A DNA stretch of 42,006 bases, from the NCBI GenBank assembly GCA_020718225.1, contig DYSO01000008.1, positions 1 to 42,006 of the forward strand, given 5' to 3'. The notes below the pieces were generated by a model. That model worked only from the letters and a program-made list of their open reading frames with translations. It was not told the origin of the DNA and searched no databases. The stretch is from Draconibacterium orientale. Lineage in GTDB: Bacteria; Bacteroidota; Bacteroidia; Bacteroidales; FEN-979. The translations under genes were made by a program, and so were the position numbers. Of the stretch, positions 1-42,006 are shown piece after piece. Position 1 is the stretch's first letter; each line of letters begins with the position of its first letter.

Positions 1-12
1 GGAATTATATAA

Positions 13-20
13 TAAATTTG
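13..20 (+). promoter_or_regulatory. -7 promoter box (TAAATTTG)
   Basis: Matches the Bacteroidota TAnnTTTG element, 67 nt before the ATG at 88 of the LPP20-like/transglutaminase pair. The -33 position would fall outside the window. Confidence 0.45.
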
Positions 21-87
21 TACAACATAAAATTTTCCGAATATTTAAAATTTTCTATTGATCATAACCCAAAAAAAACTGTCAATT

Positions 88-738
88 ATGAAAAAAGTTT
101 ACATCCTTACCGTTCTCGCCCTGTTTTTCGCAGCGGTTGCATTTGCCCAAAACACAGAAAAAGAGCAAAAAAATGATTTGAAAGAAAAAGCCATGAAATC
201 AGCCCGTCAGCAGGCTAAAGCCTATGCCAAAGACGGCTGGAAAACCATGCCCGGTTCCATTCCCATGGATAAATTACTTGAAGATGCCTGGATGAAACAA
301 ATGGCAACCGACGATAATGGCCAGCCAAAGTATATCACTGCCGACGGAAACGGTGTGGCTGAAAGCAAGTCGGTAGCCGAAGCACAGGCCATTGAATTTG
401 CAAAGCTGCAATTGGCCGGTACCATTGAATCAAATATCGCTTCTTCCATCAACGCAAACCTTGCCAATAGCCAGGAATCAACTGCGGATGCCACTTCGAT
501 AACCGAGATTGTACAATCATCGAAAAACATCATTGCCCAGCAAATGGGTTACATTAATCCCGCGTTCAAACTTTACCGCGACCTGAAGGATAAAAAAATC
601 GAAGTCCAGGTCCGTATCTTTTATGAAACCAGCCAAAGCCTGCTCATTGCCAAAAAGGCCATCCGGAAAGAGTTGAAAGAAAAATTACAAAAAACCGACG
701 AGCAGGTCGACAAACTTCTCCTTGACAATCCGAAATAA
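88..738 (+). CDS. Secreted LPP20-like protein
   Basis: The function is not established. The ORF track starts at a TTG (58), but an in-frame ATG at 88 gives a textbook signal peptide (MKKVYILTVLALFFAAVAFAQ), so I start there (216 aa). The mature part has an Ala/Lys/Glu-rich helical start, then a region about residues 85-190 (EAQAIEFAKLQLAGTIESNI..., ending in VQVRIFYETSQSLL). This resembles LPP20-type envelope proteins: a helix followed by strands, with a run of Ala-containing residues before an 'AKLQLAGTI' stretch. A related but longer LPP20-like region occurs in the gene at 4547-6082 (FAKAQLVETIRINISSS). The C-terminus is a Lys/Glu coiled-coil-like helix. The next gene begins 8 nt downstream on the same strand, so the two are probably cotranscribed from the -7 box at 13-20. 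It is likely periplasmic or outer-membrane associated; there is no lipobox Cys. Confidence 0.7.
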   Translation: MKKVYILTVLALFFAAVAFAQNTEKEQKNDLKEKAMKSARQQAKAYAKDGWKTMPGSIPMDKLLEDAWMKQMATDDNGQPKYITADGNGVAESKSVAEAQAIEFAKLQLAGTIESNIASSINANLANSQESTADATSITEIVQSSKNIIAQQMGYINPAFKLYRDLKDKKIEVQVRIFYETSQSLLIAKKAIRKELKEKLQKTDEQVDKLLLDNPK

Positions 739-746
739 CCCATCCC

Positions 747-3383
747 ATGAAAGCGAGGATTGTAGCTTTGGTTGTACTGTGTTTCCTGACAATCAGTGTT
801 TCTGCACAGATCGATTCTACTTTTGAAGAGACCCGTAAAGCGCTCCTGAGGGACATGGAGTCATTCTCCCGGGAAAACGAAGATGAATTCGAACAGTATG
901 TGGATAAAATCGATAAAGAGTTCTCCGATTATTTAAGGACTACCTGGGAGGAATTCAACCTCTTTGCCGGGATCAAGCCCGATACAACCCCAAAACCAAA
1001 AATTCTTCCGAAGTATAATCCTGCTGTTCAGAAAATCAAACCCGGGGAAATCCCACACGAAATCCCCATTCAACCCGGAATCGGGGTCCAGTTCCCGGTA
1101 ATCGCACCCATACCCAATCTCCCTGTGGAACAGAAACCGGACCAGGAACAGGCCGAAGTTCCTGTCGGGGTTACCATCGATGTTGGTTTTTATGGAATAA
1201 CCCTTGAATTTCTTACCGATCCCGGGCTTGCCGGTACCCTGCCGACAGAAATCCACAATACGACCATCGCCGATGTCTGGGACCGGCTGAACAAGACCAA
1301 ATTCACAACCCTGATTACCCAGTTTGCCGATGCACGTACACGGATGAACCTCAATGACTGGGGATATTATATGATGGTAAAAAAGAGCGCTGAGCAAATT
1401 TCATCCAACCAAAATTATGCCCGCCTGCTGACCTGGTTCCTGATGACAAAATCGGGCTACCGGGTCCGGGTGGCCTATGCGGAAAATAATATTGCCCTGA
1501 TGTTCCCTTCGGCCAATACCATTTATGGACTACGCTATTTTATGATTGACCAGACTAAATTTTATGCCCCTGATTTTCCTTATAATCAGATATATACTTA
1601 TGAGAAAGATTTTCCGGGGGCCTCCAGGGTATTTGACCTGAATGTTTATTCAGCCTTGAATATCGGCGATCAATATGGCGAGCGTCCCTTTAAATTTACT
1701 TTTCAGAATAAAGAGTACAGTTTCAATGTAAAGTATAATGTGAATTCAGTGAATTTTTACAAAGAGTTCCCGCTGTGCGAATTGAAACTCTATTTCGACG
1801 CCTCCATCAGCCCAAGTGCCAAAGAATCCCTACTGGAAGTCCTGAAGCCTCAGATGACCGGCCGTTCGGTTGCCGAATCGGTTGATTTCCTCCTGAATTT
1901 TGTTCAAAACGGATTTCCATACATGACCGACCAGGATCAGTTCAAGGGCGAAGAAAAATTCTTTTTCCCGGAAGAAGATTTTTTTTACCCCTATACCGAT
2001 TGTGACGACCGTGCCGTTCTTTTTTCATATCTTGTGAAAGAACTTTTAAAACTCAAGGTGGTTGGAGTGGTATATCCCGGCCATGTTGCTACAGCCATCC
2101 GGTTTCCAAATGAGGAACCGGGTGATTTTGTGATGTATAAAGGGGAAAAATATCTCATTGCCGATCCGACTTATATCAATGCCCCCTTCGGGCGGACCAT
2201 GCCGGGAATGGTAAATTCCAAGGCCGAGATCATCGAATTGCTCAATGAACAAAGCCAGGATGAAAGGATTACTTCCGTTTGGGAAAAAGCTGAATCCGGC
2301 GGAGGGCTGAAAGGCGATATCCGTCAAAACCTTTGCTCCGATGCCGATGGTAATTTTTATCTGACAGGATATTTCAAACAAAATGCAACTTTCGGGGGAA
2401 CAAGCCTTTCCAATAACAACGGGAAAACCGATGCCTTCCTTGTGAAATTCAACCCGGCCGGGAATCCGGTCTGGGCCATCCGGGGAGGCAGCGAAACCTC
2501 CTCCATGGGATACAATGTTACTACCGATGCCGATGGAAATATTTATGTGTGCGGCTCCTTTGAAAACGACATCTCCTTCGGTAAAATTATGACCATGGCA
2601 GAGCCGGGAACAACCCTTTTCGTTGCAAAATTTACGGGTGATGGAAAACTGTTGTGGCTCAATCAGCTCAAACCCAAAAGTACAGATTATCAGGATGATT
2701 TCATCTTTGCAGCCACCTATAACAACGCCGGGCGTTTTATTGAAACAAAATATTTTCAACCCGACGCTAATTTTACCGGGTTCGGATTAAGCTTTGACGC
2801 TGACCATAATGTTTATTATACAGCTTCCCATAGTGGTACTACCGGAATGAAAATCGACCGGCTTACCCTGAACACGAAAACCGGATTTAATCCTGTTGTC
2901 GCCCTGAAAGCAGAAACCGACAAAGAGCTTTCGGCACAATGTGAAAAGAGCATTGCAGGGCTCATGGCTGCCATAAACCTGATCCGGCTAAACAACACAA
3001 CCCTCTCAGGCAAAGAGATTCATCAGGCCTTTGACACCTATAATCCCGGCTTCAAAAAATCTGCACCCACCCTTTATACCCAGTTGGGGCGACTTCAAAT
3101 GATCAGAAACGAAGGCGGCATTGTCACCATTAAAACAACAGATGAAAAACCTGTATTGATCAATAAGTTGAAAATTGCAAACAATGCTCGGATAAAGATT
3201 GTCCCCCTGCCCAACGGAGATGCCAGAATTGAAGTCCTGAACGGCGTTACGTTTGGCAAACAGGTGACCTGGTCCAAAGTAAACTTTATACGGCTTATTA
3301 AAAAGAGCGGGAACCTTCTTATTGATTTCGACACTGACCATACACAGGCAAACTGGAAAATGAAAACAGACGTATTGTTTTAA
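747..3383 (+). CDS. Secreted transglutaminase-like protein with SBBP beta-propeller repeats
   Basis: 878 aa with a signal peptide ending about residue 21 (LTISVSAQ). After a Pro/Lys-rich spacer (about 80-140) and a large middle region comes a papain-like transglutaminase core: Cys419 in YTDCDDRAVLFSYL, His446 in YPGHVATAIRF and Asp473 in YLIADPTY form the expected Cys-His-Asp order. Residues about 515-640 carry SBBP-type propeller repeats (SDADGNFYLTGYF, TDADGNIYVCGSF, with VKFNPAGNPVW and AKFTGDGKLLW strands). A basic C-terminal domain of unknown type follows. It may be a peptidase or a protein cross-linking enzyme on envelope proteins; the substrate is unknown. It is transcribed with the LPP20-like gene 8 nt upstream. 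Its stop codon overlaps the stop of the convergent caspase gene within TTAA (3380-3383). Confidence 0.75.
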   Translation: MKARIVALVVLCFLTISVSAQIDSTFEETRKALLRDMESFSRENEDEFEQYVDKIDKEFSDYLRTTWEEFNLFAGIKPDTTPKPKILPKYNPAVQKIKPGEIPHEIPIQPGIGVQFPVIAPIPNLPVEQKPDQEQAEVPVGVTIDVGFYGITLEFLTDPGLAGTLPTEIHNTTIADVWDRLNKTKFTTLITQFADARTRMNLNDWGYYMMVKKSAEQISSNQNYARLLTWFLMTKSGYRVRVAYAENNIALMFPSANTIYGLRYFMIDQTKFYAPDFPYNQIYTYEKDFPGASRVFDLNVYSALNIGDQYGERPFKFTFQNKEYSFNVKYNVNSVNFYKEFPLCELKLYFDASISPSAKESLLEVLKPQMTGRSVAESVDFLLNFVQNGFPYMTDQDQFKGEEKFFFPEEDFFYPYTDCDDRAVLFSYLVKELLKLKVVGVVYPGHVATAIRFPNEEPGDFVMYKGEKYLIADPTYINAPFGRTMPGMVNSKAEIIELLNEQSQDERITSVWEKAESGGGLKGDIRQNLCSDADGNFYLTGYFKQNATFGGTSLSNNNGKTDAFLVKFNPAGNPVWAIRGGSETSSMGYNVTTDADGNIYVCGSFENDISFGKIMTMAEPGTTLFVAKFTGDGKLLWLNQLKPKSTDYQDDFIFAATYNNAGRFIETKYFQPDANFTGFGLSFDADHNVYYTASHSGTTGMKIDRLTLNTKTGFNPVVALKAETDKELSAQCEKSIAGLMAAINLIRLNNTTLSGKEIHQAFDTYNPGFKKSAPTLYTQLGRLQMIRNEGGIVTIKTTDEKPVLINKLKIANNARIKIVPLPNGDARIEVLNGVTFGKQVTWSKVNFIRLIKKSGNLLIDFDTDHTQANWKMKTDVLF

Positions 3384-4540
3384 TCTTTTTTATAATTGAC
3401 TACGCAGGTTTGGTCCTTGACAACGACTACTTCTCTTTTAACAATGGTTGGCCCGTAAAACTGGAGTTTATGTTTGCCAACAGGTATGTTAAAAAAAAGG
3501 ACGGTTGCATTTGCAACAATGGTCTGAAAAAAGACGTCATCTACATAAAGATCGCCGGTATATTCTGAAAACACCTTCAGCTCGCCGGTTTCAGTGACAG
3601 GTTCGGTTTTTTTCGGTACAACTACGGGCGCAGGAGTTTGCTTTGCAACAGGTTTTTCGGTTTGAGCCTGATGATCCGTTCCGGTCACAGGCAATGCAAA
3701 AATAAAATCGCCTTTATCAAGATTTGGGTTCCTGATTTTTCCGAACTGTGGATGTTGTGTTTCATAGGAATAGTTGATCACCCTGTATTGAAGAAATGTT
3801 CCCAGCTCCGTGCCGGTGACGCATCCATCCTTATCAATATCCGCCTCCCCGTCGAGCGCTGACAGGAACTGGGCACAAAAGATACTTTTATCCGGGACCT
3901 GTTCATCGGCGGTCCCGCTGGTTATGAATTCCCTGACAGGGAGCAGTGCTTTTTCGTTCAGGGGCAAAGGCAGCGCCATCCCTGTTGCAAACAAAGAACC
4001 TGAAAAGCAGGCATCGAACAGGAACAATACATGTTTTGCCTTAATTCGTTTGGTATAAATATCGATCTGCGACATCTCCATGGCCATATTCTGAAAGCCA
4101 ATGGGATCGCGGGCCGGGTTAGGGGCATTGACCGGGACAATATAACCCAGCTCTTCGCCAAGCTTTGTTTTGATGGTATATCCATGACCTGCAAAATAAA
4201 AAAGCAGGCGGGTTTCAGTATCCTGTCCATACCGATTAATAAAATCAGAAAAAGCGTTATCCAGTTCCTCCAGCGTTGGGTCAAGGATGAGGGTCACCCT
4301 GAAACCATGGTCTTCCAACGACTGTTTCACGTTCGCCATATCCATACTGACGCCTGGCAATGGAGGTAACCCATTCTGATAATTGGTGACGCCCACAACG
4401 AGGGCAAAACTGCGTTGATAGGCAGTAATGGTTTTCCCTTTAATCCTGACCATGATCGGACGGTCATCAAGTTGCGCAAATACCGGATTGCTGAAAATAT
4501 AGATCAGAATTGACAGCATTGGGATAAATCTTGTGAACAT
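3380..4540 (-). CDS. Exported caspase-family (C14) protein with C-terminal PEGA-like domain
   Basis: 386 aa with signal peptide MFTRFIPMLSILIYIFSNPVFAQ. A caspase/metacaspase-like domain covers about residues 42-285: ALVVGVTNY first strand, catalytic His119 in FYFAGHGY and catalytic Cys178 in FLFDACFSGS. Inside the domain, residues 234-245 (DIDKDGCVTGTE) form a complete EF-hand calcium loop with ligands at positions 1, 3, 5 and 12. A Pro/Lys/Thr linker (about 285-318) leads to a small beta domain (320-383, GELKVFSEYTGDLYVDDVFF) resembling PEGA domains. The catalytic domain is a close paralogue of the one at 6088-7920; both share VPDKS, GEAD and NLDKGDF blocks. It is the last gene of a three-gene unit with 6 nt and 5 nt spacings. 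Bacterial caspase homologues generally cleave after Arg/Lys; that specificity here is inferred. Confidence 0.85.
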   Translation of the reverse strand: MFTRFIPMLSILIYIFSNPVFAQLDDRPIMVRIKGKTITAYQRSFALVVGVTNYQNGLPPLPGVSMDMANVKQSLEDHGFRVTLILDPTLEELDNAFSDFINRYGQDTETRLLFYFAGHGYTIKTKLGEELGYIVPVNAPNPARDPIGFQNMAMEMSQIDIYTKRIKAKHVLFLFDACFSGSLFATGMALPLPLNEKALLPVREFITSGTADEQVPDKSIFCAQFLSALDGEADIDKDGCVTGTELGTFLQYRVINYSYETQHPQFGKIRNPNLDKGDFIFALPVTGTDHQAQTEKPVAKQTPAPVVVPKKTEPVTETGELKVFSEYTGDLYVDDVFFQTIVANATVLFFNIPVGKHKLQFYGPTIVKREVVVVKDQTCVVNYKKD

Positions 4541-4546
4541 CCGGTA

Positions 4547-6082
4547 TTATTTTTCTGCCAGGGTGGTAAGGTTGAGCCGTTTTTCCGCGATCAATTCTGT
4601 TTTTCCGATTGTTTTCATTCCACGAACATTGGCCAGGATGGCGCCAACATCGTCAAGGATCATCTGATAACCATTCTCCAACCGGATTGTCAGTGGTTTA
4701 AATGGGTTGGTCTGGGCGATCATCTGGATGGTTTCCGCCCCGAAAGGGGCATCACAAACAAAAACATCGGGGAGTAAAATGGGCTGGTTTGTTTTATCCT
4801 CTCCAATGTACCTGCTATCGGCCAGTAGTGTTTTTGTGCCATCCGAGAAATAATAAATAAGACGGATATAACAAGGTTGGTCCACCCTCACATATACCCG
4901 CATGGTATCGCCACGGGTAAAGATGGGATTATCCTTACCTCTGTTTGTCCATAAGTCGGCAAAAAGGCCACCACCGGTAATTTCATTTTGGGAGAATTGT
5001 TTCTGCCGGGCGAGGGCCTGGTCGTAATTTTCTGCGATATACCTCACCGAATTATCCGTAAACCACTGCTGGGGAAGAAATTCCTCAACTCCGGCGATGT
5101 TCCTGCCTGTCTTCAAATCGGTTAAATTTGCAATGATTTTGATGCTTCCTCCCTCTTTCCAATAGGTTCCGGATAAGAGATATCCGGCGCTATCGGGTTC
5201 TTTTAAACCGCGGTATAATGTTTCAGAAGATTTTAAAGCAAAACCCTGACGGATGATTTTTTGTTCAAGAGTGGAGGCAAGCCGTGATGAAAAGTCACTC
5301 CCGATACGGGTATCCTGAAATGTAAAAGATCCTATCCGGATGGCGTCGTCAAGTGAATTGCCGGAAAGCTGTTGCTTGAATCCATCTGCCATCAGAAAGC
5401 AAACCTCATCCAGGGTATTGTGTTTTTCTTTTCTCAGATTACTGATTCTTTGATTGATCAGGAATTCATAATCAACCGGTTGTTCCGGTAACGGTTCCTT
5501 CCCGATGGCCACAAGGATGGCTTCATTGTTTTCGATCTCCCGGAGCAGGGGAAAACAGTTATAAAATGTCTTCAACGCCTGTTCCACATCACCCGTTTTT
5601 ACAAAGTTATCACCGGATTCGATTTTCCTCTTTAACTGCGATGAATTGTCGGCCAGATTTGCCTTACAAGCGTCCAAAAGATCGGTAATCCGGATATAGG
5701 CATAGGCATAGACTGCTTTTTTTTTCGGGTCGAACCAGGTTTCCGATTTCAACCCCGAAAGTTGGGCTTCAGAAGTGGAGACACTGGCTTGTTTAAAATG
5801 TTCAAGCGATTCTGAATTGAGGTTTTCCAGATTTAATGTCGCTGAACTCGAAATATTGATCCGGATGGTTTCAACCAATTGTGCTTTTGCAAAACCGAGA
5901 TGTTTCTGACGCAGTTCATCGGTATTGACTGATTTTTTTACGATCTCAGATGAAAATCCGGTAAGGTAGATATTGTCGGGGTATTGGGACTTTCTTTTTT
6001 CCGGGTCGGTCCAAGAGGGGGACTGTGAATATCCACTGATGCCGGATAACAGCAGGATAATAAGAACAATGCTATTTCTCAT
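4547..6082 (-). CDS. Secreted LPP20 - FlgO/CsgG-like - DUF4384 protein
   Basis: 511 aa with a signal peptide of about 20 residues (LLLSGISGYSQ). Three parts can be read. The first is an LPP20-like domain (about 20-135) beginning PSWTDPEKRKSQYPDNIYLTGF and ending in AYAYIRITDLLDACK. The second is a middle region (about 215-345) with the alternating pattern of FlgO/CsgG/LpoB-type outer-membrane accessory domains (IGSFTFQDTRIGSDFSSRLA, GYLLSGTYWKEGGSIKIIANL, DLKTGRNIAG). The third is a C-terminal DUF4384-like beta domain (about 375-490: FTRGDTMRVYVRVDQPCYIRLIYYF). DUF4384 domains are often found fused to or beside caspase domains, and here the gene lies between two caspase genes. The role is probably structural or regulatory at the envelope, not catalytic. 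The middle-domain assignment is my weakest. Confidence 0.7.
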   Translation of the reverse strand: MRNSIVLIILLLSGISGYSQSPSWTDPEKRKSQYPDNIYLTGFSSEIVKKSVNTDELRQKHLGFAKAQLVETIRINISSSATLNLENLNSESLEHFKQASVSTSEAQLSGLKSETWFDPKKKAVYAYAYIRITDLLDACKANLADNSSQLKRKIESGDNFVKTGDVEQALKTFYNCFPLLREIENNEAILVAIGKEPLPEQPVDYEFLINQRISNLRKEKHNTLDEVCFLMADGFKQQLSGNSLDDAIRIGSFTFQDTRIGSDFSSRLASTLEQKIIRQGFALKSSETLYRGLKEPDSAGYLLSGTYWKEGGSIKIIANLTDLKTGRNIAGVEEFLPQQWFTDNSVRYIAENYDQALARQKQFSQNEITGGGLFADLWTNRGKDNPIFTRGDTMRVYVRVDQPCYIRLIYYFSDGTKTLLADSRYIGEDKTNQPILLPDVFVCDAPFGAETIQMIAQTNPFKPLTIRLENGYQMILDDVGAILANVRGMKTIGKTELIAEKRLNLTTLAEK

Positions 6083-6087
6083 GGGAT

Positions 6088-7920
6088 TTATTCTTCTCTG
6101 ACAATTCGAAAACCAACATCTGAATAGGTTGCATTGGGTTTGATCCCACGGCGGAATGTAACTTTCAATGTCCCAGGTTTATTCATCCAGCTTCCGCCGC
6201 GGGCCACGCGAAGTTCACCCTGGATAGGCCCGGTGGGATCGGAGGTGGGGCTTACCTGGTAATATTTCGGATTGAACCAATCGCTGCACCATTCCAATAC
6301 ATTTCCACTCATATCATAAATACCCAGCTCATTGGGTTGTTTTTGGCCAACCGGATGGGTTGTTTTTTTTGCGTTCATCACGTACCAGCCCGTCGCATTG
6401 ACATCTTTTCCACCCGCATAGGGCCAATTCATGGTTTTATTCCCGCCCTGAGCTGCATATTCCCATTCCGCTTCGGTAGGTAACCTGTATTTTTTTCCTG
6501 TTTTCTGATTCAATGCATTAAGAAATGACTGAACCTCCTCCCAGCTGACCCGTTCCACGGGGCAATCATCACAATTTTGAAAACCGCTGGGATTTGATCC
6601 CGTAATTGCTTTCCACTGTTTCTGAGTCACTTCAAATTTTCCGATATAGAAACTTTTCAAGGTTACGGGATGTTCCGATACCATTGCTGTCGATCCCAGA
6701 CGAGGGGCGCCTGGCCGGGGAAAACCTCCCGGTGAGGGCGGCCCCGATACTTTTTCCCCCATGTTGAAAGTACCTCCCTGGACATATACCAACGGGAGAA
6801 AATCGTCGCTGTCATGGATGGGCTCCTTTGATGTGGGCTCAGCGGCAACGATAACCGGAGGCGGAGCCTCTGTTTTTTGTGGTTTCTCCTTCCCCTTTTT
6901 CTTCGATTGTTTGGTCGCAGGAGGGGTTGATGAAACCGGTTTTTCAGTCTGATTTGTGATCGGTGTTGCGACTGGGTTTTCTGCGGATTTCACCGGCTGG
7001 GAGACGGAAGTCTCTCTGTCGGCCAATTCCGGTTTGGCAGCCGTTGCCCCACCCGAAGAGACGGCGCTGCCCGGGATCGGGAAAACAAAATCGCCTTTAT
7101 CCAGATTTGGGCTCCTGATTTTTCCATATTGAGGATGTTGCGAATTTTTGGAATAGTTCACAACAGAGCTTTGTAAAAAATCGCCCAATTCGCTTCCGGT
7201 CACATAGCCATCTTTGTCTCCATCGGCCTCTCCACCGATAGCTCTGACAAATTGTTCACCAAAAACACTTTTATCCGGGACCATCTCTTCGGCGCTGCCG
7301 CTGGTTATGAATTGCCGTACCGGTAAAGTCGTTTTATAATTAATGATGGCAGGCACGGCCCGTGTACTGGTGAACAGAGATCCGGAAAAACAGGCGTCGA
7401 AAAGAAAAATAGCATGTTTGGCCTGAAGGCGCCGCGCATATATTTCAATCTGGGCCATTTCCATCGACTGGCTTTGAAATTTGGCCAGGTCATAATTGGG
7501 ATTGGGTGCGTCAACCGGGACAATATATCCCAGTTCTTCCCCGTAATTTGTTTTGACGGTATAGCCATGGCCGGCGAAATAAAACAAAAGACGGTTATCA
7601 ACAACCTGTCCGTTTTTCGAAATAAAATCGGTAAAAGCCTTGTCGAGTTCCGACTTGTCAGGATCCATAACCACCTCAACTTTAAAACCATTTTTCTCCA
7701 GTGCGGTTTTTACTGTTTTAACTTCATCTTTAACCCCTGGTAACTGAGACCATCCGTTTGAATATTCAGAAACCCCGATGATTAAAGCATAACTGCCCTG
7801 ATAAAGTGTGGTAGGTTTCCCATCAACCGGTATCTCCACCGCTTTCATTCCCCGGTCCTGGGCTTTCAAGCCCATTCCAAAGAATATAAAAATCAATAGA
7901 AGGGAAATATTCGTTTTCAT
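6088..7920 (-). CDS. Exported caspase fused to FGE-sulfatase (SUMF1)-like domain
   Basis: The ORF is open to 8094, but that extension overlaps the divergent pyrK. The ATG at 7920 starts a proper signal peptide (MKTNISLLLIFIFFGMGLKAQ), giving 610 aa. The caspase domain (about 40-283) has His118 (FYFAGHGY), Cys177 (LFDACFSGS) and an EF-hand loop at 233-244 (DGDKDGYVTGSE). The linker (about 284-370) is Pro/Thr-rich with a Lys cluster (KQSKKKGKEKPQK, about 337-349). The C-terminal domain (about 375-610) is SUMF1/FGE-like: GGTFNMGE, RLPTEAEWEYAAQGG, DMSGNVLEWCSDW, RVARGGSW and VGFRIVRE. The two active-site cysteines of true formylglycine-generating enzymes are absent (GGSWMNKPGTLKV), so this is probably a binding module. 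It is the first gene of its unit, with a -7 box at 7966-7973. Confidence 0.85.
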   Translation of the reverse strand: MKTNISLLLIFIFFGMGLKAQDRGMKAVEIPVDGKPTTLYQGSYALIIGVSEYSNGWSQLPGVKDEVKTVKTALEKNGFKVEVVMDPDKSELDKAFTDFISKNGQVVDNRLLFYFAGHGYTVKTNYGEELGYIVPVDAPNPNYDLAKFQSQSMEMAQIEIYARRLQAKHAIFLFDACFSGSLFTSTRAVPAIINYKTTLPVRQFITSGSAEEMVPDKSVFGEQFVRAIGGEADGDKDGYVTGSELGDFLQSSVVNYSKNSQHPQYGKIRSPNLDKGDFVFPIPGSAVSSGGATAAKPELADRETSVSQPVKSAENPVATPITNQTEKPVSSTPPATKQSKKKGKEKPQKTEAPPPVIVAAEPTSKEPIHDSDDFLPLVYVQGGTFNMGEKVSGPPSPGGFPRPGAPRLGSTAMVSEHPVTLKSFYIGKFEVTQKQWKAITGSNPSGFQNCDDCPVERVSWEEVQSFLNALNQKTGKKYRLPTEAEWEYAAQGGNKTMNWPYAGGKDVNATGWYVMNAKKTTHPVGQKQPNELGIYDMSGNVLEWCSDWFNPKYYQVSPTSDPTGPIQGELRVARGGSWMNKPGTLKVTFRRGIKPNATYSDVGFRIVREE

Positions 7921-7965
7921 ATCAAGTCCGGATTTTTGTTGTGAACTATATTGTTTGTCAAGATT

Positions 7966-7973
7966 CAAAGATA
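7966..7973 (-). promoter_or_regulatory. -7 promoter box (TATCTTTG)
   Basis: On the - strand, 45 nt before the ATG at 7920 of the caspase-FGE gene, so it would drive the three-gene caspase unit. No clear -33 TTG at the expected distance. Its presence argues against the longer ORF start at 8094. Confidence 0.45.
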
Positions 7974-8005
7974 AGAATAAAATTCGGTTTGTCTCCGAAT
8001 ATATG

Positions 8006-8013
8006 TAATTTTG
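8006..8013 (+). promoter_or_regulatory. -7 promoter box (TAATTTTG)
   Basis: 22 nt before the pyrK ATG, giving a short leader. A TTTG at 7988-7991 is only 14 nt away, shorter than usual spacing, so the -33 element is uncertain. Confidence 0.4.
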
Positions 8014-8035
8014 TTCACAGGTCAATCTGCTGCTT

Positions 8036-8815
8036 ATGATTTTTAAAAAAAATATCGCAGATTTAACTGTTGTCCGGAATACCCGTTTCAACAATCGTTA
8101 TTTCATGCTTGATCTTCAGGCGGAAGAACCTTTTTCGGTAATCCTGCCCGGACAGTTTGTTCAGGTACTCGTGGCAGGTTCTCCATCAACGTTTCTTCGC
8201 CGTCCGTTTTCCATTCATTCTGTCGATTTCGCCAGCAGGCGTCTCCGGCTGCTGATCCAGATCAAAGGGGAAGGGACGCGGCATCTGTCATTATTAACAG
8301 AAGGCGCGAAACTCAATGTGATCTATCCGCTGGGAAATTCATTTTCCTTACCCGTAACAAAAAAAGTACTACTGGTTGGCGGAGGGTGTGGCGTTGCCCC
8401 TTTACTCTTTCTTGCGCAGTTTCTCAATCAGCAACATATTCAACCAGTCATTCTGATCGGGTTCCGTACCCGTTCAGAGATGTTTGAAATAGAGGAATAT
8501 TCAAAATTCGGCCAGCTTCTGATCACCACGGATGATGGTACGGCAGGGGAAAAAGGCCTGGTTGTTGATCATTCCCTGTTCCAGAAAGAGAGACTGGATT
8601 TTGGAAAAATTTATTGTTGCGGGCCCGTCCCGATGATGCAATCTGTTGCCCGCATCGCGCAATGGCATAAGGTCGATTGCGAAGTTTCGCTTGAAAATAC
8701 GATGGCTTGCGGTTTCGGGGCATGCCTTTGCTGTATCACCCCAACCGATAGAGGCAATGAGCGGGTGTGTATGGAAGGGCCTGTCTTTAACACGAAAAGA
8801 CTCAAATGGCTATGA
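8036..8815 (+). CDS. pyrK: Dihydroorotate dehydrogenase B, electron transfer subunit
   Basis: 259 aa, the usual length. An N-terminal ferredoxin-reductase-type FAD domain carries RRPFSIHS (residues 55-62). A nucleotide-binding domain follows ([16 protein letters not shown], then CCGPVPMM). The C-terminal [2Fe-2S] site has cysteines 225, 230, 233 and 245 ([10 protein letters not shown] ... ERVCMEG), in the C-x4-C-x2-C-x11-C arrangement of PyrK. It passes electrons from the catalytic PyrD subunit to NAD+ in pyrimidine synthesis. The stop codon overlaps the likely pyrD start as ATGA. A TAnnTTTG box lies 22 nt upstream, in the intergenic region shared with the divergent caspase operon. Confidence 0.95.
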
Positions 8816-9726
8816 ACGACCTGTCGGTAAATATCGCCGGAATGACCTTTAAAAACCCTGTCACAACGGCGTCGGGCACTTTTGGTTACGGGGAAGAATT
8901 TCTGGATTTTCTCGATCCCGGGCAACTTGGCGGAATCTTTGTGAAAGCAGTTACGGGGAAAAACCGCGAAGGGAACAACTATCCCAGGATGGCTGAAACA
9001 ACAGGCGGGATGTTGAATTCTGTCGGATTGCAAAACAAAGGGGTTGATATTTTCTGTCGTGATATCTACCCAAAGATCAAGACTTTCGATACCCATATTA
9101 TCGTGAACGTCTCCGGGTCAACAGTGGAAGAATATGTTGAAGTTTCGGAGCGTATCAATGAACTTGAAAAAATTCCGGCCATCGAGTTAAACATCTCCTG
9201 TCCCAACGTTAAACTGGGAGGAATGGCCTTCGGGACAATGCCGGATATGGCAAAGGAGGTCACCATCGCTGTCCGGAAGGTCTATAAAAAAATCCTCATG
9301 GTCAAACTTTCACCCAACGTAACCCATATTACCGAAATTGCCAAAGCAGTGGTTGACGGGGGTGCGGATGTTATAACCCTGATCAATACCTTGCTGGGAA
9401 TGGCCATCGATGCCGAACGCCGCCGTCCGGTGCTCTCAACCATAACCGGCGGTTTATCCGGCCCGGCGATAAAACCTGTTGCCCTGCGGATGGTTTGGCA
9501 GGTTCACAAAGCCGTACCTGTACCTGTCATCGGGCTGGGAGGGATCATGAATGCCACCGATGCCATTGAATTTATTCTTGCCGGCGCTTCAGCGGTACAA
9601 ATCGGGACTGCAAATTTCATTGACCCCCGCGTTGGTTTGAAAATCATTGACGGTCTCGGACAATATCTGGAACGCCACCAAATATCAACCATAAAAGAAC
9701 TCATCGGAGCGCTTAAAACTGAATAA
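8812..9726 (+). CDS. pyrD: Dihydroorotate dehydrogenase B, catalytic subunit (class 1B)
   Basis: Oxidises dihydroorotate to orotate with FMN, in the fourth step of UMP synthesis. I choose the ATG at 8812 (304 aa) because it overlaps the pyrK stop as ATGA and gives [10 protein letters not shown], the usual family N-terminus. The ORF track begins two codons earlier at 8806. Visible signatures: [16 protein letters not shown], the [11 protein letters not shown] segment, and [13 protein letters not shown] with catalytic Cys130. Class 1B enzymes use Cys as the base. The C-terminal phosphate-binding segments are [20 protein letters not shown] and VQIGTANF. Adjacency to pyrK supports the NAD-dependent heterotetrameric type. 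Confidence 0.95.
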
Positions 9727-9739
9727 ACCCAAATATACC

Positions 9740-12295
9740 ATGAAGAACAAAATATTTCGCATCGTTACTTATGCCTTCCCTGCGGTTCTGGCTTTAACTT
9801 TAGCCGGTTATTTTATTATTACCATATTCCCGGCGCCCAAAACCTCCCCATCCACTCCCTGGGTTAAACCCGATCTGGAACCCAACGACTGGATGGCCAT
9901 GCAGCGGGCCTATCCGTACGGGCAAATCAATCCTTCATCTTATCTGAACGCGGTTCAACAAACCGACGCCCTGATGAAACAAGGGAGCAGCCGTCCAAAT
10001 TCATGGACTTATGCCGGGCCCGACAATATCGGTGGCAGAATAACCGATATTGAAATTCCTTCTGACAACCCTTCGGTCATCTACCTTGGGGCTTCCACCG
10101 GGGGTGTTTTAAAATCGACAAACGCCGGAGCCACTTGGGTCAATCTTTTTGATGATGTCCCGGTCATCTCTGTCGGTGATATTGCCATTGACCCCAACAA
10201 CAGCCAGGTGATCTGGTGTGGTACCGGTGAAGCAAACTCCTCCAGTTTCAGCTTTCTGGGAAACGGTATCTACAAATCGACCGATGGCGGTGAAAACTGG
10301 CAACACACCGGGTTGACCCATTCTGCTTATATCGGAAGGATTGTCGTCGATTATTCCAATTCAGACCGTATTTTTGCCGCAGCCTGCGGAAACCTGTTCA
10401 CCACCAATGATGAACGGGGTATATACCGAAGCGTGAATGGTGGGCAGAGTTGGGAGCAGGTACTTTTTTTAACCGATTCTACTTCGGGCATCGACCTGGT
10501 GCAACACCCCGTCAATCCACAGATATTATATGCAGCCATGTGGGAAAGGGCACGTGGTTTATCCTATCGCCGATCATTCGGCGCTTCCTCTGGCATCTGG
10601 AAAAGCATCGATGGCGGGGATACCTGGAGTGAGCTTACATCCGGACTTCCTACAGGCAACACCAAAGGAAGGATTGGGCTGGACATTGCCGCTTCGAATC
10701 CCGAGATCCTGTACGCTTTTTATGACCTGCCCGATGGTGAAGTAGGCGTCTATAAAACCTTAAACGGAGGACAATCCTGGTCCCGGACAAACGATGGCGC
10801 CCTGGCGGGAATGAACAGTAATTTCGGATGGTATTTCGGCCAGATCAGGGTCGATCCTTCAAACTCAAACCGGGTTTTTGTCATGGGTGTCGATATGTTT
10901 AGGAGCGAAAACAGTGGCACAAGCTGGAGTAATGTTTCGGGTTGGGATATGCATGTGGACCATCATGCCATGCAGATAAACCCCCTGAATGGCTCTATCA
11001 TTACCGGGAATGACGGAGGGTTGTACACCAGCGCAAACCATGGGTCAAGCTGGACCAAAATCAACAACCTGCCTCTGACACAGTTCTATGCCATTGATAT
11101 TGATTATCTCCATCCACAAAGAATATATGGAGGTACTCAGGACAACAATACGATCCGGACATTGACAGGCGGTACCAGTGACTGGGAGGCAATCCTGGGA
11201 GGTGACGACATGTACACGTTGGTTGATTATACCAATTCCAATACAATTTATGCTGAATATCAATGGGGAAACCTTTACCGTTCGACCAACGGAGGTTCAA
11301 ATATGACCTATATAGCCGATGCGATGTCGGGCGATCGCGTCAACTGGTCAGCGCCTCTTGCCATGCATCCCCAAAATTCGTCGATTCTCTATTTCGGGAC
11401 CTACCGAATTTGGAAATCAACCAATAAAGGAACATCGTGGCAGGCTGTCAGCCCCGATTTAACCGGAGGGGTCAACGACTATTTCTATACCATCACCACC
11501 ATCGCGGTTTCCCCGGTTGATCCGGCCATTGTTGTGGCTGGTACCGGCGATGGGAAGGTACACGTTTCTGTCAACAACGGACTGACATGGCAGAATATTT
11601 CCAACGGACTGCCCAACCGTTGGATCACAAGGGTGGTACCCAGTCCGTTTAACTCCCAAACCATTTATGCAACAATCTCCGGATTTCGTTGGGATGAGCC
11701 GCTTCCACATGTTTTTAAATCGGTGGACCTGGGACAGAATTGGACGGAAATCACAGGGAACCTTCCGGAATTCCCGGTCAACGATCTTGTCATTGACCCT
11801 GATTTTCCGGGAAGGATCATCGTGGCTACCGATGCTGGTTTATTCGGCACCATCGACGATGGACAAAACTGGGCATGGATATGGCATGGATTGCCCGCCG
11901 TCCCCGTTTGTGCACTCAAAGTACATCTGCCGACAAGGACAATCGTTGCAGGGACTTACGGATTATCCTGTTTTAAAGCCAGCCTTGATGAAATCCTGAC
12001 AGGGATTGTACCCTCCGGAAACCGGGAGAAAATTGCCATTTCCGTTTCCCCGAATCCTGTGTTGAATGAAGCTTCCGTCCTGTTTTATTTACCACAAAAG
12101 GAACAAATCAGGATTAAACTCTTCAATATTAAAGGAGCGTTGATTAAAACAATCAATTGCGGGGCCTTATTACAAGGCCGGCATCAAATTCCGATAAATA
12201 ATAATTCCTTTGATGATAATTCTTCCAGTGGCATCTACCTCCTTGTAATAGAAGGAGATAATTTCATTGGTTCAACAAAAGTCGTCAGGATATAA
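9740..12295 (+). CDS. Sortilin/VPS10-like Asp-box beta-propeller protein, T9SS cargo
   Basis: 851 aa. The N-terminus has a basic start and a long hydrophobic segment (FPAVLALTLAGYFIITIF) acting as signal peptide or anchor. Residues about 85-745 contain roughly a dozen Asp-box/BNR units of the form [YFW]-K-S-x-[DN]-x-G-x-x-W, for example YKSTDGGENWQHTG, YRSVNGGQSWEQV, WKSIDGGDTWSEL, YKTLNGGQSWSRT, WKSTNKGTSWQAV and FKSVDLGQNWTEI. This pattern is typical of VPS10/sortilin-like or sialidase-like propellers. I see no sialidase Arg triad arrangement. Residues about 765-851 form a type A T9SS sorting domain (VSPNPVLNEASV, GIYLLVIEG, ending KVVRI). It is therefore predicted to cross the outer membrane by the Por system and be surface-attached or released. 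It begins 13 nt after pyrD, so read-through from pyrKD is possible. Confidence 0.85.
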   Translation: MKNKIFRIVTYAFPAVLALTLAGYFIITIFPAPKTSPSTPWVKPDLEPNDWMAMQRAYPYGQINPSSYLNAVQQTDALMKQGSSRPNSWTYAGPDNIGGRITDIEIPSDNPSVIYLGASTGGVLKSTNAGATWVNLFDDVPVISVGDIAIDPNNSQVIWCGTGEANSSSFSFLGNGIYKSTDGGENWQHTGLTHSAYIGRIVVDYSNSDRIFAAACGNLFTTNDERGIYRSVNGGQSWEQVLFLTDSTSGIDLVQHPVNPQILYAAMWERARGLSYRRSFGASSGIWKSIDGGDTWSELTSGLPTGNTKGRIGLDIAASNPEILYAFYDLPDGEVGVYKTLNGGQSWSRTNDGALAGMNSNFGWYFGQIRVDPSNSNRVFVMGVDMFRSENSGTSWSNVSGWDMHVDHHAMQINPLNGSIITGNDGGLYTSANHGSSWTKINNLPLTQFYAIDIDYLHPQRIYGGTQDNNTIRTLTGGTSDWEAILGGDDMYTLVDYTNSNTIYAEYQWGNLYRSTNGGSNMTYIADAMSGDRVNWSAPLAMHPQNSSILYFGTYRIWKSTNKGTSWQAVSPDLTGGVNDYFYTITTIAVSPVDPAIVVAGTGDGKVHVSVNNGLTWQNISNGLPNRWITRVVPSPFNSQTIYATISGFRWDEPLPHVFKSVDLGQNWTEITGNLPEFPVNDLVIDPDFPGRIIVATDAGLFGTIDDGQNWAWIWHGLPAVPVCALKVHLPTRTIVAGTYGLSCFKASLDEILTGIVPSGNREKIAISVSPNPVLNEASVLFYLPQKEQIRIKLFNIKGALIKTINCGALLQGRHQIPINNNSFDDNSSSGIYLLVIEGDNFIGSTKVVRI

Positions 12296-12340
12296 TTTTC
12301 GTACCGTTCTTATTACAATCCAATCCTTAAAACAAATCCA

Positions 12341-12826
12341 ATGAAAAAACACGCTGTTCTTCTTCTTGTAATTATGATATTTGCAACCATCTCCTGTCGG
12401 AAAACAACCCCTGATCCACCTGAACCAAAGCCATTTACAACATTTATATTAAATGGTTTCGAGCAACATTTCCCCTATGCTTCAAGCTTTTCCAAGGATT
12501 TCTGTACCTCTTCCACCTATTGCTGCAGGTTTTTTAATGTGGACGAAGCGACCAGCAAGCAGCTTAAAATCGGGATCCCCGGAGATCCGGTTGTCGGACA
12601 TATTTATCATACCGGGGAATATCGTTTTTCGTGCTTTTATATTGACGCAAATTTAAAACGGTATGACCTGGCAACCGCTCCATTTATCGTTGTTTTTTCA
12701 TTATGGGAAGGACAAGGGGGATGGGCAAAAGGGAGCTTTTCGGGATGGATGAAATCTGCTGAAGGCGATTCGATTTATTTTAATAATGGTTTCTTTCAGA
12801 ATAAAATCTGGACGCTGGTACCCTAA
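12341..12826 (+). CDS. Small putative lipoprotein, function unknown
   Basis: 161 aa. The N-terminus MKKHAVLLLVIMIFATISCRK is a lipoprotein signal with Cys19 in ATISC, followed by a Pro-rich tether (TTPDPPEPKP). The mature part is short and beta-rich, with several Cys (FCTSSTYCCRFF, RFSCFYID) that could form disulfides, and ends in FNNGFFQNKIWTLVP. The family is not recognised. It follows the T9SS propeller gene by 45 nt on the same strand, and no TAnnTTTG box is visible in that gap, so it may be its cotranscribed partner. Confidence 0.65.
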   Translation: MKKHAVLLLVIMIFATISCRKTTPDPPEPKPFTTFILNGFEQHFPYASSFSKDFCTSSTYCCRFFNVDEATSKQLKIGIPGDPVVGHIYHTGEYRFSCFYIDANLKRYDLATAPFIVVFSLWEGQGGWAKGSFSGWMKSAEGDSIYFNNGFFQNKIWTLVP

Positions 12827-12878
12827 GCATGGATTGAATGGCCTTGCTTAAGAAAAGCCATATCAGTTCCGGCCGGTT

Positions 12879-13955
12879 TTATAAAATAATAACCTCCGGT
12901 TCTAAAATGATACCAAAACGGGAAGAGACGGATTGGATGATCTGATCCATGATGTCAATGATTTGCAACCCGTTTGCAGTTCCATAGTTGACCAGTACCA
13001 AGGGCTGACCGGGATAAACCCCTGCATCCCCGTTCCGGTAACCTTTCCAGCCACATTGTTCAATCAGCCAGGCAGCAGGGATTTTTACCTTTGCTTTTTC
13101 TTTTATTGCCGTTTCCGGATACTCCTTGTGCGCATGTTCCGGATGCCAGGGCATGGCAGGAAATTGTTCCAAAAGAAACGACAGTTGTTCTTCCGAAAGG
13201 ATTGGGTTCTTAAAAAAACTACCGGCATTCCCTATGGAGTCGGGATCGGGGAGTTTTCTTCGACGGACTGCACACACGGCATCCCGAACATCAGAAATCC
13301 CAGGTCGAAGGATCCCCTGCTCTTTAAGTTCTTCCCGGATCGGGCCATAATCAAGTTTAAGAAAACTTGTATCTGATGGACTGAAAGCGGAAGTTTTACG
13401 AAGCCTGAATGTTACCTCAAGTATGATTATCCCGTCTTTCAGCGATTTTTTAAAAATGGTGTCCCGGTATCCAAAATCACATTGGGCATTGGTAAACCGG
13501 CGCTGGATCCCCGTCGCGATGTCAACAAAGTGGACCGATTCAATCCGTTCACCAACTTCCACGCCATATGCCCCGATATTCTGAATGGGCGCTGCCCCGA
13601 CTGTCCCCGGAATCAGGGAGAGGTTTTCCAAACCGGCATATCCCCTTTCAACGCAGAACTGAACCAATCCATCCCAGCGTTCACCCGCCTGGGCAGTTAC
13701 CTCAACAAACTCCCGGTCGATATCACGGACCTCAATTCCGGTCGAACAAATCCTGACCACGAGTCCATCAAAATCCTTTGTGAATAAGATGTTACTTCCT
13801 CCTCCAAGGATAAGAAGCGGCATCCGTATCATACTCCGGTAATGAAGAAGGGCCAGTATTTCGTCCCGGGTTGTTGGTCCGACAAAATATCTGGCCATAA
13901 CGTTCATCCCAAAGGTATGAAAGGGTTTGAGGGGAATTTTCTGTTCGAGATGCAT
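12879..13955 (-). CDS. murB: UDP-N-acetylenolpyruvoylglucosamine reductase
   Basis: Second committed step of peptidoglycan precursor synthesis: NADPH-dependent reduction of UDP-GlcNAc-enolpyruvate to UDP-MurNAc. 358 aa, type I MurB length. The FAD-binding part has the N-terminal FHTFGMNVMARYF, LILGGGSNILFT (49-58), and AGLENLSLIPGTVGAAPIQNIGAYGVEV (107-134). Catalytic residues can be placed: Tyr163-Arg164 in CDFGYRDTIFK, the proton-donor Ser246 in IGNAGSFFKNP, and the C-terminal Glu in LEPEVIIL. The Tyr-loop insertion characteristic of type I MurB is present. It is divergent from the glycosyltransferase pair, with its own -7 box at 13972-13979. Confidence 0.95.
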   Translation of the reverse strand: MHLEQKIPLKPFHTFGMNVMARYFVGPTTRDEILALLHYRSMIRMPLLILGGGSNILFTKDFDGLVVRICSTGIEVRDIDREFVEVTAQAGERWDGLVQFCVERGYAGLENLSLIPGTVGAAPIQNIGAYGVEVGERIESVHFVDIATGIQRRFTNAQCDFGYRDTIFKKSLKDGIIILEVTFRLRKTSAFSPSDTSFLKLDYGPIREELKEQGILRPGISDVRDAVCAVRRRKLPDPDSIGNAGSFFKNPILSEEQLSFLLEQFPAMPWHPEHAHKEYPETAIKEKAKVKIPAAWLIEQCGWKGYRNGDAGVYPGQPLVLVNYGTANGLQIIDIMDQIIQSVSSRFGIILEPEVIIL

Positions 13956-13971
13956 CGTGAAAAGTAAACAT

Positions 13972-13979
13972 CAAAAATA
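13972..13979 (-). promoter_or_regulatory. -7 promoter box (TATTTTTG)
   Basis: On the - strand, 16 nt before the murB ATG at 13955. A - strand TTG (plus-strand CAA at 13996-13998) lies 16 nt upstream of the box. It is part of a compact divergent promoter region shared with the glycosyltransferase pair. Confidence 0.45.
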
Positions 13980-14012
13980 ATCCATTTGATCATAACAATG
14001 GAGGAAAAGGAC

Positions 14013-14020
14013 TATTTTTG
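14013..14020 (+). promoter_or_regulatory. -7 promoter box (TATTTTTG)
   Basis: Ends 6 nt before the ATG at 14027 of the glycosyltransferase gene. TTTG at 13985-13988 is 24 nt upstream. The position implies either a leaderless message or use of the in-frame ATG at 14045 or 14060. Confidence 0.45.
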
Positions 14021-14026
14021 TAGATA

Positions 14027-15253
14027 ATGAATATTAGAACTGAAATGGAAACCGGGAGGATGAACCCTGAAAAACATGCCATCGTTTCGGTAACCAACGA
14101 CCTGACCACAGACCAGCGTGTGGACAGGACGTGCCAGACTTTGGTTAAAGCTGGTTATAAAGTACTCCTGACCGGAAGGATCCGCCCAGACAGCAAAACA
14201 CTGACTCCCAGAAACTACCAGGTTCGACGGTTGCGACTTCTGTTTGAAAAAGGCCCGCTATTCTATGCAGAATTTAATATCCGGCTCTTCTTCTTCCTCA
14301 TCTCCCATCCATCCGATTTACTTGTTTCAAATGACACCGACACCCTTCCTGCCAATTTTCTTGCTCATAAACTACTACTTCTTTCATATTCCCTGAACAA
14401 ACTCCTTTTTAACCAAAAAAAATCGGTCCAACCTCTCCTGTTGCACGACTGTCATGAATATTTCAGTGGGGTCCCCGAACTTACCGGAAGAAAGACTGTG
14501 ATCGCTATCTGGAAATGGATGGAAGACCGTATTTTCCCTAAACTTCAACATGTTATTGCAGTAAATCATTCTGTGGCAGAACTTTATATTCGGGAATACG
14601 GAATTAAAATACAGATTATCCGCAATGTCCCTTTCCGGAAAAATGGAACCGACATCAATTCCAAACATGGCCTTGATATCCGGGATGGGCAGAAAATAAT
14701 TATTTATCAGGGAGCGGTTAATATTGACCGGGGGCTGGAAGAGGCAATTCTTGCCATGCAATATCTGAAGACCGATGCACTCCTGATTATTGCAGGCGCC
14801 GGGGATATTTTTTCCCGGCTGCAAAATTTCATTTCAGAGCTTGGGTTGAAAGATAAGGTCCTGCTTACCGGGCAGATCCCGTTCCGGGAGTTGCATGCAT
14901 TAACGATTAAAGCTGATCTGGGCCTTTCCATAGAAAAGGATGTCTGTATCAATTATCGCTACTCCCTTCCAAATAAATTTTTAGATTACATCCAGGCCCG
15001 GGTACCGGTTTTAGTCTCCCCTTTCCCTGAAATGAAGGCCATCGTTGACCATTACCATCTCGGAACTTACATTGAAAGCCACGATCCGGAGAGGCTGGCT
15101 GCCCAAATCGACAGGATCCTGAATGACCAGGAAGGGTTAGATGTTTATAAAAAAAACCTGGAATTGGCAGCAACCGTTCTTTGTTGGGAAAACGAAGAGG
15201 GGACCCTCTTGCAATTAATCGATGAAATTGAAAAAAATCAGACTGAACCTTGA
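14027..15253 (+). CDS. Glycosyltransferase, GT-B / family 4-like
   Basis: 408 aa, soluble. The N-terminal acceptor domain begins at VSVTNDLTTDQRVDRTCQTL and contains VSNDTDTLPANF. The C-terminal nucleotide-sugar domain has IIIYQGAVNIDRGLEEAI, the ALLIIAGAGD strand, and KADLGLSIEKD...YSLPNKFLDYIQARVPVL. The latter matches the E-x7-E region of group 1 glycosyltransferases, with a Lys/Phe variation. The sugar donor and acceptor are unknown; a surface polysaccharide or lipid-glycan role is inferred. Start choice is uncertain: ATGs at 14027, 14045 and 14060 are in frame. The -7 box at 14013-14020 would put the mRNA 5' end near 14026, and the last ATG has GGGAGG directly before it. It overlaps the next gene by 4 nt. 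Confidence 0.8.
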   Translation: MNIRTEMETGRMNPEKHAIVSVTNDLTTDQRVDRTCQTLVKAGYKVLLTGRIRPDSKTLTPRNYQVRRLRLLFEKGPLFYAEFNIRLFFFLISHPSDLLVSNDTDTLPANFLAHKLLLLSYSLNKLLFNQKKSVQPLLLHDCHEYFSGVPELTGRKTVIAIWKWMEDRIFPKLQHVIAVNHSVAELYIREYGIKIQIIRNVPFRKNGTDINSKHGLDIRDGQKIIIYQGAVNIDRGLEEAILAMQYLKTDALLIIAGAGDIFSRLQNFISELGLKDKVLLTGQIPFRELHALTIKADLGLSIEKDVCINYRYSLPNKFLDYIQARVPVLVSPFPEMKAIVDHYHLGTYIESHDPERLAAQIDRILNDQEGLDVYKKNLELAATVLCWENEEGTLLQLIDEIEKNQTEP

Positions 15254-16389
15254 AACCCAACCTGCATATCATTTCCTTCGATATCCCGTTCCCTGCAAAT
15301 TACGGAGGGGTAATCGATGTTTTTTACAAGATCAGGGCGTTGCATGATGCAGGGATCGGGATTCATCTTCATTGTTTTGAATACCGGCGTTTACCTGCAA
15401 CTGAGCTGGAACCATATTGTACAGACATACATTATTATCCACGGGCAACCGGGATATTGCCCAACCTATCCGTTAAACCCTATATCGTTACCAGTAGGAT
15501 GAATGCGGATTTAATAGGGAACCTGCTTCGTGACCATGACCCCATCTTATTTGAAGGCCTTCATACCTGTGGGATTATGACCGATAAACGGCTCCGGGGG
15601 CGCTTTTTAATATATAGGGAGAGCAACATTGAACATCATTATTATTTTCATTTGATGAAGGCGGAGAAAAACATCGGGAAAAAATTCTTTTTTTTCATCG
15701 AGGGTATCCGTTTGCATGCTTTCCAGAAAGCGCTTCGCCATGCCTCCCTGATGCTCACCGTATCGCAGGAAGACACATTTTACTTACAATCGAAATTTCC
15801 CGGAAAAAAGATTGAATACCTTCCCAGTTTTCACCGTGACAACGAAGTACATATCCTCCCCGGTAAGGGAACCTATGCCCTTTACCAGGGAAAACTTTCG
15901 GTACCTGAAAACAATACAGCAGCCGAATTTCTCATCAGAAATGTATGGAAAAACGAGTTCCCCGAGCTGGTCATTGCCGGACTTGACCCACCCGGATGGC
16001 TTATTAAATCAATACAGGCAAAACCCAATATCCGCCTTGTTCCCAACCCTTCTGATGATGCGATGACCCGTCTGATCCGGAATGCCCATGTCAATATCAT
16101 GGTCACTTTTCAATCAACAGGATTGAAACTGAAACTTCTGAATGCTTTGTTTAATGGCCGTTTTTGTCTGGTTAACCCCACCATGGTCGTCGGAACATCT
16201 TTGGCTGACTTATGCACCCTGGCAACAACACCCGGAGATTTTCAGGAAAAACTCACCGGGTTGTTTAATGAAGAATTCGGTGATGAAAAGATTCAACAAC
16301 GTCAATCCATTTTAAATCTGTATCATTCCAACCAAAAGAATTGTAAAGTGTTGCTGAATGTATTAACTTTGTCAGAATGTTCAGCTTGA
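15250..16389 (+). CDS. Glycosyltransferase-like protein (GT-B fold)
   Basis: 379 aa starting at a TTG that overlaps the upstream stop as TTGA. Translational coupling makes the unusual start believable, and the product begins directly with the first strand (MKPNLHIISFDIPFPANYGG). An N-terminal Rossmann-like half contains FPANYGGVIDVFYKIRALHDAGI and an EGLHTCG / YRESNIEHHYY segment. The C-terminal half has YALYQGKLSVPENNTAAEFL, LVIAGLDP and a STGLKLKLLNALFNGRFCLVNP stretch in the donor-binding position. It probably acts with the preceding glycosyltransferase on the same surface glycan. Donor and acceptor cannot be read from sequence. Confidence 0.72.
   Translation: MKPNLHIISFDIPFPANYGGVIDVFYKIRALHDAGIGIHLHCFEYRRLPATELEPYCTDIHYYPRATGILPNLSVKPYIVTSRMNADLIGNLLRDHDPILFEGLHTCGIMTDKRLRGRFLIYRESNIEHHYYFHLMKAEKNIGKKFFFFIEGIRLHAFQKALRHASLMLTVSQEDTFYLQSKFPGKKIEYLPSFHRDNEVHILPGKGTYALYQGKLSVPENNTAAEFLIRNVWKNEFPELVIAGLDPPGWLIKSIQAKPNIRLVPNPSDDAMTRLIRNAHVNIMVTFQSTGLKLKLLNALFNGRFCLVNPTMVVGTSLADLCTLATTPGDFQEKLTGLFNEEFGDEKIQQRQSILNLYHSNQKNCKVLLNVLTLSECSA
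16341..16371 (+). promoter_or_regulatory. -33/-7 promoter (TTG-N20-TAACTTTG) for usp
   Basis: TTG at 16341-16343, a 20-nt spacer and TAACTTTG at 16364-16371, 42 nt before the universal stress protein ATG. It lies inside the 3' end of the preceding glycosyltransferase gene. One of the two best-spaced promoters in the window, implying independent stress-gene transcription. Confidence 0.55.
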
Positions 16390-16413
16390 TTAAAATTTTA
16401 AAATCCTGATTTT

Positions 16414-17289
16414 ATGAAAAAGATTCTGATCCCCGTTGATTTTTCCGGACATACCGATATAACCTGTAAGTATGCACTTGAATTGGCCAGGGTTTATGGC
16501 GCTGAGATTAAACTTTTTCATACCTATTTCGATCAGATTATCATTGCCGATACCAGTTTCCCCGACACCCTTGACATGAGTACCATTTACAATGAGGAGC
16601 TCATGAAAGAGATCCATCATCAGTCAATCAGGAATATGGAAGAACTTTTTTCGAAAGTGGAGGCTCAAATCCAAAAAGAACAAATCGGGAATGTTACAGT
16701 GACAACAACAGTCACCGGCGGTGAAATTGAAAATGAGCTCAGGGAAATCTGCCGTGAATTTCATCCCGACCTTATGGTGATGGGAACCACAGGCAGAGGA
16801 AATAACATCAATGTTTGGGGAAAAGTTTCGACCTATATCATCGACCATGCTAAATTTCCTGTACTAACCGTCCCGGAAATGAAGGTGTATCGCGGCTTTA
16901 ACAACATCATGTTCACCTCCGACCTCTCCGCGTCAAATGCAGCTTCCATCGAAGAGATACTGCGACTGTTCAGCCCCTTTACTTTTAAACTTAAAGTAGT
17001 CCATTTTGTAACAAAAGAAAAAAACCCCGATGTATTTGACCGGATGAAAGCCCTACAGATGAAATTTGGAAAAGAAGAAAAAAACAACATCATCTCTTTC
17101 GAAGTGATGGAATGTATGGATGACAATCAAAAGACTGTAGACATGTATGTTGAGAAAAATAAAATTGACATGATCGCCTTTCAGCCCCACAAACACAGTC
17201 TGTGGTATATGTTTTTTACGAAAAAATTAACAAAGAAAAACTTGTTTGCCACCAACATACCGCTATTGGCAGTACCTTCCGGAGATTGA
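16414..17289 (+). CDS. Universal stress protein, two UspA domains
   Basis: 291 aa made of two UspA folds. The first (1-147) begins MKKILIPVDFSGHTDITCKYALELA, with the nucleotide-binding loop VMGTTGRGNNINVWGKVS and end strand FPVLTVPE. The Gly spacing departs slightly from the ATP-binding consensus, so binding is uncertain. The second (about 150-291) is more degenerate (IMFTSDLSASNAASIEEIL, then IDMIAFQPHKHSLWYMFFTKKLTKKNLF) and lacks a Gly-rich loop. It has its own promoter-like pair within the end of the preceding gene: TTG at 16341-16343, a 20-nt spacer, and TAACTTTG at 16364-16371. It ends 3 nt from the convergent LysM gene. Confidence 0.88.
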   Translation: MKKILIPVDFSGHTDITCKYALELARVYGAEIKLFHTYFDQIIIADTSFPDTLDMSTIYNEELMKEIHHQSIRNMEELFSKVEAQIQKEQIGNVTVTTTVTGGEIENELREICREFHPDLMVMGTTGRGNNINVWGKVSTYIIDHAKFPVLTVPEMKVYRGFNNIMFTSDLSASNAASIEEILRLFSPFTFKLKVVHFVTKEKNPDVFDRMKALQMKFGKEEKNNIISFEVMECMDDNQKTVDMYVEKNKIDMIAFQPHKHSLWYMFFTKKLTKKNLFATNIPLLAVPSGD

Positions 17290-17292
17290 TCA

Positions 17293-18849
17293 TCACCGGG
17301 CCTTTATCCGTTTGTAGTTTTCATATTTAAATATCTCCCATCCCCGGTTCAAGGGGCCATTCCCGTCGGATTGTTCAAAGTCAAAGACGGTCCCAAGGAT
17401 GGTCATACCGGATTCCCTGATACAATCAGGAAAATTGGTCCCATAGGTTTTTAATGCCGTAAGAAAATAGACTGCCAGGTCGAATCCTTCAAAAGCCAAC
17501 TGTGGAGGGTCGGTTTTATATATCTGCTGATATCGCTGCACAAATTTTTTGACATCCGGATTGGTGTAATCGATAAAAAAGGAAGTAGCCATATGCGTGT
17601 TTAAACCAACAAGATACTCTGTTTCCAACCCTTTCAGGCTTTCCCATAAAGGAAGCCCGATTAATGAAATGTTGTAATCACCCAGAAACTGATATAAACG
17701 GCGGGTGATATCAAAGGCATTGGCGGTGTTGTCAGAAAAAGCGATCAGCCAGTTTTCATGCTCCTTCGACAGCCGTGCCATAAGGGCCTCCTGCCCTTCA
17801 ACAACCTGTACATCCAGGTTTTTTTCATAGCAGGCGGTTTTTAATTGCTCCAAAGCAGCAACGTCGCTGAATTTTGAGTTTCTGACAATCAATACCCGAC
17901 CATTTGTACGCTCCGCTGCCAAATAGGAGGCAACCTGGGGATATAAAGCCTTTATGGATGGTTTGACCTTAATCACCATCGGGTTCCCAAAAGTAATCTC
18001 ATCCCTTTCTGATATGGGATTAACCAAACCAATGTTGTTCTTTTTTGAAAAATTTGCAACCAATTCAAAATTCTTAATATAAAGTAAACCAACTATTAAA
18101 TCCATTTCTAACATTTCAGGCTTTGCCAGCAGCAACATTGTTTCAACCGTATCCCTGCCAACATCATAAACCCTGAGCCTGAAATGCATCCCTGATCTTT
18201 CAAGTGAATCCAGGGCAATGCGGAACCCCTCATAAAATGGTAAAAATTGAAAAGAGAGATGCGTTTCCAGTATATCCCGATCGGGATTCTCAGCATCGAT
18301 CCCATCCACTTTATCGAGGCACAGAGGGAGCATCAATGCAACGTTGTAAACGGTTTTCTTTGATGTTGCATCTGTCCAGCAGGGTATAACAGGCCGGATA
18401 ATTGTATCGGGCTGGAAGGTTATTGGCTCCGGTTTTGGCTCCGGTTTTACCTCAGGATTTAGCTCAGGTTTCAGTTCAGGTTTCGGTTCAGGTTTTGGCT
18501 CGGGTTTTGGCTCGGGTTTTGGCTCGGGTTTTGGCTCAGGTTTTACTTCAGGCTTTTGTTCAGGTTTTTTATCAGATACCGGAATTTTAATTTTTTGATC
18601 CGCTTTAATACCCTCCTTCACGCTGGGGTTTTCGAGGATAATGAGATTGACTTCAACGCCATAGGCCTTGGAGATCATATAAAGGGTCTGTCCGCGTTTG
18701 ACGGTATGGATATAATAATCCTTTCCATCCAATGTCTGAATAACGGATGAGCGCACCTGTTTCAATTTCTCCGGGGTTGTTTGCGAAAAACAGGAAACAG
18801 AGAAGCTAAGAAAAATTAAAAAACTACCAAATAAGAGCCATTTCCTCAT
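17293..18849 (-). CDS. Secreted LysM + periplasmic-binding-protein (type 1) fusion
   Basis: 518 aa. The signal peptide (about 1-23, FSVSCFSQ) may be Sec type or a weak lipobox. A LysM peptidoglycan-binding domain follows (about 44-91: [40 protein letters not shown]). Next is a repetitive linker of PKPE units (about 94-142), encoded by 12-bp DNA repeats. The rest (about 165-515) is a type 1 periplasmic-binding-protein domain of the Leu/Ile/Val-receptor kind: [65 protein letters not shown]. No ABC-transporter permease lies nearby, so a wall-anchored sensor or LpoA-like regulator of wall synthesis is as likely as solute uptake. Confidence 0.82.
18491..18540. repeat. 12-bp in-frame tandem repeat encoding PKPE units
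   Basis: Copies of GGTTTTGGCTCG at 18491, 18503 and 18515, and one with a single change at 18527. It encodes the PKPE linker between the LysM and binding-protein domains. More diverged copies extend to about 18421 and 18560. Being a multiple of three, copy changes would alter linker length without frameshift. Confidence 0.95.
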
Positions 18850-18935
18850 TGCAAACCCATTTTATCATGTTAGAAAAATCATTTCCATTTTGCCAGGTGT
18901 TAATGGTTGTCTTCCTCTTGCTGTTTTATATCCCG

Positions 18936-20474
18936 CTACTCCCACTCAATGGTAGCGGGAGGTTTGGAACTGATATCATAAACCACCCGGTTAACGCCTT
19001 TGACTTTATTGATAATATCGTTGCTGACTTTTGCCAGGAATTCATGGGGCAGATGGGCCCAGTCAGCAGTCATACCATCGGTTGAGGTTACCGCACGCAA
19101 GGCAACAACATTTTCGTATGTACGTTCATCTCCCATTACCCCAACCGTCTGAACCGGTAACAACACCGCGAAAGCCTGCCAGACAGTGTGGTACAGGCCT
19201 TGTTCCCTGAGCATGGAGATAAAAATATCGTCCACTTCCTGTAGCAACTTCACTTTTTCACGGTCGATATCACTGAGGATGCGCACAGCTAATCCGGGGC
19301 CCGGGAACGGATGGCGCGCCAAAAATTCATCTTCAAGGCCGAGGGTGCGCCCGACATTTCGAACTTCGTCTTTAAAGAGGGTATTTAATGGTTCTATTAT
19401 TTTTAACTTCAGATAATCGGGAAGCCCACCCACGTTGTGATGTGATTTGATGGTTGCCGAAGGGCCTTTTACAGAATGCGATTCGATGACATCGGGATAG
19501 ATTGTCCCCTGTGCAAGCCATTGAATGCCGCTGATTTTATGAGCTTCGGTTTCAAATACATCAATAAAGGTTTTCCCGATAATCTTACGTTTTTTCTCAG
19601 GATCGGTAATCGTTTTCAGCGCATCAAGAAACAATTCACCGGCTTCGACGCCGGTTATATTCAATTCCAGTTTCCGATAGCGTTCCATTACCTTGCTATA
19701 TTCATTTTTTCGAAGCAACCCGTTATCAACGAATATGCAATAGAGGTTATGCCCGATGGCCTTGTGCAACAACATGGCTGTGACTGAAGAATCGACGCCT
19801 CCCGATAACCCCAGGACAACCTTATCGTCCCCGAGTTTTTTCTTCAGTTCCGCGATGGTTGTTTCCACAAACGATCGGGGTGTCCATGATTGAGTGCACC
19901 CGCAGATACCGGCTACAAAATTTTTCAGTAAGGTTGAACCCTCTGTCGTATGATACACTTCCGGGTGGAACTGAATACCAAAGGTGTTTTCACCTGTAAT
20001 CCGGTAACCTGCAAATTCCACATCGGAGGTGCTGGCGATGGTTTTAAATCCGTCAGGAATGCTGAGAATCGTATCGGCGTGCGACATCCAAACCTGTGTT
20101 CCGCGGTCCATTCCTTTCATCAGGCTGCTGAGCGGGTCAATAAAAGAAAGGTTTGCCCGGCCATATTCACGGATCCTTGATGGCGCTACCGCTCCTCCCG
20201 ATGATTGGGCAAGATATTGTGCCCCGTAACATATACCCAAGACAGGGAGCTTTCCCCGGATCTGTGACAAATCCGGTACAGGGGCATCTTCATCCCTTAC
20301 CGAAAAAGGACTTCCGGAGAGGACGACCCCTTTAAAGCGGGTATTCAAACCATTCGGGTCGGGAAAATGGTTATAGGGGTATATTTCGCAGTAAACATTC
20401 AGCTCCCGGATACGACGGGCAATAAGCTGGGTATATTGAGAACCGAAATCCAGAATTAATATGGTTTCTTGCAT
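18936..20474 (-). CDS. guaA: GMP synthase (glutamine-hydrolysing)
   Basis: Converts XMP to GMP using glutamine and ATP. 512 aa, full length. The class I glutamine amidotransferase domain (1-195) has Cys82 in [12 protein letters not shown], with His170 and Glu172 in [12 protein letters not shown]. The ATP-pyrophosphatase domain has the P-loop [15 protein letters not shown] (222-236). The C-terminal dimerisation domain ends with [13 protein letters not shown]. The start at 20474 is fixed by the conserved [25 protein letters not shown] box ends only 4 nt before this ATG, suggesting a leaderless or nearly leaderless transcript. The following LysM gene is 86 nt downstream on the same strand. Confidence 0.97.
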
Positions 20475-20478
20475 CTTA

Positions 20479-20486
20479 CAAATATA
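20479..20486 (-). promoter_or_regulatory. -7 promoter box (TATATTTG)
   Basis: On the - strand, ending 4 nt before the guaA ATG at 20474. The guaA start is fixed by protein conservation, so the transcript would have almost no leader. No -33 TTG at normal distance. Confidence 0.4.
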
Positions 20487-20497
20487 AAAAGAAAAAT

Positions 20498-22228
20498 TTA
20501 TCGCAGGAGGTTGGCTTCGTAATGTGCAGAATTTCCAACTGCATCGGTAACGATTAAAACAAAATGATTTTTCCCGCTTTTTATCCGGTCATCAAAGGAA
20601 TAGGTTAAAAGATTGTTTTTCTGGTCATAATCCATCAGGATCCATTTCCCATTGAGCGTACCCCGGTAGGATTGGATACCTGAAAGATTGTCGGAAATTT
20701 TCATCTGTATGTCCGATTGCTTTCCGACATTTTTATTCTTGAAGATATTGATGGCGCGGATTACCGGTGGAACAGTATCAACGGCGACCGTAAAATTTCC
20801 AAATTCCCGGATACGGGTTGTGGCCCAGCCGTTTTCAACTTTTCCGCCCCGGCTGATAAAAAGGCCTGTCTCTTCGAGGGAAACAATCAGCGCTTTGCCC
20901 TGCAGTGGCGCCGGCAACCTGTTTGCCCTGATGGAAAGGGTGCAAAATGTATGTAACGGAGTATATGGATTGTGGATGTGATGGAGATCGGAATACGAGC
21001 CCTGAACAGGATCGGTGACATAATAATTAAAGGGGAGGTCTTCGTATAACGCTTCTGCCGGAATATCAAATCTGATCCCGGGCCGTTCGAAATGGTTTTC
21101 CTGTTTACAGAAGAAAGTTTGTACCGCCTGGTTGCCGGTTGATCCTGACAATGGGTTACGGCCGGATGGAGGGACGCTCTTAACCCAGAAAGTAAGGAGA
21201 CTGAAATTTCCAAGATCATCGGTTACCTTATACCGGATTTTGTGGATGCGGGTATCGGTAAAAGCAACCACTCCCCGGTTTTTCACTCCCTGGTAAACCT
21301 CAAGCCGGTTATTGGGAGCAATGTAGGAACGCTGAATTTTATGTTTGCTCCTCAAATAAGCTGAATAATCCATGAGGCTGTTTACATAGCGGGTCTGAGA
21401 GAAAGCAAACCGGTCGATGTGTTGTGAAAAAATTTCCGAACCATCTACGGTAAGTTCGATATTGTTAGCGCCGGTTTTCAACCCTCCGTCGGCATGATCG
21501 GATGTTTCAATTCCAAAAAAAACATTCCCGGAAACTTTTATTGTGTCGTTATTTTTTACACCGTAACCACTTCCTTTGGCTAAAACCGGAAGCAGCAACT
21601 CCGCTTGTTTACCGTTCACCAGGGCATTTTCATCCCAGGGATAAATTTTCAGGTAGGTGATTTTGGGAGGTATCCGGTCGTTTGTTCCAAGACCAAAAAG
21701 GAGTGGATCGATAACCTCTTGTGTCCTGGTATCCCTGATTTCAAAATGGAGATGTGGTCCGGAGGAAGAACCGGAATTGCCTGAATATGCGATCAGGTCA
21801 CCCTTTTTAACCTTAAGCTGGTCTGCGGGAACTTCCTTGTCAAGGGTAAAAGATTCCTGTTTATACTGTTGCGACCTGATCCACGATGCCGTAGCGCCGG
21901 TACAGGATTTCAGATGGCCGTAAACCGAGGTATAACCATTGGGATGTGCGATATACAGCGCTTTTCCGAATCCCACGGGAGAAATATTCACCCTGGTAAC
22001 ATAACCATCAGCGATGGCATATACAGGTTTGCCCTGAACGCCCTGCGTTCGGATATCAATCCCTGAATGAAAATGATTTTGCCGTAACTCTCCAAAGGAT
22101 CCGGAAAGTGAAAGGGGAAAATTAACCGGTGAACGGAAATATCCCTTCGGATATTTACCCTGCCCCGACAAGGATTGCCATAAACAGGTAAAAAGCAATA
22201 TCAGGGATACGACAATTTGTTTCCGCAT
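20498..22228 (-). CDS. M23 (LytM-type) metallopeptidase, secreted
   Basis: 576 aa with signal peptide about 1-22 ([14 protein letters not shown]). The M23 catalytic domain is at the N-terminus (about 28-182). Zn ligands are His54 and Asp58 in NHFHSGIDI and His161 in GPHLHFEI; the additional catalytic His105 is in VYGHLKS. It probably cleaves peptidoglycan cross-links or regulates a wall amidase. The 390-residue C-terminal part is beta-rich, including [20 protein letters not shown] and [17 protein letters not shown], resembling Ig-like domains. The catalytic domain lies before this part, unlike the C-terminal position in many LytM proteins. It starts 3 nt after the dipeptidyl peptidase III stop, implying an operon. 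Confidence 0.9.
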
Positions 22229-22231
22229 GAA

Positions 22232-24289
22232 TTATCGGACCGGTAAAAAAGAGAACTTTTCGGAATAATCGAGCATCTGACCGGTATAATCGTCCGGATA
22301 GGAGATCAGGATATCCGTGATGGTATCCGCTTTGATTACCTGTGTATAAACCGGGTTGATAAATCCCGTGTAGGGGGCGATATTCAGTTTCTCATAACGT
22401 TCCAGGATTTCCTTATGAAGGATTGGATCCACTTTGATTCCATAGGTTTCCACAAGCTCTTTGGCAGCCTGATAATCACCTTCAGAAGTAATCCGTTGCA
22501 CGATATTCAGCAATTCACCGAATTTTTCACGAAGTTTATCATAATCGTTAATCCTGAAATAGGTTTTCCCCTCTTTTGAAACTTTCTCAATGATGTTATC
22601 CGCTTTCCCTTTTTCATAAACCCAGTGAGCTATCAATGAACGGTCGCGCATGTGGGCCTGCTCAATCGTTTTTCCGGGTTTGATGCGGACCAGTTGGGTC
22701 ATCAATCCATTTCGGATGTAACCGTCATATTCGGCTTTTGCAACCTCTGCATCGGGGATCAACCCCAAAGTTATCATTACAGTGTCTTTCAGATAATAGA
22801 GGGCAAAAAGGTCGGCGCGTGATTCTTCGATGGCAGAATGGAAATTTTTGAGGGCCTCCCCGGTAATCCCGGGTTTGAGTTGTCCTGAACCATGACCAAG
22901 ACATTCATGAAGATCGGTAGTCAGATTGCCTGCCAGGTGACCATATTTTTTAGCCCGGTCAATCTCCTCCTGACTGAAAGCAAACTCTTCGATGAACCCG
23001 TTTCCAAGGGAAGCCTGGTCATAAGCATAGGTTATGTTGTCCATGGTCACCGACTTTGACCCGTACTCTTTTCTAATCCAGTTGGCATTGGGCAGGTTGA
23101 TACCGATGGGGGTCGTTGGATAACAATCGCCCCCGAGTTGTGCAACGGTAATGACTTTTGCCGAAACACCCTTAACTTTTTTCTTCCGGTACTCGGGCGC
23201 CACCGGTGAGTGGTCCTCGAAATACTGGGCGTTGCTGCTGATTATCTGAGTCCTCTTTGTGGCTTCAATATCTTTAAAATTAACCACCGATTCCCAGGTT
23301 GCCTTCATGGCCATTGGATCGCCATAAACTTCGATAAAACCATTGACAAAATCCACCCGTGAATCGTCGGTGACCCAGGCGATGTTGTATTTGTCCCAGG
23401 TCACAAGATCCCCCGTTTGATAATAGCGAATCAGTTCTTCGATGACCTTTTTCTGGTGCGGCGATTCGGCTACTGTGGCTGCTTTTTCGAGCCAGGAAAC
23501 GATTTGCACGATAGCAGGCGAATACAAACCTCCAACCCGGTAAGTTTGCTCCGAAATTTCTCCGTTTTCCCGGATCAGTTTGGAATTCAAACCATAAGCA
23601 ACCCTCAGATCCCTTCGCTGTTTTGCATCCTCCTTTTTCCGATTGTCATAATAGTTTTCAACATCGGCCTGATTGACCCCTTCATAGAAATTGACAGCGG
23701 ACGCCAGCACCATATCCGTTGAAGGGTCCAATGTCAAACGCTTTGGGGCAATGGTCCCATCAAAAATCAAGGGAGAAACCTCAGCAATAAATGCTTCGGT
23801 CGATTGTCCCTCATTCATGGGTATAAGCTCTTTTCCGGTTCCCTGAACCAGGATTTGAAAATAAGCAGGTGAAAACCCGGGCGTTAGTTTATCGGCAGAA
23901 TTATGGTGATGGATCCCGTTACAAAACCATATTTGCTTTAGATAAACCACAAAATTTTTAAAATCTTCTGTCTCCTTATCTCCCGTATAACCCTTGTAAA
24001 TCGCCTCCAATGTTTTCCGGATCAGCAGGTTGTACTTATAGTTCTGATCAAAGGTAATATCCCGTCCGCATAAAGCAGCCTGTCCCAGATAATAAACCAG
24101 TTTTTTCTGGTCAAGCGAAAGGCTGTCAAAGCCGGGGACCTGGTACCGCAATATTTTGGAATCGGCAAACTGCTCCACCAATACCTTAAACTCTTTTTCT
24201 TCCGTTGCTTCCTTCTTAATTCCGCCCGGATTGCATGAAGATATAATAATTGCTGTCGCCATGATAAAAAAAGTGCTGAGTTTATTCAT
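22232..24289 (-). CDS. Dipeptidyl peptidase III (M49), lipoprotein form
   Basis: 685 aa zinc exopeptidase that removes dipeptides from N-termini. Zn site: His461-Glu462-...-His466 in LHECLGHGSGQ (HExxGH, with the HECLGH variant usual in Bacteroidota) and Glu489 in IEESRADLFAL. The family region TQLVRIKPG...AHMRDRSLIAHWVYEKG is also present. The N-terminus MNKLSTFFIMATAIIISSCNPGG has a lipobox Cys (about residue 19), so it is predicted to be membrane-anchored rather than cytosolic. Downstream the M23 gene begins after 3 nt; upstream the ComB-like gene ends 33 nt away. Confidence 0.92.
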   Translation of the reverse strand: MNKLSTFFIMATAIIISSCNPGGIKKEATEEKEFKVLVEQFADSKILRYQVPGFDSLSLDQKKLVYYLGQAALCGRDITFDQNYKYNLLIRKTLEAIYKGYTGDKETEDFKNFVVYLKQIWFCNGIHHHNSADKLTPGFSPAYFQILVQGTGKELIPMNEGQSTEAFIAEVSPLIFDGTIAPKRLTLDPSTDMVLASAVNFYEGVNQADVENYYDNRKKEDAKQRRDLRVAYGLNSKLIRENGEISEQTYRVGGLYSPAIVQIVSWLEKAATVAESPHQKKVIEELIRYYQTGDLVTWDKYNIAWVTDDSRVDFVNGFIEVYGDPMAMKATWESVVNFKDIEATKRTQIISSNAQYFEDHSPVAPEYRKKKVKGVSAKVITVAQLGGDCYPTTPIGINLPNANWIRKEYGSKSVTMDNITYAYDQASLGNGFIEEFAFSQEEIDRAKKYGHLAGNLTTDLHECLGHGSGQLKPGITGEALKNFHSAIEESRADLFALYYLKDTVMITLGLIPDAEVAKAEYDGYIRNGLMTQLVRIKPGKTIEQAHMRDRSLIAHWVYEKGKADNIIEKVSKEGKTYFRINDYDKLREKFGELLNIVQRITSEGDYQAAKELVETYGIKVDPILHKEILERYEKLNIAPYTGFINPVYTQVIKADTITDILISYPDDYTGQMLDYSEKFSFLPVR

Positions 24290-24322
24290 AAAATTAACAA
24301 TTTTAGATTTTTAACGATTACC

Positions 24323-25081
24323 TTATCCTCCCGGCTGCATCCCCAACCCAGCATCCACAATGATCTTTCCGTCGAAAACTGGAACGACATGTGTTGAATC
24401 TGGCGTGAAAGAGTAAGGGATTACATCATCAAGTCCCAATTTCCCCAACCGGTGCCGATGGGCGGCTTTTTCAATATAGGAAAGAATATCTGCCTGTGCC
24501 AGCTTCCACAAATCCATGGCAGCCATGGCTGAATCGCAATGGGACTGAAACAGGGGAGTTTTAAGAAGTTTTTCGGTCAGCGCCCCGGCAAAAAGAGCAT
24601 CTTCGAGGCAAAATTTATTTTTCCATCCCGAACAGAGGATTACAACGTTTTGTTCCTGACGGTTTAACCACCCGGTTAACGCGCTGATATTGGTGAATGC
24701 CCCGATCGCTATGGTGCCGGCATGCTGGGCCATGGCCAGTGCGCGGGTGCCATTGGTTGTACAATAAACCAGGGTTTTCCCTCCAATGGATTCAGGTGTA
24801 AACTGGAAGGCAGAGTTCCCGAAATCGGCAAAATCGAGTTTTTTCCCATCCTGTTCCGATGCCACGAGAAAACCCTGCGATTTCAAGTTCTTTGCTTCTT
24901 CTAATGTTGCTACCGGGATGATGGATTGAACTCCGTTTTCAAAAGCGGCACAAACAGAGGTAGTAGCCCTGAGAATATCAACCAGAACGACAATAAAGTC
25001 CTGCTTGGTTAAAATCTCAGGATAGAGGGCGGGTGAAAAACAGACCTCAACCGTGCGTGGGGATTCATTAGAAATCAACAT
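24323..25081 (-). CDS. comB: 2-phosphosulfolactate phosphatase (ComB) family protein
   Basis: 252 aa, cytoplasmic. Family features: VEVCFSPALYP, the acidic VVLVDILRATTSVCAAFENG, a CTTNGTRALA segment, and VILCSGWKNKFCLEDALFAGAL. In methanogens ComB dephosphorylates 2-phosphosulfolactate during coenzyme M synthesis, and many bacteria keep a homologue. No ComA-, ComC- or other sulfonate-pathway gene is visible in this window, so the physiological substrate is not settled. It sits 5 nt after the LRR-protein gene and is probably in the same transcript. Confidence 0.85.
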   Translation of the reverse strand: MLISNESPRTVEVCFSPALYPEILTKQDFIVVLVDILRATTSVCAAFENGVQSIIPVATLEEAKNLKSQGFLVASEQDGKKLDFADFGNSAFQFTPESIGGKTLVYCTTNGTRALAMAQHAGTIAIGAFTNISALTGWLNRQEQNVVILCSGWKNKFCLEDALFAGALTEKLLKTPLFQSHCDSAMAAMDLWKLAQADILSYIEKAAHRHRLGKLGLDDVIPYSFTPDSTHVVPVFDGKIIVDAGLGMQPGG

Positions 25082-25086
25082 AGTCC

Positions 25087-27627
25087 TTAATAGAAAACGA
25101 CTTCACACTTTTGTCCCAACGCTTTTTTCAATTTATCGGCTTTTTTCTGGGAAACTTTGGTATTGAACATTTTTACCGATTCCAGGTCTGACATATTTTC
25201 AAGTACATCAATGCTGCTGACTTTTGTATTAAAAAATTCAAGGACCCGTAACTTGCGAAGTTTCTGAAGGTATTTAAGGCTTTTTACAGGGGTTCCGTTA
25301 AATTTCAGGATCTCCATTTGCATCATATTCTGAAGGGCCAGCAGATCTTCCACCTGTGTATTCGAAAAATCGAGCTCCTTCAGGTTGGGTAATCCCATGA
25401 CGGGCCCCAGGTCACTGATGGGGTTATTCGGACATCGAAGGGCCTTCAGTGTTGTCATTTTTGTTACCGGGGTAAGCTGACCTACTTTGGTCCCCGAAAA
25501 CTGAAGTTCCTCAAGCCTTGTCAGATGGAGCAGCGGAGTAAGATCGGAAATCCGGAAATTATCTGAAATAACCACTTTCCTCAGGTTGGTGATTTGCTGC
25601 AATTGAATTTTATCCGGCACGCCTGAAACATTCAATGTCGTAAAAAAAATTTCTTTCCATGGTTGCTCAAGCTGATTCCACCAGGAAGAGTTATCGGAAG
25701 TTTGAAAAACCAGCATTGCTCCCTGGTTTTTATCGGCAAACCGGTTGGCGTCTGCAAGGTTTATGGGTGTATTATCGGCCAAAACCAGTTTTAATGCCGT
25801 CAAACCGTAAAGCGGACTAAGATCTTCAACCTCGGTGTTGTCGATCTGAAGTATCTCAAGATTCAAGAGGCCCGATAACGGTTTTAAATCTGAAATTTTG
25901 GTATTATCGGCATTGATCACGGTTAAATCTGTAAGTGGTTCCAATGGAGACAGGTTATCGATCGAGGTACTCTGACACTGGAGGTTTTTCAACATGATAA
26001 AGCGGGTCAGTGGTTCCAGTGAAGTAACTGTAGTCCTCCCATTGATATTGATGCTATCCGTTAGAACCAGTCTGTGCAGTTGTTCTGAGGTTGGGGGATT
26101 TGAAACATCCACATAAAATGAAAAAAGTTTTTGCCATTCGGGTGATAATCCCGACCACCACTTCGCCAGGGCCACAGATTGATAAACCAGCGAAGCGCCG
26201 GGATGTGCTTTTAAAAAAGCCCTGACTTCGCTATCGGTGACCAGGGATTGGTCGCAAAATACTTTTTTCAGACCGGTCAGATCATTTAATGGCTTCAGGC
26301 TAACCACCCGGGTACTATCAAAGAAAAGAATATAGAGTTTGCTAAGGTTTTTTAAATCGTCCAGGCTGTTCACCGGTGTTCTGGAAATATTCAGCAATTC
26401 CAGGTTGACCAGTCCCGAAAGTGGCGTAAGATCGTGGATGGCTGTCTGATTAAGGCGCAAATCTTTTAAAGAAATTGTTTCTTTTACAGGTTCAAGTGAA
26501 GTTGCCTGGGTATTGCTGATATCAAGCGCTTCTAAAGCGGGGAACACGGAAAGGATACCAAAGTCGGTTATCTGTGTGCCTTTGATTTTCAGATTATGAA
26601 GGTTGGTACAATACCGGAGCGGTTCAAGGGCAGTTACTGAAGTGTTTGATACATCGAGCGATTCGAGGTTGTTCAGGTTACGCAGTGGCATCAGGTCGCT
26701 GACCGGGGTACCGGAAAGGTTAACAGCCGTAAGTTCAGTCAGTTTATTTAAAGGTTCCAGATTGGAAATCATGGTGTTTCCGGAAATATCAATGGAACTC
26801 CGGTGTGTAATTTGCCCCAGGAAGGTATAAAACAGGCCACCGTCGATGGGGGTGGGAACTCCATTCACCATGGCAACAGTATCGTTATAACTTTCAATTT
26901 TCAGTAAGGGAAGCTTATTCTCAAACACCATATCCTTTGCAAGAATATCTTTCCATCCCTGAGAAAGGGTATTCCACCAGTTGCGCAAATCATCCTTTTC
27001 GTTGAGCTTTGTCGTATAAACACTCACAATTTTAAGCTGTTGTTTTAAGCTGTCATAATTAAACTCTATATACCGTACTTTGTTTGAGTTGACTGAATCC
27101 CCGTTCAGGTTTATCCCTTTCAGGTTTCTGTTGGCAGTAGCTTTAAAATAGGTCAATCCCTCCTGATTGGACAGGAGGCTGACATCCTGGACTGAATAGG
27201 TAAACCTGGCGCCTTTAAAAAAGAAATCGACATCGCTCAGATAGGCAGGCATGTCTTTATATAAAGGGACCAACCGGTTATCATCAAGATCATCCTCCAC
27301 CTGAACCTCTTCATCCCAGCAAAATTTCAGGTAACTCTGGGTTATAATGGTTTGTTTTTCGCTGACCGGATTGCGTTTATCGGCCAGGAAGTTCAGTGTA
27401 CTTTCATAAAATTTCACCAGGGGGATAACCTGTAATTTAAAAGTATCGAGTTTACTTTCGGGAATTATACCGGCATGATGCTTATTTGATTGGGCGTCCG
27501 GCGAGGCAGCCGGTTTTTGTTTTGTGGTAACTGCCGGTTTCTTGCCCTGTGGTTTTTTCTTCTGGGCCATGACAGGGGCCATTAAGAGAAGCGCTAATAA
27601 AACCAGCAGAATGTATCTGTTTCTCAT
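25087..27627 (-). CDS. Secreted leucine-rich-repeat protein with three WW modules
   Basis: 846 aa with signal peptide MRNRYILLVLLALLLMAPVMAQ and a Lys/Pro/Ala-rich spacer. An N-terminal domain (about 55-205, NFLADKRNPVSEKQTIITQSY ... YLSDVDFFFKGARFTY) resembles the product of the gene at 28554-29132. The rest is three blocks of 22-23-residue SDS22/internalin-type LRRs (for example SLEPLRYCTNLHNLKIKGTQITD and DLKPLSGLLNLEILQIDNTEVED). Each block is preceded by a WWxxLxxxWK motif at Trp217 (WWNTLSQGWKDI), Trp490 (WWSGLSPEWQKL) and Trp649 (WWNQLEQPWKEI). It is probably a periplasmic or surface protein-binding scaffold; there is no T9SS tail or lipobox. First and last genes of the surrounding run are 2-20 nt apart. 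Confidence 0.82.
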   Translation of the reverse strand: MRNRYILLVLLALLLMAPVMAQKKKPQGKKPAVTTKQKPAASPDAQSNKHHAGIIPESKLDTFKLQVIPLVKFYESTLNFLADKRNPVSEKQTIITQSYLKFCWDEEVQVEDDLDDNRLVPLYKDMPAYLSDVDFFFKGARFTYSVQDVSLLSNQEGLTYFKATANRNLKGINLNGDSVNSNKVRYIEFNYDSLKQQLKIVSVYTTKLNEKDDLRNWWNTLSQGWKDILAKDMVFENKLPLLKIESYNDTVAMVNGVPTPIDGGLFYTFLGQITHRSSIDISGNTMISNLEPLNKLTELTAVNLSGTPVSDLMPLRNLNNLESLDVSNTSVTALEPLRYCTNLHNLKIKGTQITDFGILSVFPALEALDISNTQATSLEPVKETISLKDLRLNQTAIHDLTPLSGLVNLELLNISRTPVNSLDDLKNLSKLYILFFDSTRVVSLKPLNDLTGLKKVFCDQSLVTDSEVRAFLKAHPGASLVYQSVALAKWWSGLSPEWQKLFSFYVDVSNPPTSEQLHRLVLTDSININGRTTVTSLEPLTRFIMLKNLQCQSTSIDNLSPLEPLTDLTVINADNTKISDLKPLSGLLNLEILQIDNTEVEDLSPLYGLTALKLVLADNTPINLADANRFADKNQGAMLVFQTSDNSSWWNQLEQPWKEIFFTTLNVSGVPDKIQLQQITNLRKVVISDNFRISDLTPLLHLTRLEELQFSGTKVGQLTPVTKMTTLKALRCPNNPISDLGPVMGLPNLKELDFSNTQVEDLLALQNMMQMEILKFNGTPVKSLKYLQKLRKLRVLEFFNTKVSSIDVLENMSDLESVKMFNTKVSQKKADKLKKALGQKCEVVFY

Positions 27628-27633
27628 GCAATA

Positions 27634-28533
27634 TTAATTTAATTGTGTATAATGCCCGATTAAATCCTTCTTTTCTGCTTCATCAATCCGCAGGATATTT
27701 GAGATCAACCAACCAGAATTCAAGTTATTCCGATTGAAATATGAGACTTCAAAATACCAGTTTGGTACCTGAAAAACATGGAATTTGACATTGTTCACGG
27801 AAACAAAACTGAGGTTTCCATTTTTCATCTCCATCACAAAGAGCGACAGCATATCGGGATGGTACTTATTTTCAAGATAATAATCGAGGTTTCCGGGATC
27901 CTTAAAAACTTTATGCAGGTTCATAAAATCAAGTTCATGGCTCATCGGATGAATGAAATATTTCAGGTTGGCCGTATCGTTGACATGGATAAAAAATTGC
28001 TCGAACAGGTCAAAATAAACATTTGAAAAAACCCATTTAAAGCCTCCGTTTTGTTTTTCAATCCTCAGAAAGAGAATAAGGTCCCGCTTCTCCTTTTTAT
28101 AAGTAAAAGTTGCTGAAACCTCTGCGAACCAGGAATTATCGTGAAAATCAAGGAATACCGGATTGCTTTTGCGAAGCGCTTCCTCAATGAAAACAAATTT
28201 CGCATCGTCACTGATCGAAGTATTGGATTGATCGAACAGCATATGTAAATAACTCTTTCTTGCTTTCAGATCATGATAGCCGGGATCGCCCGGATATAAC
28301 CTTTGTCCCCGGATATCTTCTTCTCCGTTAAATCGTAAAAAAAACTGGTTCATCTGTTTGGTCTGGGCATAAAAAACGGTTTCATCGGCTGAAAAAGAGC
28401 CAATGGAACCCTGACAAAAAACAGAGAGGGGCAGTATTAAAAAAAAGAGGGACAGGAGAAAAGAGGAATGGGCGCTTCTTTGAAATTTTTCCGATTCTGC
28501 TTTCATTGATTCAATTTTATTTTCATGACGCAT
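27634..28533 (-). CDS. Secreted protein of unknown function
   Basis: 299 aa from the ATG at 28533; a second ATG at 28506 would give a more ordinary signal peptide n-region. The hydrophobic core is SSFLLSLFFLILPLSVFCQ. The mature protein has a helical part (YHDLKARKSYLHMLFDQ, KFVFIEEALRKSN) and then paired strands (SWFAEVSATFTYKKEKRDLILFLRIEKQ). This layout is similar to the neighbouring 28554-29132 product and to the N-terminal domain of the LRR protein. Family not recognised. It lies 6 nt upstream of the LRR gene, so a shared complex is plausible. Confidence 0.65.
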   Translation of the reverse strand: MRHENKIESMKAESEKFQRSAHSSFLLSLFFLILPLSVFCQGSIGSFSADETVFYAQTKQMNQFFLRFNGEEDIRGQRLYPGDPGYHDLKARKSYLHMLFDQSNTSISDDAKFVFIEEALRKSNPVFLDFHDNSWFAEVSATFTYKKEKRDLILFLRIEKQNGGFKWVFSNVYFDLFEQFFIHVNDTANLKYFIHPMSHELDFMNLHKVFKDPGNLDYYLENKYHPDMLSLFVMEMKNGNLSFVSVNNVKFHVFQVPNWYFEVSYFNRNNLNSGWLISNILRIDEAEKKDLIGHYTQLN

Positions 28534-28553
28534 TCCTCTTTCCTCATTCCTTA

Positions 28554-29132
28554 CTACTTAGAAGTTTCCTTTACCCGGATATCTCCCAGCATGACATCCC
28601 AGAAACCAATGGTCCTGCCGCCTATCTGGGTCTCTTTCCGTTTCACATATACGGTAATATCTTTTTTGGTAGTGTCTTCATACACCAGCCCTTTTTCCTT
28701 ATCATACCCCTGAAAACGCTGATAAACAGTGATCACCCCTACATAGCTGCCATCGGGTTGACGTTCCAGGTCGCTCACATACTGGATTTTATACCAATCG
28801 ATCGTCACTCTGCTGTAGTTGAGCTGCATCAGGCGGTCGAAATACTCACGGACTTTGTAATAATTGACATCCTGCTTGCTCAGGGAGGAGACTCCGATTT
28901 CGCTATTTTCCATGAACAATTCAACGGCCCTTTCAATCACCCGTTGGGCGTCGGACCATTGGGTCTCTTTATCGCCGATGATGCTGATATATTTACTTAA
29001 ATCGCGGACCTTTTCCAGGGCCAGACTGTCAATTGCCTGTTTACGCTGTGGCGACAAGTTATCCTGGGCTGAAACACGAATGGATATCGATGTCAGGAAG
29101 GCCGTTATGATCAAAAAGAGGAGCTTTCTCAT
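28554..29132 (-). CDS. Secreted protein resembling the LRR protein's N-terminal domain
   Basis: 192 aa with signal peptide MRKLLFLIITAFLTSISIRVSAQ. The mature protein is a single small domain: helices (KYISIIGDKETQWSDAQRVIERAVELFM) followed by strands (SRVTIDWYKIQYVSD, GSYVGVITVYQRFQGYDKEKG). It aligns by eye, segment by segment, with residues about 70-180 of the LRR protein two genes downstream (FLADKRNPVSEKQTIITQSY ..., FFFKGARFTYSVQDVSLLSN). The fold may be NTF2-like; this is a guess from pattern. Spacing to the next upstream gene is 2 nt. Confidence 0.65.
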   Translation of the reverse strand: MRKLLFLIITAFLTSISIRVSAQDNLSPQRKQAIDSLALEKVRDLSKYISIIGDKETQWSDAQRVIERAVELFMENSEIGVSSLSKQDVNYYKVREYFDRLMQLNYSRVTIDWYKIQYVSDLERQPDGSYVGVITVYQRFQGYDKEKGLVYEDTTKKDITVYVKRKETQIGGRTIGFWDVMLGDIRVKETSK

Positions 29133-29134
29133 GT

Positions 29135-29947
29135 TTACTGTTTTTTAATTAGATCGAGTTCTTTGATTTTTCCATTGGCATCGAGTTGCAACGCATCAAT
29201 GGTATTGTTACTGGCTTTCTGGTCGCGGAGAAAGTGAAGGTACCGATTGATGGTAGTAGGTTTATCATAATCAACCATGGATCCGTCACGGCTGATAATA
29301 ATCAATACAGGTACATCATCTGAGGAGAAGAATTGCAATGTGCTCTGAATGGTGGCATCGGCCTGTGAAAGGTTGCCTGTCCTGGCTGAATTTGCGATCG
29401 TGGTAAACGCATTTTCGAGTTGTGTCCTGACCGGTAAAACCGAACCTGAGTTAAAGGAACGCATATCCTTGATCTTTTTTTCAACACGCACAATCAGTTC
29501 ATCAATCTCCGTATCCTTCAGGTTCTGCGATTTTATCCGGTTAAGTTCTGACTCAATCTGATCGGCTGTTTTGTTGTCCTTGTTTAAAACAAGGTCTAAA
29601 AGCGTTGCCCGGGCAGCATCAACGTTAATGGCTGTTTGTTTTGCCTGCTCTGCCATGCCCTGTTTCACTTTCTGGGAGGCCTTCAGCAGCATCTGGTTAA
29701 GATCGGGGTCGTTAAAATTTTTCCCCGTAATTTGAGATATCAACTGCTCCTGGCTTTCAAGCGAAAGGGTAGAAGTTCCATCGATGACCGGTTGCAATTG
29801 TTTTTTTGCAGTTTCGATCTGTGCCTTCCGCTCCTTTTTCGACAATTTACCGGTTGACTTACACCCTTCGGATCCAAACGCCAGAAGGGCGATCAGCAAA
29901 ACAAAGATGACATGTTGCCACCGTGTTTTCTTTAAATTATCCATCAT
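29135..29947 (-). CDS. Putative lipoprotein with helical core, function unknown
   Basis: The ORF is open to 29989, but the region before 29947 (MRFYSITNILNMIT) does not fit a signal peptide. The paired ATGs at 29947/29944 lead directly into MDNLKKTRWQHVIFVLLIALLAFGSEGCKS, a lipoprotein signal with Cys in GSEGC. The mature part is Lys/Gln/Ala-rich and mostly helical (KKERKAQIETAKKQL, VKQGMAEQAKQTAINVDAA), probably coiled-coil. A C-terminal part contains VPVLIIISRDGSMVDYDKPTTINRYLHFLRD. No family recognised. It is the promoter-proximal gene of the four-gene envelope unit, though no TAnnTTTG box is visible in the 83-nt gap to gcvT, so read-through from gcvT is possible. Confidence 0.65.
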   Translation of the reverse strand: MMDNLKKTRWQHVIFVLLIALLAFGSEGCKSTGKLSKKERKAQIETAKKQLQPVIDGTSTLSLESQEQLISQITGKNFNDPDLNQMLLKASQKVKQGMAEQAKQTAINVDAARATLLDLVLNKDNKTADQIESELNRIKSQNLKDTEIDELIVRVEKKIKDMRSFNSGSVLPVRTQLENAFTTIANSARTGNLSQADATIQSTLQFFSSDDVPVLIIISRDGSMVDYDKPTTINRYLHFLRDQKASNNTIDALQLDANGKIKELDLIKKQ

Positions 29948-30030
29948 TGTTATCATATTTAAAATATTAGTAATAGAATAAAATCGCAATTGATTGATCG
30001 TAAACCCATCATTATTTACTAATCAATTTG

Positions 30031-31119
30031 TTACTTTTTATAAAACGGAAATTTTACCACTTTGGCGCGCAGGATTTTATCCCTGATTTTAATATGGATT
30101 TCACTTCCTTCTTTCGAAAGCGCCGTGGGGACATAGCCCATCCCGACAGGGATTTTTACTGTTGGTCCCATCGTTCCGGAGGTTACCTCTCCGATTTTAT
30201 TCCCTTGTGCGTCCACGATTTCATATTCGTGCCGAGGGATTCCTTTATCGACCATTTCAAACCCAACGAGGCGGTGTTTAACCCCTTCCTGCTTTTGTTT
30301 CAGCAGGTACTCTTTGTTGATGAAATTTTTCTTTTCTGTAAATTTGGTGATCCAGCCCAAACCTGCTTCGATGGGCGAGGTGGTGTCGTTGATATCGTTT
30401 CCATAAAGGCAATATCCCATTTCGAGGCGCAAAGTATCGCGGGCTGCAAGTCCGATGGGCTTGATCCCAAATTCTTTCCCAGCCTCAAACACCGCATCCC
30501 ATATTTTTGGCGCATCTTCGTTGGCCATATAAATTTCACACCCGCCGGAACCAGTATACCCGGTTGTTGCAAACAGGATCCCGGGAATACCGGCAAATGT
30601 CAGTTTTTTAAAAGTATAATACTCCATGTCGGTGACCGGTGTATCGGTCAGTTTCTGCATGGCTTTTAATGCCAATGGACCCTGAACGGCAAGTTGGGCA
30701 ATTTCATCGGACGCATTATAAAGTTCAGCGCCCATCTTATTGTGACTGTTGCACCAGTTCCAATCTTTCTCAATATTGGAAGCATTGACTACCAGAAGGA
30801 AATTATCATCGGCAACTTTATAAACCAGAAGATCATCAACAATACCACCGGTTTCGTTTGGAAAACAGGAGTATTGAACCTTCCCCGGGACCAGTGTTGA
30901 AGCATCGTTTGAAGTCACCCATTGAATAAAATCAAGCGCTTTTGGCCCCTTCACCCAGAATTCGCCCATATGGGAGACATCAAAGACGCCCAGGGTTTTG
31001 CGAACCGTTTCATGTTCGGCATTGACCCCTTCGTACTGGAGGGGCATGTAATAGCCTGCAAATGGCACCATCTTAGCGCCCAGGTCTTCGTGAAATTTAG
31101 TGAATGCTGTATTTTTCAT
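30031..31119 (-). CDS. gcvT: Aminomethyltransferase, glycine cleavage system T protein
   Basis: 362 aa, standard length. It transfers the methylene group of the H-protein aminomethyl arm to tetrahydrofolate, releasing ammonia. Signatures: [24 protein letters not shown]-type N-terminus, [57 protein letters not shown], and the C-terminal barrel with [21 protein letters not shown]. gcvP and gcvH are not in the window. The start is flanked by a TAAATTTG box at 31147-31154, with a possible -33 TTG 16 nt upstream of it. Confidence 0.96.
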
Positions 31120-31146
31120 TTGTCAGAGATATATTGGTAAACGACA

Positions 31147-31154
31147 CAAATTTA
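31147..31154 (-). promoter_or_regulatory. -7 promoter box (TAAATTTG)
   Basis: On the - strand, 27 nt before the gcvT ATG. A - strand TTG (plus-strand CAA at 31171-31173) sits 16 nt upstream of the box. Confidence 0.45.
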
Positions 31155-31229
31155 GAAAAAATTGTCCCGGCAATGGCCTAATGTTTATATAATACTTCAA
31201 TTGTTTATATGTTCCCCCTGAAAATTTTT

Positions 31230-31237
31230 TACTTTTG
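31230..31237 (+). promoter_or_regulatory. -7 promoter box (TACTTTTG)
   Basis: Ends 4 nt before the ATG at 31242 of the PglF-type gene, again implying little or no leader. The nearest TTG (31201-31203) is 26 nt upstream, longer than usual. Confidence 0.4.
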
Positions 31238-31241
31238 ACCC

Positions 31242-33107
31242 ATGATAATTACCAAGGAAAATACCCCCCGGTGGCTGATTTTTCTGATCGATATAACCAT
31301 CGTGGTATCTTCGGTTGTGCTAGCCTATCTGCTGCGGTTCAATTTTGCCATTCCCCCTTCCGAACTCGATCCCTTGCCCCTCATTCTCCTTTACATGGTA
31401 TTGATCCGGTCGGGAAGTTTTTTGGTAGCCCGTTCCTATGCCAGTATTATCCGATATACCAGTACGGGGGATGCTTTGCGGGTTTTTGCCACCATTCTTT
31501 CCGGGAGCTTGCTTTTTGCCATCACAAACCTGATAACCTTCTTTATCATCGGTGGTTTTTTCTTCATTCCTTTTTCCATCATCATCATCGAATTTCTGGC
31601 TGTTTCGTTTGGAATGATCTCTTTCCGCCTTTTGGTAAAACTGGCCTTTCTTGAATTTCTGCACCCGGAGCGTGAAAAGGTCAACGTAGTGATCTATGGG
31701 GCAGGGGAAGCCGGGATTTCAGCAAAACGCACCCTCGACCGGGATGCCGGGACCAAATACACCGTACTTGCTTTTCTGGATGATAATCCAAACAAACAGG
31801 GAAAAAAACTCGAAGGGGTTGACATTCTCTCCCCCGAAAAACTGGACCATTTGCTGGAATTGAAAAGCATCGCACAGATCATCCTGGCAATCATGCACTT
31901 TGATATCATAAAAAAACAGGAGTTGGTTGCCAAATGCCTGGCATATAACACCAAAGTCCTGACCGTTCCCCCCATGATCCGTTGGATCAATGGAGAACTG
32001 AGTTTTAACCAGATACGCAACATCAAAATTGAAGAATTGCTGGAACGGGAAGAGATCAAACTGGACGAACAACGGATATCACGGGAACTTTCCGGCAAAG
32101 TTATATTAATAACGGGCGCTTCCGGATCGATTGGCAGTGAAATTGTCAGGCTCGTTTCGCGTTATTCGCCCCGAAAACTGATACTGGTCGATCAGGCCGA
32201 AACACCCCTTCACCTCTTATCGCTCGAAGCAGCGGAGTTTCACCCGGAACCTTCCATAGAATTTATCCTGTGCGACATTTGCAATGAACAGAGGATGCGT
32301 CGCATTTTTGAAACCTTTCCCCCGGATATTATTTACCACGCGGCGGCTTACAAGCATGTTCCGATGATGGAAAACAACCCGGCAGAAGCAGTTCTTACCA
32401 ATATTAAAGGGACTACAGTCGTTGCTGATCTCGCACTTGAGTTCGGAGTCCGGAAGTTTATTATGGTCTCTACCGACAAAGCCGTTAACCCTACCAATGT
32501 GATGGGGGCATCCAAACGCATTGCGGAAATTTATACACAGGCTTTAAATTCAAAAAACCGTACCCGGTACATTACAACCCGTTTTGGAAATGTATTGAAT
32601 TCAAGTGGTTCCGTTATTCCTCTCTTCCGGAGCCAGATTGAAAAAGGGGGTCCCGTCACCATTACCCACCCGGAAGTTACCCGTTTCTTTATGACCATCC
32701 CGGAAGCCTGCCAGCTTGTTCTTGAAGCAGGAGCCATTGGGGAAGGAGGTGAGATTTTCATCTTCGACATGGGGAAGCCGGTTAAAATACGCGAACTGGC
32801 ATACAATATGATCCGGCTGTCGGGGTTAACTCCCGAAAAAGAGATACCAATCAAATATACAGGTTTACGTCCCGGTGAAAAACTCTTTGAAGAACTTCTC
32901 AATATCGAAGAAAATTCACTTCCCACCCACCACCCGCTGATCATGATCGCCAAGGTGAGAGAATACAGCCTGGATGAAGTTACAAGGGAAATTCAACAAC
33001 TGATTCAAATGGCGCCGGGAAAATCGAATTTCGACATTGTTAAAAAAATGAAAGGGATCGTTCCCGAGTATAAAAGTCAGAATTCTGTATTTCAACAACT
33101 TGACTGA
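31242..33107 (+). CDS. Membrane nucleoside-diphosphate-sugar 4,6-dehydratase (PglF/CapD type)
   Basis: 621 aa. Four transmembrane helices fill about residues 12-145 (WLIFLIDITIVVSSVVLAYLL, ..., FFIPFSIIIIEFLAVSFGMISF). A first Rossmann-like domain follows (VVIYGAGEAGISAKRTLD), then an extended SDR domain from about 287: ILITGASGSIGSE (Gly292, Gly295, Gly298), HAAAYKHVPMMENNP, VSTDKAVNPTNVMGASKR. The usual SDR Tyr of YxxxK is Met421 (Lys425), as known for PglF-type dehydratases. It makes a 4-keto-6-deoxy UDP-sugar for surface glycans. TACTTTTG ends 4 nt before the ATG. miaA follows with overlap or close spacing. Confidence 0.92.
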   Translation: MIITKENTPRWLIFLIDITIVVSSVVLAYLLRFNFAIPPSELDPLPLILLYMVLIRSGSFLVARSYASIIRYTSTGDALRVFATILSGSLLFAITNLITFFIIGGFFFIPFSIIIIEFLAVSFGMISFRLLVKLAFLEFLHPEREKVNVVIYGAGEAGISAKRTLDRDAGTKYTVLAFLDDNPNKQGKKLEGVDILSPEKLDHLLELKSIAQIILAIMHFDIIKKQELVAKCLAYNTKVLTVPPMIRWINGELSFNQIRNIKIEELLEREEIKLDEQRISRELSGKVILITGASGSIGSEIVRLVSRYSPRKLILVDQAETPLHLLSLEAAEFHPEPSIEFILCDICNEQRMRRIFETFPPDIIYHAAAYKHVPMMENNPAEAVLTNIKGTTVVADLALEFGVRKFIMVSTDKAVNPTNVMGASKRIAEIYTQALNSKNRTRYITTRFGNVLNSSGSVIPLFRSQIEKGGPVTITHPEVTRFFMTIPEACQLVLEAGAIGEGGEIFIFDMGKPVKIRELAYNMIRLSGLTPEKEIPIKYTGLRPGEKLFEELLNIEENSLPTHHPLIMIAKVREYSLDEVTREIQQLIQMAPGKSNFDIVKKMKGIVPEYKSQNSVFQQLD

Positions 33108-33132
33108 TTCAATAAGAAAGGTTAAACCCACC

Positions 33133-34053
33133 ATGATTGCAGTTCTCGGGCCCACCGCTTCGGGTAAAACTGCACTTGCTGTAAAGATTGCCCACGAGAT
33201 GAACGGCGAAGTGATTTCAGCCGATTCAAGGCAGGTTTACAAAGGAATGGATATCGGAACAGGGAAAGATTACGACGATTACCTGATTGGAGAGGAGCGG
33301 ATCCCCTGTCATCTGATCGACATTGCCGAACCGGGAACGGAATATAATATTTTTCGTTACCAGCAGGATTTTTTACCGGTTTACCAAAACATCACCGGCA
33401 GGGGAAAGCTTCCGGTTCTTTGCGGAGGATCGGGAATGTACCTGGAAGCTATTTTAAGGGGCTACCAGTTAACCGAAGCCGGGGGCGATTCGGTTTTTTT
33501 GAAATCGCTGACGGATAAAACCTTAAATGAACTGACCGACATCCTGAAATCGTATAAAACCCTGCACAATAAAACAGACATTGAAGACCGGGATCGGCTG
33601 ATACGAGCCATTGAAATTGAGCATCAAGCCATTACGGAAAATAAAAAACAGCCCTTTCCGCATATTCCCTCCTTCGTTTTTGGAATTTTTTTCCCCAGGG
33701 GATTATTAAAAAAAAGAATAACAGAACGGCTGGCAAACCGGATTGAAGGTGGGATGATCAAGGAGATAGAGTGGCTCCTTAACCGTGGCATCGAACCGGA
33801 AAGGCTAATGCGCTATGGCCTTGAATATAAATTCGGGACCCGGTTAGTTACAGGGTCAATCTCGTACGATGAGTTCTTCCACTCCCTCAACAAAGCAATC
33901 CATCAATTTTCGAAGCGTCAGATGACCTGGTTCAGGCGTATGGAGCGACAGGGAAATAAAATAACATGGATCGACGGAAGGTGGACAGCAGAAGAGAAGA
34001 TTGCTTTCATCAGGGACCATTTTCCCTTGCAGAAAGATCAAAAAAATACATGA
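33133..34053 (+). CDS. miaA: tRNA dimethylallyltransferase
   Basis: Adds the isopentenyl group to A37 of tRNAs that read UNN codons. From the ATG at 33133 it is 306 aa. The ORF track starts at an in-frame TTG (33100) that overlaps the upstream gene by 8 nt and adds 11 residues. I prefer the ATG because it sits six residues before the P-loop, as usual in the family. P-loop GPTASGKT at 6-13; ISADSRQVYKGMDIGTGK at 28-45; a DRDRLIRAIEI-type segment; RMEGGMIKEI-like IEGGMIKEIEWLL; GLEYK; and the C-terminal KRQMTWFRR. It is transcribed behind the PglF-type gene and ends 14 nt from the convergent histidine-kinase gene. Confidence 0.95.
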   Translation: MIAVLGPTASGKTALAVKIAHEMNGEVISADSRQVYKGMDIGTGKDYDDYLIGEERIPCHLIDIAEPGTEYNIFRYQQDFLPVYQNITGRGKLPVLCGGSGMYLEAILRGYQLTEAGGDSVFLKSLTDKTLNELTDILKSYKTLHNKTDIEDRDRLIRAIEIEHQAITENKKQPFPHIPSFVFGIFFPRGLLKKRITERLANRIEGGMIKEIEWLLNRGIEPERLMRYGLEYKFGTRLVTGSISYDEFFHSLNKAIHQFSKRQMTWFRRMERQGNKITWIDGRWTAEEKIAFIRDHFPLQKDQKNT

Positions 34054-34067
34054 AGCCGGCAAAGAGG

Positions 34068-36038
34068 TCAGGGTAACCTCAGCGCTTGCCGGATGGTTGA
34101 AATCAGTACCTCTTTTTCAAAAGGTTTTGAAATAAAATGGGTCAATCCATTCTTTAAAATCTGCTCTTTTTCATTGGCAGTGGCATATCCGGTAATAGCA
34201 ATAAAGGGGATTTCCTTATAATTATCCATGATTTTAATAGCGCGTGTCACTTCAATTCCATTCATTTCCGAACTCAGGTTGATATCCATGAGAATGGCGT
34301 CGTACTGCTTAATAATTGCCTGACTCAGGGCTGTATAACCATCGAAAGCTTTCTCAACGGTACAAAAAGAGTTGATAAAAAATTCGATCAGGTCTGAATT
34401 GGCCTTATTATCTTCAACGATTAACACCAGCGGTTTTGAATCATATACTTTTTCCACAACCGGTATTGGCTCTGTTTGACCGGGTTCCCGGTCGGGTTTA
34501 CGAAATTCCGGCTTTGTTGCATAAACACGGGGGAACCTGACGATGAACACAGTCCCTGTTCCGGGGATGGTTTCAAGGTCAATTTCCCCATTTAAAAGAT
34601 CGACAAATTTTTTACACAAGGTCAATCCAAGTCCCGTTCCTTCATAGGTACGGGCCAATCCTTCGCTTCCCTGCCGGAAAGCTTCAAAAATATAATTTTT
34701 CTGTTCCGGCAGGATGCCGGTACCGGTATCTTTCACCCTTATTGCAACCAATTCCGATTTTCCCCGCAATTCAGCTTCAACTAAAATTGTTACGGAACCT
34801 GATTTGGTAAATTTAATGGCATTATCGACCAGATGGTGTATGATATTTCTGAACAGTCCCCGGTCCACATTCGCGTATAATTCAGTTTCTGATAAAACCG
34901 ATAATTCGATATTTTTCTTTTTTGCCAGATCCTCATAATTTTTAACGGCATTGTGCACCTCTTCGGTCAGGTTCACAATCTCGGGATAAATCCGGGTCTG
35001 GTCCGACTCAAGGTGGGCAAGGTCGAGGATCGAGTTAAGCGTTGCCATCAAGCGTTTCCCGGAAGTAAGGATGGTATCGGCCATTTCGATGTATTCAATT
35101 TTTGTATGCGCCTCTTTTAAAATCCTGGCAAAGCCCAGGATTCCATTCATAGGAGTCCGGAGTTCATGGTTGATATTCAATAACAGAGAAGATTTGAGCC
35201 GGCTCGATTCTTCTGCTTTTTCCTTTGCCATAATCAACTCTTCCTTGACCTTCTGTCGTTCGGTAATATCCCTGAGGATACCGATGGCACACCATTTCCC
35301 TTTGATCCTGACAGAGGAGAGGGAGAGCTCAACGGGTATTACGGTCCTATTTTTCCTGATGGCCTCCAATTCGAGGGTTTTATTTATTGCCGGCCCTTGC
35401 CCGTTGGATTGAAAAGCAGGGAAAGCTGCTGCGAAACCATTGTTAAAACGGGCCGGACTGATGAGGTGATGAAGGCTTTTGCCTAATACTTCATCCTTTT
35501 TATAACCCAGGATTCGGGAAGCAGCTTCATTCCAGAAAGAGATGTTCCCATCGTTATCGATCATGATGATGGCATCCTTCACCGAAGAGGTTATGGCCCT
35601 GAGAACACCCTCCTGGTCCCTGAAGGCATCTTCGGCCAGCCGGTGTTTATGTCGAATTGCCGCATCCCTGAGTTCACGTTCAATGGCTGGTAAAAGACGC
35701 TGGAGGTTCACCTTCATAATACAATCGGTAGCCCCCATTTTCATTGCCAATACGGCAGTTGACTCGCTCATCATCCCGGAAACCAAAATAAAAGGCACAT
35801 CAAGTCCCTTTTCACGTACCAGGGATAATGCAATCAGCCCCCCGAAACCGGGAATTTCATAATCGGAAAGGATTAAATCCCAGTGTCCGTTATCAAGGGC
35901 AGCAATCAGGCTCTCTTGCCGGTCAACACAATGCCAGAAAAGATCATGGTAAACCTTTTTCAGCTCGTCGACCAGAACAGCCGTATCATTCGGAGAATCT
36001 TCAATAATTAAAACACGGATGGGCTTGGTCATAGGCAA
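34068..36038 (-). CDS. Hybrid sensor histidine kinase: REC-PAS-HisKA-HATPase-REC
   Basis: 656 aa, no transmembrane segment, so cytoplasmic. The N-terminal receiver (1-125) has Glu13/Asp14 and phosphoacceptor Asp59 (ILSDYEIPG). A PAS domain follows (about 145-260: DAIIMIDNDGNISFWNEAASRILGY, AIGILRDITERQ). HisKA has His291 in LNINHELRTPMNGILGF. The ATPase domain has N-box Asn406 (HLVDNAIKFT), VKDTGTGI and GTGLGLTL. The C-terminal receiver (about 537-656) has Asp585 (ILMDINLSSEMNG) and Lys638 in FISKPF. There is no DNA-binding output and no adjacent response regulator, so it probably feeds a phosphorelay elsewhere. A TTTG-N21-TACATTTG promoter lies 28 nt upstream. Confidence 0.93.
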   Translation of the reverse strand: MPMTKPIRVLIIEDSPNDTAVLVDELKKVYHDLFWHCVDRQESLIAALDNGHWDLILSDYEIPGFGGLIALSLVREKGLDVPFILVSGMMSESTAVLAMKMGATDCIMKVNLQRLLPAIERELRDAAIRHKHRLAEDAFRDQEGVLRAITSSVKDAIIMIDNDGNISFWNEAASRILGYKKDEVLGKSLHHLISPARFNNGFAAAFPAFQSNGQGPAINKTLELEAIRKNRTVIPVELSLSSVRIKGKWCAIGILRDITERQKVKEELIMAKEKAEESSRLKSSLLLNINHELRTPMNGILGFARILKEAHTKIEYIEMADTILTSGKRLMATLNSILDLAHLESDQTRIYPEIVNLTEEVHNAVKNYEDLAKKKNIELSVLSETELYANVDRGLFRNIIHHLVDNAIKFTKSGSVTILVEAELRGKSELVAIRVKDTGTGILPEQKNYIFEAFRQGSEGLARTYEGTGLGLTLCKKFVDLLNGEIDLETIPGTGTVFIVRFPRVYATKPEFRKPDREPGQTEPIPVVEKVYDSKPLVLIVEDNKANSDLIEFFINSFCTVEKAFDGYTALSQAIIKQYDAILMDINLSSEMNGIEVTRAIKIMDNYKEIPFIAITGYATANEKEQILKNGLTHFISKPFEKEVLISTIRQALRLP

Positions 36039-36066
36039 TGTTTCAGTTCCATCGACTTATCCGTAA

Positions 36067-36099
36067 CAAATGTACATGAAAATTCTACATATTATCAAA
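36067..36099 (-). promoter_or_regulatory. -33/-7 promoter (TTTG-N21-TACATTTG)
   Basis: On the - strand, TTTG (36096-36099), 21-nt spacer, TACATTTG (36067-36074), 28 nt before the histidine kinase ATG. Full two-part match to the Bacteroidota promoter. Confidence 0.55.
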
Positions 36100-36169
36100 C
36101 AGACTTATGGAAATCAAAGTTGAAGAATTTTTAGGTTAAACGTACAGAATAATGGTTCTGGAATGCAAA

Positions 36170-36201
36170 AAAAAAGGCTGCTTTTCAGCAGCCTTTTTTT
36201 T
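36170..36201 (-). terminator. Bidirectional rho-independent terminator
   Basis: A 7-bp perfect stem (GGCTGCT/AGCAGCC, 36176-36193) with a TTTC loop is flanked by an A-tract on the left and a T-tract on the right. It can therefore terminate in either direction. It lies 12-20 nt after the stop of the T9SS cargo gene and separates it from the histidine kinase promoter. Confidence 0.85.
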
Positions 36202-36212
36202 ACTAAAACCGA

Positions 36213-38126
36213 TTAATATTTCATGAATTTCTGAGTAAGCTGGCCTCCTGATTTTCCATAGAATGTAATGAAATACATACCATTGGAGAGGTCGGAAACC
36301 TCAATGGTTTTCTTTCCGGTACCAAGGTTATCCATGCGGATTACTTCCTGTCCGACCATATTTGTGATAACAACCTGGGTCAGGTCAGTTGAAGTAACAA
36401 CATTCAGCATATCCATAACCGGGTTCGGATAGGTTTGGATTTTGCCTGCCAATGGATTTTCGTTCATCCCTTCGGGGTATTTTAATCCCCATTTAAGGGC
36501 GAAGGTTGTATCCTGACGAATGGTGTAAACTCTATTGGGATCGCCGGTCCATTCGCCGCCATCCCAGCCGGCGCCTTTGAAGAATTTAAGTTGATAGATA
36601 CCGATGGAGTCAAGGGTCATGACAATTGTATAGATGGAATCGGTAAGGGGTTCAACAGCAGTAAGCATGTTGTTTAAATTGTCGCCAGGCGTATTCCAAG
36701 TTCCATATATACCGCCAAAATTACCGGCAACATAAACATCTTCCCCGGCAAGTCCGGAACCCTTCATATTAAGGTTAAAAGTTACATTGGCCGGCTTTTT
36801 GCCCCATTTGTAAAGGAAGTCGCCTTCACCTGTAATGGTGATTTTCCGGTTTGGATCGCCGTTCCATTCGCCGCCATCCCAGCCGGCGCCTTTGAAGAAT
36901 TTAAATTGATAATTTCCTTCCAGCAAATTCATAACGACCGTATAAACAGAATCGCCATCGAGGTCAAAAAGTTCATTTTCCGGATTTGTTCCCGGTGCGT
37001 TCCAGGTGCCATAGATGCCACCAAAATCGCCGGCAAAATAAACGGGTTCATCCAGAAGGAGCCCTGAACCGTGCATATCAACACTCAGGCTGATCTCCAC
37101 GCCGGGTGGAGGAGGGGCAACGTTATCCAACACAATATTGTCGAAATAGATAACGATATCTTCTGTCAGGCCAACGGGTTCAATTTTGTCGGGCATAAAA
37201 GCAATAACCTGGTAGTCGTTCCCGGTTTTTTCTGTAAAATCGAAGGTATAGTTTTCCCAGGCGTTAATAACAGTTTGTTCATAAACGGAGGGAATTTCAA
37301 GGTTACCGGCAGCGCCCCCTTCAATTTTGAAATATACGGGGCTGATACGGGGTTTCCATACGTCAACGTGGATGAATTTGTTGGTAGTTACATCATACGG
37401 TTCCGGTAAACGCGACCAGAAACCGCCCCATACAACGCCATCCATATCGCGGAGGAATTTTACAACCCAGTTGCTTTCGTTTCCAACAAGGTCTGGATTG
37501 GGGACAACGCACATGGAGCTCATGTCGATCGCCGGGTCGCCAAGCATGATGTTCAGGTCAATAAGTTCCTCAAAATCTTCCATTACAATAACCGGGTCAG
37601 AGAAGGGGGTAGGATCGTTGTTTACATACATATCATCAAAATAGATGGTGATGTTTTCCGTAAGGGTCAGTGGGTCTTCAAAATCGGGCATAAAAGCAAT
37701 GATGGGATAAGCTCCGGTAAAAGCGCTGACGTCGAATACAATGTCTTCCCACTCATCAACCAAAGTCTGGGGGTTCATAGGGTTAAACTCCTGGGTCCCT
37801 GAGGGGCCGCCTTCCAATTTGAACTTGATCGGGCTGATCCGGGGTTTCCAGACTTTCACATGGACATAATGGTTGTCGGTTACATCAATGGGAACAGGCA
37901 AAGAGCACCAGAAACCGCCCCATGGGTTCCCGTTATAAACGCGGTCCATTTTTCCAACCCAACGGCTTGGGTTCGTTACTGTGTTAACATCCGGATTGGG
38001 TATGGCACTATAAGTACTTGGATCCATACCATTCATCGGAATAATCTCGAAATCAGCAAGGACCTGGGCCCTGGATAATCCGGCCATGGACAGTAACATA
38101 ATAAAAATGAGTAAGTTTCTTTTCAT
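36213..38126 (-). CDS. T9SS-secreted protein with duplicated carbohydrate-binding-like domains
   Basis: The ORF is open to 38219, but the ATG at 38126 starts the signal peptide MKRNLLIFIMLLSMAGLSRAQ; product 637 aa. Two N-terminal repeats (about 22-185 and 190-340) share WGGFW-S-LP-P-DVT, the block VWKPRISP, and IAFMPD. Two further repeats (343-446 and 447-555) share YFAGDFGGIYGTWN / YVAGNFGGIYGTWN and QFKFFKGAGWDGGEW, resembling starch-binding-like beta sandwiches. Residues about 563-637 form a type A T9SS sorting domain (YPNPVMDMLNV, GMYFITFYG). No catalytic domain was seen, so it is probably a surface carbohydrate- or ligand-binding protein. A 41-bp exact repeat sits in the DNA of the second pair. 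Bidirectional terminator follows. Confidence 0.82.
   Translation of the reverse strand: MKRNLLIFIMLLSMAGLSRAQVLADFEIIPMNGMDPSTYSAIPNPDVNTVTNPSRWVGKMDRVYNGNPWGGFWCSLPVPIDVTDNHYVHVKVWKPRISPIKFKLEGGPSGTQEFNPMNPQTLVDEWEDIVFDVSAFTGAYPIIAFMPDFEDPLTLTENITIYFDDMYVNNDPTPFSDPVIVMEDFEELIDLNIMLGDPAIDMSSMCVVPNPDLVGNESNWVVKFLRDMDGVVWGGFWSRLPEPYDVTTNKFIHVDVWKPRISPVYFKIEGGAAGNLEIPSVYEQTVINAWENYTFDFTEKTGNDYQVIAFMPDKIEPVGLTEDIVIYFDNIVLDNVAPPPPGVEISLSVDMHGSGLLLDEPVYFAGDFGGIYGTWNAPGTNPENELFDLDGDSVYTVVMNLLEGNYQFKFFKGAGWDGGEWNGDPNRKITITGEGDFLYKWGKKPANVTFNLNMKGSGLAGEDVYVAGNFGGIYGTWNTPGDNLNNMLTAVEPLTDSIYTIVMTLDSIGIYQLKFFKGAGWDGGEWTGDPNRVYTIRQDTTFALKWGLKYPEGMNENPLAGKIQTYPNPVMDMLNVVTSTDLTQVVITNMVGQEVIRMDNLGTGKKTIEVSDLSNGMYFITFYGKSGGQLTQKFMKY
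36549..36589. repeat. 41-bp exact direct repeat, copy 1
   Basis: Identical to 36864-36904, 315 bp away (105 codons, the domain period). It encodes the KFFKGAGWDGGEW block of the second carbohydrate-binding-like domain. Confidence 0.9.
36864..36904. repeat. 41-bp exact direct repeat, copy 2
   Basis: Second copy of the repeat at 36549-36589, in the preceding domain of the same gene. Surrounding codons differ, so the identity is local. Confidence 0.9.
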
Positions 38127-38167
38127 AATTTTACATTTTTTAGTGAATAATACCATTTTTTGATTTC

Positions 38168-38175
38168 CAAAGATA
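38168..38175 (-). promoter_or_regulatory. -7 promoter box (TATCTTTG)
   Basis: On the - strand, 41 nt before the ATG at 38126 of the T9SS cargo gene. It supports that start over the longer ORF reaching 38219. No clear -33 element. Confidence 0.42.
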
Positions 38176-38324
38176 ATACAAATACTTTTATTATGCTGAT
38201 TTTTTTTTGTAAAAATCACTTTTTTTCAACTTTTTTATTGCCTGTTTTGAACCTGAGTTGCCCCATCCTCAATCCTTTCAGTTTCGCTGTCAGGTTCGCC
38301 GATTGATTTGAAATCCGTTTTTTT

Positions 38325-38356
38325 GATAAAGAAAAAGGGGGATTGCCCCCCCTTTT
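38325..38356 (-). terminator. Rho-independent terminator abutting the tricorn-like stop codon
   Basis: Stem of four A-T and five G-C pairs (AAAAGGGGG/CCCCCTTTT, 38333-38356) with a six-base loop. On the - strand it is followed by a T-rich run (TTTCTTTATC, then more Ts). It begins one base after the TAG stop at 38357-38359, so there is essentially no 3' untranslated spacer. Confidence 0.75.
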
Positions 38357-41300
38357 CTATTTTGTTTTATCGGGGAAAGGGGGCATTGAGGGCAACGCTT
38401 TCGGCCAGTTTTTCAATTCCTCAATCATGATCTCAATGGCCTTATTGAGTTGTTGGTCTTCGCCGGCATATTCCCTGGCAGGATCGTTATCGATTAAGAT
38501 ATCCGGATCAACGCCATACCCTTCAATGATCCAATTCTTTCCTTCGGTATCATAGGGGGCAAATTCCGGGCGCATCAGTGATCCCCCGTCGATAAAAGGC
38601 AAAGAACCCCGGATACCCACAACGCCACCCCACGTACGAAGACCAATGGCTTTTCCAAGTTTCATTTTCTTAAACTGATAAGGAAAGAGGTCGCCATCGG
38701 ATGCGGAGTAATTGTCAATCAGGATGCACTTCGGTCCCCATTGCATTTCCAAACGGCCGGGAGCGCCTTCGGTATTACGCGCCATATTGATCATCGTCAT
38801 TTCACGCGACAACCGTTCAATGATCATAGGTGAAACATTACCGCCTCCGTTTCCACGATCGTCAATGATCAGGGCCCGTTTGGTAAGCTGTGGATAAAAA
38901 TGTTTTACAAATTCATTCAGCCCTTCCGGTCCCATATCGGGGATATGGATATAACCCACCTCTCCGTTGGTGGCATCGCTCACCTTCTGCATGTTATTCT
39001 GTACCCAATTGTAATAATAGAGATCGCCTTCGTTGTCGGTTGGCACCACAATGGTTTTTCTGGCGCCTGTTTCCGAGGCTGTTCCGTTTACTGTCAATTC
39101 AATCTGTACACCGGCTTTGTTGATCAGCAACGCTGAGAGATCATTCACGTTCTTTGTCGATTTCCCGTCGATGGCAATGATAAAATCTCCGGTTTTTACA
39201 TCCACGCCTAGTTCGGTCAGCGGAGAACGGGTCTGAAGCGCCCAGTTTTCACCCTTTAATATCTGGTCAATGCGGAAATAGCCGCTTCCATCACGACTGA
39301 TTTTAGCGCCTAACAACCCCATTTTAATCCTTTCCGGTACGGGTTTATCTCCACCACTTACATAGGAGTGGCCAATACTGATTTCCCCGATCATCTCCCC
39401 AATGATATAATTCAGATCGTTCCGGTTGTTCACATAGGGCAGCAATACCTCATACTTTTTCTGTATGGCCGGCCAGTCGGCCCCTTGCATATTAGGGGCA
39501 TAGAGAAAATATTTCATATGGCGCCACGATTCATGATAAATCTGTGCCCATTCTGCTTTAAGATCGACCACCATTTTCATGTTCGACAGGTCTGCCCAAT
39601 CCTTTACATCAATCTTACCACCCTTCGGCAGGTCGATAACGCCATATTTCCCTCTCTCTGAAACAACCATTTTCTTTTTATCGGCTGAAATTTCATAATT
39701 ACCAAAATCACCCAGATTTGACTCTTTTTTATCTTTCATGTTGAAGGACATCAAACCACCATTACCCCGGCCGCCCCGGCCACCTTTGATATAATAAACA
39801 TAATCATCAACCACATTCAGGTTGAAATAGGTCCCTGCATCGATGGGAAGCGCTACAATCCTGTCCATAATTCCATCCAGGTCAACCGTTACGGTAACCT
39901 CCTTTTTTTCATCTCCCTTTTTCTCAGTTTCACCTGCCTTTTTCCCTTCGGATTTTCCGCCCTTCTGAACCGTCCCCTTTTCAGATTCGACGGGTTTATC
40001 ACCGCTCATTACCGAAACTACATCGTTCTCCGGGGCAAACGGGTTGGGTGTGTTTTTGGCCAGTGTAAGAAAATAAATTTTGGTCATATCATTGTAAGCA
40101 TGGTTCCACTCAGTCCAGCTGTAAATCGGATTGAAATCGCGGTTGGAAGTGAAAAAGAGAAACTTGCCATCACTGCTGAAAACCGGATTGTTACAGTCGT
40201 ACCAGTTGCTGGTGACGGGAGTTTTGACTTTTGAGGCTATTTCGTATAAAAAAATCCTTGAGGTGGCCCTTCGGTCAGGAAAGACATAAGATATCCACTT
40301 ACTGTCGGGTGAGAAGGAAAATTCATTGAATTCCCAGCTTTTTGATTGATCGACCAGGGTAGTTTCTTTTGTTCCTATGTCGATAAATTGCAGCCTTAAC
40401 ATCTTATCAGACCAAAGCAATTTTTTACTGTCGGGCGACCAGACCATACCATATTTATATGTATCGGCGCCGTTTGTCAACTGAACAGGCTCAGCGCTCC
40501 CATCCTGTTTAATGATATAGATTTCATCTTCGCCGGTTTTATCTGATATAAAGGCAATGTATTGTCCGTCGGGCGACCATGCGATATCGCGATCGTGAAC
40601 GCCGGGGGTTTCTGTCAGGTTCAAGGTTATCCCACTCTTGGCCGGGACAGTCCAGAGGTCGCCACGGGCGCCAAAAGCAATCCGCTTCCCATCGGGGGAG
40701 AGGGAGAAGTAGTTGATAAACTTACTTGCATCTTTCATCTGATCCCTTCCGGTAATCAAGTCATTGATGATCCGGATGGAGATTTTCCGGGTTATTTTCG
40801 TTTTCAGGTCATAGGAATAAATAAACCCGCCATTTTCAAAAACAATGGCCTGATCGCCAAGGGAAGGAAATTTAATATCGAACTCCTTAAAATCAGTCTC
40901 TTTTGTGGTCTCTTTGGTTTTCAGGTCATAGGAATAAAGGTTGACAGGCCGCTCCCTTTCGGAGACAAAATAGATTTTTTCGCCAGCCCACATGGGAAAC
41001 ATGTCCTGGAAAATATTCGAAGTTATTTTTGAAGTTTCTTTTGTGGCAAAGTCAAAGATTGAAATATCATCGGCCATTCCCCCTTTGTAATACTTCCAGG
41101 TCCGGAATTCACGAAAAACACGATTATAAGCCAATTTCGACAAATCGGGAGAATAGGAACAAAAACCACCGCAGGGTAAGGGAAGTTCAACCGCAATACC
41201 TCCGTTGATATTAGCTAAAAATAGCTGCCCTTTAAAATCGTTGAAGGTCTGTTTGCGCGACCGGAATACAATGGTTTCATTATCACGCCAGGTCATAACA

Positions 41301-41665
41301 ATGTTATTGGGCCCCATCCGGTCCGAGATATCATCACGTCCGAGTGTTGCAGTATAAGTTAACCTTTTGGGGACCCCGCCTTCGGCCGGGATCAGGTACA
41401 CTTCCGTATTGCCATCGTATTGACCTGTAAACGCGATGTGTTTCCCATCGGGAGAAAAGCGGGCAAACATTTCGTATCCCGCTTCATCATTGGTCAGTTT
41501 CTGTGCAGTTCCACCATCCTTGCCAACCGAATAGAGATCGCCGGCATAGGTAAATACAATCTGGTTGCCGTGAATTGCCGGAAAGCGCATCAGCCGGGCT
41601 TCATCCTGAGCTGTCAATACGCCGGGAATCAAAATAGCGCATAAAAGAAAGAAAAGATTTTTCAT
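38357..41665 (-). CDS. Tricorn-like S41 protease, secreted
   Basis: 1102 aa with signal peptide MKNLFFLLCAILIPGVLTAQ. WD40/PD40-like propeller repeats span about 25-600 (FSPDGKHIAFTGQYDGNTEVY, LSPDGKRIAFGARGDLW, WSPDGQYIAFISDKTGEDEIY, WSPDSKKLLWSD). A Lys/Glu/Gly-rich insert with GGRGGRGNGG loop follows (about 540-660). Then come a tricorn core, a PDZ domain (about 800-895: VDVKTGDFIIAIDGKST), and the S41 domain. His766 lies in IGEISIGHSYV, and the nucleophilic Ser lies in NYSASDGDLFPY (987-990 region). It degrades peptides, probably in the periplasm or outside the cell. A terminator abuts its stop codon, and its 5' leader contains a 7-bp tandem repeat. Confidence 0.9.
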   Translation of the reverse strand: MKNLFFLLCAILIPGVLTAQDEARLMRFPAIHGNQIVFTYAGDLYSVGKDGGTAQKLTNDEAGYEMFARFSPDGKHIAFTGQYDGNTEVYLIPAEGGVPKRLTYTATLGRDDISDRMGPNNIVMTWRDNETIVFRSRKQTFNDFKGQLFLANINGGIAVELPLPCGGFCSYSPDLSKLAYNRVFREFRTWKYYKGGMADDISIFDFATKETSKITSNIFQDMFPMWAGEKIYFVSERERPVNLYSYDLKTKETTKETDFKEFDIKFPSLGDQAIVFENGGFIYSYDLKTKITRKISIRIINDLITGRDQMKDASKFINYFSLSPDGKRIAFGARGDLWTVPAKSGITLNLTETPGVHDRDIAWSPDGQYIAFISDKTGEDEIYIIKQDGSAEPVQLTNGADTYKYGMVWSPDSKKLLWSDKMLRLQFIDIGTKETTLVDQSKSWEFNEFSFSPDSKWISYVFPDRRATSRIFLYEIASKVKTPVTSNWYDCNNPVFSSDGKFLFFTSNRDFNPIYSWTEWNHAYNDMTKIYFLTLAKNTPNPFAPENDVVSVMSGDKPVESEKGTVQKGGKSEGKKAGETEKKGDEKKEVTVTVDLDGIMDRIVALPIDAGTYFNLNVVDDYVYYIKGGRGGRGNGGLMSFNMKDKKESNLGDFGNYEISADKKKMVVSERGKYGVIDLPKGGKIDVKDWADLSNMKMVVDLKAEWAQIYHESWRHMKYFLYAPNMQGADWPAIQKKYEVLLPYVNNRNDLNYIIGEMIGEISIGHSYVSGGDKPVPERIKMGLLGAKISRDGSGYFRIDQILKGENWALQTRSPLTELGVDVKTGDFIIAIDGKSTKNVNDLSALLINKAGVQIELTVNGTASETGARKTIVVPTDNEGDLYYYNWVQNNMQKVSDATNGEVGYIHIPDMGPEGLNEFVKHFYPQLTKRALIIDDRGNGGGNVSPMIIERLSREMTMINMARNTEGAPGRLEMQWGPKCILIDNYSASDGDLFPYQFKKMKLGKAIGLRTWGGVVGIRGSLPFIDGGSLMRPEFAPYDTEGKNWIIEGYGVDPDILIDNDPAREYAGEDQQLNKAIEIMIEELKNWPKALPSMPPFPDKTK

Positions 41666-41695
41666 AGGGAGTTAGGATTGAATGAATGGTTAAAG

Positions 41696-41743
41696 GGTGA
41701 GTGGTGAGTGGTGAGTGGTGAGTGGTGAGTGGTGAGTGGTGAG
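41696..41743. repeat. 7-bp tandem repeat (GGTGAGT, 6 copies plus 6 bp)
   Basis: Six perfect copies of GGTGAGT (41696-41737) followed by GGTGAG (41738-41743). It sits 30 nt upstream of the tricorn-like start codon and just downstream of a -7 box, so it is predicted to be transcribed as (ACTCACC)n in the 5' leader. Confidence 0.97.
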
Positions 41744-41744
41744 G

Positions 41745-41752
41745 CAAAATTA
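41745..41752 (-). promoter_or_regulatory. -7 promoter box (TAATTTTG)
   Basis: On the - strand, 79 nt before the tricorn-like ATG. Transcription would start at about 41740, so the 7-bp repeat array is the first part of the mRNA leader. Confidence 0.42.
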
Positions 41753-41885
41753 TTCAATATTCATGATGCCGGTTGCTTTTTTCGGCCTGGGGGGCAATTT
41801 ACTCGATAAAATAATATAATTGGAGGAAATGTGGCTTACCTTCGAGTTTGATAAAAAATTAAATCACCAATTAAGAATTCCGGTG
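41753..41885. other. Non-coding stretch between divergent genes
   Basis: Together with the tricorn leader this is the longest gene-free region (41666-41913). Apart from the repeat and the two -7 boxes, I see no RNA gene, clear hairpin or ORF with coding character. Confidence 0.5.
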
Positions 41886-41893
41886 TATTTTTG
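41886..41893 (+). promoter_or_regulatory. -7 promoter box (TATTTTTG)
   Basis: 20 nt before the ATG of the truncated gene at the right edge. No -33 TTG at the expected spacing. Confidence 0.4.
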
Positions 41894-41913
41894 AATGATC
41901 ATTAGGCCACGGG

Positions 41914-42006
41914 ATGAAAACTATAAAAAAGTTGTCTTTTAGAGACTGTTTAAATTTTCATATACTATTCGTTTTTCTTTATTCATTTTTCACTGGCAAT
42001 TATCCA
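41914..42006 (+). CDS. Partial 5' end of a probable secreted protein
   Basis: Too short for the ORF track. From the ATG at 41914 the frame stays open for 31 codons to the window edge. It begins MKTIKKLSFRDC and continues NFHILFVFLYSFFTG, which has the basic n-region and hydrophobic core of a signal peptide. A TATTTTTG -7 box lies 20 nt upstream (41886-41893), a normal distance. This supports it being a real gene, divergent from the tricorn-like gene. Function cannot be judged from this fragment. Confidence 0.5.
   Translation, partial: MKTIKKLSFRDCLNFHILFVFLYSFFTGNYP

Follow-up and report, generated by a model that had tools for sequence, protein, structure and literature searches.

The five-gene cluster at the start of the window is a conserved set in uncultured Bacteroidales, beyond a chance neighbourhood. 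Sequence comparison shows it to consist of a widespread exported core, an LPP20-like protein with a transglutaminase-like/propeller protein (TG), joined by a unit of caspases and an LPP20-FlgO-DUF4384 protein (LFD), or a lectin-fold protein. The window, the whole stretch of DNA that was analysed (42,006 nucleotides), is the entire contig C140 of a 3.27-Mb genome of 275 contigs, and its base 1 is the contig end (G000:C140:1). The relatives named here are MAGs of uncultured Bacteroidales, recovered from lakes among other habitats, and all data come from MAGs.

Positions 88-7920 of the window encode the five exported proteins, with two genes on the + strand converging on three on the − strand. 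Five adjacent exported proteins on these strands had been proposed in the initial annotation, and this was borne out by translation, with all five ORFs present and their coordinates and leaders confirmed. The features are as follows.

13-20, + strand: possible Bacteroidota −7 promoter element (TAAATTTG) 5′ of the LPP20-like gene, suggestive only
88-738, + strand: LPP20-like exported protein, 216 aa; ATG at 88; Q-rule signal peptide, without lipobox
747-3383, + strand: TG, 878 aa; transglutaminase-like cysteine-protease fold (C419, H446, D473), SBBP beta-propeller, C-terminal domain
3380-3383, no strand: 4-bp stop-codon overlap of the two convergent units; equally tight convergence in loci L026, L027 and L028
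3380-4540, − strand: caspase-PEGA-like, 386 aa; exported orthocaspase, EF-hand-type loop, C-terminal PEGA-like domain
4547-6082, − strand: LFD, 511 aa; exported; LPP20 domain, helical (TPR-like) spacer, FlgO/LpoB-like domain, DUF4384
6088-7920, − strand: caspase-FGE, 610 aa; exported orthocaspase, EF-hand-type loop, linker, C-terminal FGE-like (lectin-fold) domain
7966-7973, − strand: possible Bacteroidota −7 promoter element (TATCTTTG) 5′ of the caspase-FGE gene, suggestive only

The intergenic gaps are 8 bp on the + strand and 5-6 bp on the − strand. The start of caspase-FGE is the ATG at 7920, and the longer TTG form from 8094 is unneeded. Matches to the Bacteroidota −7 element number 40 in the window against 33 expected by chance, matches to sigma-70 type promoters are at chance level, and an Rfam search of the window for RNA elements gave 0 matches.

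All five genes are found in identical order and orientation in a second species (G024; L026/L106), at 57-73% identity and with different flanks. Another genus (G041; L027/L108) also carries all five, with the LFD and caspase-PEGA genes swapped and an ATPase-like gene inserted. Partial forms of the cluster are present in G036, G019, G021, G026 and G037; in G026, caspase-FGE is divergent from a dihydroorotate-dehydrogenase-subunit-like gene, as it is in the window (259 aa; window copy by Pfam). The caspase, LPP20, LFD and TG genes adjoin each other in the Flammeovirgaceae (L172 and L176). The initial annotation had predicted a conserved neighbourhood and had named its lack in related genomes as the observation that would count against the module; since the arrangement recurs in related genomes, the opposite was found.

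LFD is present in 8 of the 43 genomes of the window's family, and a near-full-length TG in about 30 of the 393 genomes of the order beyond that family. Outside the family, a caspase lies within 10 kb of TG in 7 of the 30 TG genomes, against 0.33 expected from genome-wide caspase counts (Poisson P=6e-8), and reduction to 5 independent cases gives P=2.5e-5. A caspase is likewise near LFD in 5 of 17 genomes (0.35 expected, P=3e-5). Of 52 well-flanked named TG loci, 32 have an LPP20-like gene within 2.5 kb of TG and 18 have a caspase within 10 kb. The DUF4384-type LFD occurs at 9 of the 18 TG loci with a caspase and at 0 of the 34 without (Fisher P=1.3e-5), and a second partner family, Z270, at 9/18 and 1/34, respectively (P=1e-4); these counts treat the loci as independent, which phylogenetically they are not fully. 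Z270 is an exported protein, fused in this genome to FGE-like or Fib_succ_major domains.

The association is sporadic, as caspases stand at about a third of the well-flanked TG loci and most LFD genomes have no caspase beside LFD. A coincidental neighbourhood of common Bacteroidota envelope genes would suit this patchiness and the abundance of exported proteins in these genomes, where 210 of 545 other neighbouring ORFs have a Q-rule-like start. It is nevertheless highly improbable, being already contradicted by the neighbourhood counts: the arrangement recurs with different flanks and in different genera, with enrichment at P=1e-5 to 6e-8.

Caspases are missing from most copies of the widespread TG/LPP20 core, with none at 34 of the 52 well-flanked loci. 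The LPP20-like gene adjoins the TG gene in L026, L027, L029, L066 and others, and this genome carries a second TG/LPP20 operon on C249 (L082), composed of LPP20-like, X350, TG and P255 genes. The caspase/LFD unit also stands alone; a second caspase-LFD operon of this genome, on C160, encodes a caspase-FGE with a PEGA-like segment and an LFD (42% identity). The caspases at TG loci are of at least six architectures, namely caspase-FGE, caspase-PEGA-like, CARDB-caspase, WD40-caspase, caspase-Fib_succ_major and Glucodextran_B-caspase. Function accounts for the repeated recruitment of different caspases better than descent of a single block would. As the TG/LPP20 pair is usually found without a caspase, and has a second copy here, it is not a pair of substrates reserved for caspases.

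All five N-termini contain a hydrophobic leader and a cleavage site followed by Gln (FAQ, SAQ, FAQ, YSQ and KAQ). A Gln after the site is the ‘Q-rule’ of Bacteroidetes substrates of signal peptidase I (PMC5837995). A simple Q-rule pattern was matched by 93 of 104 TG, 20 of 21 LFD and 37 of 44 caspase sequences, compared with 210 of 545 for other ORFs in the neighbourhood, and several of the failures are truncated sequences. The export proposed for all five proteins is thus supported, at the level of signal peptides, in the window and across the TG, LFD and caspase homologues. None of the five has a type IX C-terminal sorting domain by the Por_Secre_tail model, which was matched elsewhere in the window, and export via type IX secretion was therefore rejected. 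A location in the periplasm, or on the outer membrane's inner face, requires the fewest assumptions. Export of bacterial caspases has some precedent: a survey from 2012 recorded 46 caspase sequences with one N-terminal helix that could be a signal peptide, as well as 16 caspase operons whose functions concern the cell surface (PMC3501461).

Both caspases match Peptidase_C14 (PF00656) in Pfam, at 69.1 and 67.2 bits over a cut-off of 21.4. The His/Cys dyad that the initial annotation had reported in both is intact: both keep the AGHG and DACFSG motifs (H119/C178), which are invariant in 11 related caspases. In the acidic pocket, D176 is invariant and the D67 column is D or E in 11/11 caspases, the D67 position aligning with an Asp of the MALT1 paracaspase. 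An EF-hand-type loop, DxDxDGxVxGxE, follows the catalytic domain in every FGE- or PEGA-like caspase, and Pfam EF-hand scores are weak and were obtained for 8 of the 11. The caspases are predicted to be Arg/Lys-specific and probably calcium-supported. PADLOC assigns a generic caspase model only, and an anti-phage defence system was rejected on this ground.

The FGE-like label holds in so far as caspase-FGE has an FGE-sulfatase domain by Pfam (157.9 bits), but the catalytic Cys pair of a true FGE is missing: RGGSWMNKPGTLKV aligns with RGGSYLCHDSYC of a bacterial FGE (6muj), and the pair is absent in the relatives too. FGE activity was rejected for this reason, and a lectin-fold domain with a binding role is the better reading. 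An identity with GldK/PorK was also rejected, at 98 bits against a cut-off of 350 (NCBIfam TIGR03525). The PEGA label of the second caspase is retained as ‘PEGA-like’ by inspection, without support from Pfam: PF08308 has no match in the window protein and reaches only E=0.11 in 1 of the 11 caspases.

The TG homologues form a large, undescribed family, triad-intact and exported, spread over the Bacteroidales. The C419/H446/D473 triad is conserved without exception in the homologues that span its three positions (100/100). In structure comparison of the predicted model (pLDDT 72, pTM 0.44), the TG domain matched LapG (4u65) by Foldseek with a weak E-value (E=0.017, prob 1.00, target TM 0.50), as well as a putative cysteine protease of Cytophaga (3isr), also a fold match with a weak E-value. 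The model matched CylK through the propeller, and CylK was the only match of a PDB sequence search with the TG profile. By hhalign, the TG Cys falls on the Cys of a canonical transglutaminase-core protein that this genome also encodes (E=0.024). The transglutaminase label is drawn from the triad and from structural similarity, the evidence for the fold being modest, and stays below Pfam cut-offs, as no TG matched a transglutaminase Pfam model over the cut-off and one relative reached E=0.09 to a transglutaminase-like model. A second, inactive TG-like copy at about residues 200-275 was considered and rejected (hhalign E=0.02, weak). By analogy, TG is most likely a cysteine protease of the LapG type and not a cross-linker, and its protease activity is predicted on this basis.

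The initial annotation had suggested that one or both caspases activate or clip their neighbours, for which the analysis gave no support. A zymogen cascade of this kind, with direct cutting and activation of the LPP20 and TG proteins by the caspases, would accord with the tight and conserved linkage of caspase and TG genes. TG position 130 is K or R in 83 of 101 homologues; it lies in a flexible linker, modelled with low confidence, that joins the helices at the N-terminus to the TG domain, and is the only conserved basic residue there. However, K130 is a poor cleavage site in the window TG, since Pro follows it, as in 22 of the 101 homologues, and its conservation extends to loci without a caspase nearby. 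A conserved site for caspase cleavage was looked for in the TG linker of the 101 homologues and not found. K130 and K83 were both rejected as cleavage sites, K83 having Pro on both sides. As the TG/LPP20 pair is, in addition, mostly without caspases, a direct cascade is considered distinctly unlikely.

The LPP20 and FlgO labels rest on relatives, alignments and fold comparison, and were not reproduced by Pfam in the window proteins themselves. The 216-aa window protein has no match to PF02169; a 221-aa protein of L172, a member of the same family, scores 30.8 against 25.9 bits, which makes the link transitive. There is no lipobox in the 216-aa protein, which has FAQ and no Cys at the site, while relatives such as those of L133 and L147 have ...AC/SC. 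In LFD, DUF4384 is matched by Pfam at 30.6 bits (cut-off 27). PF02169 and PF17680 are matched in LFD relatives only (LPP20 in 2/9, FlgO in 1/9). The LFD model (pLDDT 75) resembles HP1454 (4kzs) and LpoB (4q6l), with fold matches at E=1.5e-4 and 4.9e-4, and PDB sequence searches with the LFD and LPP20 profiles gave no useful match.

The cluster is read as an exported module of a regulatory caspase/LFD proteolytic unit and a LapG-like TG/LPP20 envelope core, an interpretation that falls a little short of probable. Its most likely role would be proteolytic control of an envelope assembly, exerted in the periplasm by a Ca-loaded unit. The + strand unit would provide the Bacteroidota envelope core, the LPP20-family protein and TG, with the propeller for binding. 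The − strand unit would be the regulatory one, with two Arg/Lys-type orthocaspases and LFD as scaffold. The lectin-fold FGE-like domain of one caspase and the PEGA-like domain of the other may tether or sense, and LFD could, by analogy with LPP20/LpoB proteins, link the caspases to the outer membrane and peptidoglycan. The EF-hand loops would keep the caspases competent in the calcium-rich periplasm, if they depend on calcium as supposed. Upon binding by the lectin, PEGA or DUF4384 domains, the caspases would cleave proteins of the envelope or surface, the TG assembly perhaps being among them or set free by the cut. The gene content, its conservation and association, the signals for export, the intact active sites and the domain folds of the models are observations, and we infer protease activity, calcium dependence, the physical assembly and any substrate. 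A more specific proposal, that the exported Ca-loaded caspase pair, held by an LPP20-LpoB-DUF4384 scaffold and lectin/PEGA-like domains, is a proteolytic switch for a LapG-like TG/LPP20 envelope machine and forms an extracytoplasmic caspase pathway, is possible and rather doubtful.

Lectin-fold domains of the FGE-like or Fib_succ_major kind, carried by the caspases or by adjacent proteins, would also suit binding of surface or foreign material. Gingipains are clan CD proteases able to digest at the cell surface. The caspases may similarly be exported scavenging or self-defence proteases against foreign or damaged surface proteins, with LPP20, LFD and TG as envelope-maintenance genes sharing their regulation. 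This is judged unlikely, as the DUF4384-LFD tracks the caspase specifically and the five proteins have no type IX sorting domain, though the window does encode a protein with one.

Cell death is a frequent theme in discussions of bacterial caspases (PMC3501461), and an envelope-stress or developmental lysis module, in which calcium influx or damage leads to caspase-triggered death from the periplasm, was also weighed. An MltC-like lytic transglycosylase gene accompanies the caspase and LFD genes in L130, and the TG/LPP20 genes in L141 and L144. The lytic transglycosylase is absent here, however, the module in the window contains no lysin or toxin, and the PADLOC result is only the generic model mentioned above, so that lysis is quite improbable. 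A periplasmic control unit stays the preferred reading.

The function of the bacterial caspase relatives is a long-open question, usually framed as cytoplasmic programmed cell death. The cluster points to caspase relatives acting in the envelope, where a role has hardly been studied, and the exported double-caspase unit supplies defined candidate partners and allows a role outside the cytoplasm to be tested directly. LPP20-FlgO-type DUF4384 proteins, found at TG loci only beside caspases, gain a first context from it, as does the TG family of Bacteroidales. No published description of an LPP20/TG/LFD/caspase association was found in a search that had subscription journals and preprints outside its scope. 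Caspase-FGE fusions, multi-caspase operons and surface-related caspase operons are each on record (PMC3501461), and DUF4384 is mentioned as the C-terminal part of pseudo-orthocaspases from alphaproteobacteria that have a trypsin-like domain (PMC6426788).

LapG is the periplasmic transglutaminase-like protease of the Lap adhesin system (PMC3032545, PMC4359373). TG resembles it in the Cys-His-Asp triad, the predicted periplasmic setting and probably the transglutaminase fold, and 4u65 is the best solved TG-fold match of the model. The window TG is larger and has, in addition, a helical segment at its N-terminus, a propeller and a C-terminal domain; a LapD/LapA partner was not observed, and no sequence similarity is detectable by Pfam. 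HvyA, a transglutaminase homologue of Caulobacter, restricts capsulation (PMC4241560). It is likened to TG by description, as a transglutaminase-like protein with an envelope role. To our knowledge, HvyA has no caspase linkage.

The outer-membrane proteins LPP20/HP1454 of Helicobacter, FlgO/FlgP and LpoB are a further comparison, as LFD appears to join LPP20 and FlgO/LpoB-type domains in one protein. The window copies differ from these in having signal peptidase I signals and no lipobox, LFD adds DUF4384, and there are no flagellum genes nearby.

The closest known relatives of the two proteases are the orthocaspases (Peptidase_C14, MEROPS C14B), with which they share the p20 fold, the His/Cys dyad, the acidic pocket for a basic P1, the EF-hand-type loop and the fusion to FGE-sulfatase (PMC3501461; PMC6426788), the last found in 4.9% of the 2012 caspase set (PMC3501461). 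Described orthocaspase studies deal mostly with cytoplasmic or unlocalised enzymes, whereas the window encodes two that are predicted to be exported together and are tied to LPP20/FlgO/DUF4384 and TG envelope proteins.

A second operon encoding a caspase-FGE protein and an LFD (exported LPP20-FlgO/LpoB-DUF4384 protein) is present in the source genome (locus L010, G000:C160:8429-11968). Its LFD has 42% identity to that of the window, and the 12-kb contig carrying it, C160, contains no TG gene (exported transglutaminase-like protein with a propeller). Caspase gene numbers are unusually high in two genomes of the order, G058 (23) and G208 (14). FGE-like or Fib_succ_major domains are fused to, or paired with, exported caspases in several unrelated arrangements, as at the following compared loci:

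L013, 3532-4449
L014, 6542-7567
L130, 13491-14996

An MltC-like lytic transglycosylase gene (~400 aa) lies near the LPP20/TG or caspase/LFD genes in L141, L144 and L130. Over its N-terminal segment, this enzyme is similar to the N-terminus of a single TG protein, that of L144.

Elsewhere in the window are the following:

9740-12295, sortilin/BNR repeats with a weak type IX sorting domain (21.0 bits, below cut-off)
22232-24289, dipeptidyl peptidase III-like protein of peptidase family M49
36213-38219, protein whose type IX sorting domain scores above cut-off (44.9 bits)

The two sorting-domain proteins suggest that type IX secretion is present in this organism.

Within the TG linker, a P-x-[IVL]-x-K motif is conserved across the family (A3 positions 126-133), the remainder being variable. 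The source genome also carries a second TG operon:

L082, G000:C249:1-8047, genes for LPP20-like, X350, TG and P255 proteins

The TG of this operon is 37% identical to that of the window. No caspase gene is present in the operon, and this gene set is the standard Bacteroidales form of the TG operon.
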